Virus record (IMG/VR): IMGVR_UViG_3300020186_000084
Coordinates: 1-25,002 of that record
Length of the DNA: 25,002 nucleotides
Direction: 5' to 3' (one strand)
Source of the DNA: a virus
Part shown: positions 1 to 25,002 of the stretch, one piece after another
How the letters are laid out: each line of letters opens with the position of its first letter
Position numbering within the stretch: the stretch's first letter is position 1
Program-made: the position numbers and the translations under genes
The notes under the pieces: generated by a model
Told to the model about the DNA's origin: nothing
Database searches by the model: none
The model's input: the letters and a program-made list of their open reading frames with translations, nothing else

Positions 1-22
1 GAATAGAGGGAATTAAATAATG
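1..22 (+). repeat. Junction repeat A, copy 1 (stop, ribosome site, start)
   Basis: The bases include GAATAG, then AGAGGGAATTAAATAATG. They look like the end of an upstream copy (Glu-stop) followed by a ribosome binding site (AGAGGGA) and the start codon at 20. Copies 2 and 3 are at 122-142 and 253-274. The implied upstream Gly-rich unit would lie outside the window. Confidence 0.6.
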
Positions 23-127
23 AAATATATCGATGGTAGCGGTGATGGTGACGGTAGCGGTTATGGCATCGGCGACGGTAACGGTATCGGTAGCGGTTAC
101 GGCAACGGTGACGGCGTTTGTGAGTAG
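20..127 (+). CDS. Gly-X-Gly-X mini-protein (35 aa), function unknown
   Basis: This short gene starts MKYIDGSG and continues as a nearly perfect alternation of Gly with Ser, Asp, Tyr, Ile or Asn, ending Val-Cys-Glu-stop. It has no hydrophobic segment and no known fold that I recognise. A ribosome site (AGAGGGA) lies about 8 nt before the ATG. The next gene (start 140) begins with the same module, MEYIDGSG, and the two 5' flanks are nearly identical, so the pair is a tandem duplication. The bases before position 7 look like the end of a further copy. The DNA is a run of degenerate GGN-NNC hexamers, so it could expand or contract by slippage. I do not assign a function. The shared start module and intact frame argue for translation, but it could be decaying repeat DNA. 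Confidence 0.6.
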   Translation: MKYIDGSGDGDGSGYGIGDGNGIGSGYGNGDGVCE

Positions 128-142
128 AGGATTTAAATAATG
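122..142 (+). repeat. Junction repeat A, copy 2
   Basis: GAGTAGAGGATTTAAATAATG matches copy 1 except for two substitutions and a one-base deletion. It contains the stop codon of the 35-aa mini-gene (125-127), the AGAGG ribosome site and the start codon at 140. Similarity continues downstream through the MEYIDGSG-coding bases. Confidence 0.7.
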
Positions 143-703
143 GAATACATCGACGGAAGCGGCGGCGGTGAAGGTGGCGGTAGCGGTTACGGTAGCGGTT
201 ACGGTAGCGGTTACGGTTACGGTTACGGTATCGGTAGCGGCGGCAATGGCATGAATAAAGAGGGAAATAAAATGCAATATTTTAGAGATGGTTTAACGCA
301 AGAAATTGATACACAAGTAAAAGTTAAAACTACACGTGAAGGGCACACGGTTGAAGAATATTTGGTTGATGGAGTAAAAAAATACTTTGTGACTTTAGCG
401 GGTTCACATTATTGCGCGCACGGCTCAAGCGTAGGCGAAGCGATTTCAGACGCAATCTGGAAAGACGAATCCAAACGACCAACATTAAATGATCTTAAAA
501 AAGAAATTTTAGCTGCTGGTTCAGAGCGAAAAATAACTCTTGCAGAGTTCAGAGTGTTAACGGGCGCATGTTTAGAGGGTTGTCGCATTGCTCTTACGCG
601 GGCTGGGTTAAGCGGCGAACCAATGCTGCCCAAAGAAATCATGAATCATTTCCCAGAATGGGGCACAGCCCTTTATAAAGTTTTGGAAGCGAAGGAGGAA
701 TAA
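140..703 (+). CDS. Gly-rich N-terminus fused to a hypothetical phage protein (187 aa; internal start at 272)
   Basis: Residues 1-37 are a Gly-Ser/Gly-Tyr repeat beginning MEYIDGSG, paralogous to the mini-gene just upstream. Residues 45-187 are an ordinary mixed-composition domain I do not recognise, with a Lys-rich helix-like stretch around 115-130 and a LTGACLEG motif. A second start (ATG at 272, Met45) is preceded by AGAGGGAAATAA, a third copy of the junction module. So the cell may make the full protein, the 143-residue form alone, or both. The layout suggests a Gly-rich mini-gene that lost its stop codon and fused to the next gene. The C-terminus is LEAKEE, written by junction repeat B. 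It overlaps the next gene by 1 nt (TAATG). Function unknown. Confidence 0.75.
   Translation: MEYIDGSGGGEGGGSGYGSGYGSGYGYGYGIGSGGNGMNKEGNKMQYFRDGLTQEIDTQVKVKTTREGHTVEEYLVDGVKKYFVTLAGSHYCAHGSSVGEAISDAIWKDESKRPTLNDLKKEILAAGSERKITLAEFRVLTGACLEGCRIALTRAGLSGEPMLPKEIMNHFPEWGTALYKVLEAKEE
179..214 (+). repeat. Three tandem copies of a 12-bp repeat inside the Gly-rich coding region
   Basis: GGTAGCGGTTAC occurs three times without interruption, followed by GGTTAC, GGTTAC, GGTATC and GGTAGC hexamers up to 238. Each unit encodes Gly-Ser-Gly-Tyr, so unit gain or loss keeps the reading frame. Confidence 0.9.
253..274 (+). repeat. Junction repeat A, copy 3 (stop codon lost)
   Basis: GAATAAAGAGGGAAATAAAATG resembles copies 1 and 2, but AATAG has become AATAAAG, which removes the in-frame stop. 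The AGAGGGA ribosome site and an ATG (272) remain, at a spacing of about 7 nt. Confidence 0.55.
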
Positions 704-705
704 TG
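686..705 (+). repeat. Junction repeat B, copy 1
   Basis: GAAGCGAAGGAGGAATAATG: encodes Glu-Ala-Lys-Glu-Glu-stop for the upstream gene, carries AAGGAGG, and supplies the start codon of the next gene at 703. Confidence 0.9.
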
Positions 706-981
706 AAAATTATAGGCGAAGGACCTGGACACAAAATCGTAACAATGACCACGGGGGAATTATCCAACTTGATCGGATATTACTATGTGGGTGACGGGAA
801 TTGTCCCCCACTGAAAGTGGGTGACGAGATTTTTATATCAAGCATCTACATGAAGCTGTACAAAATCCAACACAACAAAAAAACTACCGATAACGCTGTG
901 AGAGAACTTCGGGAAATGGCTGACTCTCTCGAATTACTCTCACCTATCTTGCAGGTGACAGAAGCGAAGGAGGAATTATGA
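703..981 (+). CDS. Hypothetical protein (92 aa)
   Basis: I do not recognise this soluble protein. It begins MKIIGEGPGHKIVTM, which looks like beta strands, has a KVGDEIF stretch near residues 38-45 typical of a small barrel-like fold, and ends in a helical acidic part (residues 60-92). The start is fixed by AAGGAGG seven bases upstream, inside junction repeat B. The stop overlaps the next start as ATGA, so translation is probably coupled. The C-terminus is TEAKEEL, again dictated by the repeat. It belongs to a plus-strand operon of small accessory genes; a role in host takeover or DNA metabolism is possible but not shown by the sequence. Confidence 0.8.
   Translation: MKIIGEGPGHKIVTMTTGELSNLIGYYYVGDGNCPPLKVGDEIFISSIYMKLYKIQHNKKTTDNAVRELREMADSLELLSPILQVTEAKEEL
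961..980 (+). repeat. Junction repeat B, copy 2
   Basis: GAAGCGAAGGAGGAATTATG: differs from copy 1 by one base (TAATG to TTATG). That change moves the upstream stop to TGA (979-981) and adds one Leu to the EAKEE tail. Confidence 0.9.
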
Positions 982-1292
982 GCTTTAGATATGATGTTTT
1001 AAATTTAAACGCGCTAATAGCTGAACCAATATTAAAAACCGAAGAAAACTATGCAAAGGTACATTCTATGAAACAAGAAATGTTATCAAAAATACTCTCA
1101 GGGCAAATTACAACCCTTACTGTAGACGACGCAGAGTTTACAATCTCGGGCGAAAAATCCCAGACTTGTGTTTCTTTACTGGAAAGATACCAACATGTTT
1201 TAGTGGTGGCTAGAATGGTGAACTCTGCCAGACCGGACGTTAGAATGATTCATGCGCTTCGAGCGTTTGATGAGGCGCGGGAACAAATATAA
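978..1292 (+). CDS. Hypothetical protein (104 aa)
   Basis: This unrecognised soluble protein is predicted mostly helical. A central segment (about residues 35-58) contains Thr-rich strand-like sequence, TTLTVDDAEFTISG. It starts at the ATG in junction repeat B and overlaps the previous stop by 4 nt. It ends EAREQI-TAA, so it lacks the EAKEE tail: its stop lies just before the next junction repeat, 16 nt ahead of the next start. No membrane segment, no cysteine cluster and no enzymatic motif are visible. Small early-type phage protein by context only. Confidence 0.8.
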   Translation: MSFRYDVLNLNALIAEPILKTEENYAKVHSMKQEMLSKILSGQITTLTVDDAEFTISGEKSQTCVSLLERYQHVLVVARMVNSARPDVRMIHALRAFDEAREQI

Positions 1293-1311
1293 GCGCGAAG
1301 GGGGAGTGATG
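1292..1311 (+). repeat. Junction repeat B, copy 3 (diverged 5' part)
   Basis: AGCGCGAAGGGGGAGTGATG. The 3' part (GCGAAGGGGGAGTGATG) matches the other copies. It keeps the TGATG stop-start overlap even though the upstream gene already ended at 1290-1292, so the TGA here is not the upstream gene's stop. Confidence 0.75.
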
Positions 1312-1590
1312 GAACCAGACAAATTACCTAATATCAAGTGGATCAAAAACGAGGGGTTTACATCCTTTACTGACGGAAGCGTTTTTATTGTCGCGCTTAG
1401 GGTTGAGGACGATAAGACAAAAACCCTAAATTGGGATTTCGATGTTGTTGAATTTGATTGCGACGGTGAAGGCGCATCACTTTACTATCGAGGAAAATTC
1501 GAATCATACACCGACTGGGATTGGGATGACTTCGAGTATTTTGCTTTGCTTAGTGGAGACATGCCGAGCAAAGAAGCGAAGGAGGAGTGA
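1309..1590 (+). CDS. Hypothetical acidic protein (93 aa)
   Basis: This unrecognised, strongly acidic protein is rich in Asp and aromatic residues, with TDWDWDDFEYF near the C-terminus (about residues 66-78). The start at 1309 is chosen over an in-frame ATG at 1252, because GAAGGGGGAG of junction repeat B lies directly before 1309 and the 1252 start would overlap the previous gene by 41 nt. The acidic, aromatic make-up recalls DNA-mimic or inhibitor proteins that phages make, but this is only a compositional hint. It ends SKEAKEE, the junction-repeat tail, and overlaps the next gene by one base (TGATG). Confidence 0.75.
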   Translation: MEPDKLPNIKWIKNEGFTSFTDGSVFIVALRVEDDKTKTLNWDFDVVEFDCDGEGASLYYRGKFESYTDWDWDDFEYFALLSGDMPSKEAKEE

Positions 1591-1592
1591 TG
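1573..1592 (+). repeat. Junction repeat B, copy 4
   Basis: GAAGCGAAGGAGGAGTGATG: same as copy 1 except for AATAATG to AGTGATG. It gives EAKEE-stop upstream and the ATG at 1590. Confidence 0.9.
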
Positions 1593-1820
1593 AATATTCA
1601 AATTCACGCGAACGAAGTTGGAGAAATGTTAGTTGATGAAACGCACGTCGTTCAGGCATGTTTTTTAAATGCGTTTTTTGAAAAAATACTGAGAGAGTAC
1701 AAAGGCGGCTACAGTGGGTGGTGTAAGGATATGCATCACTTTGCTGGTTCACACATGATTTTAGCAATGGCTGATATTTTAAAAGTAGGAAACCCTGCGA
1801 CAGAAGCGAAGGGGGAGTGA
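1590..1820 (+). CDS. Hypothetical protein (76 aa)
   Basis: This unrecognised small protein has a helical N-terminal half and a central Cys/His-containing patch (GWCKDMHHFAGSH, about residues 43-55). Two histidines and a cysteine there could bind metal, but the set is incomplete for a known zinc motif. The ATG at 1590 is preferred over a GTG at 1587, because it follows the same TGATG overlap and AAGGAGG spacing as its neighbours. It ends TEAKGE, a variant of the tail caused by a GGA to GGG change in the next repeat. Function unknown. Confidence 0.75.
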   Translation: MNIQIHANEVGEMLVDETHVVQACFLNAFFEKILREYKGGYSGWCKDMHHFAGSHMILAMADILKVGNPATEAKGE

Positions 1821-1822
1821 TG
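1803..1822 (+). repeat. Junction repeat B, copy 5
   Basis: GAAGCGAAGGGGGAGTGATG: one base different from copy 4. It encodes EAKGE-stop and supplies the start at 1820. Confidence 0.9.
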
Positions 1823-2038
1823 AAAGTTTTAATTAAATACATTGATTTCCATTGGGACAATCACCAGGGAGGTAGCGGCAGGACCGTAGAATCTAGTTAT
1901 AAGGTGGATGTTCCTGACGACATAAGATCCGATAGCATTTATGAATACTTGCATCAGCGTTTATTGACCTATATCGAATCCCGAAGGCCGTTTAAGCAAC
2001 AGGATAAGCATACAGTTGTTTCAATGGAGCTGCTATGA
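1820..2038 (+). CDS. Hypothetical protein (72 aa)
   Basis: This unrecognised protein begins with a strand-like MKVLIKYIDF and carries a helical middle (SDSIYEYLHQRLLTYIESRR, about residues 38-57). The start at 1820 uses the junction repeat's GAAGGGGGAG. It is the last gene in the chain preceded by junction repeat B. Its own end lacks the tail: it ends SMELL and overlaps the next start by 4 nt (ATGA). The small size and coupling are typical of phage accessory operons. Confidence 0.75.
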   Translation: MKVLIKYIDFHWDNHQGGSGRTVESSYKVDVPDDIRSDSIYEYLHQRLLTYIESRRPFKQQDKHTVVSMELL

Positions 2039-2172
2039 CCGAAGACAAGACTAAGGCAGAGTTATGCGTAATCATTGTCGATTTAACCAGGGAGCGCGAT
2101 TACTACAAAAGCATAATAGATGCGGCCGCCAAAGTGTTAGCTTTTGAAGACCCAAAATCTCAAGACGACTAA
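2035..2172 (+). CDS. Small hypothetical protein (45 aa)
   Basis: The gene begins MTEDKTKAELCVIIVDLTRE and ends DPKSQDD; it looks like one or two amphipathic helices and is acidic at the end. The start overlaps the previous stop as ATGA, and GGAG lies 5 nt upstream of the ATG. It closes the plus-strand operon. Its TAA (2170-2172) shares two bases with the TAG of the convergent minus-strand gene. Composition resembles short phage proteins with an N-terminal helix such as those binding other proteins, but no function is assignable. Confidence 0.65.
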   Translation: MTEDKTKAELCVIIVDLTRERDYYKSIIDAAAKVLAFEDPKSQDD

Positions 2173-2321
2173 GCTTTCGCTTCAACGTTGAAATCCGCGA
2201 TAATGTTTTCGTGCTTTTCCGTTATTTTAACGACTGATTCCTCGAAATCGCAATAATATTTCATAGCGCTTTCTGTCCAGCTAACGACTTCCTCGTCTGT
2301 CATCGACATTTCGACAAGCAC
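2169..2321 (-). CDS. Small hypothetical protein (about 50 aa)
   Basis: The reading frame is open well upstream (to 2393), but the best ribosome site is GGAGG at 2327-2331. It is five bases before a GTG at 2321 (an ATG at 2324 is too close, and one at 2309 is rather far). The product is acidic and helical (MTDEEVVSW, then a MKYYCDFEESVV stretch) and unrecognised. It ends VEAKA, coded by GAAGCGAA, the same eight bases that open junction repeat B on the other strand; this may be chance or a relic. It is the only minus-strand gene to the left of 2958 and is convergent with the operon ending at 2172. Real but not certain. Confidence 0.45.
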   Translation of the reverse strand: MLVEMSMTDEEVVSWTESAMKYYCDFEESVVKITEKHENIIADFNVEAKA

Positions 2322-2334
2322 CATGACCTCCATT

Positions 2335-2365
2335 TTGATAGCCCGATAAATCCCCATGTTAAGAT
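2335..2365 (+). promoter_or_regulatory. Candidate promoter for the HNH gene
   Basis: TTGATA (2335-2340) is one base from the -35 consensus. TAAGAT (2360-2365) is a modest -10 at a long 19-nt spacing. Transcription would begin close to the ATG at 2375, which has no Shine-Dalgarno site, so the message might be leaderless. Weak evidence: based on motif match only. Confidence 0.25.
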
Positions 2366-2374
2366 AGTACCAAA

Positions 2375-2644
2375 ATGCCCAAATATTGCTCACCCGACGT
2401 TCAATGTATTGTTACAGGCCAGATGGGTGCGGACTTGCACCACGTGAAAAGCCGTGGTGCGGGAGGCGGCGACGATTCTTGGAACCTCATTCCAGTTTGC
2501 CATCGCATTCACCAAGAAATTCACTCAAAAGGCATTTGCGCTTTGGCTAAACAACATGCTGCCATCCTTAATTGGCTGCTTAGTAACGGGTGGGAATTGG
2601 AAACAGGCCGCGAGAGATGGGTGCGCGTATTGCGTCAACATTAA
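2375..2644 (+). CDS. HNH-type nuclease-like protein (89 aa)
   Basis: The core GADLHHVKSRGAGGGDDSW followed by NLIPVC and HRIHQEIH matches the HNH/treble-clef layout: His22-His23 on the first strand, Asn37 in the NLIP turn, and His46 with His50 on the helix. Cys11 and Cys42 may help hold a zinc ion. HNH domains cut or nick DNA with one metal ion; phages use them as homing enzymes, packaging cofactors or recombination nucleases. At 89 residues it is a stand-alone domain. It has no good ribosome site and may be read from a leaderless message. It sits alone between small genes and far from the terminase genes in this window, so a packaging role is not supported by position. Confidence 0.75.
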   Translation: MPKYCSPDVQCIVTGQMGADLHHVKSRGAGGGDDSWNLIPVCHRIHQEIHSKGICALAKQHAAILNWLLSNGWELETGRERWVRVLRQH

Positions 2645-2707
2645 ACTTTGGGTATGTTGTCAAAATAATGGCTTTTAAAAAAAGCTGATAGGAAGGAGAC
2701 ATACAAA

Positions 2708-2767
2708 ATGGCTAAATCTACAAAAAAACCAGCACCTAAAAAGGCTGCAAAAAAAGGTAAGAAGTAA
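2708..2767 (+). CDS. Lys/Ala/Pro-rich basic micropeptide (19 aa)
   Basis: The product is MAKSTKKPAPKKAAKKGKK: ten lysines in 19 residues, resembling the PAKK tails of bacterial histone-H1-like proteins. A strong AAGGAG ribosome site (2693-2699) at 8-9 nt spacing argues for efficient translation, and a hairpin terminator follows seven bases after the stop, so this looks like the last gene of a short unit. A nucleic-acid-binding or charge-neutralising role is inferred only from composition. The alternative is that the short frame is fortuitous, but the ribosome site, codon phase and terminator fit together well. Confidence 0.6.
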   Translation: MAKSTKKPAPKKAAKKGKK

Positions 2768-2773
2768 ATATTT

Positions 2774-2820
2774 GGTCCGTTCAAGGGATCTGAACCCAAC
2801 TTTTCTTGACGGGCCTTTTT
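2774..2820 (+). terminator. Rho-independent terminator after the basic micropeptide gene
   Basis: GGTCCGTTCAAG (2774-2785) pairs with CTTGACGGGCC (2805-2815) through 11 pairs, with one bulged T and one G-U pair, and TTTTT follows at 2816-2820. A shorter alternative hairpin (GTTCA 2779-2783 with TGAAC 2791-2795) competes with it. It works only in the plus direction; no T run follows on the minus strand. Confidence 0.75.
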
Positions 2821-2841
2821 AAAATGTTAACGGGGAAGAAA

Positions 2842-2961
2842 ATGAAAAAAGCTATCAGTAATTCTTTAGTTTACTTGCTATGTGGTGCAGTTCTTGTATC
2901 TCTTTTGATGGTATGCGCTCACCTGTTTTTGTCGCTCGTCGAACAGCTTAAAATTATCTAG
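2842..2961 (+). CDS. Small single-pass membrane peptide (39 aa)
   Basis: The product starts MKKAISNSLVYLLCGAVLVS: a short positive end, then one hydrophobic segment of about 25 residues (about 7-32), then a short tail ending LKII. A GGGGAAG ribosome site lies just before the ATG. It is downstream of the hairpin terminator and convergent with the lysis genes, whose last stop shares the same CTAG (2958-2961). Because of size and location it could be a small holin, antiholin or lysis modifier, but nothing in the sequence identifies it. Confidence 0.55.
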   Translation: MKKAISNSLVYLLCGAVLVSLLMVCAHLFLSLVEQLKII

Positions 2962-3248
2962 CGCGATCTTTTTTTGACTTCATCTTTTACGCGCTTAAGT
3001 TCACTCTCTAATGCTTTCACGTACGATATATGTTTTGCGTCTTCGTCAGGACGTCTGCAAGTAGCGCCTTCAAGGTCGGTTAAAGGCCTTTCAATTTGAG
3101 GTTGGTTTTGCACAGCAGATGCTGGCGAGCAAAGAACCAACGTTTCACCGATTACCCACAAAGTACAAATCTCCTCGCGAGGGTGCTTAGGGATAGAAAC
3201 ACAGCTAGTCAGAAGGGCCGTTAAGGCGAGCATTTTCAATAGCTGCAT
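2958..3248 (-). CDS. Putative outer-membrane lipoprotein spanin (Rz1-like), 96 aa
   Basis: A signal peptide ends in the lipobox LLTSC (Cys16). Val follows the cysteine, which by the usual +2 rule sends lipoproteins to the outer membrane. The rest is soluble, contains two further cysteines in the middle, and ends in a charged coiled-coil-like helix (about residues 74-96). The gene starts inside the 3' end of the upstream gene in another frame (44-nt overlap), with AAGGA at 8 nt. That overlapping architecture, after an endolysin gene, is characteristic of phage Rz/Rz1 spanin pairs, which fuse the two membranes in the last step of lysis. The assignment rests on layout and lipobox; the protein is longer and less proline-rich than lambda Rz1. 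Confidence 0.65.
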   Translation of the reverse strand: MQLLKMLALTALLTSCVSIPKHPREEICTLWVIGETLVLCSPASAVQNQPQIERPLTDLEGATCRRPDEDAKHISYVKALESELKRVKDEVKKRSR

Positions 3249-3432
3249 CGGATTTTTCCTTTCGTGTTTTCGCGTCTTTGATCATTTTCTTAACTGCTGC
3301 AATCTTTTCGTCAGCTTTCTTTTTAGCCTCTCGACGATCATTGATAGATTTAAGCCAAGCTTTTCCAGCAAGCAAAATCTTTTCCAGTACCCGGGTGATA
3401 ATAGATGCGATAATGCCTGCCAGAAAATTCAT
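3205..3432 (-). CDS. Putative inner-membrane spanin (Rz-like), 75 aa
   Basis: One N-terminal hydrophobic segment (MNFLAGIIASIITRVLEKIL) is followed by a long, highly charged helix (residues 28-70, Lys/Arg/Asp/Glu-rich with heptad-like spacing). This is the expected plan of an inner-membrane spanin subunit whose periplasmic coiled coil meets the lipoprotein partner. The lipoprotein gene starts within its last 44 bases. At 75 residues it is short for the family, and the hydrophobic segment is interrupted by Arg14, so a small holin-like or regulatory membrane protein is an alternative. Confidence 0.55.
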   Translation of the reverse strand: MNFLAGIIASIITRVLEKILLAGKAWLKSINDRREAKKKADEKIAAVKKMIKDAKTRKEKSDAAIENARLNGPSD

Positions 3433-3434
3433 GT

Positions 3435-3635
3435 TTATTCTGCCAACGCTTTTTCAACAAGAGAAACGATTTGATCGTCAATTTTGTTGTCAGTCTTTGC
3501 AGCTGCCATTTTTAAAATAGCAATCAAAGGCACTGAACCAGAAAGTTCAATTGAACCATATTCGCTAGCAAGCGTTCCTTTTAAAACAACTTGTCCAGCT
3601 ACGAAGTCGACTTCCAAACCTTTTACTAATTCCAT
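3435..3635 (-). CDS. Hypothetical protein in the lysis block (66 aa)
   Basis: The start at 3635 (MELVKGLEVDF) is chosen because AAGGGGA lies about 6 nt upstream; an in-frame ATG at 3662 has no such site. The first part is strand-like (EVDFVAGQVVLKGTL) and the end is helical (about residues 35-66). I do not recognise it. It sits between the endolysin and the spanin pair, two bases before the next start, so it is co-expressed with lysis genes, but no lysis motif or membrane segment is visible. Confidence 0.75.
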   Translation of the reverse strand: MELVKGLEVDFVAGQVVLKGTLASEYGSIELSGSVPLIAILKMAAAKTDNKIDDQIVSLVEKALAE

Positions 3636-3665
3636 TTTATTCCCCTTTTTGTTTATCCACACGTT

Positions 3666-4154
3666 TTATTTTACAGCTGCTTTTATCAAAGCGAAAGCAG
3701 CTGAAGATCCCTGAGACAAAACTACTGGTTTTAACTCTGCCCACGTCAAACCTATTTTAAGTTCGTTGTGCGGCTTATCCACCATTTTCCAAGTTGCACC
3801 ACACACTAAGCCAATTTGTTGACACCCGTTAATGTAATCCACCCAAAACTCATGGTCCCATCTAGCTTTTCCGTCGGGATAGAATTTCGTCCAATCTGAA
3901 GCGCACCCATAATTATGTGGTGATTCCCAACCCTGCGCCTGTGTTTTTCTTCGTGCTTTGTGATCCCTGGTGCGTCCAATAGCATATAAAAAATCTTGCT
4001 CATTAGCGGATCGGATTCCACAATAGGGAGCCCAAAAGGAACCGTCTTCATATTTTATTTCTGCAAGGTACTCGCAAAGCGCTTCATATTTTGGCACGTA
4101 CAGACCATTGAGATTCACTTTAAAACGGTCAAATCGTTCAGCTTGATTCATCAT
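3666..4154 (-). CDS. Endolysin: M15-type zinc peptidase (162 aa)
   Basis: The motif SPHNYGCASD (residues 78-87) and the later WKMVDKPHNEL (122-132) match the zinc site of the VanY / L-Ala-D-Glu peptidase (M15) family: His80, Asp87 and His129 as ligands and Asp126 as the likely catalytic acid. M15 phage lysins such as T5 endolysin cut stem-peptide bonds in peptidoglycan. The length fits a single catalytic domain with no separate wall-binding part and no signal peptide, so release needs a holin. Its start overlaps the upstream membrane-protein gene by 4 nt (ATGA), and a small unknown and the spanin-like pair follow. Confidence 0.85.
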   Translation of the reverse strand: MMNQAERFDRFKVNLNGLYVPKYEALCEYLAEIKYEDGSFWAPYCGIRSANEQDFLYAIGRTRDHKARRKTQAQGWESPHNYGCASDWTKFYPDGKARWDHEFWVDYINGCQQIGLVCGATWKMVDKPHNELKIGLTWAELKPVVLSQGSSAAFALIKAAVK

Positions 4155-4357
4155 TTTTTTTGTTTCCTAAGAGATTCTTTTAAAAGGTATTCCATGGACA
4201 CGATGCGGTCTCGAATGTCTAAAAGGATAACATTTGAAATCTGCTCTTTTCGTTTTAGTTCTCCAACGTCAGCAGCAACGGCAGTTATGAAAGAAATCCC
4301 GCCACCTATTAAAACCAACAAGCCGATAGACACAGTTGAGTTTTCTGAAAGTTTCAT
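4151..4357 (-). CDS. Small one-helix membrane protein, holin candidate (68 aa)
   Basis: The start used is ATG 4357, seven bases after GGGG; a GTG three bases earlier is also possible. Residues 10-32 form one hydrophobic, Gly-rich segment (SIGLLVLIGGGISFITAVAA), followed by a charged helix ending LRKQKK. The N-out/C-in topology, basic C-terminus and immediate overlap with the endolysin gene suggest a single-segment holin or holin partner. Such proteins are too diverse to confirm by eye, and a non-lytic membrane anchor is possible. Confidence 0.6.
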   Translation of the reverse strand: MKLSENSTVSIGLLVLIGGGISFITAVAADVGELKRKEQISNVILLDIRDRIVSMEYLLKESLRKQKK

Positions 4358-6192
4358 CACCTAACCCCTATGCATGTTAGGTATCCGTCGTAGTCAGCCG
4401 ATGGTCCAAAAATAGTTCCAGCAGTCGTTGAGGTTACAGTTAAACCTGAACTGTTAGCAGCGGCTTTTGTGGAAAAAGTGCAGTAAGGAGCCGACGACCA
4501 AGTTCCCGCTGTAAATGTAATTGCACAACTGGTCGAAGATCTATTCCCAATGGTAGCTACAAACACAGAGCTTGTTTGAGATGTAATCGCAGAGGAAGCG
4601 TCACAGTTCAATTCAGCGGCTTCGATTCTTAAAGCTGCAACGTTACCGCTAGTAACCGAGCCAACTAAAAGAGGCACGTTGATACTTTGAGAAATTGGAA
4701 TGATAGAAATCTCAAGGTTCCTTACAGCGTCATTAGCAAGAGCACACGTTCCGGCCCCCGCATCTTTTCTGCCCTGAACGTTAAAAGTTAAAGTGCTTTG
4801 AGCCGTACTATATTCAAAAACTCCCATCAAAGATATCGGCGCTAAAGTCTGGTTTGTTGTATTATAAACTGCCGTGTAACCTTTTCCAGTAGTGCCATCG
4901 TGTATCTGCATCGAGCAGCTATCTCCACCGCCCCCCATTATGTTAGCTCCCTGAACCATGACTAGGTATTTACCAGCGGGAACATTATTAACGACCATCG
5001 CTGGAATTTTTGTTCCTGGTGCTACACCTGATCCACTTACAGTTGGAGTTGGGCAATCGGCATCTAAGGCTAAGTTTGCAAAGGACGCGCCTGAAAAAAT
5101 CCATGTGCAGTTTGCAGTTCCTGCGTATTTCAGAAAACCAAACTGCAGCATTGATTCAGGCCTAATGGCAATCTCTGAAGTTAAGGGGTATCTGTAAACC
5201 GCAATTGATACCTCGCGCCCAGATACGTCAGCGGCTAAGTTACACGTTCCAGCTTCAGCCCTTCCCTGAATATTAACCGTAAGACTTGATTGCGTAGTCG
5301 TGTAAGTAACTGGGCCTTCGAGTCCAAGTGGTGTCATGTTTTGTGATGCTGAACCGTAAAGAGTGCCAGATCCAAAATTACTAGTTCCGTCTGAAAATCT
5401 TATATTGCAAACGCCTGCAGATCCACTATTTATGAGTTGTCCTTGAGCAACAAAAACATAAACCCCTGGTTGGGCATTTGTAATTACAGCAGCGGGAATT
5501 TTAGTACCTGGCGCTGTAACCAACCCGTCAACAGTAGCCGTTGGACAGTCTGCATCAGCCGCGAAGTTGGCAAAAGACGCGGAAGACGTACTCCATGAAC
5601 ATGATGATGTACCAGCCCATTTAATAGAACCAACATATGTAGCCTGATTAACCTGGCTAACGTTTACAAAACTAGCATCGGAAATAAAACAGTTATCGAC
5701 ATTTATTTGTGGCTCGTCTGCCTGCGACTTAATTCGAATCGCTAGTGTGCCAGAACTTGGTGCAACCGTATTCACAGTCGTTGTTGCAAATGTTGATGTG
5801 GAACTAGTAATCGAAGTTAAACTTGATTCTGTAGTGCCGTCGAAAAGACCTATTAGATAGGTGGATGTGCCGCTGACTTCTTTTTTGATCATGCAACCAA
5901 AGACAATGTTCTTTCCGTGCATACCGCTAGGAATTGTTACAGCCTTAGATGTGAATGTCTGGCCAGTAGCTGAGGCGTCGATTTGCCCCGATCCTTTGCC
6001 GTACCCATAAATTGCTGTCGAGTGACTCATGCTCCCAGCGCTTGCAGTCCAACCAGCGATCTTCATTTCAAAACCAGGATTATAAACGATGTTCTCGACA
6101 CCACTTAAGCCGGCTTTTTGAATGTCTTGCAGTTGAGCATTGGCAGGTGTACATAAAAAAAGTGTAACAAGTAACGAAAATAAAATAATCAT
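4357..6192 (-). CDS. Secreted-type fibre or adhesin protein with signal peptide and duplicated Cys domains (611 aa)
   Basis: Residues 1-19 (MIILFSLLVTLFLCTPANA) look like a Sec signal peptide with cleavage before Gln20. Residues 35-175 resemble a galactose-binding/carbohydrate-binding jelly roll (NPGFE, then DNCF at the end). Two homologous domains follow, about 187-337 and 351-500, each with cysteines at the same spacing (198, 216, 262, 317 and 362, 380, 426, 483). A C-terminal domain (about 510-611) has four more cysteines. The regular cysteines suggest disulfides, which fits export. The gene overlaps the tail-fibre gene upstream and the holin candidate downstream by 1-4 nt, so it is a late gene. 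It may be a virion fibre, or a protein delivered to the host surface. The signal peptide is odd for a virion part. Confidence 0.8.
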   Translation of the reverse strand: MIILFSLLVTLFLCTPANAQLQDIQKAGLSGVENIVYNPGFEMKIAGWTASAGSMSHSTAIYGYGKGSGQIDASATGQTFTSKAVTIPSGMHGKNIVFGCMIKKEVSGTSTYLIGLFDGTTESSLTSITSSTSTFATTTVNTVAPSSGTLAIRIKSQADEPQINVDNCFISDASFVNVSQVNQATYVGSIKWAGTSSCSWSTSSASFANFAADADCPTATVDGLVTAPGTKIPAAVITNAQPGVYVFVAQGQLINSGSAGVCNIRFSDGTSNFGSGTLYGSASQNMTPLGLEGPVTYTTTQSSLTVNIQGRAEAGTCNLAADVSGREVSIAVYRYPLTSEIAIRPESMLQFGFLKYAGTANCTWIFSGASFANLALDADCPTPTVSGSGVAPGTKIPAMVVNNVPAGKYLVMVQGANIMGGGGDSCSMQIHDGTTGKGYTAVYNTTNQTLAPISLMGVFEYSTAQSTLTFNVQGRKDAGAGTCALANDAVRNLEISIIPISQSINVPLLVGSVTSGNVAALRIEAAELNCDASSAITSQTSSVFVATIGNRSSTSCAITFTAGTWSSAPYCTFSTKAAANSSGLTVTSTTAGTIFGPSADYDGYLTCIGVR

Positions 6193-7649
6193 CCGAATTT
6201 TACCTCTGTTGAAGATGGGATCATTGAAAGGTCTGAAGTTGAAGTGTCAGTGCCTCTATACAAACGAACTCTAATCAAATCGCCTGCTGCAATAGCAACA
6301 GCGTTTATTTGTCCTGATGAATCAGTTAAATCTAAAGACGATCTACAAATAACTTTAGTCGCACCTGTTTGAGCGGTATTAGTAGTTGTCCTTTGATTTG
6401 TAGTGTTGTCAAAAGCTGTGCCGATTGGAATTAAAGTTGCTTGTGCTGAAAGCAATTGCGTAGCGCTTGCAGCTTGATGGTAATGGTTTACGTACATGAA
6501 AATCTGTCCGCCTGCCGTGTACCCTTGAGGAACTTTTACAGTGCAATATAAACTTTGATCGGCTGTGTCAGTGTAGACGTAAACCTCGTTATTAAATTCT
6601 ACTGTAAGAAGGGGAGCGTCCGAATCGGCAGTCCACCTGATAACAGCACTGCTAGTTAGTCCACCACCGCCGCCACCCGAACCGCCTACAATTCTCCAAC
6701 GTGCAGTTGTTAAATCATAGTTGAATAATAGAGATGCATTTATAGCCATCGTCACTGTAGTAGCTGTGCCGGTTAGTATTCTATTACCAGCGGTAGATGC
6801 TCCGTCTTCGTTTAGAATTCCAACAGTAACACCTGTTACGTTGTGAAGAACAAACCACATAATTCCAGTTGGTGCGGTAATCCCTCCAACACTAACTAAA
6901 CTACCGCTTGTGGCGCGAACGTTCATAGTCGTTGGTGTTGCTAATGTAATACCTGTGCCTGCCGTTGCGTTATCGGCAGAAGTTCCATTCAAAGCGTTAA
7001 CTAAAGTTTTAGCTCCCGCAAATGACTGAGCAGCGGTTGTAACAACTCCACCAAAAGAAGCGCTGGCCGGTTGTAGCGTTAAGGCTTGCGCAGAGAGTGA
7101 CGCCGCGTTTGCATTTGGCGTTCCACCAATTGTGGCAAGAGTTACGTCACCGTTGTTAACATTGGAAACCGTTGCGCCGGCAGCGCCTACAGTTAAATCG
7201 CCGTTCATTTCGATTGTTCTGCTGGCGTCGTTTACGTTTAAAGTTAAGGTTCTATCGGACGACAAAGCCGAATCGTTTTTTAGAAGCAAGAAAAGACCAT
7301 CAGCGCCGAATTCCTGCAATCGATAGGTTAGATTTAGCCATCGACCAGTACCAGCGGTTGGTGCGACAACGAAATAGTCATCGCCAGCAACTGCGCTGCT
7401 TGATTCAAACATGAACTGCATTCGGGAGGTCTCAACAAAACGATTTTGTTTGTCCGCACGATCCGCTGCCGAAACGTCTTTAAGAGCTGCAATATCTGCT
7501 ACCGCTGCGCCAACTGTTGTGACAGAAGTATAGTTTGTCTGTAGATATGTCAGCGTGACTAAATCGCTTGCGTCCGTTGGCGTGCCTGCCGTGGGATTCG
7601 TCGCAGTTTCGGCACCATTATTGAAGTCGTACTGTCTCACTTTTGACAT
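6189..7649 (-). CDS. Tail fibre / receptor-binding protein (486 aa)
   Basis: The N-terminal 110 residues include a repeated phage-fibre style (DLVTLTYLQTNY, then FVVAPTAGTGRWL). A Ser/Thr/Ala/Gly-rich shaft follows, including SFGGVVTTAAQSFAGAKT (about 198-215), typical of trimeric fibres. A Gly linker (about 322-330) separates a C-terminal domain with alternating strands that would be the receptor-binding head. There is no signal peptide. AAAGGA precedes the ATG. It lies between the tail-tip gene and the signal-peptide fibre gene and overlaps the latter by 4 nt. Host receptor cannot be read from the sequence. Confidence 0.75.
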   Translation of the reverse strand: MSKVRQYDFNNGAETATNPTAGTPTDASDLVTLTYLQTNYTSVTTVGAAVADIAALKDVSAADRADKQNRFVETSRMQFMFESSSAVAGDDYFVVAPTAGTGRWLNLTYRLQEFGADGLFLLLKNDSALSSDRTLTLNVNDASRTIEMNGDLTVGAAGATVSNVNNGDVTLATIGGTPNANAASLSAQALTLQPASASFGGVVTTAAQSFAGAKTLVNALNGTSADNATAGTGITLATPTTMNVRATSGSLVSVGGITAPTGIMWFVLHNVTGVTVGILNEDGASTAGNRILTGTATTVTMAINASLLFNYDLTTARWRIVGGSGGGGGGLTSSAVIRWTADSDAPLLTVEFNNEVYVYTDTADQSLYCTVKVPQGYTAGGQIFMYVNHYHQAASATQLLSAQATLIPIGTAFDNTTNQRTTTNTAQTGATKVICRSSLDLTDSSGQINAVAIAAGDLIRVRLYRGTDTSTSDLSMIPSSTEVKFG

Positions 7650-7664
7650 TGTTTTAGTTCCTTT

Positions 7665-9791
7665 TTAAGTGTTGTCATCGAGACCCTTTTGATCGTCTAA
7701 AATTAAAGTCACCCTGTTCGCACCTTTACTAACTTCTGTAACGGTTGCCGTTCTCACGCGTTCGGTACCTTGCAAGAAAGTGAATCCGGGTAGCTTTTCT
7801 CTAGAGATTGTATATCGATCATTAATTAGTGCATCGAAGAATCGCCTTGAGAGCGACAACTTGTACTGAGCTTTTCGATCACCATAAACGTATAAAAGTT
7901 TGTTTGCTAAACTTTCAGCCGTTGTGTCGTCTATGTTGTAAGAGCTAAAAGTCTTACTCGATTTTGATTTGTGCAAATAATTAGCAAGGTTGCTTTTCAC
8001 TTGAGTAGTCTTTTCTCGGAATTCTGTCTCGCCAGCCTTTTCCCCGCGCTCACGATAGTCAGATTTTAAAATAATGTTGTAAGCAATATCGCTATAGGTC
8101 AGCGAGCAACTAATGCCCTTTACAATGTCGTCGTCGTAAATTGTATCGTCGGCGACGCTTGACGCTTCAATTGCTGCTATTGACCACTTGTTTTCGTTAT
8201 TGATGAAAAGCCTACAGAAGCTCGTTAGTAAAATCTTATTAATTATGTCTATGTATGTAGGATAGTCGGAGCCAATGTCTTGAGGAATTGCGAAACCCAT
8301 TTGATCGTTGTTCGTAAGATCGACAGCCGCAAATGATGCTATGTCGATTTGAGCGGCAGCGATTCCAACAAAGCTCAGAAGGATTTGATAAATAATAGCT
8401 GGGCCAGTAGTTAACACACCATACGTTGCGCTTGGTGCTCCAACGCCTGAACCTTCGGCGATTCCATAAACGTCAGCGATAAGTGAGTCGTAATGCGTGA
8501 TAGGTGTTGTTAAACCTAAACTTGCTTGATAGCCGGCAATAAAGGTAGCGCGCAGCAAACCATTACTTACGTCTAAAGTGTAATGCGTGCCGTATACAGC
8601 TTTTTTAACGACGTTGTTCTGTTCAATAAATATTCTTGGCACGTTTGCCCGATAGTTATCGTTTCCAGAAAGTGTTCTGTCTGGAAAAGTGTAGTTTGTA
8701 TTTATTGTAATGAACTTTCCAGAATAGTCGACAGCCGTTACAGTTCTGATACTTGAGACAAAGCTTGATACTAACTCGACTGTGTCACCGACAAGAAAGT
8801 TTTGCGTGTACACAACTGATGTAAAATAAATCTTATTGGTCAGCGAACCGTAAGTCATCGTTGGTGACTCTGCCATGTAGTCATCGATCTTAATTAAACC
8901 AGAAGCGGAACTGTTATCGTTAAAGTAGATTCCCCAAACCGCGTTATCTGACTCAAGGTTTGCTGTGCTAGTGTAATCAATGTTTACTATCTTTAGACCT
9001 CTAATGTACCCGTAAACGCGCCTTTTAGGCTTGCCAATATAGGATGGGTCGGTGGCGGGAAACTCAGATATATTATAAAAGTCTGACGCTGAACCGGATT
9101 GGCTTGTTCTAAATTCCTGGTTTAGCAAATCATAAGAGTCAAGAATTTGAAATGTAACTCGTTCTTGATTCCAGGACACGCTTCCGACAGTTGCCCTCAG
9201 GAACTGATTTAAATTAGCAACTGTCAAATCACCAACAACATGCCAGCCCTCAATGTCTGTCTTGTAAAAACTACTATCATGAATCATTGCCGTGATTTTG
9301 TGATCAGTATTTGCAATATCAGCCGTTGTTGATGTGATCGGAGCAAATCCTAGCAACTGATCCCCTACGGCTTGCTTAGTTTCTGGAATGCTTAGTAGAT
9401 AAGGCTCCCAGTGAACAGTCTCCGTTGCGCTGTCGGTTGGTGTTTCATACCAATCCTTTTCTCGATTGCTATAGTGATTTCTAAAACTAGCAATCAAGTG
9501 ATTTGTTGGGATCGAAGCGTTTGGATCAGTCGTAATATAAATGTAAAGACGCTGATTCAAGTGATCATAGTAGAATTCACTGTTAGCTGTAAGGCCTGCT
9601 GTAGTTGTTTCGCGCGTATAATTTGCGCCGCCGTTATAGTTTACTTGGAAAACATACCCGTAAGTAAATGGCGTGTACCATATGTTGCCCGATAGATTTG
9701 TCCAAGCGGACACGATCCGGCTACGTGCCGAAATGCGAATCATAAAGAACTGCTCTTTATGTTGTAGATCAAGGTTAACGGCGTAGGTCAC
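7665..9791 (-). CDS. Tail tip / baseplate hub-like protein (about 708 aa)
   Basis: This large protein sits directly after the small tail-tip genes and before the fibres, the position of the central tail-tip (J/Tal-like) protein. Beta-rich segments dominate; the part around residues 490-560 of the longest frame (DIGSDYPTYIDIINKILLTS and the following WSIAAIEA) resembles hub proteins. I choose GTG 9791 as start because its last base overlaps the upstream TGA as GTGA, the coupling style used throughout the operon. ATG 9743 (AAGAG upstream) and GTG 9830 (43-nt overlap, no ribosome site) are alternatives. No peptidase or lysozyme motif is obvious. Confidence 0.7.
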   Translation of the reverse strand: MTYAVNLDLQHKEQFFMIRISARSRIVSAWTNLSGNIWYTPFTYGYVFQVNYNGGANYTRETTTAGLTANSEFYYDHLNQRLYIYITTDPNASIPTNHLIASFRNHYSNREKDWYETPTDSATETVHWEPYLLSIPETKQAVGDQLLGFAPITSTTADIANTDHKITAMIHDSSFYKTDIEGWHVVGDLTVANLNQFLRATVGSVSWNQERVTFQILDSYDLLNQEFRTSQSGSASDFYNISEFPATDPSYIGKPKRRVYGYIRGLKIVNIDYTSTANLESDNAVWGIYFNDNSSASGLIKIDDYMAESPTMTYGSLTNKIYFTSVVYTQNFLVGDTVELVSSFVSSIRTVTAVDYSGKFITINTNYTFPDRTLSGNDNYRANVPRIFIEQNNVVKKAVYGTHYTLDVSNGLLRATFIAGYQASLGLTTPITHYDSLIADVYGIAEGSGVGAPSATYGVLTTGPAIIYQILLSFVGIAAAQIDIASFAAVDLTNNDQMGFAIPQDIGSDYPTYIDIINKILLTSFCRLFINNENKWSIAAIEASSVADDTIYDDDIVKGISCSLTYSDIAYNIILKSDYRERGEKAGETEFREKTTQVKSNLANYLHKSKSSKTFSSYNIDDTTAESLANKLLYVYGDRKAQYKLSLSRRFFDALINDRYTISREKLPGFTFLQGTERVRTATVTEVSKGANRVTLILDDQKGLDDNT

Positions 9792-10267
9792 GTTAGCACC
9801 GCATCGATAAATGTCATTTGCCACGGCCACTCGAAAACTTTTCGCATTTCAGATGTGGCAGTTGTTGTGTTTATAGGATTTGGAAAACTTTTTAATACAG
9901 CTAAATGGGAAGCATCGCTAAAAGTGTAGCTTGTTGCCTGTAGCACTGCCCAATACGTATCGTCCGCTTCTAGAACGGCGTCGTCAAATTGAAAGTAAAT
10001 CTCTCGAATAGCATTGTTTAGAGTATAAATATTGGCAGGCTGATAGCTCGTGGTGGAAGATTTAATAACAATGCCAGGCGCAGAAGTTTGAGCGTTATTT
10101 GAGTAAATCTTCATTGTGAGGTTTGCAAAAATGGGCGAGTTATACGCAATAATCCAAAGCCTGACAGCCCTAAGTGTTGCATGCCGCTTTAAGATAAAGG
10201 CCTGCTTTGTAGCAGTTGCGCTTAGCTCCCCGGTTTCGATGACCGAGCCCCACCAAGTTCTAGCCAT
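9788..10267 (-). CDS. Tail-tip accessory protein, beta-sandwich (159 aa)
   Basis: The start at 10267 (MARTWWGS) is chosen because AGGAG lies 8 nt upstream; an ATG at 10321 would overlap the previous gene by 53 bases. The body has a repeated strand pattern (FILKRHATLRAVRLWI, then LTMKIYSN, then DTYWAVLQ) that looks like a jelly-roll or carbohydrate-binding sandwich as often found in phage tail tips. It is expressed between the distal-tail-type protein and the hub-like protein, so a structural or receptor-contacting role at the tail tip is the likely job. Confidence 0.65.
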   Translation of the reverse strand: MARTWWGSVIETGELSATATKQAFILKRHATLRAVRLWIIAYNSPIFANLTMKIYSNNAQTSAPGIVIKSSTTSYQPANIYTLNNAIREIYFQFDDAVLEADDTYWAVLQATSYTFSDASHLAVLKSFPNPINTTTATSEMRKVFEWPWQMTFIDAVLT

Positions 10268-10268
10268 T

Positions 10269-11405
10269 TTAAAGCTCCTCTCGAAGAGCCATCTTAGTTG
10301 AGAAATTATTAGGAGAATCAAGAGAGATTTTAGGAGATTGGAAAAACTTTACGTACTTGCACCATTTCTGTTTTTGAGTTGAGAATGCTTGTTCATTGTC
10401 CATGATGATGAAAAACTGTTTGGCAGTTCCAAAGTCAGCAAAGATATTCTTTAAACTTTCAGCGTCTGTTTTTGTTAGAAAGTTAAGCTCGTAAGCAAAC
10501 GCCTGTCGTTGAGGCCTTATATCGGAGAGTATAACGCCTGACTCGGTTTCAACATTCACGGATAAATCGATTTGCTCGTCTTCGAATCCCCATTGCTCAG
10601 ATGCTCTGTCAACGTCCCAAACAGAACCAAAGTACACGTTTGAAAGTTCGATATAAAGAAGTGGGTTTTCTCTGTCGATTATTTGAACCCTCCAATACCT
10701 GAGAGCTTGCGTGTGTAATCCGGCTACCACCGCCTTGTATATTGATTCCTCGTGATAGCTAAGAGTCGTCGTGTATTCTGGTGCTGTCCAGACGTCGGTC
10801 GAGTTGCCTTGAATCTTAATTACGGCATCGGTTGATAGATGTATTGGCTCGTTTCTTTTCCCTATCAAGACGACAGCTTTAAGATTTGAGGAAATGCCAA
10901 GGTCAACCTTGATCCACTCGTCGGTATGTATTCTTAATGAATCACTCGTGTAGGTTGTGGCACCTGTGTCGTGAGCAGCGTTAGAAAATCCTAGAATGTC
11001 ATAAGCTGTGCACAACACGTCTAGCCATCGAAGCTGAAACGCTGTAGCGCCACCGGATAAGTCTGATGTGATAACAAATTTTCCTGTAGAAACGTTTTGG
11101 GTAACCGTATAATTTGCGGCTCCCGTAGCTTCCAGTGCTGTATCTACGGCAGTCATAAACAGTGCAATGGTGGCGTAGTTACCTTCGGCAATTGTTGCCG
11201 TCTTATCTGTGGTTATGTCGTCGCGAAAAATAATCGTTTTATTGGTACTCGTTACTGTGAAGTTTCCAGTTGAGCGCCAAACCTTACCGCGCCTTTGAAA
11301 CGCATTTAGGTTTGATGCAGGAAACGAAGAATTTTGAGATGAGTAAGAAATCGCGCTAGCAACGTCTGTATCAAGAAAGTTTTGATCACAAATTAAGAAT
11401 CCCAT
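10269..11405 (-). CDS. Distal tail-type protein with discoidin-like fold and inserted module (378 aa)
   Basis: The beginning PASNLNAFQRRGKVWRSTG and a later WIKVDLG with VLIGKR resemble the ends of a discoidin-like (F5/8 type C) domain. Between them, about residues 48-157, lies a roughly 105-residue module ending TTYTSDSLRI that also occurs in the major tail protein. The C-terminal part (about 260-378) is beta-rich, as in proteins just below the tail tube. The gene follows the tape measure gene without any gap (TAAATG). The position matches Dit-like / minor tail M-type proteins. Confidence 0.7.
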   Translation of the reverse strand: MGFLICDQNFLDTDVASAISYSSQNSSFPASNLNAFQRRGKVWRSTGNFTVTSTNKTIIFRDDITTDKTATIAEGNYATIALFMTAVDTALEATGAANYTVTQNVSTGKFVITSDLSGGATAFQLRWLDVLCTAYDILGFSNAAHDTGATTYTSDSLRIHTDEWIKVDLGISSNLKAVVLIGKRNEPIHLSTDAVIKIQGNSTDVWTAPEYTTTLSYHEESIYKAVVAGLHTQALRYWRVQIIDRENPLLYIELSNVYFGSVWDVDRASEQWGFEDEQIDLSVNVETESGVILSDIRPQRQAFAYELNFLTKTDAESLKNIFADFGTAKQFFIIMDNEQAFSTQKQKWCKYVKFFQSPKISLDSPNNFSTKMALREEL

Positions 11406-13376
11406 TTATGCTATCCTGAAATTTCTGTTATTAAGTTGAAAAATGGCGTTAGCTAATTCACTCTCGCCAACTTGAACTGTTACGTTAACCATTTGTGATG
11501 ATCCCTGACTGCCAGCTAGGAATGATCTAAGATCGTTTGATAACGTCCTATCGATTACTTCCTCGCCTGGTGTGAGTTTCGCAGAAATACGATCCGAATA
11601 AGGAGCACCGCCGGGTACAGTTCCGCCATCAGCAAAGAATAACTCACTTAAGCCGCCTGTTAGAATACCGGCACCGATACGGGCAGCTGTTCCGCCAGCG
11701 CCTCCGCCAGCAGCATCACTGATTTTGCTTCCACCACCATTGAAGGGGTTAACGGCGTCAATAATCGCTTGGGCCATTCTTGGCGCTTCAGCTATTAAAG
11801 CTTGCACGAAACTGATGGCGATTTGCGGCATTTGCGACACTAGGTTTGTCATGAATTGAGGAGCAAGCCTTATCAACTCAGTAATCAGTTTAGGAGCGGC
11901 TTTTGCTAGCTCGTCTGTGATCACTGGAATTGCTTTGATTATATTTTCGATTACAGCAGGTAACGCCTGAGCAAAACCTTGAACCATAGTTCGCACATGC
12001 TCTGGGCCCTTAGCTAGCTCGGTTACAATCTCACTGACAGGACCAGCGAATTGAGGGCCGAACATAGCCCCTGCTGCGGCACCAGCGGCACCAGCAACTA
12101 ACTGTGCTGCTCCAGACGGGCCTTTAAGAACCGCTGAGAAAATGCCGACAATGTCACCAGCTAGTTGTTGCTGAACTTGTGTGAGATTTATTTTTCTAAC
12201 TTCAATTTCAAGTTTTGCGGCTATGCCTGCGCCAGGACTTTTAACTGCATCGGCAAAAAACTTGCCTGATTTTAAATTCTTTTCAAACTCTTCGCGTACC
12301 TTTTCAGCGTCTTTGCGCAATTCTTCTAAGGCTTTTGAATTGTCTTCAATGGCCTTGCTGTTGTTGCCAAAACCTTTTGATTCCTTATCGAGTCCTGCAA
12401 TAGATCTAGCCTGAGTGTCTATAAGTTTTTCCCTAAAAACAGTTATGGAAGCAATGCTGTTTTCAAGGTTATCAAGGTCTTTTGTTGTTTGTTTTACGCC
12501 TTGAGAATCACCGAGAGCCCTTGCGAGGGCGTGAGCGGCTAGAACCGCACCGTACACAACTTTCTGAAAAAGCAAGAAACCTTCGACGGCTAATAGCATG
12601 CTGCCATTAACAAAATCACGTAAAACGCTGCCGTTTTTAATTACAATTATCGCAAATTCTTTGAACAGTTGGCCTACAATGCTTATTCCTGCGATAACCG
12701 CTTTATTTTGAACAATGTAATTACCTAATGTTTCTAAAAGGTCAGAGAATGCATTTTTAGTGCGCGTAAGGCTACCCTCAAAAGTTTGTCCGGCAGCCGT
12801 TGACGCCCCTTTAAACCTTTCCTCAATAAACCTTAACGCCGCTCCACCTTTGAAAGCTTCCTCTGAAAGCCCTCTAAGTTGGGGAATGTTTCTTGATATG
12901 GCACCGCCAGCACCTTGAAGTGATTTTGCCAATAACTCCGTTGCCGAGGAGAGATCAATACCTAAAACCGAAGCCAAATCAGCAGCGGCAGGAACCAATC
13001 TTTTTGTTTCATCATTTGAGACGCCTAAGGATTTTGCAAGCGCAATGGCGCTTAAGGCTGCTTCATCGGAGAATTTTGAAGTGTCTTGAATTGAACCGGC
13101 TAAACTTTCGAAATCCCTTTGCGATTGGTCAGAGAAATCACCGGCTAGCTTTAAAGAAACAACCATTCCGTTCAGTGCTTCTTGCGCAGCGGAAGCCTCA
13201 TCAATAATCTTATTGAATGTAACCACACCAACGATTGCCGCTGCCGCCACCTTTAATAATGAGAAAGCATTTTCAACAGATTTTACAGATTTGGAAGCGT
13301 CTTTAGAAAAACTATCAATACTTTTTGCAGCGGAGGAAACATCGGCTTTAAGAATCATGTCGACAATTGAAGCCAT
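11406..13376 (-). CDS. Tail tape measure protein (656 aa)
   Basis: It has the usual tape measure profile: helical, Ala/Ser/Lys-rich N-terminus, hydrophobic segments near residues 40-56 and about 225-275, a charged coiled-coil stretch around 335-370, then Ala/Gly-rich and amphipathic repeats (PAVIENIIKAIP, APKLITELIRLAPQ) and a small C-terminal domain. GGAGG sits 9 nt before the ATG. It is preceded by the frameshifted chaperone genes, as in lambda-type tails. With about 1.5 angstrom per residue, a tail of roughly 100 nm would be expected, which is inference. No muramidase or peptidase motif is visible. Confidence 0.9.
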   Translation of the reverse strand: MASIVDMILKADVSSAAKSIDSFSKDASKSVKSVENAFSLLKVAAAAIVGVVTFNKIIDEASAAQEALNGMVVSLKLAGDFSDQSQRDFESLAGSIQDTSKFSDEAALSAIALAKSLGVSNDETKRLVPAAADLASVLGIDLSSATELLAKSLQGAGGAISRNIPQLRGLSEEAFKGGAALRFIEERFKGASTAAGQTFEGSLTRTKNAFSDLLETLGNYIVQNKAVIAGISIVGQLFKEFAIIVIKNGSVLRDFVNGSMLLAVEGFLLFQKVVYGAVLAAHALARALGDSQGVKQTTKDLDNLENSIASITVFREKLIDTQARSIAGLDKESKGFGNNSKAIEDNSKALEELRKDAEKVREEFEKNLKSGKFFADAVKSPGAGIAAKLEIEVRKINLTQVQQQLAGDIVGIFSAVLKGPSGAAQLVAGAAGAAAGAMFGPQFAGPVSEIVTELAKGPEHVRTMVQGFAQALPAVIENIIKAIPVITDELAKAAPKLITELIRLAPQFMTNLVSQMPQIAISFVQALIAEAPRMAQAIIDAVNPFNGGGSKISDAAGGGAGGTAARIGAGILTGGLSELFFADGGTVPGGAPYSDRISAKLTPGEEVIDRTLSNDLRSFLAGSQGSSQMVNVTVQVGESELANAIFQLNNRNFRIA

Positions 13377-13382
13377 TTGTTT

Positions 13383-13987
13383 CTACCTCCGTTTACCCGT
13401 TTGGGTTTTTCGTTTTGACTCTAAGAACTCTTCTATCAAAGTTCCTATCTGTAAAAATATTCCGGCCTTTTCAGCGCTCAACTCACTCAATGGTGACTGG
13501 TAGCCTAACTTCGCTAGATTCATTCTTGAGCAATATTCCCACCAATAAGTAAAGGTCCTATTAGTGCTTTTCCTACCCTCTAAAGCCCACCTAACCTGCT
13601 GCTTTAGATCACTAGCGAAGAAATCTTCCTCTAAAGCTTCGTCTCCATTTGTGACTTTTTTTGGCGTTTCAACCCCGATGCCAAATCACGCGACAGTTCC
13701 ATGCAGAAATCTCGCCCGTCCCCATCGTCAAGTGCTTGCTGGTAATCACTAAGTTCTGATCCGTCTTCGTGTTTAATGTTTAACTCTTCAACAAAAGGAC
13801 GCGCCCAATCTAATAAAAATTCCATTGCCTTGACGGCATTGCGCATGTCTTTTTTGTCTTCAGTAACGCCAAACGATGAAAGTTTTTCTTGAACTTCTAA
13901 AAACTGAACATGCGTCGGTTTCTTAACCTTTACTACGCCCGAGAAACCCTCTGGAAGTTTACCTTTGTACTCAACTATCGTTATCAT
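13383..13987 (-). CDS. Tail assembly chaperone, long form by -1 frameshift (about 201 aa, gpGT-like)
   Basis: Ribosomes that slip back one base on A-AAA-AAG (13655-13661) leave the short-form frame after codon 111 and read an open frame of 90 more codons, starting VTNGDEALEEDFFASDLKQQ and ending at TAG 13383-13385, eight bases before the tape measure ATG. That extra frame has no start codon with a ribosome site of its own, so frameshifting explains it. The extension is helical and contains TYWWEYCSRMNLAKL, similar in style to T domains. In lambda the G and GT forms in a fixed ratio coat the tape measure and recruit tube subunits. Seen in the sequence: heptamer, phase, open frame. Inferred: use in vivo. 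Confidence 0.85.
13631..13987 (-). CDS. Tail assembly chaperone, short form (118 aa, gpG-like)
   Basis: The zero-frame product begins MITIVEYKGKLPEGFSG after AAAGGAA, is acidic in the middle and ends with a basic tail QKKSQMETKL. It lies between the major tail protein and tape measure genes, the invariant position of tail chaperone G. Most ribosomes would stop here (TAG 13631-13633); a fraction shift to make the 201-residue form. The size is typical of the G part. It would act in tail assembly and not remain in the virion, by analogy with lambda. Confidence 0.8.
   Translation of the reverse strand: MITIVEYKGKLPEGFSGVVKVKKPTHVQFLEVQEKLSSFGVTEDKKDMRNAVKAMEFLLDWARPFVEELNIKHEDGSELSDYQQALDDGDGRDFCMELSRDLASGLKRQKKSQMETKL
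13655..13661 (-). promoter_or_regulatory. Programmed -1 ribosomal frameshift site
   Basis: The heptamer A AAA AAG is in the correct phase (first A is a third codon position), the most efficient slippery sequence known in bacteria. GGGG about 10 nt upstream could act as a stimulating Shine-Dalgarno. GCTTTAG (13631-13637) can pair with CTAAAGC (13601-13607), enclosing a GAAG/CTTC hairpin, though its 17-nt distance from the site is longer than usual. Confidence 0.85.
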
Positions 13988-14005
13988 TATCGTTCCTTTC
14001 TTCTA

Positions 14006-15526
14006 TTACAAAAAGTTTACGTATACTTCGCCAAGACCATCAGCTTCCATGAAAGCTGTAAGAGTTGCTTGAATGGTTACAATCCCGTCACTGTCGGTGA
14101 GTTGGAACGATGAGATTTTACATTGCGGCATGCAGATGTTTACACAACGACCAGCTACCCAGTTGCCACCGGATTTCACTCCGCCATTGTAGGAAAATTG
14201 TGTCGTGTCGCCTGCGCTAAACTTACGAAAAGCGTCTGCATCGTGCTGAGCTAAAGTTAAAGTTAGTTCAGCAGTAACAACACGTTTAGTAATTAATTTC
14301 TCGCCGACGCCTGATTCTGCGCAAATGTCGGGCACGTTTTGAAGTTCTTTTGAGATGTTAAACGAAAAGCTTTGAGCGCCTGCGCATGCGAAACGATCGA
14401 ATTGACCGAACAACACTTCGTTATATTTAACAACGATTGGACTTGTGTTTGCATCAACTGTAGCTGAATAAGGAGAAGCCCAGCTTTGAACGGTATCACT
14501 GGTGTAGGTGAGTGCAGCGGATAAGTCGGTAGCAGCAAAACCAATCTGACTCCAAATCCCGTTAGCAACGTTTGTACCTGTCGATGCAAGAATTGAGAAC
14601 GTGCCAGAAGCTTTTGTGAAAGTGAACTTGCCAGCATTTGCGCCTGTGTCGTTGTATACAACAGTGAAACCAGAACTTGCCGCGTTCATTGCAGTTTGAA
14701 TGGCTGATGCTAGGTCATGCGGACTCTTATAAAGTTTCACAGTAACGGTTGCAACCTTTACGCCGCCGTCGTTAAAATCGATATAAGCATCAGCAGAATT
14801 CACTCGAATAGGGTTGAAATAATAACCAACACCTTCGAAATTGAATGATGCGTTTAACGGTTGGCCAGCTTCCGCCTCAATAGACATTTCACTGACCTGT
14901 GCTCCCGTAACAACTTCCTTTGCCGCTTCATTTGCTCGAAAAGACCAAAGAGAAAGGGCAGCTGGCGCATCAGCCGGTTTATAAAGAATCGGACGACCTG
15001 TTAGCATGCCGGTAGCAGGGGCAGCGGTAAGATTGTGCAGAAGCGTTAATGTGTTTGTAGAAATCGATAGAACGTTACGGATGTTGTAACCATTCGTTGA
15101 ATCTTTAATAAGAACAGCGTGACCGCGCTCAAAGCTTGTACCGCCAGATGCTAAAATAACCGTAGCCCTTGCAGCAGAGCTTCCGGCAGTTGAGCCGGTC
15201 GTAGTTGTTTTCTCAGAGAATGCAGCGGTTTTTCCACCAAGAACGTTTTTCAAAAGAGCGTCGTAGTTAGGCGCAGTCGCTTCAGTTCCCGAGTGTCTGA
15301 TGTAGTGAGACAGAGAAGCTGAAGGCGCTTCGATACCAAGGATTGGAGCGCGTGAACCAATGTTTGGCGACAGTTCGTTATTGTCGATTGTCTCAAATGA
15401 TGGTGAGACTTCAAAGCCATCCTGAACAGCAATGATGTCGGCACCAGAAGCCAAATCGATTGGCGTCCCGTTTGTAGATTCTTCTTTGACACCGAATAGC
15501 GATTTTCTAGTTGTGTAAGCTGGCAT
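14006..15526 (-). CDS. Major tail (tube) protein with inserted module (506 aa)
   Basis: Located just before the chaperones and starting after AAAGGAG, this is the expected place of the tail tube subunit. The N-terminus (KSLFGVKEES) and the strand-rich segments around 200-240 and 360-506 (for example FSFNISKELQNVPDI) fit a tube fold. Two insertions make it unusually large: a Ser/Thr/Ala-rich part (about 100-185) and a module at about 241-347 ending TYTSDTVQS that is also in the distal tail-type protein. Such inserts usually project outward from the tube. Structural assignment is by order and fold style, not by a catalytic motif. Confidence 0.8.
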   Translation of the reverse strand: MPAYTTRKSLFGVKEESTNGTPIDLASGADIIAVQDGFEVSPSFETIDNNELSPNIGSRAPILGIEAPSASLSHYIRHSGTEATAPNYDALLKNVLGGKTAAFSEKTTTTGSTAGSSAARATVILASGGTSFERGHAVLIKDSTNGYNIRNVLSISTNTLTLLHNLTAAPATGMLTGRPILYKPADAPAALSLWSFRANEAAKEVVTGAQVSEMSIEAEAGQPLNASFNFEGVGYYFNPIRVNSADAYIDFNDGGVKVATVTVKLYKSPHDLASAIQTAMNAASSGFTVVYNDTGANAGKFTFTKASGTFSILASTGTNVANGIWSQIGFAATDLSAALTYTSDTVQSWASPYSATVDANTSPIVVKYNEVLFGQFDRFACAGAQSFSFNISKELQNVPDICAESGVGEKLITKRVVTAELTLTLAQHDADAFRKFSAGDTTQFSYNGGVKSGGNWVAGRCVNICMPQCKISSFQLTDSDGIVTIQATLTAFMEADGLGEVYVNFL

Positions 15527-15538
15527 TGTTTTCTCCTT

Positions 15539-16000
15539 TTAAATGGCTTTCCAATATTCAAATGCAAAATTTAAGCGAATCATTAAAAAATTGTCTCGCT
15601 CACCTTCAAATACTTTTTCAATTCCACTGTCACCAACGTACAAAAACTTAGCTACTTGCCCGCTAGCAACAAGCGAAACGTTGGTTTCGAAATCTTCAAT
15701 AACAAGTTGAGCAAACTCTAAAAGCTCTTTTTCAACTGTGTATTTTCCGGCTCTGTTCTGTTCCATTGCAAAATGTTTTTGCGTGAGAGTGACAATTGTT
15801 TGCTGCTCAATAGTAGAAACGTTGCAGCCGATTTGACGGTTAGTATTCGTTCTTTGACCGATCGAAAAACCCTGGCCCTTCACTAACAACAATTCACTGT
15901 TTTGACTTGGTTGGTAGGGATCAGAAAGCACGTTATGCCCAGTTAGAACAGCCGCCAGACGAGTCTCAATAGTGTCTAAGAAATCAGAGATGATGCTCAT
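15539..16000 (-). CDS. Tail terminator-like protein (153 aa)
   Basis: Helix at the N-terminus (MSIISDFLDTIETRLAAVL), then mixed strands and a long helix (EKELLEFAQLVIEDFE) and a final strand block (FLMIRLNFAFEYW). The length and secondary-structure pattern match tail terminator/tail completion proteins (lambda U-like), which cap the tube next to the head. It lies directly upstream of the major tail gene in transcription order, as U precedes V in lambda, and overlaps the preceding gene by 4 nt. No direct motif proves it. Confidence 0.6.
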   Translation of the reverse strand: MSIISDFLDTIETRLAAVLTGHNVLSDPYQPSQNSELLLVKGQGFSIGQRTNTNRQIGCNVSTIEQQTIVTLTQKHFAMEQNRAGKYTVEKELLEFAQLVIEDFETNVSLVASGQVAKFLYVGDSGIEKVFEGERDNFLMIRLNFAFEYWKAI

Positions 16001-16845
16001 CTAGAAAGCCAGCCAATTTGAGAATCTTTCAATTCACTGCTCTCAATTTTGCCAGTGCTGTTGGTGTCGATTGCAAGGTTAGGTATGTGACGAGCTTTGT
16101 GATAATTTCTAGCAGCTTCTTTTTTAAGCTCTTCGTAATCTTTGCCAAAGCTGTTCATGATAATTTCAGCGACTTTATGAATCGCTGCTTTTCTAAATAT
16201 TTCAGGTTCAAGAATTTGATCTTTTGAGTAAAGGATTTTAGCGCTCTGAAGATCTTTAATAATGTAATCAGCTGCCGCAAAATGCTGCTCATTCCAGTTT
16301 TGTTTTCCTGTAGCAAAAGACGTAAGAACGCCTGTTCTCATCAAGTCAGGATATTCGCCCAGTATGTCATTGTCAGAAGCAAACTTATGGCCCAGATATG
16401 ATAGTGCCGTGCTGCCTGTTAGATTTGCTGAAAAAGAAATTCTTACCCAGTAAAGATCATAGATTGCTAAAGTGGTGAGTCCTGTGATTCCACCGCCAGG
16501 ATCGTTTGTATCTAATCGATCCCAACCCTTTAAACGGTTTGGTACCCATGAGATATTTCCCGACTGACCAAGTGTCGCGCTAGAAACTTTTGTCTCATCG
16601 ATCACGTCAACGCACGCATGCCAAGCGCTCGACCACCAGTTCTCTACTGACACTATTGAAGCGGCAGCATTGGCAGATGAGACTTGAAAAAAGCGATGGT
16701 TAAATGGAAAATAAGATCCTAAATAAAGGTAATCTTCTGCGGCAACTACGGCAATTGTCGCATTGGTTGCATAAGGATCATCAAGTGCTTTTGTTAAATC
16801 ACTCAAAACTCCATTGTCAGAAAAGATTACCCTTGATGCTCTCAT
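15997..16845 (-). CDS. Hypothetical virion protein, head-tail region (282 aa)
   Basis: I do not recognise this protein. It has an aromatic, Gly-containing N-terminal two thirds (about 30-165, with NWWSSAW and DLYWVRISFS segments) that looks beta-rich, and a helical C-terminal third (about 185-260) rich in Lys/Glu, resembling the helical bundles of head-tail connector proteins. The gene starts right after the previous stop (TAAATG) and overlaps the terminator-like gene by 4 nt. Its position between capsid and tail genes suggests a connector or neck part; a decoration or fibre role is possible. Confidence 0.55.
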   Translation of the reverse strand: MRASRVIFSDNGVLSDLTKALDDPYATNATIAVVAAEDYLYLGSYFPFNHRFFQVSSANAAASIVSVENWWSSAWHACVDVIDETKVSSATLGQSGNISWVPNRLKGWDRLDTNDPGGGITGLTTLAIYDLYWVRISFSANLTGSTALSYLGHKFASDNDILGEYPDLMRTGVLTSFATGKQNWNEQHFAAADYIIKDLQSAKILYSKDQILEPEIFRKAAIHKVAEIIMNSFGKDYEELKKEAARNYHKARHIPNLAIDTNSTGKIESSELKDSQIGWLSR

Positions 16846-17160
16846 TTAATTATCCAAACCGTACTCTGCTTTTACTTCTACCAGCATTTGCGCAACAAGT
16901 TCCTGCACGAAAGCTTCGTCTACCGACAGTGCTTTGTTCTCGCTTGGTAAGCCGATACACTCTGATCTAATTACTGTGATATCTGGCTTATCGTTTTGTT
17001 TGAGCAAGAAACTAACTTTCACACACGCTTGGTAAAGCGTTACAATCTTTTCTGATTTAAGGTTCAAATCAGCTTCTATCTCATTAACAACGACCGAGGA
17101 ATAAATTACTGGCGTTTCTACTTCTACTACGCTTGAGTCAATTATTTTAATATCTGGCAT
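16846..17160 (-). CDS. Hypothetical protein, head-tail region (104 aa)
   Basis: Begins MPDIKIIDSSVVEVETP after a clear AAGGAGATTTC site. The N-terminal half is strand-rich and acidic; the second half contains a helix (VDEAFVQELVAQMLVEVKAE). I do not recognise it. Because it directly precedes the presumed connector and terminator genes, it may be a small head-completion protein. There is no membrane segment or metal site. Confidence 0.65.
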   Translation of the reverse strand: MPDIKIIDSSVVEVETPVIYSSVVVNEIEADLNLKSEKIVTLYQACVKVSFLLKQNDKPDITVIRSECIGLPSENKALSVDEAFVQELVAQMLVEVKAEYGLDN

Positions 17161-17169
17161 GAAATCTCC

Positions 17170-18255
17170 TTAGTTAAAAACTACAAAGCCAACTGATGTT
17201 TCAGCTGTTGCAGATGCGTTTAATGTTATCGTAAATGAACCGGCAGCAGGTACAACGTTTTTAATTATTGCCGTCGAGTCATTGGTTCTAACCATTGCAT
17301 GAACGATGCTACTTGTTGTAACTAAAGAATTTGTAACAACGAGCGACGATGCTGCCGCTGCAAAGTTAACAGTTCCCGAAGGCTTGTTAATAGTTTGAGC
17401 GCCTGTTGTGCCGCCTGCTGTGTTTGTCGCGTCCATTGCGATTTTGCCGAAATTGTTTACAGAAAATTTTGAAGCTCCACCTACTTGAAGATCAGCAAGT
17501 AGCTTTAAACCGCTGCCTGTGCTGGTTTCTGTAGAGTTAATTTTTAACGCTGTGTAACCTGCCGTGCTAGTCTGGTTAATTATCGGCGCAATTTGTGCAA
17601 ATGTTTGTAAGCTACTGGCTGCTGTTAACTCACCAGCCGCTCCGACTGAATCAACGTTTAGGCCTATAGGCGTAGCCGTTACTACACTATCTACTGCTTG
17701 CTGGACGTGGACAAGAGAGCTTGGAGCCGCAGTTCCAATGCCTACGTTGCCTGAGGGGTCAATGTAAAATCTGGTGGTTCCCGCTGTTGGGGACCCGCCT
17801 ACTGCTGTACTTTGATTAACGACGTAGTCACCGTAAACAACCACATTGGAACCAGCAAACCAGTTGCGAGCCGCTGCGTTCGCTGAGTCACTATCCATTC
17901 GAATACCAGATAAGGTTGTACTTAGAACTCTCAGTGGTGGAACAGCACCAGTTTTTTGAACATCTAAGGGGAACAATGGACCGGTGACGCCAATGCCTAA
18001 TCGTTTGTTGGTGTTATCCCAAAAATAGTTATCGTTGTCTTGAGTGTACACGCCACTTGCTCCGGCAAAAATCGAAGAGCCTAAAGTAAATTGTGTTGAG
18101 GTTCCTGTGCCGCCATTACCAACACCAAGAATTGAGGGTGACCCTGTGAAACCTAGTCTTGATTTTAATTGAGAAATTGCGACGCCGTTGACCATTTGAG
18201 AATTGGCCCAAGACGTACTTAGGAAAAGAATAATGTAAAAAATGTTTTTTATCAT
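17170..18255 (-). CDS. Signal-peptide fibre protein with GIGT shaft motifs (361 aa)
   Basis: The N-terminus has a basic start (MIKN), a hydrophobic stretch to about residue 17 and a likely cleavage at NSQ (residues 18-20), like a Sec signal. Then come GVGNGGTGTST (about 44-54) and two shaft motifs, KRLGIGVTGPLFPLDVQ (about 84-100) and GNVGIGTAAPSS (about 169-180), both common in trimeric phage fibres and in Bdellovibrio surface fibre proteins. The C-terminus is beta-rich. The gene overlaps the upstream small capsid-region gene by 4 nt, so it is read on the late message. It lies between head and tail genes, far from the other fibres. Whether it is packed in the virion or exported is open. Confidence 0.8.
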   Translation of the reverse strand: MIKNIFYIILFLSTSWANSQMVNGVAISQLKSRLGFTGSPSILGVGNGGTGTSTQFTLGSSIFAGASGVYTQDNDNYFWDNTNKRLGIGVTGPLFPLDVQKTGAVPPLRVLSTTLSGIRMDSDSANAAARNWFAGSNVVVYGDYVVNQSTAVGGSPTAGTTRFYIDPSGNVGIGTAAPSSLVHVQQAVDSVVTATPIGLNVDSVGAAGELTAASSLQTFAQIAPIINQTSTAGYTALKINSTETSTGSGLKLLADLQVGGASKFSVNNFGKIAMDATNTAGGTTGAQTINKPSGTVNFAAAASSLVVTNSLVTTSSIVHAMVRTNDSTAIIKNVVPAAGSFTITLNASATAETSVGFVVFN

Positions 18256-18569
18256 TCCGCCAACCCTTCAACTATATGCAAGTTGCCACTTGTTACGGAT
18301 CGGATAACTGCGACCTTTTGTCCGGGGACAACGCCGTAATATTCTACGATTCCACCAGGGAAGAAAATGCCACTACTGGTAGCCGTTGGGTTAGCACCAA
18401 AGACTAGAAAGCAATCTTCTGTAGAATAAAATCTAGCGATAGAAACGTTTGCAGAAAAAGCTGCGCTTTGCCCTGACGTTCCAGTAAAAGCGACGGTTGC
18501 TATAGCGACAGGAAAAATCGAAGTGTATTTTTGCTGCGAGATTCCGATATTCGGTGCTTTTGAAGCCAT
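18252..18569 (-). CDS. Small structural protein, capsid region (105 aa)
   Basis: Start at 18569 (MASKAPNIG) follows AAAGGGG at about 7 nt; a longer frame starting at 18590 lacks such a site. The sequence is strand-rich with aromatic and Gly patches (IARFYSTEDCFLVFG, then FFPGGIVEYYGV), a small beta-barrel style seen in head decoration or fibre-attachment proteins. It overlaps the fibre gene downstream by 4 nt, so it might anchor that fibre to the head, which is inference. It is not recognised as a known family. Confidence 0.65.
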   Translation of the reverse strand: MASKAPNIGISQQKYTSIFPVAIATVAFTGTSGQSAAFSANVSIARFYSTEDCFLVFGANPTATSSGIFFPGGIVEYYGVVPGQKVAVIRSVTSGNLHIVEGLAE

Positions 18570-18593
18570 TTGAAAGCCCCTTTCATACAACTT

Positions 18594-18635
18594 GGGCGGG
18601 AAAACGCTTAGCTAAAACTAAGAAAAATCCCGCCC
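18594..18635 (-). repeat. Intergenic inverted repeat (RNA stem-loop) between capsid-region genes
   Basis: GGGCGGGA (18594-18601) pairs perfectly with TCCCGCCC (18628-18635), and an inner CTTAG/CTAAG hairpin (18607-18611 with 18618-18622) sits in the loop. No T run follows on either strand, so it is not a classical terminator. On the minus-strand message it would fold 8 bases after the stop of the 135-aa gene. Confidence 0.8.
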
Positions 18636-18643
18636 GACAAAAA

Positions 18644-19051
18644 TTAAGCTTTGGAAATCCAAAACTCAAAAGTAATTTTTCCTGCTGTTAGATCCGCAGT
18701 AGCAATCAACATGTCGATCGTGTCTGCTGCTGCAAGGTAAAGACCGCCAGCCCCTAAACCTGTTGCGCCAGCAATAACCGCGCTAGTAGTCAAAGAAGCA
18801 ACTGCTGTTGCAGCCATACCGCCCGCGCCAGATGCGTTTTTAGCAACTGCTACAGTAGCCGAGCCTGCTGACGTGCCTGCTGTTTTTACTTTAGCCACAC
18901 AACGATGAACCACGATAGCGGAAGCTGCTGTAAACAATGTGAATGTTCCAACTGCTCCAGCGTCCAATGCGAAGTCATATGTAACTTCTAGTTTTTGAAT
19001 CTCATTTGCGAACGGTTGTTGTAAACCTTTATAGTCTGCTACGTTTGCCAT
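18644..19051 (-). CDS. Probable capsid decoration or structural protein (135 aa)
   Basis: Very rich in Ala, Gly, Thr and Val, with no charged clusters: TFTLFTAASAIVVHRCVAKV and later ATADLTAGKITFEFWISKA. Strand-rich small proteins of this type, encoded right after the major capsid gene, are typically head decoration proteins that stabilise the shell. AAGGA lies inside the last codons of the preceding gene. A strong inverted repeat follows the stop. Family not recognised. Confidence 0.6.
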   Translation of the reverse strand: MANVADYKGLQQPFANEIQKLEVTYDFALDAGAVGTFTLFTAASAIVVHRCVAKVKTAGTSAGSATVAVAKNASGAGGMAATAVASLTTSAVIAGATGLGAGGLYLAAADTIDMLIATADLTAGKITFEFWISKA

Positions 19052-19058
19052 TTTTTAA

Positions 19059-19265
19059 TTATCCTTCGTTAGTAATAGTTTTTTTTGATTTAGCTTCAGT
19101 TGGAACAATCTTTTCTAAGATTGCTTCGTATTGAAGCGGTCCATGGTTACTGACTGCGACTATGTAGCATGGTGCATTTTTACGAGCAAGCTCTACGATT
19201 TCTCTTAGAGCCCTACCCTTAATAAGAACCAGGTTATCACCGTCTGTTCTAATTTCTATTTTCAA
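19059..19265 (-). CDS. Small hypothetical protein with TTG start, next to capsid gene (68 aa)
   Basis: The best start is TTG 19265 (reads MKIEIRTDGDN): GGAG lies 7 nt before it and it begins 3 bases after the capsid stop. A frame extension upstream (to 19304) would have no ribosome site and would overlap the capsid gene. The protein has an N-terminal strand pair and a helix (ALREIVELARKNAP), then a basic end (KSKKTITNEG). It could be a minor head or regulatory protein; not recognised. The rare start codon may keep its level far below that of the capsid protein. Confidence 0.65.
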   Translation of the reverse strand: MKIEIRTDGDNLVLIKGRALREIVELARKNAPCYIVAVSNHGPLQYEAILEKIVPTEAKSKKTITNEG

Positions 19266-19267
19266 AA

Positions 19268-20140
19268 CTAGACTCCGATTCCACTTGAAGCAGCAGTTGC
19301 CCAAATGTGTTTCTTAGATCCGTCTACGCCTAATTTTGCGCCCAACAAGAAATCAACAGAGATGACATATCCAAATTGTTTGTTTGAGTGCAAATCAGAA
19401 ATCTTGAAACGTGGCTGAGATTGCATAACAAGGTACATGAAATCAGGGTGGAAGAACAAACCTTTGTCGGCACCGCGTGAATCATCTTCAAGAATGTTGA
19501 AACCCATTCGTTGTTGCGAAATCTGTCCACCGATAACTGGCTTGTCATCTACGTAATCAGCAGAGGTGAGAGTTGTCGAATTCAACACGTCAGCGTAGTA
19601 GCTAGGATCTACCAAACCGTACCAGCCTTTTTCTCTCGCCCATTTTGCTTGTGCAGCAAGTAAACGAATAGCAGACACTTGTGCAGCGTCCATTGCTGAG
19701 ATGCTGTTTAGCAAATGATCAGGAGAAGATGTGGAAGGACTAACAAGGCTATAAAGATAGTTGTTAAGCTTTTTCATTGCGCCGAACATTAGAGCGTCAC
19801 GAATAACTGACTCTTTGCTTTCAAGTTGGGTGAGAACAGAAGCAGTTTCTTGCAATTCAAAAGAGTGCACGATGCGTTTGTTTACAACGACGGCAACTTC
19901 TTGAAATGCCATTTGTGTGCTTTCAAAAACGTCAGCGTCCGTGCCAACAGTTCTAATTTGACCTTCAGAGTCAACAAGCTGGGATACTGTAACTTGGTCG
20001 CCTTCCTTCTTGATGTCGCCTGTGTACTCTTTATTAACAAGAGACGCTAAAAGCATTTTCTCGCGAAGAGCGGGCATGAATTGCGGTGCCCAGAATTTTT
20101 GAATTTGCTCGGTTAGAAGATTGATATCGGTTACTGACAT
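19268..20140 (-). CDS. Major capsid protein (290 aa)
   Basis: Located after the scaffold gene and before the small capsid-associated genes, with an excellent GGAGGAATCACCAAA site. The sequence shows a helical N-terminal arm (TEQIQKFWAPQFMPALREKM), strand-rich middle (GDQVTVSQLVDSEGQIRTVG), a spine-like helix (AISAMDAAQVSAIRLLAAQAK) and a capsid-style FFHPDFMYLVMQ stretch, in the manner of P22-like/HK97-fold coat proteins. The size is ordinary. There is no cleavage motif that I can point to, and a separate scaffold gene exists, so proteolytic maturation is not evident. Confidence 0.85.
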   Translation of the reverse strand: MSVTDINLLTEQIQKFWAPQFMPALREKMLLASLVNKEYTGDIKKEGDQVTVSQLVDSEGQIRTVGTDADVFESTQMAFQEVAVVVNKRIVHSFELQETASVLTQLESKESVIRDALMFGAMKKLNNYLYSLVSPSTSSPDHLLNSISAMDAAQVSAIRLLAAQAKWAREKGWYGLVDPSYYADVLNSTTLTSADYVDDKPVIGGQISQQRMGFNILEDDSRGADKGLFFHPDFMYLVMQSQPRFKISDLHSNKQFGYVISVDFLLGAKLGVDGSKKHIWATAASSGIGV

Positions 20141-20166
20141 TTTGGTGATTCCTCCGTTTTAGTTGT

Positions 20167-20808
20167 TTATTTTATGCTCGTTCGGTCAATATCACCGATA
20201 CGTTCTTTCTGTTTTGTCCAGCTAAGTAGCAACCATTCGTCATAACTTATGCTGCCATTTGATTTTGGCTTAGCTGCGTCTTGTGGCATTTTCTTGCCAT
20301 TAGGCGCGTTTATGATTTCCGGGTGCTTCTTTTTAAAAGCTTCTGCGTATTTTCTCAACGAACTCTCGTCGAGTCTTTGTGTATCAGGGTCAACTTCGAT
20401 CTGTTCTAAATCAATTAAACTTTGATATTCTTTTTTAACATCAACAAGGGATAAGAACTCTTGCCGCTTAACTGAACGTAGAAGATCGGTTTGAATCGAT
20501 TCTAGTTCCTGTTCTTTGGCTTCGAGAGCAAGCTTTCGATCCTCCGCTAACTTTTTATAGTTGTTGGATTCCTCTAAGGCTTTTTCTTCGTCCTTTTTCT
20601 TCTGAGTGTCGTAGGCTGCAAGCTTTCGCTTAGCGGCTTTCGCCTCATCAACTGCTTTTACGTAAGCCTCGCGAGAAATGCCTTTCCCTGAGTCTGCTGT
20701 ATTGGCTTCTGTGTTGTTGTCCTGGTTTTGTTGATCTAGATCCTGATCATCGACTTGCCCTCCGGGCGTATCGTTTGCCCCTCCGGGGACTTTTTCTGGA
20801 ACTGTCAT
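20167..20808 (-). CDS. Scaffolding protein (213 aa)
   Basis: It has the signature make-up of a head scaffold: acidic, Gln/Asn-rich disordered start (QVDDQDLDQQNQDNNTEAN), a long charged coiled coil (about 47-118), and a more ordered, basic C-terminus likely to touch the coat protein. Directly upstream of the capsid gene in the transcript and preceded by AGAGGAG. Scaffolds guide shell assembly and leave before DNA packaging. No protease motif is present. Confidence 0.8.
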   Translation of the reverse strand: MTVPEKVPGGANDTPGGQVDDQDLDQQNQDNNTEANTADSGKGISREAYVKAVDEAKAAKRKLAAYDTQKKKDEEKALEESNNYKKLAEDRKLALEAKEQELESIQTDLLRSVKRQEFLSLVDVKKEYQSLIDLEQIEVDPDTQRLDESSLRKYAEAFKKKHPEIINAPNGKKMPQDAAKPKSNGSISYDEWLLLSWTKQKERIGDIDRTSIK

Positions 20809-20837
20809 CTATAGCTTCTCCTCTTTTGTTTTAAAAA

Positions 20838-21347
20838 TCAAGCCCCCGACTTTTTAAGGGCCTCTTCTATAATTTTTACTGCCATTTGCTGAAGCTGTTT
20901 AAGCTCGTTGTTCGATAAATTGTTGAAGGGCCTTCCGGCCTCGGTTACAAACTCAGCCAATTCTGAATTGGTAAGAGCGTCACCATCTTTGGTAAGAGCG
21001 CCACCCTCTCTTGATCCGGTTGGGCCAACGGACGCCTGCTTGCCTGAAAGTTTAGTAATGGATATAGAATCAAGAAGTTGCCCAGTGCTTGTCAGGTTTG
21101 ATTTCTTTGATGTCGTTTGATTGGAAACGCCTTTTCTTTTACGTATTTTAACGTAATCCTCGTCAAGTGGTTTTAGCTTTTTACGAGCGGCACCAAGTGT
21201 TTCAACTCCATACCCAAGACGAGTTCTTTTTCTTATAAGCTCCGCAGCAAGTTCCGCCAAAATCTTCATTGATTCTTTAGTCTCTAAAGTCGCTATGTTC
21301 TTTTTTATAAAAGTAGCGAAGTCTTTAGGTGATTTAAAAGTCGGCAT
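20838..21347 (-). CDS. Neck / tail-completion type protein 2 (169 aa)
   Basis: Contains ELIRKRTRLGYGVET, a Y-x-x-x-x basic stretch and NLTSTGQLLDSISI (84-97), then RPFNNLS, a layout shared with HK97 gp10 / virion-morphogenesis-type neck proteins. It aligns along its length with the next upstream gene (NLTLSGDMLAELDLV), so the two are divergent tandem paralogs. The reading frames overlap by 14 nt. Neck proteins usually sit between portal and tail, but here the pair lies between portal and scaffold. Function by family resemblance only. Confidence 0.6.
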   Translation of the reverse strand: MPTFKSPKDFATFIKKNIATLETKESMKILAELAAELIRKRTRLGYGVETLGAARKKLKPLDEDYVKIRKRKGVSNQTTSKKSNLTSTGQLLDSISITKLSGKQASVGPTGSREGGALTKDGDALTNSELAEFVTEAGRPFNNLSNNELKQLQQMAVKIIEEALKKSGA

Positions 21348-21879
21348 CGATATCCTTGCGCGCTACTTTTTTGGCGGCTTGCTGCTTAGCTTTAGATTTA
21401 GAAACGTTTTCGTCTGTTTTTTGACGGTCCTTGATTGGGTACTTCTTTAGTATTCCAGTGATCACTTCTTTGGGTAGGCCTAGAAAGTTTCTAGCCTTAG
21501 CCTTGCTTCCGCGTGAATCTCCATAGCTCCCTCGAATGTTACCCTCTGCTCTGCCGGCAGCGTCTGAACCTGGATCAAAACCAATGACGAGCTTTCCCTT
21601 CGTATCTTTTACTAAATCAAGCTCAGCTAGCATGTCCCCAGACAGGGTAAGGTTTACAGTTTTTGAGGTGCCTTTAGCGTTCTTGTAATCAAGCGACTGT
21701 GTATAGGCTTTAGAATATGCCGGAAAAGTCTTTTCTCTTTTACTTGAATCAATTCCAACGCCACGTTTAGCACGCTCTCGAATCTCTTCTAGAATATCCT
21801 GAGCGATTGCTACGCGCGTCTCATGATTATATTCCTCCGGGATAACAATCTCGGTCTGGACGTATTTCTTTTCAGCCAA
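21334..21879 (-). CDS. Neck / tail-completion type protein 1 (181 aa)
   Basis: Has EEIRERAKRGVGIDSS, AYSKAYTQSLDYKNAKG, then VNLTLSGDMLAELDLV (75-90), KLVIGFDPG and ARNFLGL (129-135), each placed like the matching segments of its neighbour at 20838-21347. It ends in a long Lys-rich tail with KSKAKQQAAKKVARKD. It begins one base after the portal stop. By analogy with HK97 gp10/lambda Z-type proteins it may help join tail and portal. The basic tail could touch DNA or the portal. Confidence 0.6.
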   Translation of the reverse strand: MAEKKYVQTEIVIPEEYNHETRVAIAQDILEEIRERAKRGVGIDSSKREKTFPAYSKAYTQSLDYKNAKGTSKTVNLTLSGDMLAELDLVKDTKGKLVIGFDPGSDAAGRAEGNIRGSYGDSRGSKAKARNFLGLPKEVITGILKKYPIKDRQKTDENVSKSKAKQQAAKKVARKDIDADF

Positions 21880-23280
21880 TTAAACGAGCCCTTCTGTATT
21901 CTGTGTGTTTTCTTCTTCTTTTAAATCTTTTACTTTTTGCTCGATTTGTTCACTTGAGAAAGTTGGATTGTATTCTTTTACAAGGTCACGCTTTGTGACT
22001 ATGCCCATGTCCTTTTTCTTTTTCATGTTATCAAGCTTCGTTGACTCGTCTAAAATGGCTTGCTGCTCAGGGAATTGAATAGCAACTTTGTTACCGAATG
22101 GGATTACCTGTAAGTCTTGTTTTCGGAAGTCTTCGTCATTTTCCCAGACAGGCATCATGTGATTTATTAACAACTCCCACAATTCGGTTTCTGCATCTAC
22201 GAAGAAAGGTATTTGCTCCATTCGATCCTCGCTGGTGTCCATTTCATCGATTGCCTTGGCTATTCCTGAAGCAAAGTTTTCAGTAGTGACATTTCCAATG
22301 CCCGCGCCAGGACGAATATTTCTAGTCTGCATCCATGTCGACAAGAGCGTGATCACAAATCTAACGACAGCATCGATATCAACTGTTGGCTTGATCGTGC
22401 CTACTTGAGGAGTCTTACCTTCGTTGTCCTTGTCGCTCTTAATATCCCAAACGGCGTTAGGACTCATAAATAAATTACTCATATCGATGTCGATTCCATA
22501 CACGATCGAAAAAGACTGATACATAACGGCAAACGATAAGTCAGAAAGTAGAATGGGAAACAGAAGAGTCATCGACAAAGTATCAGTGTCTATTTCTGGA
22601 ATTAAATCAGTAGAAGATCGGTGAACATATACACCAGGGATTCTGCCATATTCATTTATGCCATCGCTTCCATGCTTTGCCATTAGCTCAGGGATGACTG
22701 CTCCCTTAGCATCACATATTAAAAACTCATCGTCAGAATAAACGTAGAAGTACAATCTGCGCTCACCATTAATAAAAACATGCTCACCCATCGTCTTCAC
22801 TAAATGCGTAACACGAAGAGGTTCTACCGGATCGTTTGAATAAACAGAGAACCTATCAAAAGGAAGCGCTCTTAACTTAGGCTTGCCACGATCTAGATAT
22901 GGCTCGATGAAAGTTCCTTTTTGCAAATTAAAATATCGGTTAGCCAAAGCCAGTTTAGTGTTTATGCTTAGTGCTTTTTCCCATTTTGACAAAAGCATGT
23001 TCTCGTCTGAACTTTCTTCAAGAGATTCGATAGAGCGCTTTGGCCCTCTCACGTAAATCTTAGAAAGTTTGTCGACCAATCGTTTTAAAACGTTGATTGG
23101 AACGGGACGCTGAGCGATTTGCTTAAATGCTTTTTCATTAACTTGTTCTTTAATTTTCTCAAGAACGTAGTCTAAGAGAGCGCCTTCATGGATTCTGTAA
23201 AGCGTATGGTTGTGGCTAAAGAAGCCTTGTTGATTTTCAACAGATTGCATGATCGTTGGTAGCAGTTTGTTTAGTGTCAT
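21880..23280 (-). CDS. Portal protein (466 aa)
   Basis: Lies immediately after the terminase with a GAGAGAG ribosome site and shows a portal-like plan: N-terminal helices (LDYVLEKIKEQVNEKAF), a strand-rich wing (GKPKLRALPFDRFSVYSNDP), a long stem-helix region about 300-340 (VDIDAVVRFVITLLSTWMQT), and a helical, charged C-terminus (VTKRDLVKEYNPTFSSEQIE, about 426-445). The dodecameric portal ring forms the DNA entry channel and docks terminase and neck. The length is usual. Confidence 0.8.
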   Translation of the reverse strand: MTLNKLLPTIMQSVENQQGFFSHNHTLYRIHEGALLDYVLEKIKEQVNEKAFKQIAQRPVPINVLKRLVDKLSKIYVRGPKRSIESLEESSDENMLLSKWEKALSINTKLALANRYFNLQKGTFIEPYLDRGKPKLRALPFDRFSVYSNDPVEPLRVTHLVKTMGEHVFINGERRLYFYVYSDDEFLICDAKGAVIPELMAKHGSDGINEYGRIPGVYVHRSSTDLIPEIDTDTLSMTLLFPILLSDLSFAVMYQSFSIVYGIDIDMSNLFMSPNAVWDIKSDKDNEGKTPQVGTIKPTVDIDAVVRFVITLLSTWMQTRNIRPGAGIGNVTTENFASGIAKAIDEMDTSEDRMEQIPFFVDAETELWELLINHMMPVWENDEDFRKQDLQVIPFGNKVAIQFPEQQAILDESTKLDNMKKKKDMGIVTKRDLVKEYNPTFSSEQIEQKVKDLKEEENTQNTEGLV

Positions 23281-23284
23281 TTTT

Positions 23285-24667
23285 TTACTCTCTCATTTGA
23301 GTTCGTTGTCTAGTGTTCATTATGCTGATTTGATGAATCCAATATGTGACGGCAGTTGTTACGTGTTGAAATGAATCGGAGTCATCTTCTAAGTATTGCC
23401 CGCCTTTTTTTAATTTCGTAAGCCTTAAGCCTTCGTCAACTACTTGCGCATCACTGTAGCAGAAGAAATTGGTAGCGCCAGCTTCGTTGAGAAAATGTGC
23501 ATTGGCTAGGTTATGTCTTTTTCTGACAGCAGGATTGTCTCTCGGTACATGCTTTTCTACTTCGAGAGATGATCCGTCGGATCTTTTATAGTTCTGAAGA
23601 AACTTCATAATGATATCGTAATCAGAATGAATTGATCGGGTGTCTCTTCGTGCTCCCGTCGAGTCGCCGAATACTCTAAACGTTGTTCTGTTCTCGAATA
23701 AATTAGCGGCAGCCATTTCTTCTAGGATGTCCAAAGTTCTAGCCCCAGCAACTACGAAATCTTTAGCAACGTGAAACTGATTGGCAATAACCTGTCCGGC
23801 ACAGGCAGACATTGGCTTCCCATTTCCGATGTTAAAGTCGAACGCGATGTCGATAGGGTTTAAATCATTCCATTCATATTTATAATCACGGTAGCAACGA
23901 TCAGACGTGTAGGCGTAATAGACGACTTCCTCATTAATTTCTGTCCACTCTCCATAAAGCAATCGTTTAGCCATCTTTGGATCAATGGTGTCCTTTAAGC
24001 CTTGTATGTATTCTTTAGGTAAGAAAGGATTGTCCTCAGTCTTTGAGTAATAAACGTGTCTGTTTCTATGTTTTTTGCTGATGAAATGTTTATACACGGG
24101 GTGGCGCGGAGAGTCCGGGTTAGTCGCCATCATGATCCACTTTTCCGGTACGTGTTGCAATCTTCCTACGCGCGCGTATAGCTCATCATAAAAGCCCCAG
24201 TGCTCAGCGTCCGATTCGGTACCTTCCTCGATAGCCGCTGCTGATAGTTCTAATGATCTAAACTTTTTAAAGTCTTTGTCATACCAGGAACGGGAGGCAA
24301 TCTCAGAACCGTTTCTAAAATAAAAACGATTGGCAGCCTTGTTGTGTCTGTAGTCTTTTCCCTCAACGAGGGTGCCGCGCATGTGCTCTAATATTTTTTG
24401 CAACAGAGTTTCTTTTAAGTCCTGCATTTTTAGACGACCTGCCAGCACGCGAGAGTGATGAAATAGAAGGCAGTGGGATAGGACCATGTGGGCAACTAAA
24501 ATTGACTTAGCCGATCCGACAGAGCCAGACAGTAAAATCTCTTGAGTACCCTGAGTGTAATCAAAACGTTTTCTGATGTCGTACAGCACACGATATTGCA
24601 TCGGGATGAGTTTAGGATCGAACTCAGAAAAGTTTGGAGTTGACGTTGATAACAGAGGCGAGTTCAT
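23285..24667 (-). CDS. terL: Terminase large subunit (460 aa)
   Basis: ATPase part: Walker A GSVGSAKS (48-55), acidic Walker B-like AAAIEEG (143-149), and the coupling motif ATNPDS (181-186). Nuclease part: first Asp in DIAFDFNIG (273-277), VFGDSTG (332-338, Asp335), and a late acidic pair in LEDDSDSF (426-433), the RNase H-like metal site. The enzyme translocates and cuts genome DNA at the portal. It overlaps the small subunit gene by 4 nt (ATGA). The length and motif spacing are normal, so it is likely active. The packaging strategy (headful or cos) cannot be read here. Confidence 0.92.
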   Translation of the reverse strand: MNSPLLSTSTPNFSEFDPKLIPMQYRVLYDIRKRFDYTQGTQEILLSGSVGSAKSILVAHMVLSHCLLFHHSRVLAGRLKMQDLKETLLQKILEHMRGTLVEGKDYRHNKAANRFYFRNGSEIASRSWYDKDFKKFRSLELSAAAIEEGTESDAEHWGFYDELYARVGRLQHVPEKWIMMATNPDSPRHPVYKHFISKKHRNRHVYYSKTEDNPFLPKEYIQGLKDTIDPKMAKRLLYGEWTEINEEVVYYAYTSDRCYRDYKYEWNDLNPIDIAFDFNIGNGKPMSACAGQVIANQFHVAKDFVVAGARTLDILEEMAAANLFENRTTFRVFGDSTGARRDTRSIHSDYDIIMKFLQNYKRSDGSSLEVEKHVPRDNPAVRKRHNLANAHFLNEAGATNFFCYSDAQVVDEGLRLTKLKKGGQYLEDDSDSFQHVTTAVTYWIHQISIMNTRQRTQMRE

Positions 24668-25002
24668 TCCGCCGGTTCTTTATCCAAATTGTAATTTAAA
24701 GTTAAATTTGAATTGTCCTGTGAGCCGCCTTCGTCGACGCCGCAGAAAGCTTTCATGGAAAAAATCCAAATCGGTGCGTTCACTCGCGACATTCCAGTCG
24801 GCAAATTAAAGACACCGGCAACACCTACGCGCTCAAAAAACATTCTACGTTTTTGAGTACCAATCTTTTTAGCTTCGTTAAAATTTGGATGTTTTGATTC
24901 CCACGTGTAAAGCAAATCGACACATACGTCTATTGAAGCGGAGAAGGTTTCGTATGAGAGCCCTTTTGCCATGTGATCGACGAGTAGCTGGCAGAACTTA
25001 GG
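24664..25002 (-). CDS. terS: Terminase small subunit, 5' end outside window (113+ aa)
   Basis: The frame continues to the window edge upstream of the first internal Met (24972): PKFCQLLVDHMAKGLSYETF reads as one protein, so the gene starts further right. The segment HMAKGLSYETFSASIDVC followed by LYTWESKHPNFNEAKKIG is the helix-turn-helix style DNA-recognition domain of small terminases. The C-terminal part (about residues 60-113 of the visible portion) contains an oligomer region and ends EPAE. It recognises the packaging site and recruits the large subunit. Confidence 0.8.
   Translation of the reverse strand, partial: PKFCQLLVDHMAKGLSYETFSASIDVCVDLLYTWESKHPNFNEAKKIGTQKRRMFFERVGVAGVFNLPTGMSRVNAPIWIFSMKAFCGVDEGGSQDNSNLTLNYNLDKEPAE

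Follow-up and report, generated by a model that had tools for sequence, protein, structure and literature searches.

The glycine-rich repeat array at the left end of this viral DNA is part of a conserved phage cassette, DUF6948 - (Gly-X)n - AHG, in which order and copy number vary. In the proteins of the Gly-X mini-genes every second residue is glycine, and AHG is a name that we coined for a domain after its AHGxT motif. Because the mini-genes occur in many unrelated phages, keep one constant partner and change length by whole units, we consider them a genuine gene family that is widespread and apparently undescribed. The DNA analysed, here called the window, comprises all 25,002 bases of an IMG/VR virus record from base 1 on, and it starts inside the Gly-X array. 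The features at that end are as follows.

1 to 19, plus strand: 5' flank of copy 1, identified from the sequence; the same flank precedes the copies in the related contig G001
5 to 10, plus strand: SD-like AGAGGG in the flank of copy 1, 9 nt before the start
20 to 127, plus strand: Gly-X mini-gene copy 1, 35 aa, MKYIDGSGDGDG...GDGVCE-stop, with an MKYIDGSG opening; head and tail are common to the G001 copies
126 to 139, plus strand: translation module of copy 2, whose AGAGG overlaps the TAG that ends copy 1; G001 has an identical TAGAGGATTTAAATAATG
140 to 703, plus strand: Gly-X tract and AHG domain in one in-frame fusion of 187 aa, with an MEYIDGSGGG opening; L002 has the same fused build
140 to 250, plus strand: Gly-X tract of copy 2, made of 6- and 12-bp units by repeat analysis
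259 to 274, plus strand: candidate internal start for AHG as read from the sequence, AGAGGG and then ATG at 272-274 (AGAGGGAAATAAAATG)
272 to 700, plus strand: AHG domain (FAHGxT ... LTGACxxGC motifs), 46-64% identical in closer loci and about 30% in others

The sequence-only reading of this DNA had described a duplicated mini-gene with a common flank, an MxYIDGSG opening and a Gly repeat of 6- and 12-bp units, and our analysis bears this out. ORF 20-127 and ORF 140-703 have in common 42 nt of flank plus head, comprising the ribosome site, the start and M-x-YIDGSG, which align with one gap. The local score of this alignment is 47, compared to at most 25 in 500 shuffles and at most 21 for other, unrelated ORF starts in the window. 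A degenerate head pattern has exactly two matches in the window, where none is expected; a degenerate head pattern searched for in viral contigs gave none there. Tandem Repeats Finder resolves the window tracts into fixed-length tandem units of 6, 12 and 18 bp. The two genes are separated by 12 nt. The second, which had been taken for another copy, does have the Gly-X head and tract but is not a free mini-gene, since its tract runs in frame into a conserved domain of about 140 aa that ends at 703. A same-strand Gly-X ORF with a start signal (20-127) thus lies directly beside the AHG-bearing gene (140-703). Judged by its sequence, ORF 20-127 is probably translated, and the internal start at 259-274 may let the AHG domain be made alone as well. 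Bases 1-6 read GAATAG, matching the Glu-stop end of a Gly-X copy, and are possibly the Glu-TAG end of a preceding one; a third copy further left is invisible in the window because the record starts at base 1. DUF6948 is absent within the window, where its gene is cut off, and is known from relatives only.

Two other readings of this region were rejected. The antisense ORF 2-277 owes its open frame to the lack of stops in the repeat on that strand, and it is the plus strand that carries the heads, tails, SD signals and AHG fusion. RTX calcium-binding repeats (nonapeptide GGxGxDxUx; PF00353) gave no Pfam match for the window ORFs, the L002 fusion or the Gly-X protein of Pectobacterium phage Sabo, and the hydrophobic U positions are missing.

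Relatives carry longer arrays, as had been anticipated. A scan with the pattern I-D-G-(X-G)4 returned 78 viral contigs, and parsing of these gave arrays of 2 to about 10 mini-genes. G001 (L026) comes from a phage related to that of the window; three proteins are 89, 68 and 65% identical. Downstream of DUF6948 it carries a tandem run of at least four Gly-X mini-genes, the contig ending within the fourth, with the same flank as in the window and with tails GICE, GVCQ and GICE compared to GVCE in the window; G(V/I)C(E/Q)-stop describes the tails of both. Heads and tails are common within one phage and different between phages: MSGEI(D/E)...RGVLK-stop stands four in a row in L110 and its kin, MIDG...GSGWNEVLS-stop is repeated in L041, and L108 has MNGVI...GSGVLE-stop. 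The tail of each copy holds, overlaps or abuts the SD of the next (GAGGTGCTGTCATGA, GGAGTTTTGAAATGA, TAGAGGATTTAAATAATG). An SD-like signal precedes 86 of 108 Gly-X starts (80%) compared to 18% of all ATGs, a proportion somewhat favoured because the SD-bearing start was picked where several were possible; the proposal that each copy brings its own translation module agrees with these counts. The flank motif TAGAGGGAATTAA(A/C)TATG is also found in L195-L197, there not ahead of Gly-X genes, and so by itself does not identify them.

Some other arrays and tracts depart from the main pattern. Some copies of the long array in L041 (1814-2350) are frameshifted and have lost the Gly-X frame, so that copy decay occurs as well. 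L024 (1-2800) holds a tandem array of about six copies from a different Gly-X family (MHLLKPEG...PFTENHLLYLAVMQRK-stop), with no DUF6948 or AHG nearby. Tracts of another composition, (GQ/GH)n, occur in L004 (4946-5200), just upstream of the DUF6948 cassette, and in L059 (2649-2900).

The constant partner of these mini-genes is DUF6948 (PF22253), whose relatives we analysed in the best 80 of 271 viral loci. In 74 of these 80 a same-strand Gly-X ORF lies no more than 1.5 kb downstream of DUF6948, and in none is it antisense; when distinct DUF6948 proteins are counted and 400 b or more of downstream sequence is required, a Gly-X ORF is nearby in 53 of 55. Across the same loci there are 84 Gly-X ORFs in the 94 kb beside DUF6948 compared to 2 in the 396 kb elsewhere, making them about 180-fold rarer away from this gene. 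In an independent set found by DNA pattern, 27 of 37 tract-bearing sources adjoin a DUF6948 gene, and several of the others are not proper mini-genes. DUF6948 and Gly-X overlap by 17 nt in 35 of the best 80 loci and by 4 nt in 8, which suggests that their translation is coupled, and they are fused in 0 of the 80. AHG is also present in 21 of these 80 loci, and at least two Gly-X tracts occur in 12 of the 21 compared to 3 of the other 59. The DUF6948 and Gly-X pair appears in bacterial genome contigs too, and in deposited phages (Pectobacterium phages, phiPLPE, Vibrio IKEMa6-1 and Chlorobiaceae CV-1-33). In Iodobacter phage PhiPLPE the Gly-X ORF, directly 3' of the DUF6948-like phiPLPE_84 (L085 1164-1409), is unannotated.

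RecT, YqaJ, SSB, AAA ATPase, helicase and ERF genes recur as neighbours, which places the cassette usually in the early recombination/replication region. This location tells against the role suggested in the sequence-only reading, that the mini-genes generate variable surface-like or matrix-like peptides. Although a slippage-prone tract in copy arrays could yield such variants, a cassette among ERF, RecT, YqaJ, SSB and helicase genes is outside the structural module, and Gly-X overlaps DUF6948. In addition, the Gly-X proteins have no signal peptide, because their ORFs, as read from the sequence, begin directly with M-x-YIDGSG, and their residue composition is near constant instead of diversifying. 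We consider this role extremely unlikely.

The tracts vary in length among relatives by whole GGY-NNY (6-bp) units, with the frame preserved. In eight related records (seven Pectobacterium phages and Dickeya phage Setonix) the Gly-X genes measure 162, 204, 222 (three records), 252, 258 and 270 bp, all multiples of 6; the roughly 700 b upstream are 91-93% identical to Sabo in all but Setonix, where the figure is 71%. Near-identical metagenome contigs with matching flanks have tracts that differ by 10, 18, 20 and 24 codons, all even, although an important caveat to such length differences is assembly collapse, above all in metagenome contigs. Whole-unit change with the frame kept was thus found in other phages of the family, in line with the slippage-prone repeat that had been proposed.

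Hexamer repeats expand by slippage, and the tract could in principle be a DNA-level or selfish element (a recombination site, an origin or a slippage expansion) that is open in one frame by chance and makes no protein. The ends of contigs near arrays would fit this explanation, as they fall no more than 600 b from DUF6948 on its downstream side in 20 of the best 80 of 271 loci (L093-L172), compared to 6 on its upstream side. Several properties of a coding sequence make it very unlikely, however: the in-frame fusion to a conserved domain, the SD-like signals at 80% of starts, the constant strand relative to DUF6948, and the use of two serine codon families, with TCN predominant in 52 loci and AGY in 14. 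The Gly slots are also conserved, with 106 non-Gly and 283 synonymous third-base departures where about 2:1 the opposite way would be expected without constraint, a rough figure because tract detection itself favours Gly. As a separate observation, the first bases of both the window and G001 already lie in an array, and the contig breaks look like assembly failure at Gly-X arrays.

If the mini-genes encode proteins with DUF6948 as their partner, the nature of DUF6948 becomes central. Its predicted structure (pLDDT 88.9, pTM 0.82) retrieves only Sm/LSm chains in the top 50 of both PDB fold lists, with Foldseek probability mostly 1.00 and E from 4e-3, and with VIA Z of 7.3-8.4 over 62-80 residues. 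An important caveat to this match, which is to a predicted model only, is that the PDB holds a very large number of Sm chains and that Z of about 8 borders values from unrelated folds. A sequence-profile search of PDB sequences with DUF6948 returned no Sm chain up to E 10, and a search for the LSM family in the window gave none. On the fold prediction, DUF6948 would be an Sm/LSm-like nucleic-acid-binding protein.

The Gly-X proteins are acidic, with a median charge of -7. In 113 unique tracts the X residues are S (32%), Y (23%), D (20%) and N (5%), 80% in all for these four, and 27% are aromatic and 21% acidic; this composition is the same in many unrelated phages. DUF6948 has a median charge of +1 and is near neutral, not basic, so a simple attraction between acidic tail and basic core is not evident. 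We hypothesize by analogy with Hfq that the Gly-X products, which would be intracellular, disordered, acidic, rich in Tyr and Ser and made together with DUF6948, serve it as a low-complexity partner, in effect a 'tail' provided in trans. The Hfq of Acinetobacter (A. baumannii) has a Gly-rich repeat tail in which repeat number matters (PMC11617691), and that of E. coli has a disordered, acidic tail acting as a nucleic-acid mimic (PMC5606850). Such a trans tail would tune or cluster nucleic-acid complexes in early replication and recombination, as the C-tails of Hfq do in cis. Slippage inside a tract would change its length, and unequal recombination between copies would alter copy number. For this account as a whole, the cassette array together with Gly-X as trans low-complexity partner of an Sm-like DUF6948, we see the chances of being right or wrong as equal. 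A bolder form of the model, which we offer tentatively and would not yet expect to hold, is a split Sm-type system. It would comprise Sm-like DUF6948 and a separate, translationally coupled, duplicated and slippage-tuned set of Gly-X tails, some of them fused to AHG, and through repeat length and copy number evolution could adjust how the phage handles RNA/DNA early on.

Composition and neighbourhood also bear on two other possible functions. The Gly-X proteins might by themselves be sticker-and-spacer polymers (Tyr as sticker, Gly-Ser-Asp as spacer) that scaffold a condensate and gather replication and recombination proteins, with DUF6948 and AHG as clients or anchors. The aromatic and acidic X residues set among Gly/Ser spacers, the early-gene neighbourhood and the fusion of Gly-X to a folded domain all suit such a scaffold, but copies as short as the 35 aa in the window would be weak ones and the strict link to DUF6948 is not explained by it, so we judge this unlikely. 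Alternatively, the acidic repeats could be counter-defence decoys that bind and block a host defence or nuclease, their copy and length variation tracking host variation. Fast length and copy change between close phages, an accessory-gene position and the acidic character point this way. An arms race predicts sequence divergence, though, whereas X composition is uniform in unrelated phages; there is no PADLOC match, and the pairing with DUF6948 is constant. We regard decoys as quite improbable.

The third element of the cassette, AHG, was found by scans at 54-59% identity in three phage contigs, all with a DUF6948 gene upstream (PF22253 matches at E 9e-13 in L004 and E 8e-11 in L002, and by homology in L005, also L098). 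In L002 AHG is fused to a Gly-X tract of about 60 aa (MTIIDGYGSGDG...), and the junction has no start codon. L004 instead has a separate Gly-X mini-gene whose end overlaps the AHG gene by ATGA, and in L005 two tandem mini-genes come after the AHG gene, both with the head MIDG and the tail GWEEVKS-stop. AHG has its own gene start in L004, L005 and L061. Neither Pfam nor NCBIfam has a match for AHG, a PDB profile search found nothing and a scan of the genome collection with AHG gave no match. Its predicted model (pLDDT 86.6, pTM 0.62) starts beta-beta-beta-alpha and has a best VIA Z of 5.0, to unrelated chains. An identity with HicB is unproven, because the structure search gave no confident fold match, and Pfam gives no match to HicB.

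AHG also occurs with another kind of repeat. In the 'ribonuclease inhibitor' WCS66356 of Riemerella phage CRP5 (L006 1-527 / L194 2498-2711) it is C-terminal to the repeat region, as in the window, but the repeat is BspA-type LRR_5 and not Gly-X. This arrangement suggests that AHG is a constant part joined to exchangeable repeat parts. The CRP5 gene lies downstream of an ERF gene, with no DUF6948 among the two upstream genes translated. In L060 (1-900) and in the human faecal phage contig MT835900 (L193 1764-2400), Gly-X is fused to a divergent AHG (HHxLTGSCxxGR) adjoining a DUF6948 gene, and the AHG gene of L116 (5322-5742) gives matches in two frames, which looks like a frameshift.

The earlier reading knew of no described phage family with this build, and we found none in the families and literature searched. 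Pfam, NCBIfam and PADLOC hold no family describing the repeat protein or AHG, and PHROG gave weak matches only (E 7e-4 to 8e-2), all to families of unknown function. BLAST of phages with the Gly-X tract, which is subject to low-complexity filtering, produced no genuine match. The literature searched mentions DUF6948 nowhere, and for the repeat string, phage Gly-rich VNTRs and phage Sm proteins it yielded nothing relevant. The nearest deposited likeness is Pectobacterium phage Sabo, where DUF6948 and a downstream Gly-X 'hypothetical protein' of [G-S/Y/D]n composition overlap by 17 nt (XDF89730/XDF89731), although Sabo has one copy, no AHG seen and the head MSKLIKPEKYG. Hfq resembles the proposed pair in joining an Sm-type core to a Gly-rich repeat or acidic disordered chain (PMC11617691, PMC5606850), but its tail is in the same protein, whereas here the tails are separate tandem genes and DUF6948 is assigned to the Sm type by predicted fold only, the sequence-profile search having found no link. 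The start-associated sequences of cluster K mycobacteriophages are also repeated before many gene starts in one phage, yet they are a fixed 13-bp sequence before unrelated genes (PMC3203893); the module described here accompanies the copies of a single gene, each time within or beside the end of the copy before it.

A repeat protein that stands beside one partner in dozens of phages has thus remained nameless and is easily overlooked, being unannotated in phiPLPE and placed where assemblies tend to stop. The copy arrays offer naturally graded repeat lengths and copy numbers that can be read in isolates of one host genus, so the relation of repeat length to phage fitness is directly testable. 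If DUF6948 is truly Sm-like, phages carry an unnoticed Sm protein with a Gly-rich partner, which would bear on how Sm proteins use disordered tails.

The window holds a second repeated gene-junction module, GAAGCGAAGGAGGA, at 686-703, 961-978, 1573-1590 and 1803-1820, one copy having one mismatch. It closes four successive small genes with an EAKEE or EAKGE tail and provides the SD of the next gene. Further along are a small HNH-type nuclease gene (2375-2644, plus strand) and an M15/VanY-like peptidase gene, probably an endolysin (3666-4154, minus strand).

Follow-up and report, generated by a model that had tools for sequence, protein, structure and literature searches.

How do several unrelated small proteins of one phage come to end in the same few residues? 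The question arises from a viral record of 25,002 bases, a contig fragment from an uncultured tailed phage; the whole record was analyzed and is referred to here as the window. Its late genes lie on the minus strand and encode a terminase (23285-24667), a capsid-like protein (19268-20140), a tail tube (14006-15526), and a tape measure (11406-13376), with which we list a weakly matching M15-type endopeptidase on the same strand (3666-4154). The plus-strand small genes span positions 1 to 2172 and converge with the late genes. Among them, genes A to F are linked through five junctions, J1 to J5, at which an earlier note, made from the sequence alone, had recognized a repeated cassette of stop codon, ribosome site, and start codon. 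The cassette was proposed to serve as a recombination point for the swapping of small genes, as a strong initiation site, or as a functional C-terminal tag.

Anatomy of the five junctions

All five copies lie on the plus strand at the positions that had been given for them. J1 (686-705, GAAGCGAAGGAGGAATAATG) contains the last codons of gene A (140-703), a gene with a Gly-rich N-terminal part and a conserved domain from about position 272; these codons read EAKEE and are followed by TAA at 701-703 and by the ATG of gene B at 703, so that stop and start overlap as TAATG. Gene B (703-981, 92 amino acids) ends TEAKEEL, and J2 (961-980, GAAGCGAAGGAGGAATTATG) combines this end with TGA at 979-981 and the ATG of gene C at 978 in an ATGA overlap. 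Gene C (978-1292, 104 amino acids) stops before J3 (1292-1311, AGCGCGAAGGGGGAGTGATG), which provides the ribosome site and the ATG at 1309 of gene D and is the only junction described here as non-overlapping, with a 16-base gap after the gene C stop. Gene D (1309-1590, 93 amino acids from ATG 1309) ends KEAKEE within J4 (1573-1592, GAAGCGAAGGAGGAGTGATG), where TGA at 1588-1590 and the start of gene E at 1590 overlap as TGATG. The same overlap is found in J5 (1803-1822, GAAGCGAAGGGGGAGTGATG), which joins the end of gene E (1590-1820, 76 amino acids from ATG 1590, ending TEAKGE) through TGA at 1818-1820 to the start of gene F at 1820. Gene F (1820-2038, 72 amino acids from ATG 1820), the start of which is thus supplied by J5, is itself tail-less and ends SMELL, and gene G likewise lacks an EAKEE-type tail. 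The tails EAKEE, EAKEEL, EAKEE, and EAKGE previously read from genes A, B, D, and E, respectively, were thereby confirmed.

The 20-base pattern GAAGCGAAGGRGGARTDATG occurs at 686, 961, 1573, and 1803. Compared with GAAGCGAAGGAGGAATAATG, the copies at 686, 961, 1573, 1803, and 1292 carry 0, 1, 2, 3, and 6 mismatches, respectively, and similarity is highest between neighboring copies (J1 with J2; J3 and J5 have 17 bases in common). Every one of the five copies finishes in the start codon of the next gene, with AAGGRGG 4 bases before the ATG, and all of them are confined to 1.1 kb. The GAAGCG prefix is unchanged in four copies, while three variable sites fall within the functional part. The earlier statement that the cassette is kept at 1292 despite the upstream stop applies to the final 17 bases of J3, which are the same as those of J5, but not to the prefix. 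Wherever the prefix is translated, at four junctions, it is intact, and only the untranslated one, at J3, has changed. A derivation of J3 by a GAA-to-TAA change together with a 2-base insertion was considered and is possible, yet unproven.

Two further endings, which the earlier note had missed, resemble the tail. Gene C ends DEAREQI, the last codons and the stop being GAGGCGCGGGAACAAATATAA (1272-1292, plus strand); this end does not double as the ribosome site of gene D, as its stop precedes J3. At the protein level it resembles EAKEEL followed by a stop, each codon difference being synonymous or conservative, although the bases differ. Only 3 of 3,063 unselected open reading frame (ORF) ends are as tail-like as EAREQI (top 0.1% in likeness to EAKEE(L)), but the comparison of gene C with EAKEEL was chosen after the data had been seen, and we therefore treat it as a lead only. 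On the opposite strand, the gene at 2169-2393 ends VEAKA; its terminal stretch (2169-2183, minus strand, GAAGCGAAAGCTTAG, EAKA and stop) shares GAAGCGAA, and no start follows it. Its score is a common one, reached by 6% of ORF ends.

The bodies of the proteins had been called unrelated, and our comparison agrees. After the tails had been removed (gene C was kept whole), bodies A to G were aligned locally in 21 pairs against 300 shuffles per pair, and shared ancestry was not found; the best pair, A-C, reached a p of ~0.013, which is not significant after correction. Searches of PHROGs, Pfam, and annotated phages yielded no relatives of B to F, IMG/VR contained none of gene B, and among the early proteins compared with annotated phages, B to G gave no match and only gene A matched, weakly, in two Riemerella phages.

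The repeat extends beyond the ribosome site

Dinucleotide-preserving shuffles gave expectations of 0.01 for the 20-mer (up to 3 mismatches allowed) and 0.06 for the 14-base core (up to 1 mismatch allowed), against 4 and 5 occurrences found, respectively. Much of the resemblance follows from the arrangement of the site. AAGGRGGA placed four bases before an overlapping stop/start always reads AAG GRG GAR. With the ribosome site read in frame, K-(E/G)-E is mechanical, and the part that calls for an explanation is reduced to six bases, GAAGCG. The fairer null takes the ribosome sites as constrained and asks about GAAGCG alone. In frame, GAAGCG accounts for 12 of the 7,357 codon pairs of the record, the copies included, and at this frequency its occurrence at four of five junctions has a probability of ~4e-11. 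Of 58 strong ribosome sites in phage DNA that was either related or unselected, none had GAAGCG in front, the baselines being drawn from unselected contigs only, as the IMG/VR loci chosen by motif constitute a biased control. The suspicion that all phage ribosome sites might share the same 20 bases is thereby set aside, and a chance origin is rejected on the shuffles, the 58 strong sites, and the codon-pair figure. Within the record, no other ribosome site carries the prefix, and the cassette is absent before the late genes. The Ala codon of the prefix, GCG, is the rarest in the record (76 of 494 Ala codons, 15%) and is nevertheless present in every copy, which points to copied DNA rather than to convergence on a peptide.

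The junctions revealed no consistent RNA structure (fold z-scores from -0.7 to 1.2), and promoter- and terminator-like matches within positions 1-3000 were not above shuffles.

The ending of gene A differs from that of its homologues

Homologues of gene A, 54 to 59% identical, were found in three phage contigs (L354, L355, and L356). The sequences align as far as the cassette-free part extends and diverge after it: the record continues as FPEWGTALYKVL-EAKEE, L354 as FPEWGEKLLNIL-GWR, L355 as FPEWGNRLLEIL-EWK, and L356 as KEWGDKLLSIL-GWL. As the homologues end in GWR, EWK, and GWL, the EAKEE tail is not the family ending. Judged from these alignments, the ending of the gene A family is of the (G/E)W(R/K/L) type, which EAKEE has replaced in this phage. 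The explanation that the proteins are paralogs sharing a family-specific ending, named in the earlier note as a refuting outcome, was rejected on these endings and on the lack of any related pair of bodies.

None of the three contigs contains the cassette, and the gene that follows A differs in all four phages. At J1, homology stops with the last residues of gene A, at the cassette, and the next gene differs; a change of gene content at the junctions is what the earlier note had suggested looking for. However, turnover after gene A is equally strong in the three phages that lack a cassette, and a causal role of the cassette in swapping is therefore not demonstrated.

Searches for the cassette in other phages

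Capsid and terminase alignments brought in ~140 related loci; no bacterial genomes with a related terminase or capsid were found. The earlier note had suggested following the cassette through the rest of the genome and into relatives. The record holds no further prefix-bearing ribosome site, and the array was present in 0 of 42 contigs that share head genes and were searched whole. One of them, G003, carries one 20-mer that matches the 1292 variant base for base; it lies at a gene end encoding KSAKGE. In IMG/VR, the exact 20-mer pattern occurred in six contigs (five independent), once per contig and always at gene junctions with the tail EAKEE or EAKGE. Single-site convergence therefore happens, but the array does not. 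When positions 1-2700 were searched against phages at the nucleotide level, only the Gly-rich repeats hit among the matches listed. We also scanned ~2.4 Mb for 13-base ribosome-site sequences common to unrelated genes, using mycobacteriophage TM4 as the positive control. The scan recovered 10 copies of the Start-Associated Sequences (SAS) in TM4 and 5 copies here, and nothing else had five copies.

Parallels to the array, all weaker than that of the record, were seen in three contigs. In the unrelated contig L049, AAGGRGAGACGCCATGA stands at three junctions and places GETP on three proteins; in L069, also unrelated, TGTCGGGCAAAAACGAAGGAGGATA stands at two junctions, accompanied by two diverged ones, and the proteins have RAKTKED-like ends. 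The third contig, L356, shares gene A and contains GGCTGGGAAGAGGTAAAGTCATGA twice, with WEEVKS on two paralogous Gly-rich genes. Here the preceding gene is duplicated together with the junction, which shows junction copying directly. Five unrelated proteins with a common ending were found in none of the other contigs examined.

Proposed origin of the shared tail

We consider it reasonably probable that the cassette is a translational-coupling junction which was copied several times within the small-gene operon of one phage lineage and that the tail is mainly a by-product. In its TAATG (J1), TGATG (J4 and J5), and ATGA (J2) overlaps and in the position of AAGGRGG 4 bases before the start, the cassette resembles known coupling junctions. 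It differs from them in the non-overlapping J3 and in its six additional common bases upstream, which ordinary coupling junctions of one genome do not have. By this anatomy, the cassette would work like a coupled ribosome site, with each copy acting as a strong site, of the ordinary kind, for ribosome binding or restart. The overlapping ATG would serve as the start of the downstream gene either for ribosomes coming off the upstream gene or for new ones binding at AAGGRGG, and the chain of small genes is probably translation-coupled. The strong initiation site proposed earlier is supported by the spacing and the overlaps but explains only the 14-base core. As for the tail, the Shine-Dalgarno site lies in the upstream frame at a fixed distance from the overlapping stop and is necessarily translated as K-(E/G)-E, and the extra EA would stem from GAAGCG, six bases carried along whenever the junction was copied. 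The tail would then probably have no function of its own.

The copies probably arose at gene ends, through tandem duplication or short-homology recombination, in a part of the genome where small genes turn over rapidly. Adjoining the array, two tandem Gly-rich units (9-234 on the plus strand, the units being 9-114 and 129-234) are 75% identical, ribosome site included, and represent a visible tandem duplication. The unrelated bodies between the copies may be due to replacement between junctions, to the capture of new genes next to a junction that had been copied, or to full divergence. Several observations weigh against a copied junction. Plain duplication followed by divergence is insufficient, given that bodies B to F are unrelated, and replacement or full divergence is required. 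The invariant prefix next to a variable functional part fits constraint as well as it fits recent copying. Two features point to the protein level: the single copy with a changed prefix, J3, is the one in which the prefix is untranslated, and gene C nonetheless has the ending EAREQI. A close relative displaying the copying step itself was not found.

Repeated regulatory punctuation between small genes has a counterpart in the PeSL, which are said, with reference to Arbiol in 2010 and Comeau in 2014, to be mobile regulatory cassettes of T4-type phages built as promoter/terminator stem-loop units. These have reportedly been proposed to mediate the shuffling of small genes. They differ from the cassette in having a promoter and a terminator stem-loop, as neither promoter, terminator, nor stem was found here.

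By the copied-junction reading, unrelated proteins can acquire the same peptide when a translation signal lying across coding sequence is copied, and common C-termini of phage small proteins should be checked at the DNA level before homology or a tag is called. The GETP, RAKTKED, and WEEVKS parallels suggest that the copying of coupling junctions is recurrent in small-gene operons, where it would provide a countable signature of the addition and replacement of small phage genes.

Alternative explanations

One alternative, which we regard as unlikely, is that EA(K/R)(E/G)(E/Q) is a functional C-terminal tag that sets stability or a common interaction and that the ribosome site merely overlaps. 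It draws on gene C, which has EAREQI at an end that is not a ribosome site and ranks in the top 0.1% of the 3,063 ORF ends, on the opposite-strand gene, which reaches VEAKA through GAAGCGAAA with no start following, and on the singularity of five unrelated proteins with a common ending among the contigs examined. The gene C tail, together with a prefix that was changed only where it is not translated, favors a role at the protein level and keeps the tag reading alive. These points are countered by the use of the rarest Ala codon in each copy, by the variation of the tail itself (an E-to-G change gives EAKGE, another tail is longer by one Leu, and there is no tail on genes F and G), and by the gene A homologues, which lack it. 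Moreover, VEAKA is ordinary by its score, and EAREQ can also be an ordinary helix end. The tag suggested by the earlier note thus gains weakly from genes C and 2169-2393 and loses on the codon and on the uneven tails. Its more specific form, a protein-level tag on the consecutive proteins A to E that overlaps the next gene's ribosome site in the same 20 bases, seems quite improbable to us. Gene C would then be the exception in which tag (EAREQI) and ribosome site come apart, and the 20 bases, if the tail is selected, would form a dual-use module of tag and start site.

It is also improbable that all 20 bases, prefix included, are under selection as a binding site through which translation of these genes is set jointly, in the manner of the SAS. 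These 13-base elements of Cluster K mycobacteriophages (GGGATAGGAGCCC) have an SAS-like counterpart in Cluster EF Microbacterium phages (GGGAAAGGACCCC) (PMC3203893, PMC7302621), and what the SAS themselves do has yet to be established (PMC11373665, PMC12699233). Like the SAS, the cassette is a short asymmetric repeat at the ribosome site, in one orientation and a few bases before starts, and the same 13-base scan recovers both. Its conservation goes past any stretch that pairs with 16S rRNA, by six bases on the upstream side (here, the prefix in 4 of 5 copies), and its sites are found only at starts and only at unrelated non-structural genes, as in TM4. The element here, GAAGCGAAGGRGGARTDATG, departs from the SAS consensus, however. 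SAS are mostly found in gaps of >50 bp and are scattered over half the genome; here, four overlaps and one 16-base gap are clustered in 1.1 kb, and the copies overlap coding sequence and write a protein tail. SAS are also kept across related phages, in contrast to the array, which was found in 0 of 42 head-gene and 0 of 3 gene-A contigs, none of them close relatives. The prefix-less J3 and the lack of consistent RNA structure speak against such an element as well. The cassette thus resembles a local version of SAS but is not filed as SAS, from which it differs in sequence, in the absence of large gaps, and in conservation among relatives.

A recombination point kept for small-gene swapping, at which homologous recombination between short identical junctions would trade entire genes without damage to stop or start, is very doubtful. 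The change of gene content after A in four phages and the end of homology at the junction are what it would predict, and short direct repeats at gene ends recombine in mycobacteriophages, as described for Cluster I phages and LRRHood (PMC3029335) and for Corndog gene 14 (PMC4351075). Both there and here, a short repeat adjoins differences in gene content. However, those repeats measure 17 to 50 bp and flank an identified insertion or deletion, and no insertion or deletion between cassettes was seen here. The three cassette-free relatives turn over at the same place, and a cassette flanking swapped genes was not found in any relative. Furthermore, 20 bases are short for general recombination, and selection for the ability to swap is unnecessary. 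The recombination point suggested by the earlier note is partly supported, by the coincidence at J1.

Independent convergence of the strong ribosome sites of coupled genes on the same bases, already disfavored, is hardly credible: KEE is frame-forced, five unrelated phages carry the 20-mer singly with EAKEE or EAKGE, and G003 repeats J3, but the 0 of 58 strong sites elsewhere, the ~4e-11 for four of five junctions, and the restriction of all copies to one 1.1-kb stretch count against it. The 14-base sequence GAAGCGAAGGAGGA is scattered in IMG/VR, mostly within genes, and occurs at most once per stretch.

Junction sequences in related and unrelated phages

The phage from which the window derives belongs to a large uncultured group comprising about 140 IMG/VR loci (L131-L274), represented in the window by the capsid gene at 19268-20140 and the terminase gene at 23285-24667. 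The capsid of this group had no match among 50,697 annotated phage records, and bacterial genomes likewise yielded none with the scan used. Within G003, a contig that has head genes in common with the window, a single 20-mer (positions 25246-25265; L283 / L350) was the same as the cassette variant at 1292, AGCGCGAAGGGGGAGTGATG, and translates as KSAKGE. This match may be a coincidence or a relic.

Repeated junctions were found in unrelated phage contigs. Locus L049 (contig G046) carries three minus-strand copies of AAGGRGAGACGCCATGA, at G046 positions 24496, 24756 and 23303, that give three proteins the tail GETP. In L069 (3235-4760), two junctions between genes carry TGTCGGGCAAAAACGAAGGAGGATA and the following two carry divergent forms of it, the encoded ends being RAKTKED, EAKEED and AKVKEN.

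Similar tails and neighboring genes in the window

Gene C ends in EAREQI (1272-1292), which resembles EAKEEL at the protein level but is written with different bases, although this end does not serve as ribosome site for the gene that follows. On the minus strand, the gene at 2169-2393 converges on gene G, the two stop codons overlapping, and ends in VEAKA, written by GAAGCGAAAGCTTAG (2169-2183).

Glycine-rich tandem genes with a GSG/GYG repeat adjoin the gene A domain or are fused to it (window 9-234; contigs L354, L355 and L356), and in these three relatives a MIGKKVIVRANVAGVHAGI-type gene lies upstream in this neighborhood. The neighborhood recurs in phages without a detected related capsid or terminase, and its arrangement varies among phages, the glycine-rich gene being separate, fused or placed after gene A.

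Directly downstream of the HNH-like gene at 2375-2644, a strong ribosome site precedes a very lysine-rich ORF of 19 residues, MAKSTKKPAPKKAAKKGKK (2709-2767).

Follow-up and report, generated by a model that had tools for sequence, protein, structure and literature searches.

A fibre protein of 361 aa that begins with a putative Sec signal peptide is encoded in the late operon of the window (the whole stretch of DNA analysed here, an entire virus record of 25,002 bases), and fibre-like proteins with signal peptides recur in further phages. We consider it very probable that such signal-peptide fibres are exported, because orthologues of these fibres have been found both with the peptide and lacking it, because cysteine numbers after peptide removal are even, and because a strict sequence heuristic is passed by 11 of 14 related or analogous phage signal-peptide fibres as against 1 of 171 control ORFs. 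More tentatively, we posit that several unrelated tailed phages of predatory Bdellovibrionota may export receptor-binding fibres through Sec, mature them in the periplasm (often with disulfides) and attach them to virions no earlier than lysis, with the signal peptide as a movable module gained and lost on ordinary fibre genes. The usual view is that tailed phages produce their tail fibres, and attach them, in the cytoplasm. To our knowledge, no tailed-phage fibre bears a Sec signal peptide and no tailed phage adds Sec-exported fibres to its virions, and the available portions of the open-licence literature did not describe Sec signal peptides for the fibres of tailed phages. An earlier note on this DNA had proposed an exported or head-bound fibre; as a whole, its interpretation is partly supported, and its word 'undescribed' was not contradicted by the literature covered.

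A fibre gene with a putative secretion signal

The N-terminus of the fibre (MIKNIFYIILFLSTSWANSQ) combines a charged n-region with a hydrophobic core and a small-x-small site, and is a putative signal peptide by heuristic, also in the comparison with Bdellovibrio MAT fibres below; all signal-peptide calls were made with our own sequence heuristic (a strict and a looser version). A GAAGG stretch lies ~8 bases 5' of the fibre ATG. On sequence inspection, the sole nearby internal start, M21, lacks a ribosome-binding-like stretch, and no better internal start was found, which speaks against the later start skipping the hydrophobic part that the earlier note had named as a refutation. The gene lies, as that note had it, between capsid and tail genes, with the capsid candidate upstream and tail genes downstream (Table 1), and it is linked to a small capsid-region gene: its ATG overlaps the 112-aa ORF by the last 4 bases of the latter. 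This overlap argues for coupling. Of the promoter and terminator of its own that a Lom-like moron would have, no sigma-70-like site was seen directly upstream of the fibre gene on its own strand, and a terminator-like stem stands before the 112-aa gene. Lambda Lom, as described in the available parts of PMC12309495, is an outer membrane protein with a signal peptide coded between tail genes; it is thus like the window fibre a signal-peptide protein among tail genes, but it is a beta-barrel and not a fibre. A terminator-like stem with a T-run at 18669-18644 follows the gene preceding the 112-aa and fibre genes and could set the expression level of these two. The second signal-peptide fibre that the earlier note placed in the same operon is indeed there, and its start, MIILFSLLVTLFLCTPANA followed by Q, is signal-peptide-like.

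Table 1 Positions of features in the window and in related phage records (a slash marks the putative cleavage site; record handles are introduced in the text).
Feature	Record	Positions	Strand	Basis or remark
Fibre ORF, 361 aa, putative Sec signal peptide	Window	17170-18255	-	ATG start
Putative signal peptide, ~residues 1-18, cleavage near WAN/SQ	Window	18202-18255	-	Sequence heuristic
Shaft, with GIGV (87) and, at the distal seam, GIGT (172)	Window	17746-18201	-	Not DNA-alike in L002, a 54-base patch excepted
C-terminal tip, residues 280-361	Window	17173-17418	-	AF2 pLDDT 87.5, modelled alone
Stretch 94.5% identical to L002 over 894 bases	Window	16859-17746	-	DNA comparison
104-aa ORF without signal peptide	Window	16846-17160	-	Starts 9 bases past the fibre stop
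Small ORF, 112 aa	Window	18252-18590	-	ORF list; stop overlaps fibre ATG
Major capsid protein candidate	Window	19268-20140	-	PHROG 283, E 5.2e-11
Second signal-peptide fibre-like ORF, 611 aa	Window	4357-6192	-	Same operon; 14 Cys after peptide
Fibre-like ORF without signal peptide, 486 aa, candidate ordinary tail fibre	Window	6189-7649	-	PHROG 4302
Holin-like ORF, 69 aa	Window	4151-4360	-	Family common to L002, L111 and G146 prophage
phi1422 gp68, 614 aa, MKFMIAFIIALFSVTMATA/Q	L094	40429-42273		Directly after tail-fibre gene gp67
phi1422 gp75, 170 aa, MKSFAFLFILLFGFLAQA/S	L094	44298-44810		
Podovirus fibre with signal peptide	L112	8620-9858		
Podovirus fibre with signal peptide	L130	5930-7168		

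Shaft and tip of the fibre

After the signal peptide, the protein consists of a low-complexity beta shaft followed by a C-terminal tip. Shaft motifs described by the earlier note as GIGT stand for one motif, at residue 172; the other, at residue 87, reads GIGV, so that its wording was slightly off. Searches with the 361-aa fibre gave no Pfam family and a best E of 0.0016 in PHROGs. By sequence, the best solved relative of the shaft (residues 153-210) is Bd2133 (PDB 8ond; phmmer E 1.5e-8), a Bdellovibrio MAT fibre, and the kinship with Bdellovibrio surface fibre proteins envisaged before is thereby borne out. According to the available parts of PMC10769870, MATs are mosaic adhesive trimers, and in all 21 of them the signal peptide is followed by a domain of ~130 aa; in the light of the same portions, MAT fibres and the window fibre are alike in having a signal peptide (putative in the latter), a related beta shaft and swapped tips, whereas the window fibre is without the ~130-aa N-domain, measures 361 aa against typically ~1,000, and sits in a phage late operon. 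An HMM of the MAT N-domain, built from eight genome-encoded ORFs, scored at least 176 bits for members among the matches listed and -0.2 bits for the 361-aa fibre; the domain is absent from the 12 phage signal-peptide fibres compared, with a best score of 7.4 bits (phi1422 gp68). MAT membership of the window fibre was rejected on this absence; judged by its sequence, the fibre works partly like a MAT without being a member.

Structurally, the full-length AF2 model has a pLDDT of only 38, in contrast to the tip modelled alone (Table 1). The tip model superimposes on the C-terminal domain of the Klebsiella phage K64-1 (S2-4) tailspike (VIA Z 8.5, rmsd 1.8 A over 68 residues), and gave Z 7.0 against phage Pam1 and Z 6.3 against Sf6; Foldseek against the PDB gave a best E of 0.039, which is not significant, and comparison with predicted viral proteins a best E of 8.6e-8. 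By this model, the tip is a tailspike-type, predicted receptor-binding fold, the nearest solved folds being C-terminal domains of phage tailspikes. With phage tail fibres and tailspikes (K64-1 S2-4, Pam1, Sf6) the window fibre thus shares its tip fold, a late operon with structural genes and tip exchange, and differs from them in its putative Sec signal peptide.

Fibre tips shared with a podovirus-like phage

Both window fibres are also carried by IMG/VR record IMGVR_UViG_3300020057_000099 (35,655 bases; L002 and overlapping loci), which is otherwise a different, podovirus-like phage. DNA common to the two records is limited to three stretches, namely the 94.5% stretch of Table 1, which spans the distal half of the 361-aa fibre from residue 170 and most of the 104-aa gene, an identical patch of 54 bases (17989-18042, fibre residues 72-89), and a stretch of 97.0% identity over 865 bases that runs from residue 334 of the 611-aa gene to its end and a bit into the next gene. 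In the 361-aa fibre, the seams of shared DNA coincide with GIG motifs, and the near-identity of its distal half argues that tips have been exchanged between unrelated phages. For both fibres, the N-termini in the two phages are unrelated in sequence and signal-peptide-like (that of the 607-aa L002 fibre has this appearance but fails the strict heuristic), and the presence of such mutually unrelated N-termini on exchanged tips argues for selection on the signal peptide. The 104-aa ORF, which moves together with the tip (90% identical in L002) and for which homologues were found only in L002, is possibly a tip-specific helper.

Genomically, the L002 counterpart of the 361-aa fibre is located after or beside lysis genes, in a region (5347-12651) where five signal-peptide fibre-like ORFs have lysis genes among them; beyond the two shared with the window, these are of 525, 114 and 273 aa. 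Across the whole L002 record, one other fibre-like ORF was seen, of 157 aa and without a signal peptide.

Proposed gain and loss of the signal peptide on podovirus fibres

In a podovirus family, a fibre of the type of gp75 (a signal-peptide protein of phage phi1422, see below) adjoins a large gp10-like tail gene. This fibre starts without a signal peptide in 14 contigs (L115, L122-L128, L132, L110, L113, L114, L116 and L118, with L127 and L128 nearly identical), nearly all of which have either no upstream room for a peptide or a ribosome-binding stretch before the plain start; L118 passes the looser heuristic only. A signal peptide immediately precedes the same N-terminal domain in L112 and L130, which form one lineage, and in L002, and it precedes a different fibre-type N-terminus in L111. 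L130 passes the strict test and L112 fails it, since the rule forbids Asn in the core. That the N-terminal domain is kept suggests that the exported fibre would still bind its usual partner, which favours a virion role. L119, without signal peptide and without the N-terminal domain, stands outside the 14 contigs. Dropped before counting were L131 (a frame-shifted L130), L108 (the G146 prophage, by exact sequence match) and, as repeats, L109 (phi1422), L117 (L002), L121 (L115) and L129 (L112); the apparent frame-shifted copy in L131 lies at ~5640-6840 and affects the signal-peptide part.

A cultured Bdellovibrio phage and two prophages

Bdellovibrio phage phi1422 (NC_019525) encodes two signal-peptide fibre-like proteins, gp68 and gp75, both annotated as hypothetical; signal peptides are not mentioned in the available portions of its genome paper (PMC3391216). 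Like the window fibres, these fibre-like proteins start with signal peptides and are coded at the operon's tail end, but they belong to different sequence families (611-aa protein against gp68, BLASTP E 0.81); the 273-aa signal-peptide ORF of L002 is a homologue of gp75 (E 2e-12). Genomes were searched in the phylum of L020, a Bdellovibrionales MAG with a MAT-like ORF, and one of them contains a phi1422-like prophage stretch (L151, G071:C12:98000-112000) with the same operon end. Its gp68 homologue bears a signal peptide (34.8% over 282 columns, E 4.7e-26), and its gp75 homologue, of 165 aa, does not, starting with MSFINLDESITKNKL where gp75 has its mature start SFWIPDGSVTNKKL (residue 19; E 5e-5). 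Among 191 genomes, a profile of gp68 and the G071 homologue matches G071, by construction, and G146 (E 5.6e-7), and it matches 0 of 200 genomes in a second phylum; the gp75-family profile matches in 18 of 191 and 5 of 200 genomes, mostly inside the repeat region. The prophages in G146 and G071, both from the phylum of the Bdellovibrionales MAG, have one signal-peptide fibre-like ORF each. A pattern shared among phages of Bdellovibrio-like hosts, in line with the shared strategy that the earlier note had surmised, finds support in phi1422 and these two prophages. In phi1402 and MAC3UK, by contrast, signal peptides were found on lysis-type proteins only and no signal-peptide fibre was seen, which counts against generality among Bdellovibrio phages.

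Heuristic pass rates and cysteine parity

The strict-test failures among the 14 phage signal-peptide fibres are the 607-aa and 273-aa proteins of L002 and the fibre of L112, and the single control passing among the ORFs of at least 250 aa in 22 control loci is a marginal one from phiPLPE. Amino-acid composition alone gives 3-4% strict-test passes, and random 60-residue draws with the composition of the 361-aa fibre passed in 854 of 20000 cases, so that a single case is not decisive; it is recurrence in other phages that lifts above chance the signal-like N-terminus present on this exported-looking fibre-type protein, as the earlier note had described it. Within the morphological group of phi1422 (Aeromonas 56, ZF40, phiPLPE, CP-T1), 6 of 152 ORFs of at least 150 aa pass, and no plain tail fibre is among the six: by annotation, ZF40 contributes a lysis protein together with the hypothetical ORF that follows it, phiPLPE its lysozyme, its holin and an ORF named 'tail-fiber/lysozyme', and phage 56 a hypothetical ORF in a version read from a TTG start.

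After peptide removal, the number of cysteines is even in 12 of 12 fibres (14, 0, 2, 14, 2, 0, 4, 8, 2, 10, 2 and 0) and also in a 13th, the G071 homologue, added later; in four fibres the total is odd, one cysteine being within the peptide. By comparison, 71 other late-region ORFs of at least 100 aa from four of these phages have even numbers in 21 cases, odd numbers in 26 and none in 24. With the G071 homologue included, 10 even against 0 odd compares with 21 against 26 (Fisher p 0.0012), a value that deserves less weight than it suggests, since the ten include several homologues. Such even counts agree with disulfides being formed outside the cytoplasm.

Host of the window phage

In the phylum of the Bdellovibrionales MAG, 4 of 191 genomes contain a match to the 611-aa protein (E 1.0e-9 to 3.3e-37), as do 3 of 200 in the phylum of a Methylosinus genome (E 5.6e-5 to 1.1e-4); for the phylum of a Chitinophaga genome the count is 1 of 198 (E 4.4e-5, with a match that stops inside). 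The best match of this protein (E 3.3e-37) is a signal-peptide ORF of 765 aa on contig G146:C76, at the tail end of an apparent prophage with, by eye, terminase-, portal-, tape-measure- and integrase-like ORFs; two of the genome-encoded matches show MAT-like N-domain residues, again by eye. The distal part of the 361-aa fibre likewise matches 4 of the 191 genomes. The holin-like family, present in the window, L002 and L111, matches the G146 prophage (E 2.6e-5), with 0 matches in 15 loci without signal peptide and four control phages; phi1422, phi1402, MAC3UK and the G071 prophage likewise gave none. An o-spanin comparison with Bdellovibrio phages gave 7 bits, and the portal family gave one weak match in the 191 genomes. 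The matches of the two fibres and of the holin-like family point to a host of the window phage that probably belongs to the phylum of the Bdellovibrionales MAG, Bdellovibrionota. The GIGT shaft motif was rejected as host evidence, since one scan found it in 65 loci across many phyla, one of them Bdellovibrionales.

Competing explanations and implications

From a functional perspective, we lean, with due caution, towards a Sec-exported receptor-binding fibre that meets virions at lysis and joins them or acts beside them. A receptor-binding fibre of trimeric type would enter the host Sec system during late expression, its signal peptide would be cut off and the fibre would fold in the periplasm; lysis would then open the cell, and the fibre would meet finished particles, joining them or acting beside them as a receptor-binding part. 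Recombination at the GIG shaft motifs would swap tips among phages that have a host in common, probably one of the Bdellovibrionota. We infer cleavage, export and the trimer, with virion joining and the host of the window record the least certain elements. A virion part added at lysis is favoured by the tail-locus orthologues, the tailspike-type tip, the absence of the MAT anchor domain that would hold the fibre on the cell, and the tight late-operon coupling. Against joining stand the gp68-type proteins, which keep the peptide in both phages seen, and the window fibre itself, which has no recognisable virion-binding N-domain. In addition, the window phage, phi1422 and the two prophages all also keep fibre-type ORFs without signal peptide, which suggests that the exported fibres may be accessory.

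The main rival, which we regard as possible if rather doubtful, has the exported fibre stay on or near the infected host, as a predator coat, as a mask of receptors (superinfection exclusion) or as a MAT-like prey adhesin. The kinship of the shaft with Bd2133 speaks for it, as do the genome-encoded matches of the 611-aa protein, with the MAT-like residues of two of them, and the precedent of Lom (available parts of PMC12309495), as well as the fibre-type ORFs that the same phages retain without signal peptide; however, the fibre has no MAT N-domain, no anchor or barrel was seen in it, no sigma-70-like site precedes it directly on its strand, and its tip is of tailspike type, with orthologues lacking the peptide that are ordinary tail-locus phage fibres. 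Those same orthologues weigh against free decoy fibres that, released at lysis, would saturate receptors on debris and spare progeny. Such decoys, which we think very improbable, would be in keeping with an exported window fibre that has no recognised anchor and with the several such fibres per phage. Some room, if little, must be given to a hydrophobic N-terminus that stays uncleaved, either as a membrane or particle anchor or as the chance hydrophobic start of a cytosolic fibre: the pass rate of random draws is what one would cite for this, against which stand recurrence with unrelated sequences, the small-x-small sites, the four proteins whose cysteines are even only after peptide removal, and the low control rate. 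A head fibre anchored to the capsid, an idea raised in the earlier note and suggested by a gene directly after those for capsid and decoration-like proteins, was rejected and is the least credible of these readings, for the gene does not keep company with head genes in relatives: L005, related in large terminase, major capsid protein and tail-region ORFs, has no fibre at that place, and in L002, whose background is unrelated, this fibre follows lysis genes.

If some fibres are exported first, a phage part usually thought to be built inside the cell may leave the cytoplasm before it is used, assembly need not finish before lysis, and fibres may make use of disulfides and periplasmic folding. 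The finding ties phage fibres to the MAT adhesins that let Bdellovibrio recognise its prey, and it suggests that tips pass between phage and predator; the cultured phi1422 makes the idea testable at once. As a separate observation, a small-terminase-like ORF of the window (24664-24972) matches the TerS of phi1422 (44% over 52 aa) and also 23 Vibrio phage records.
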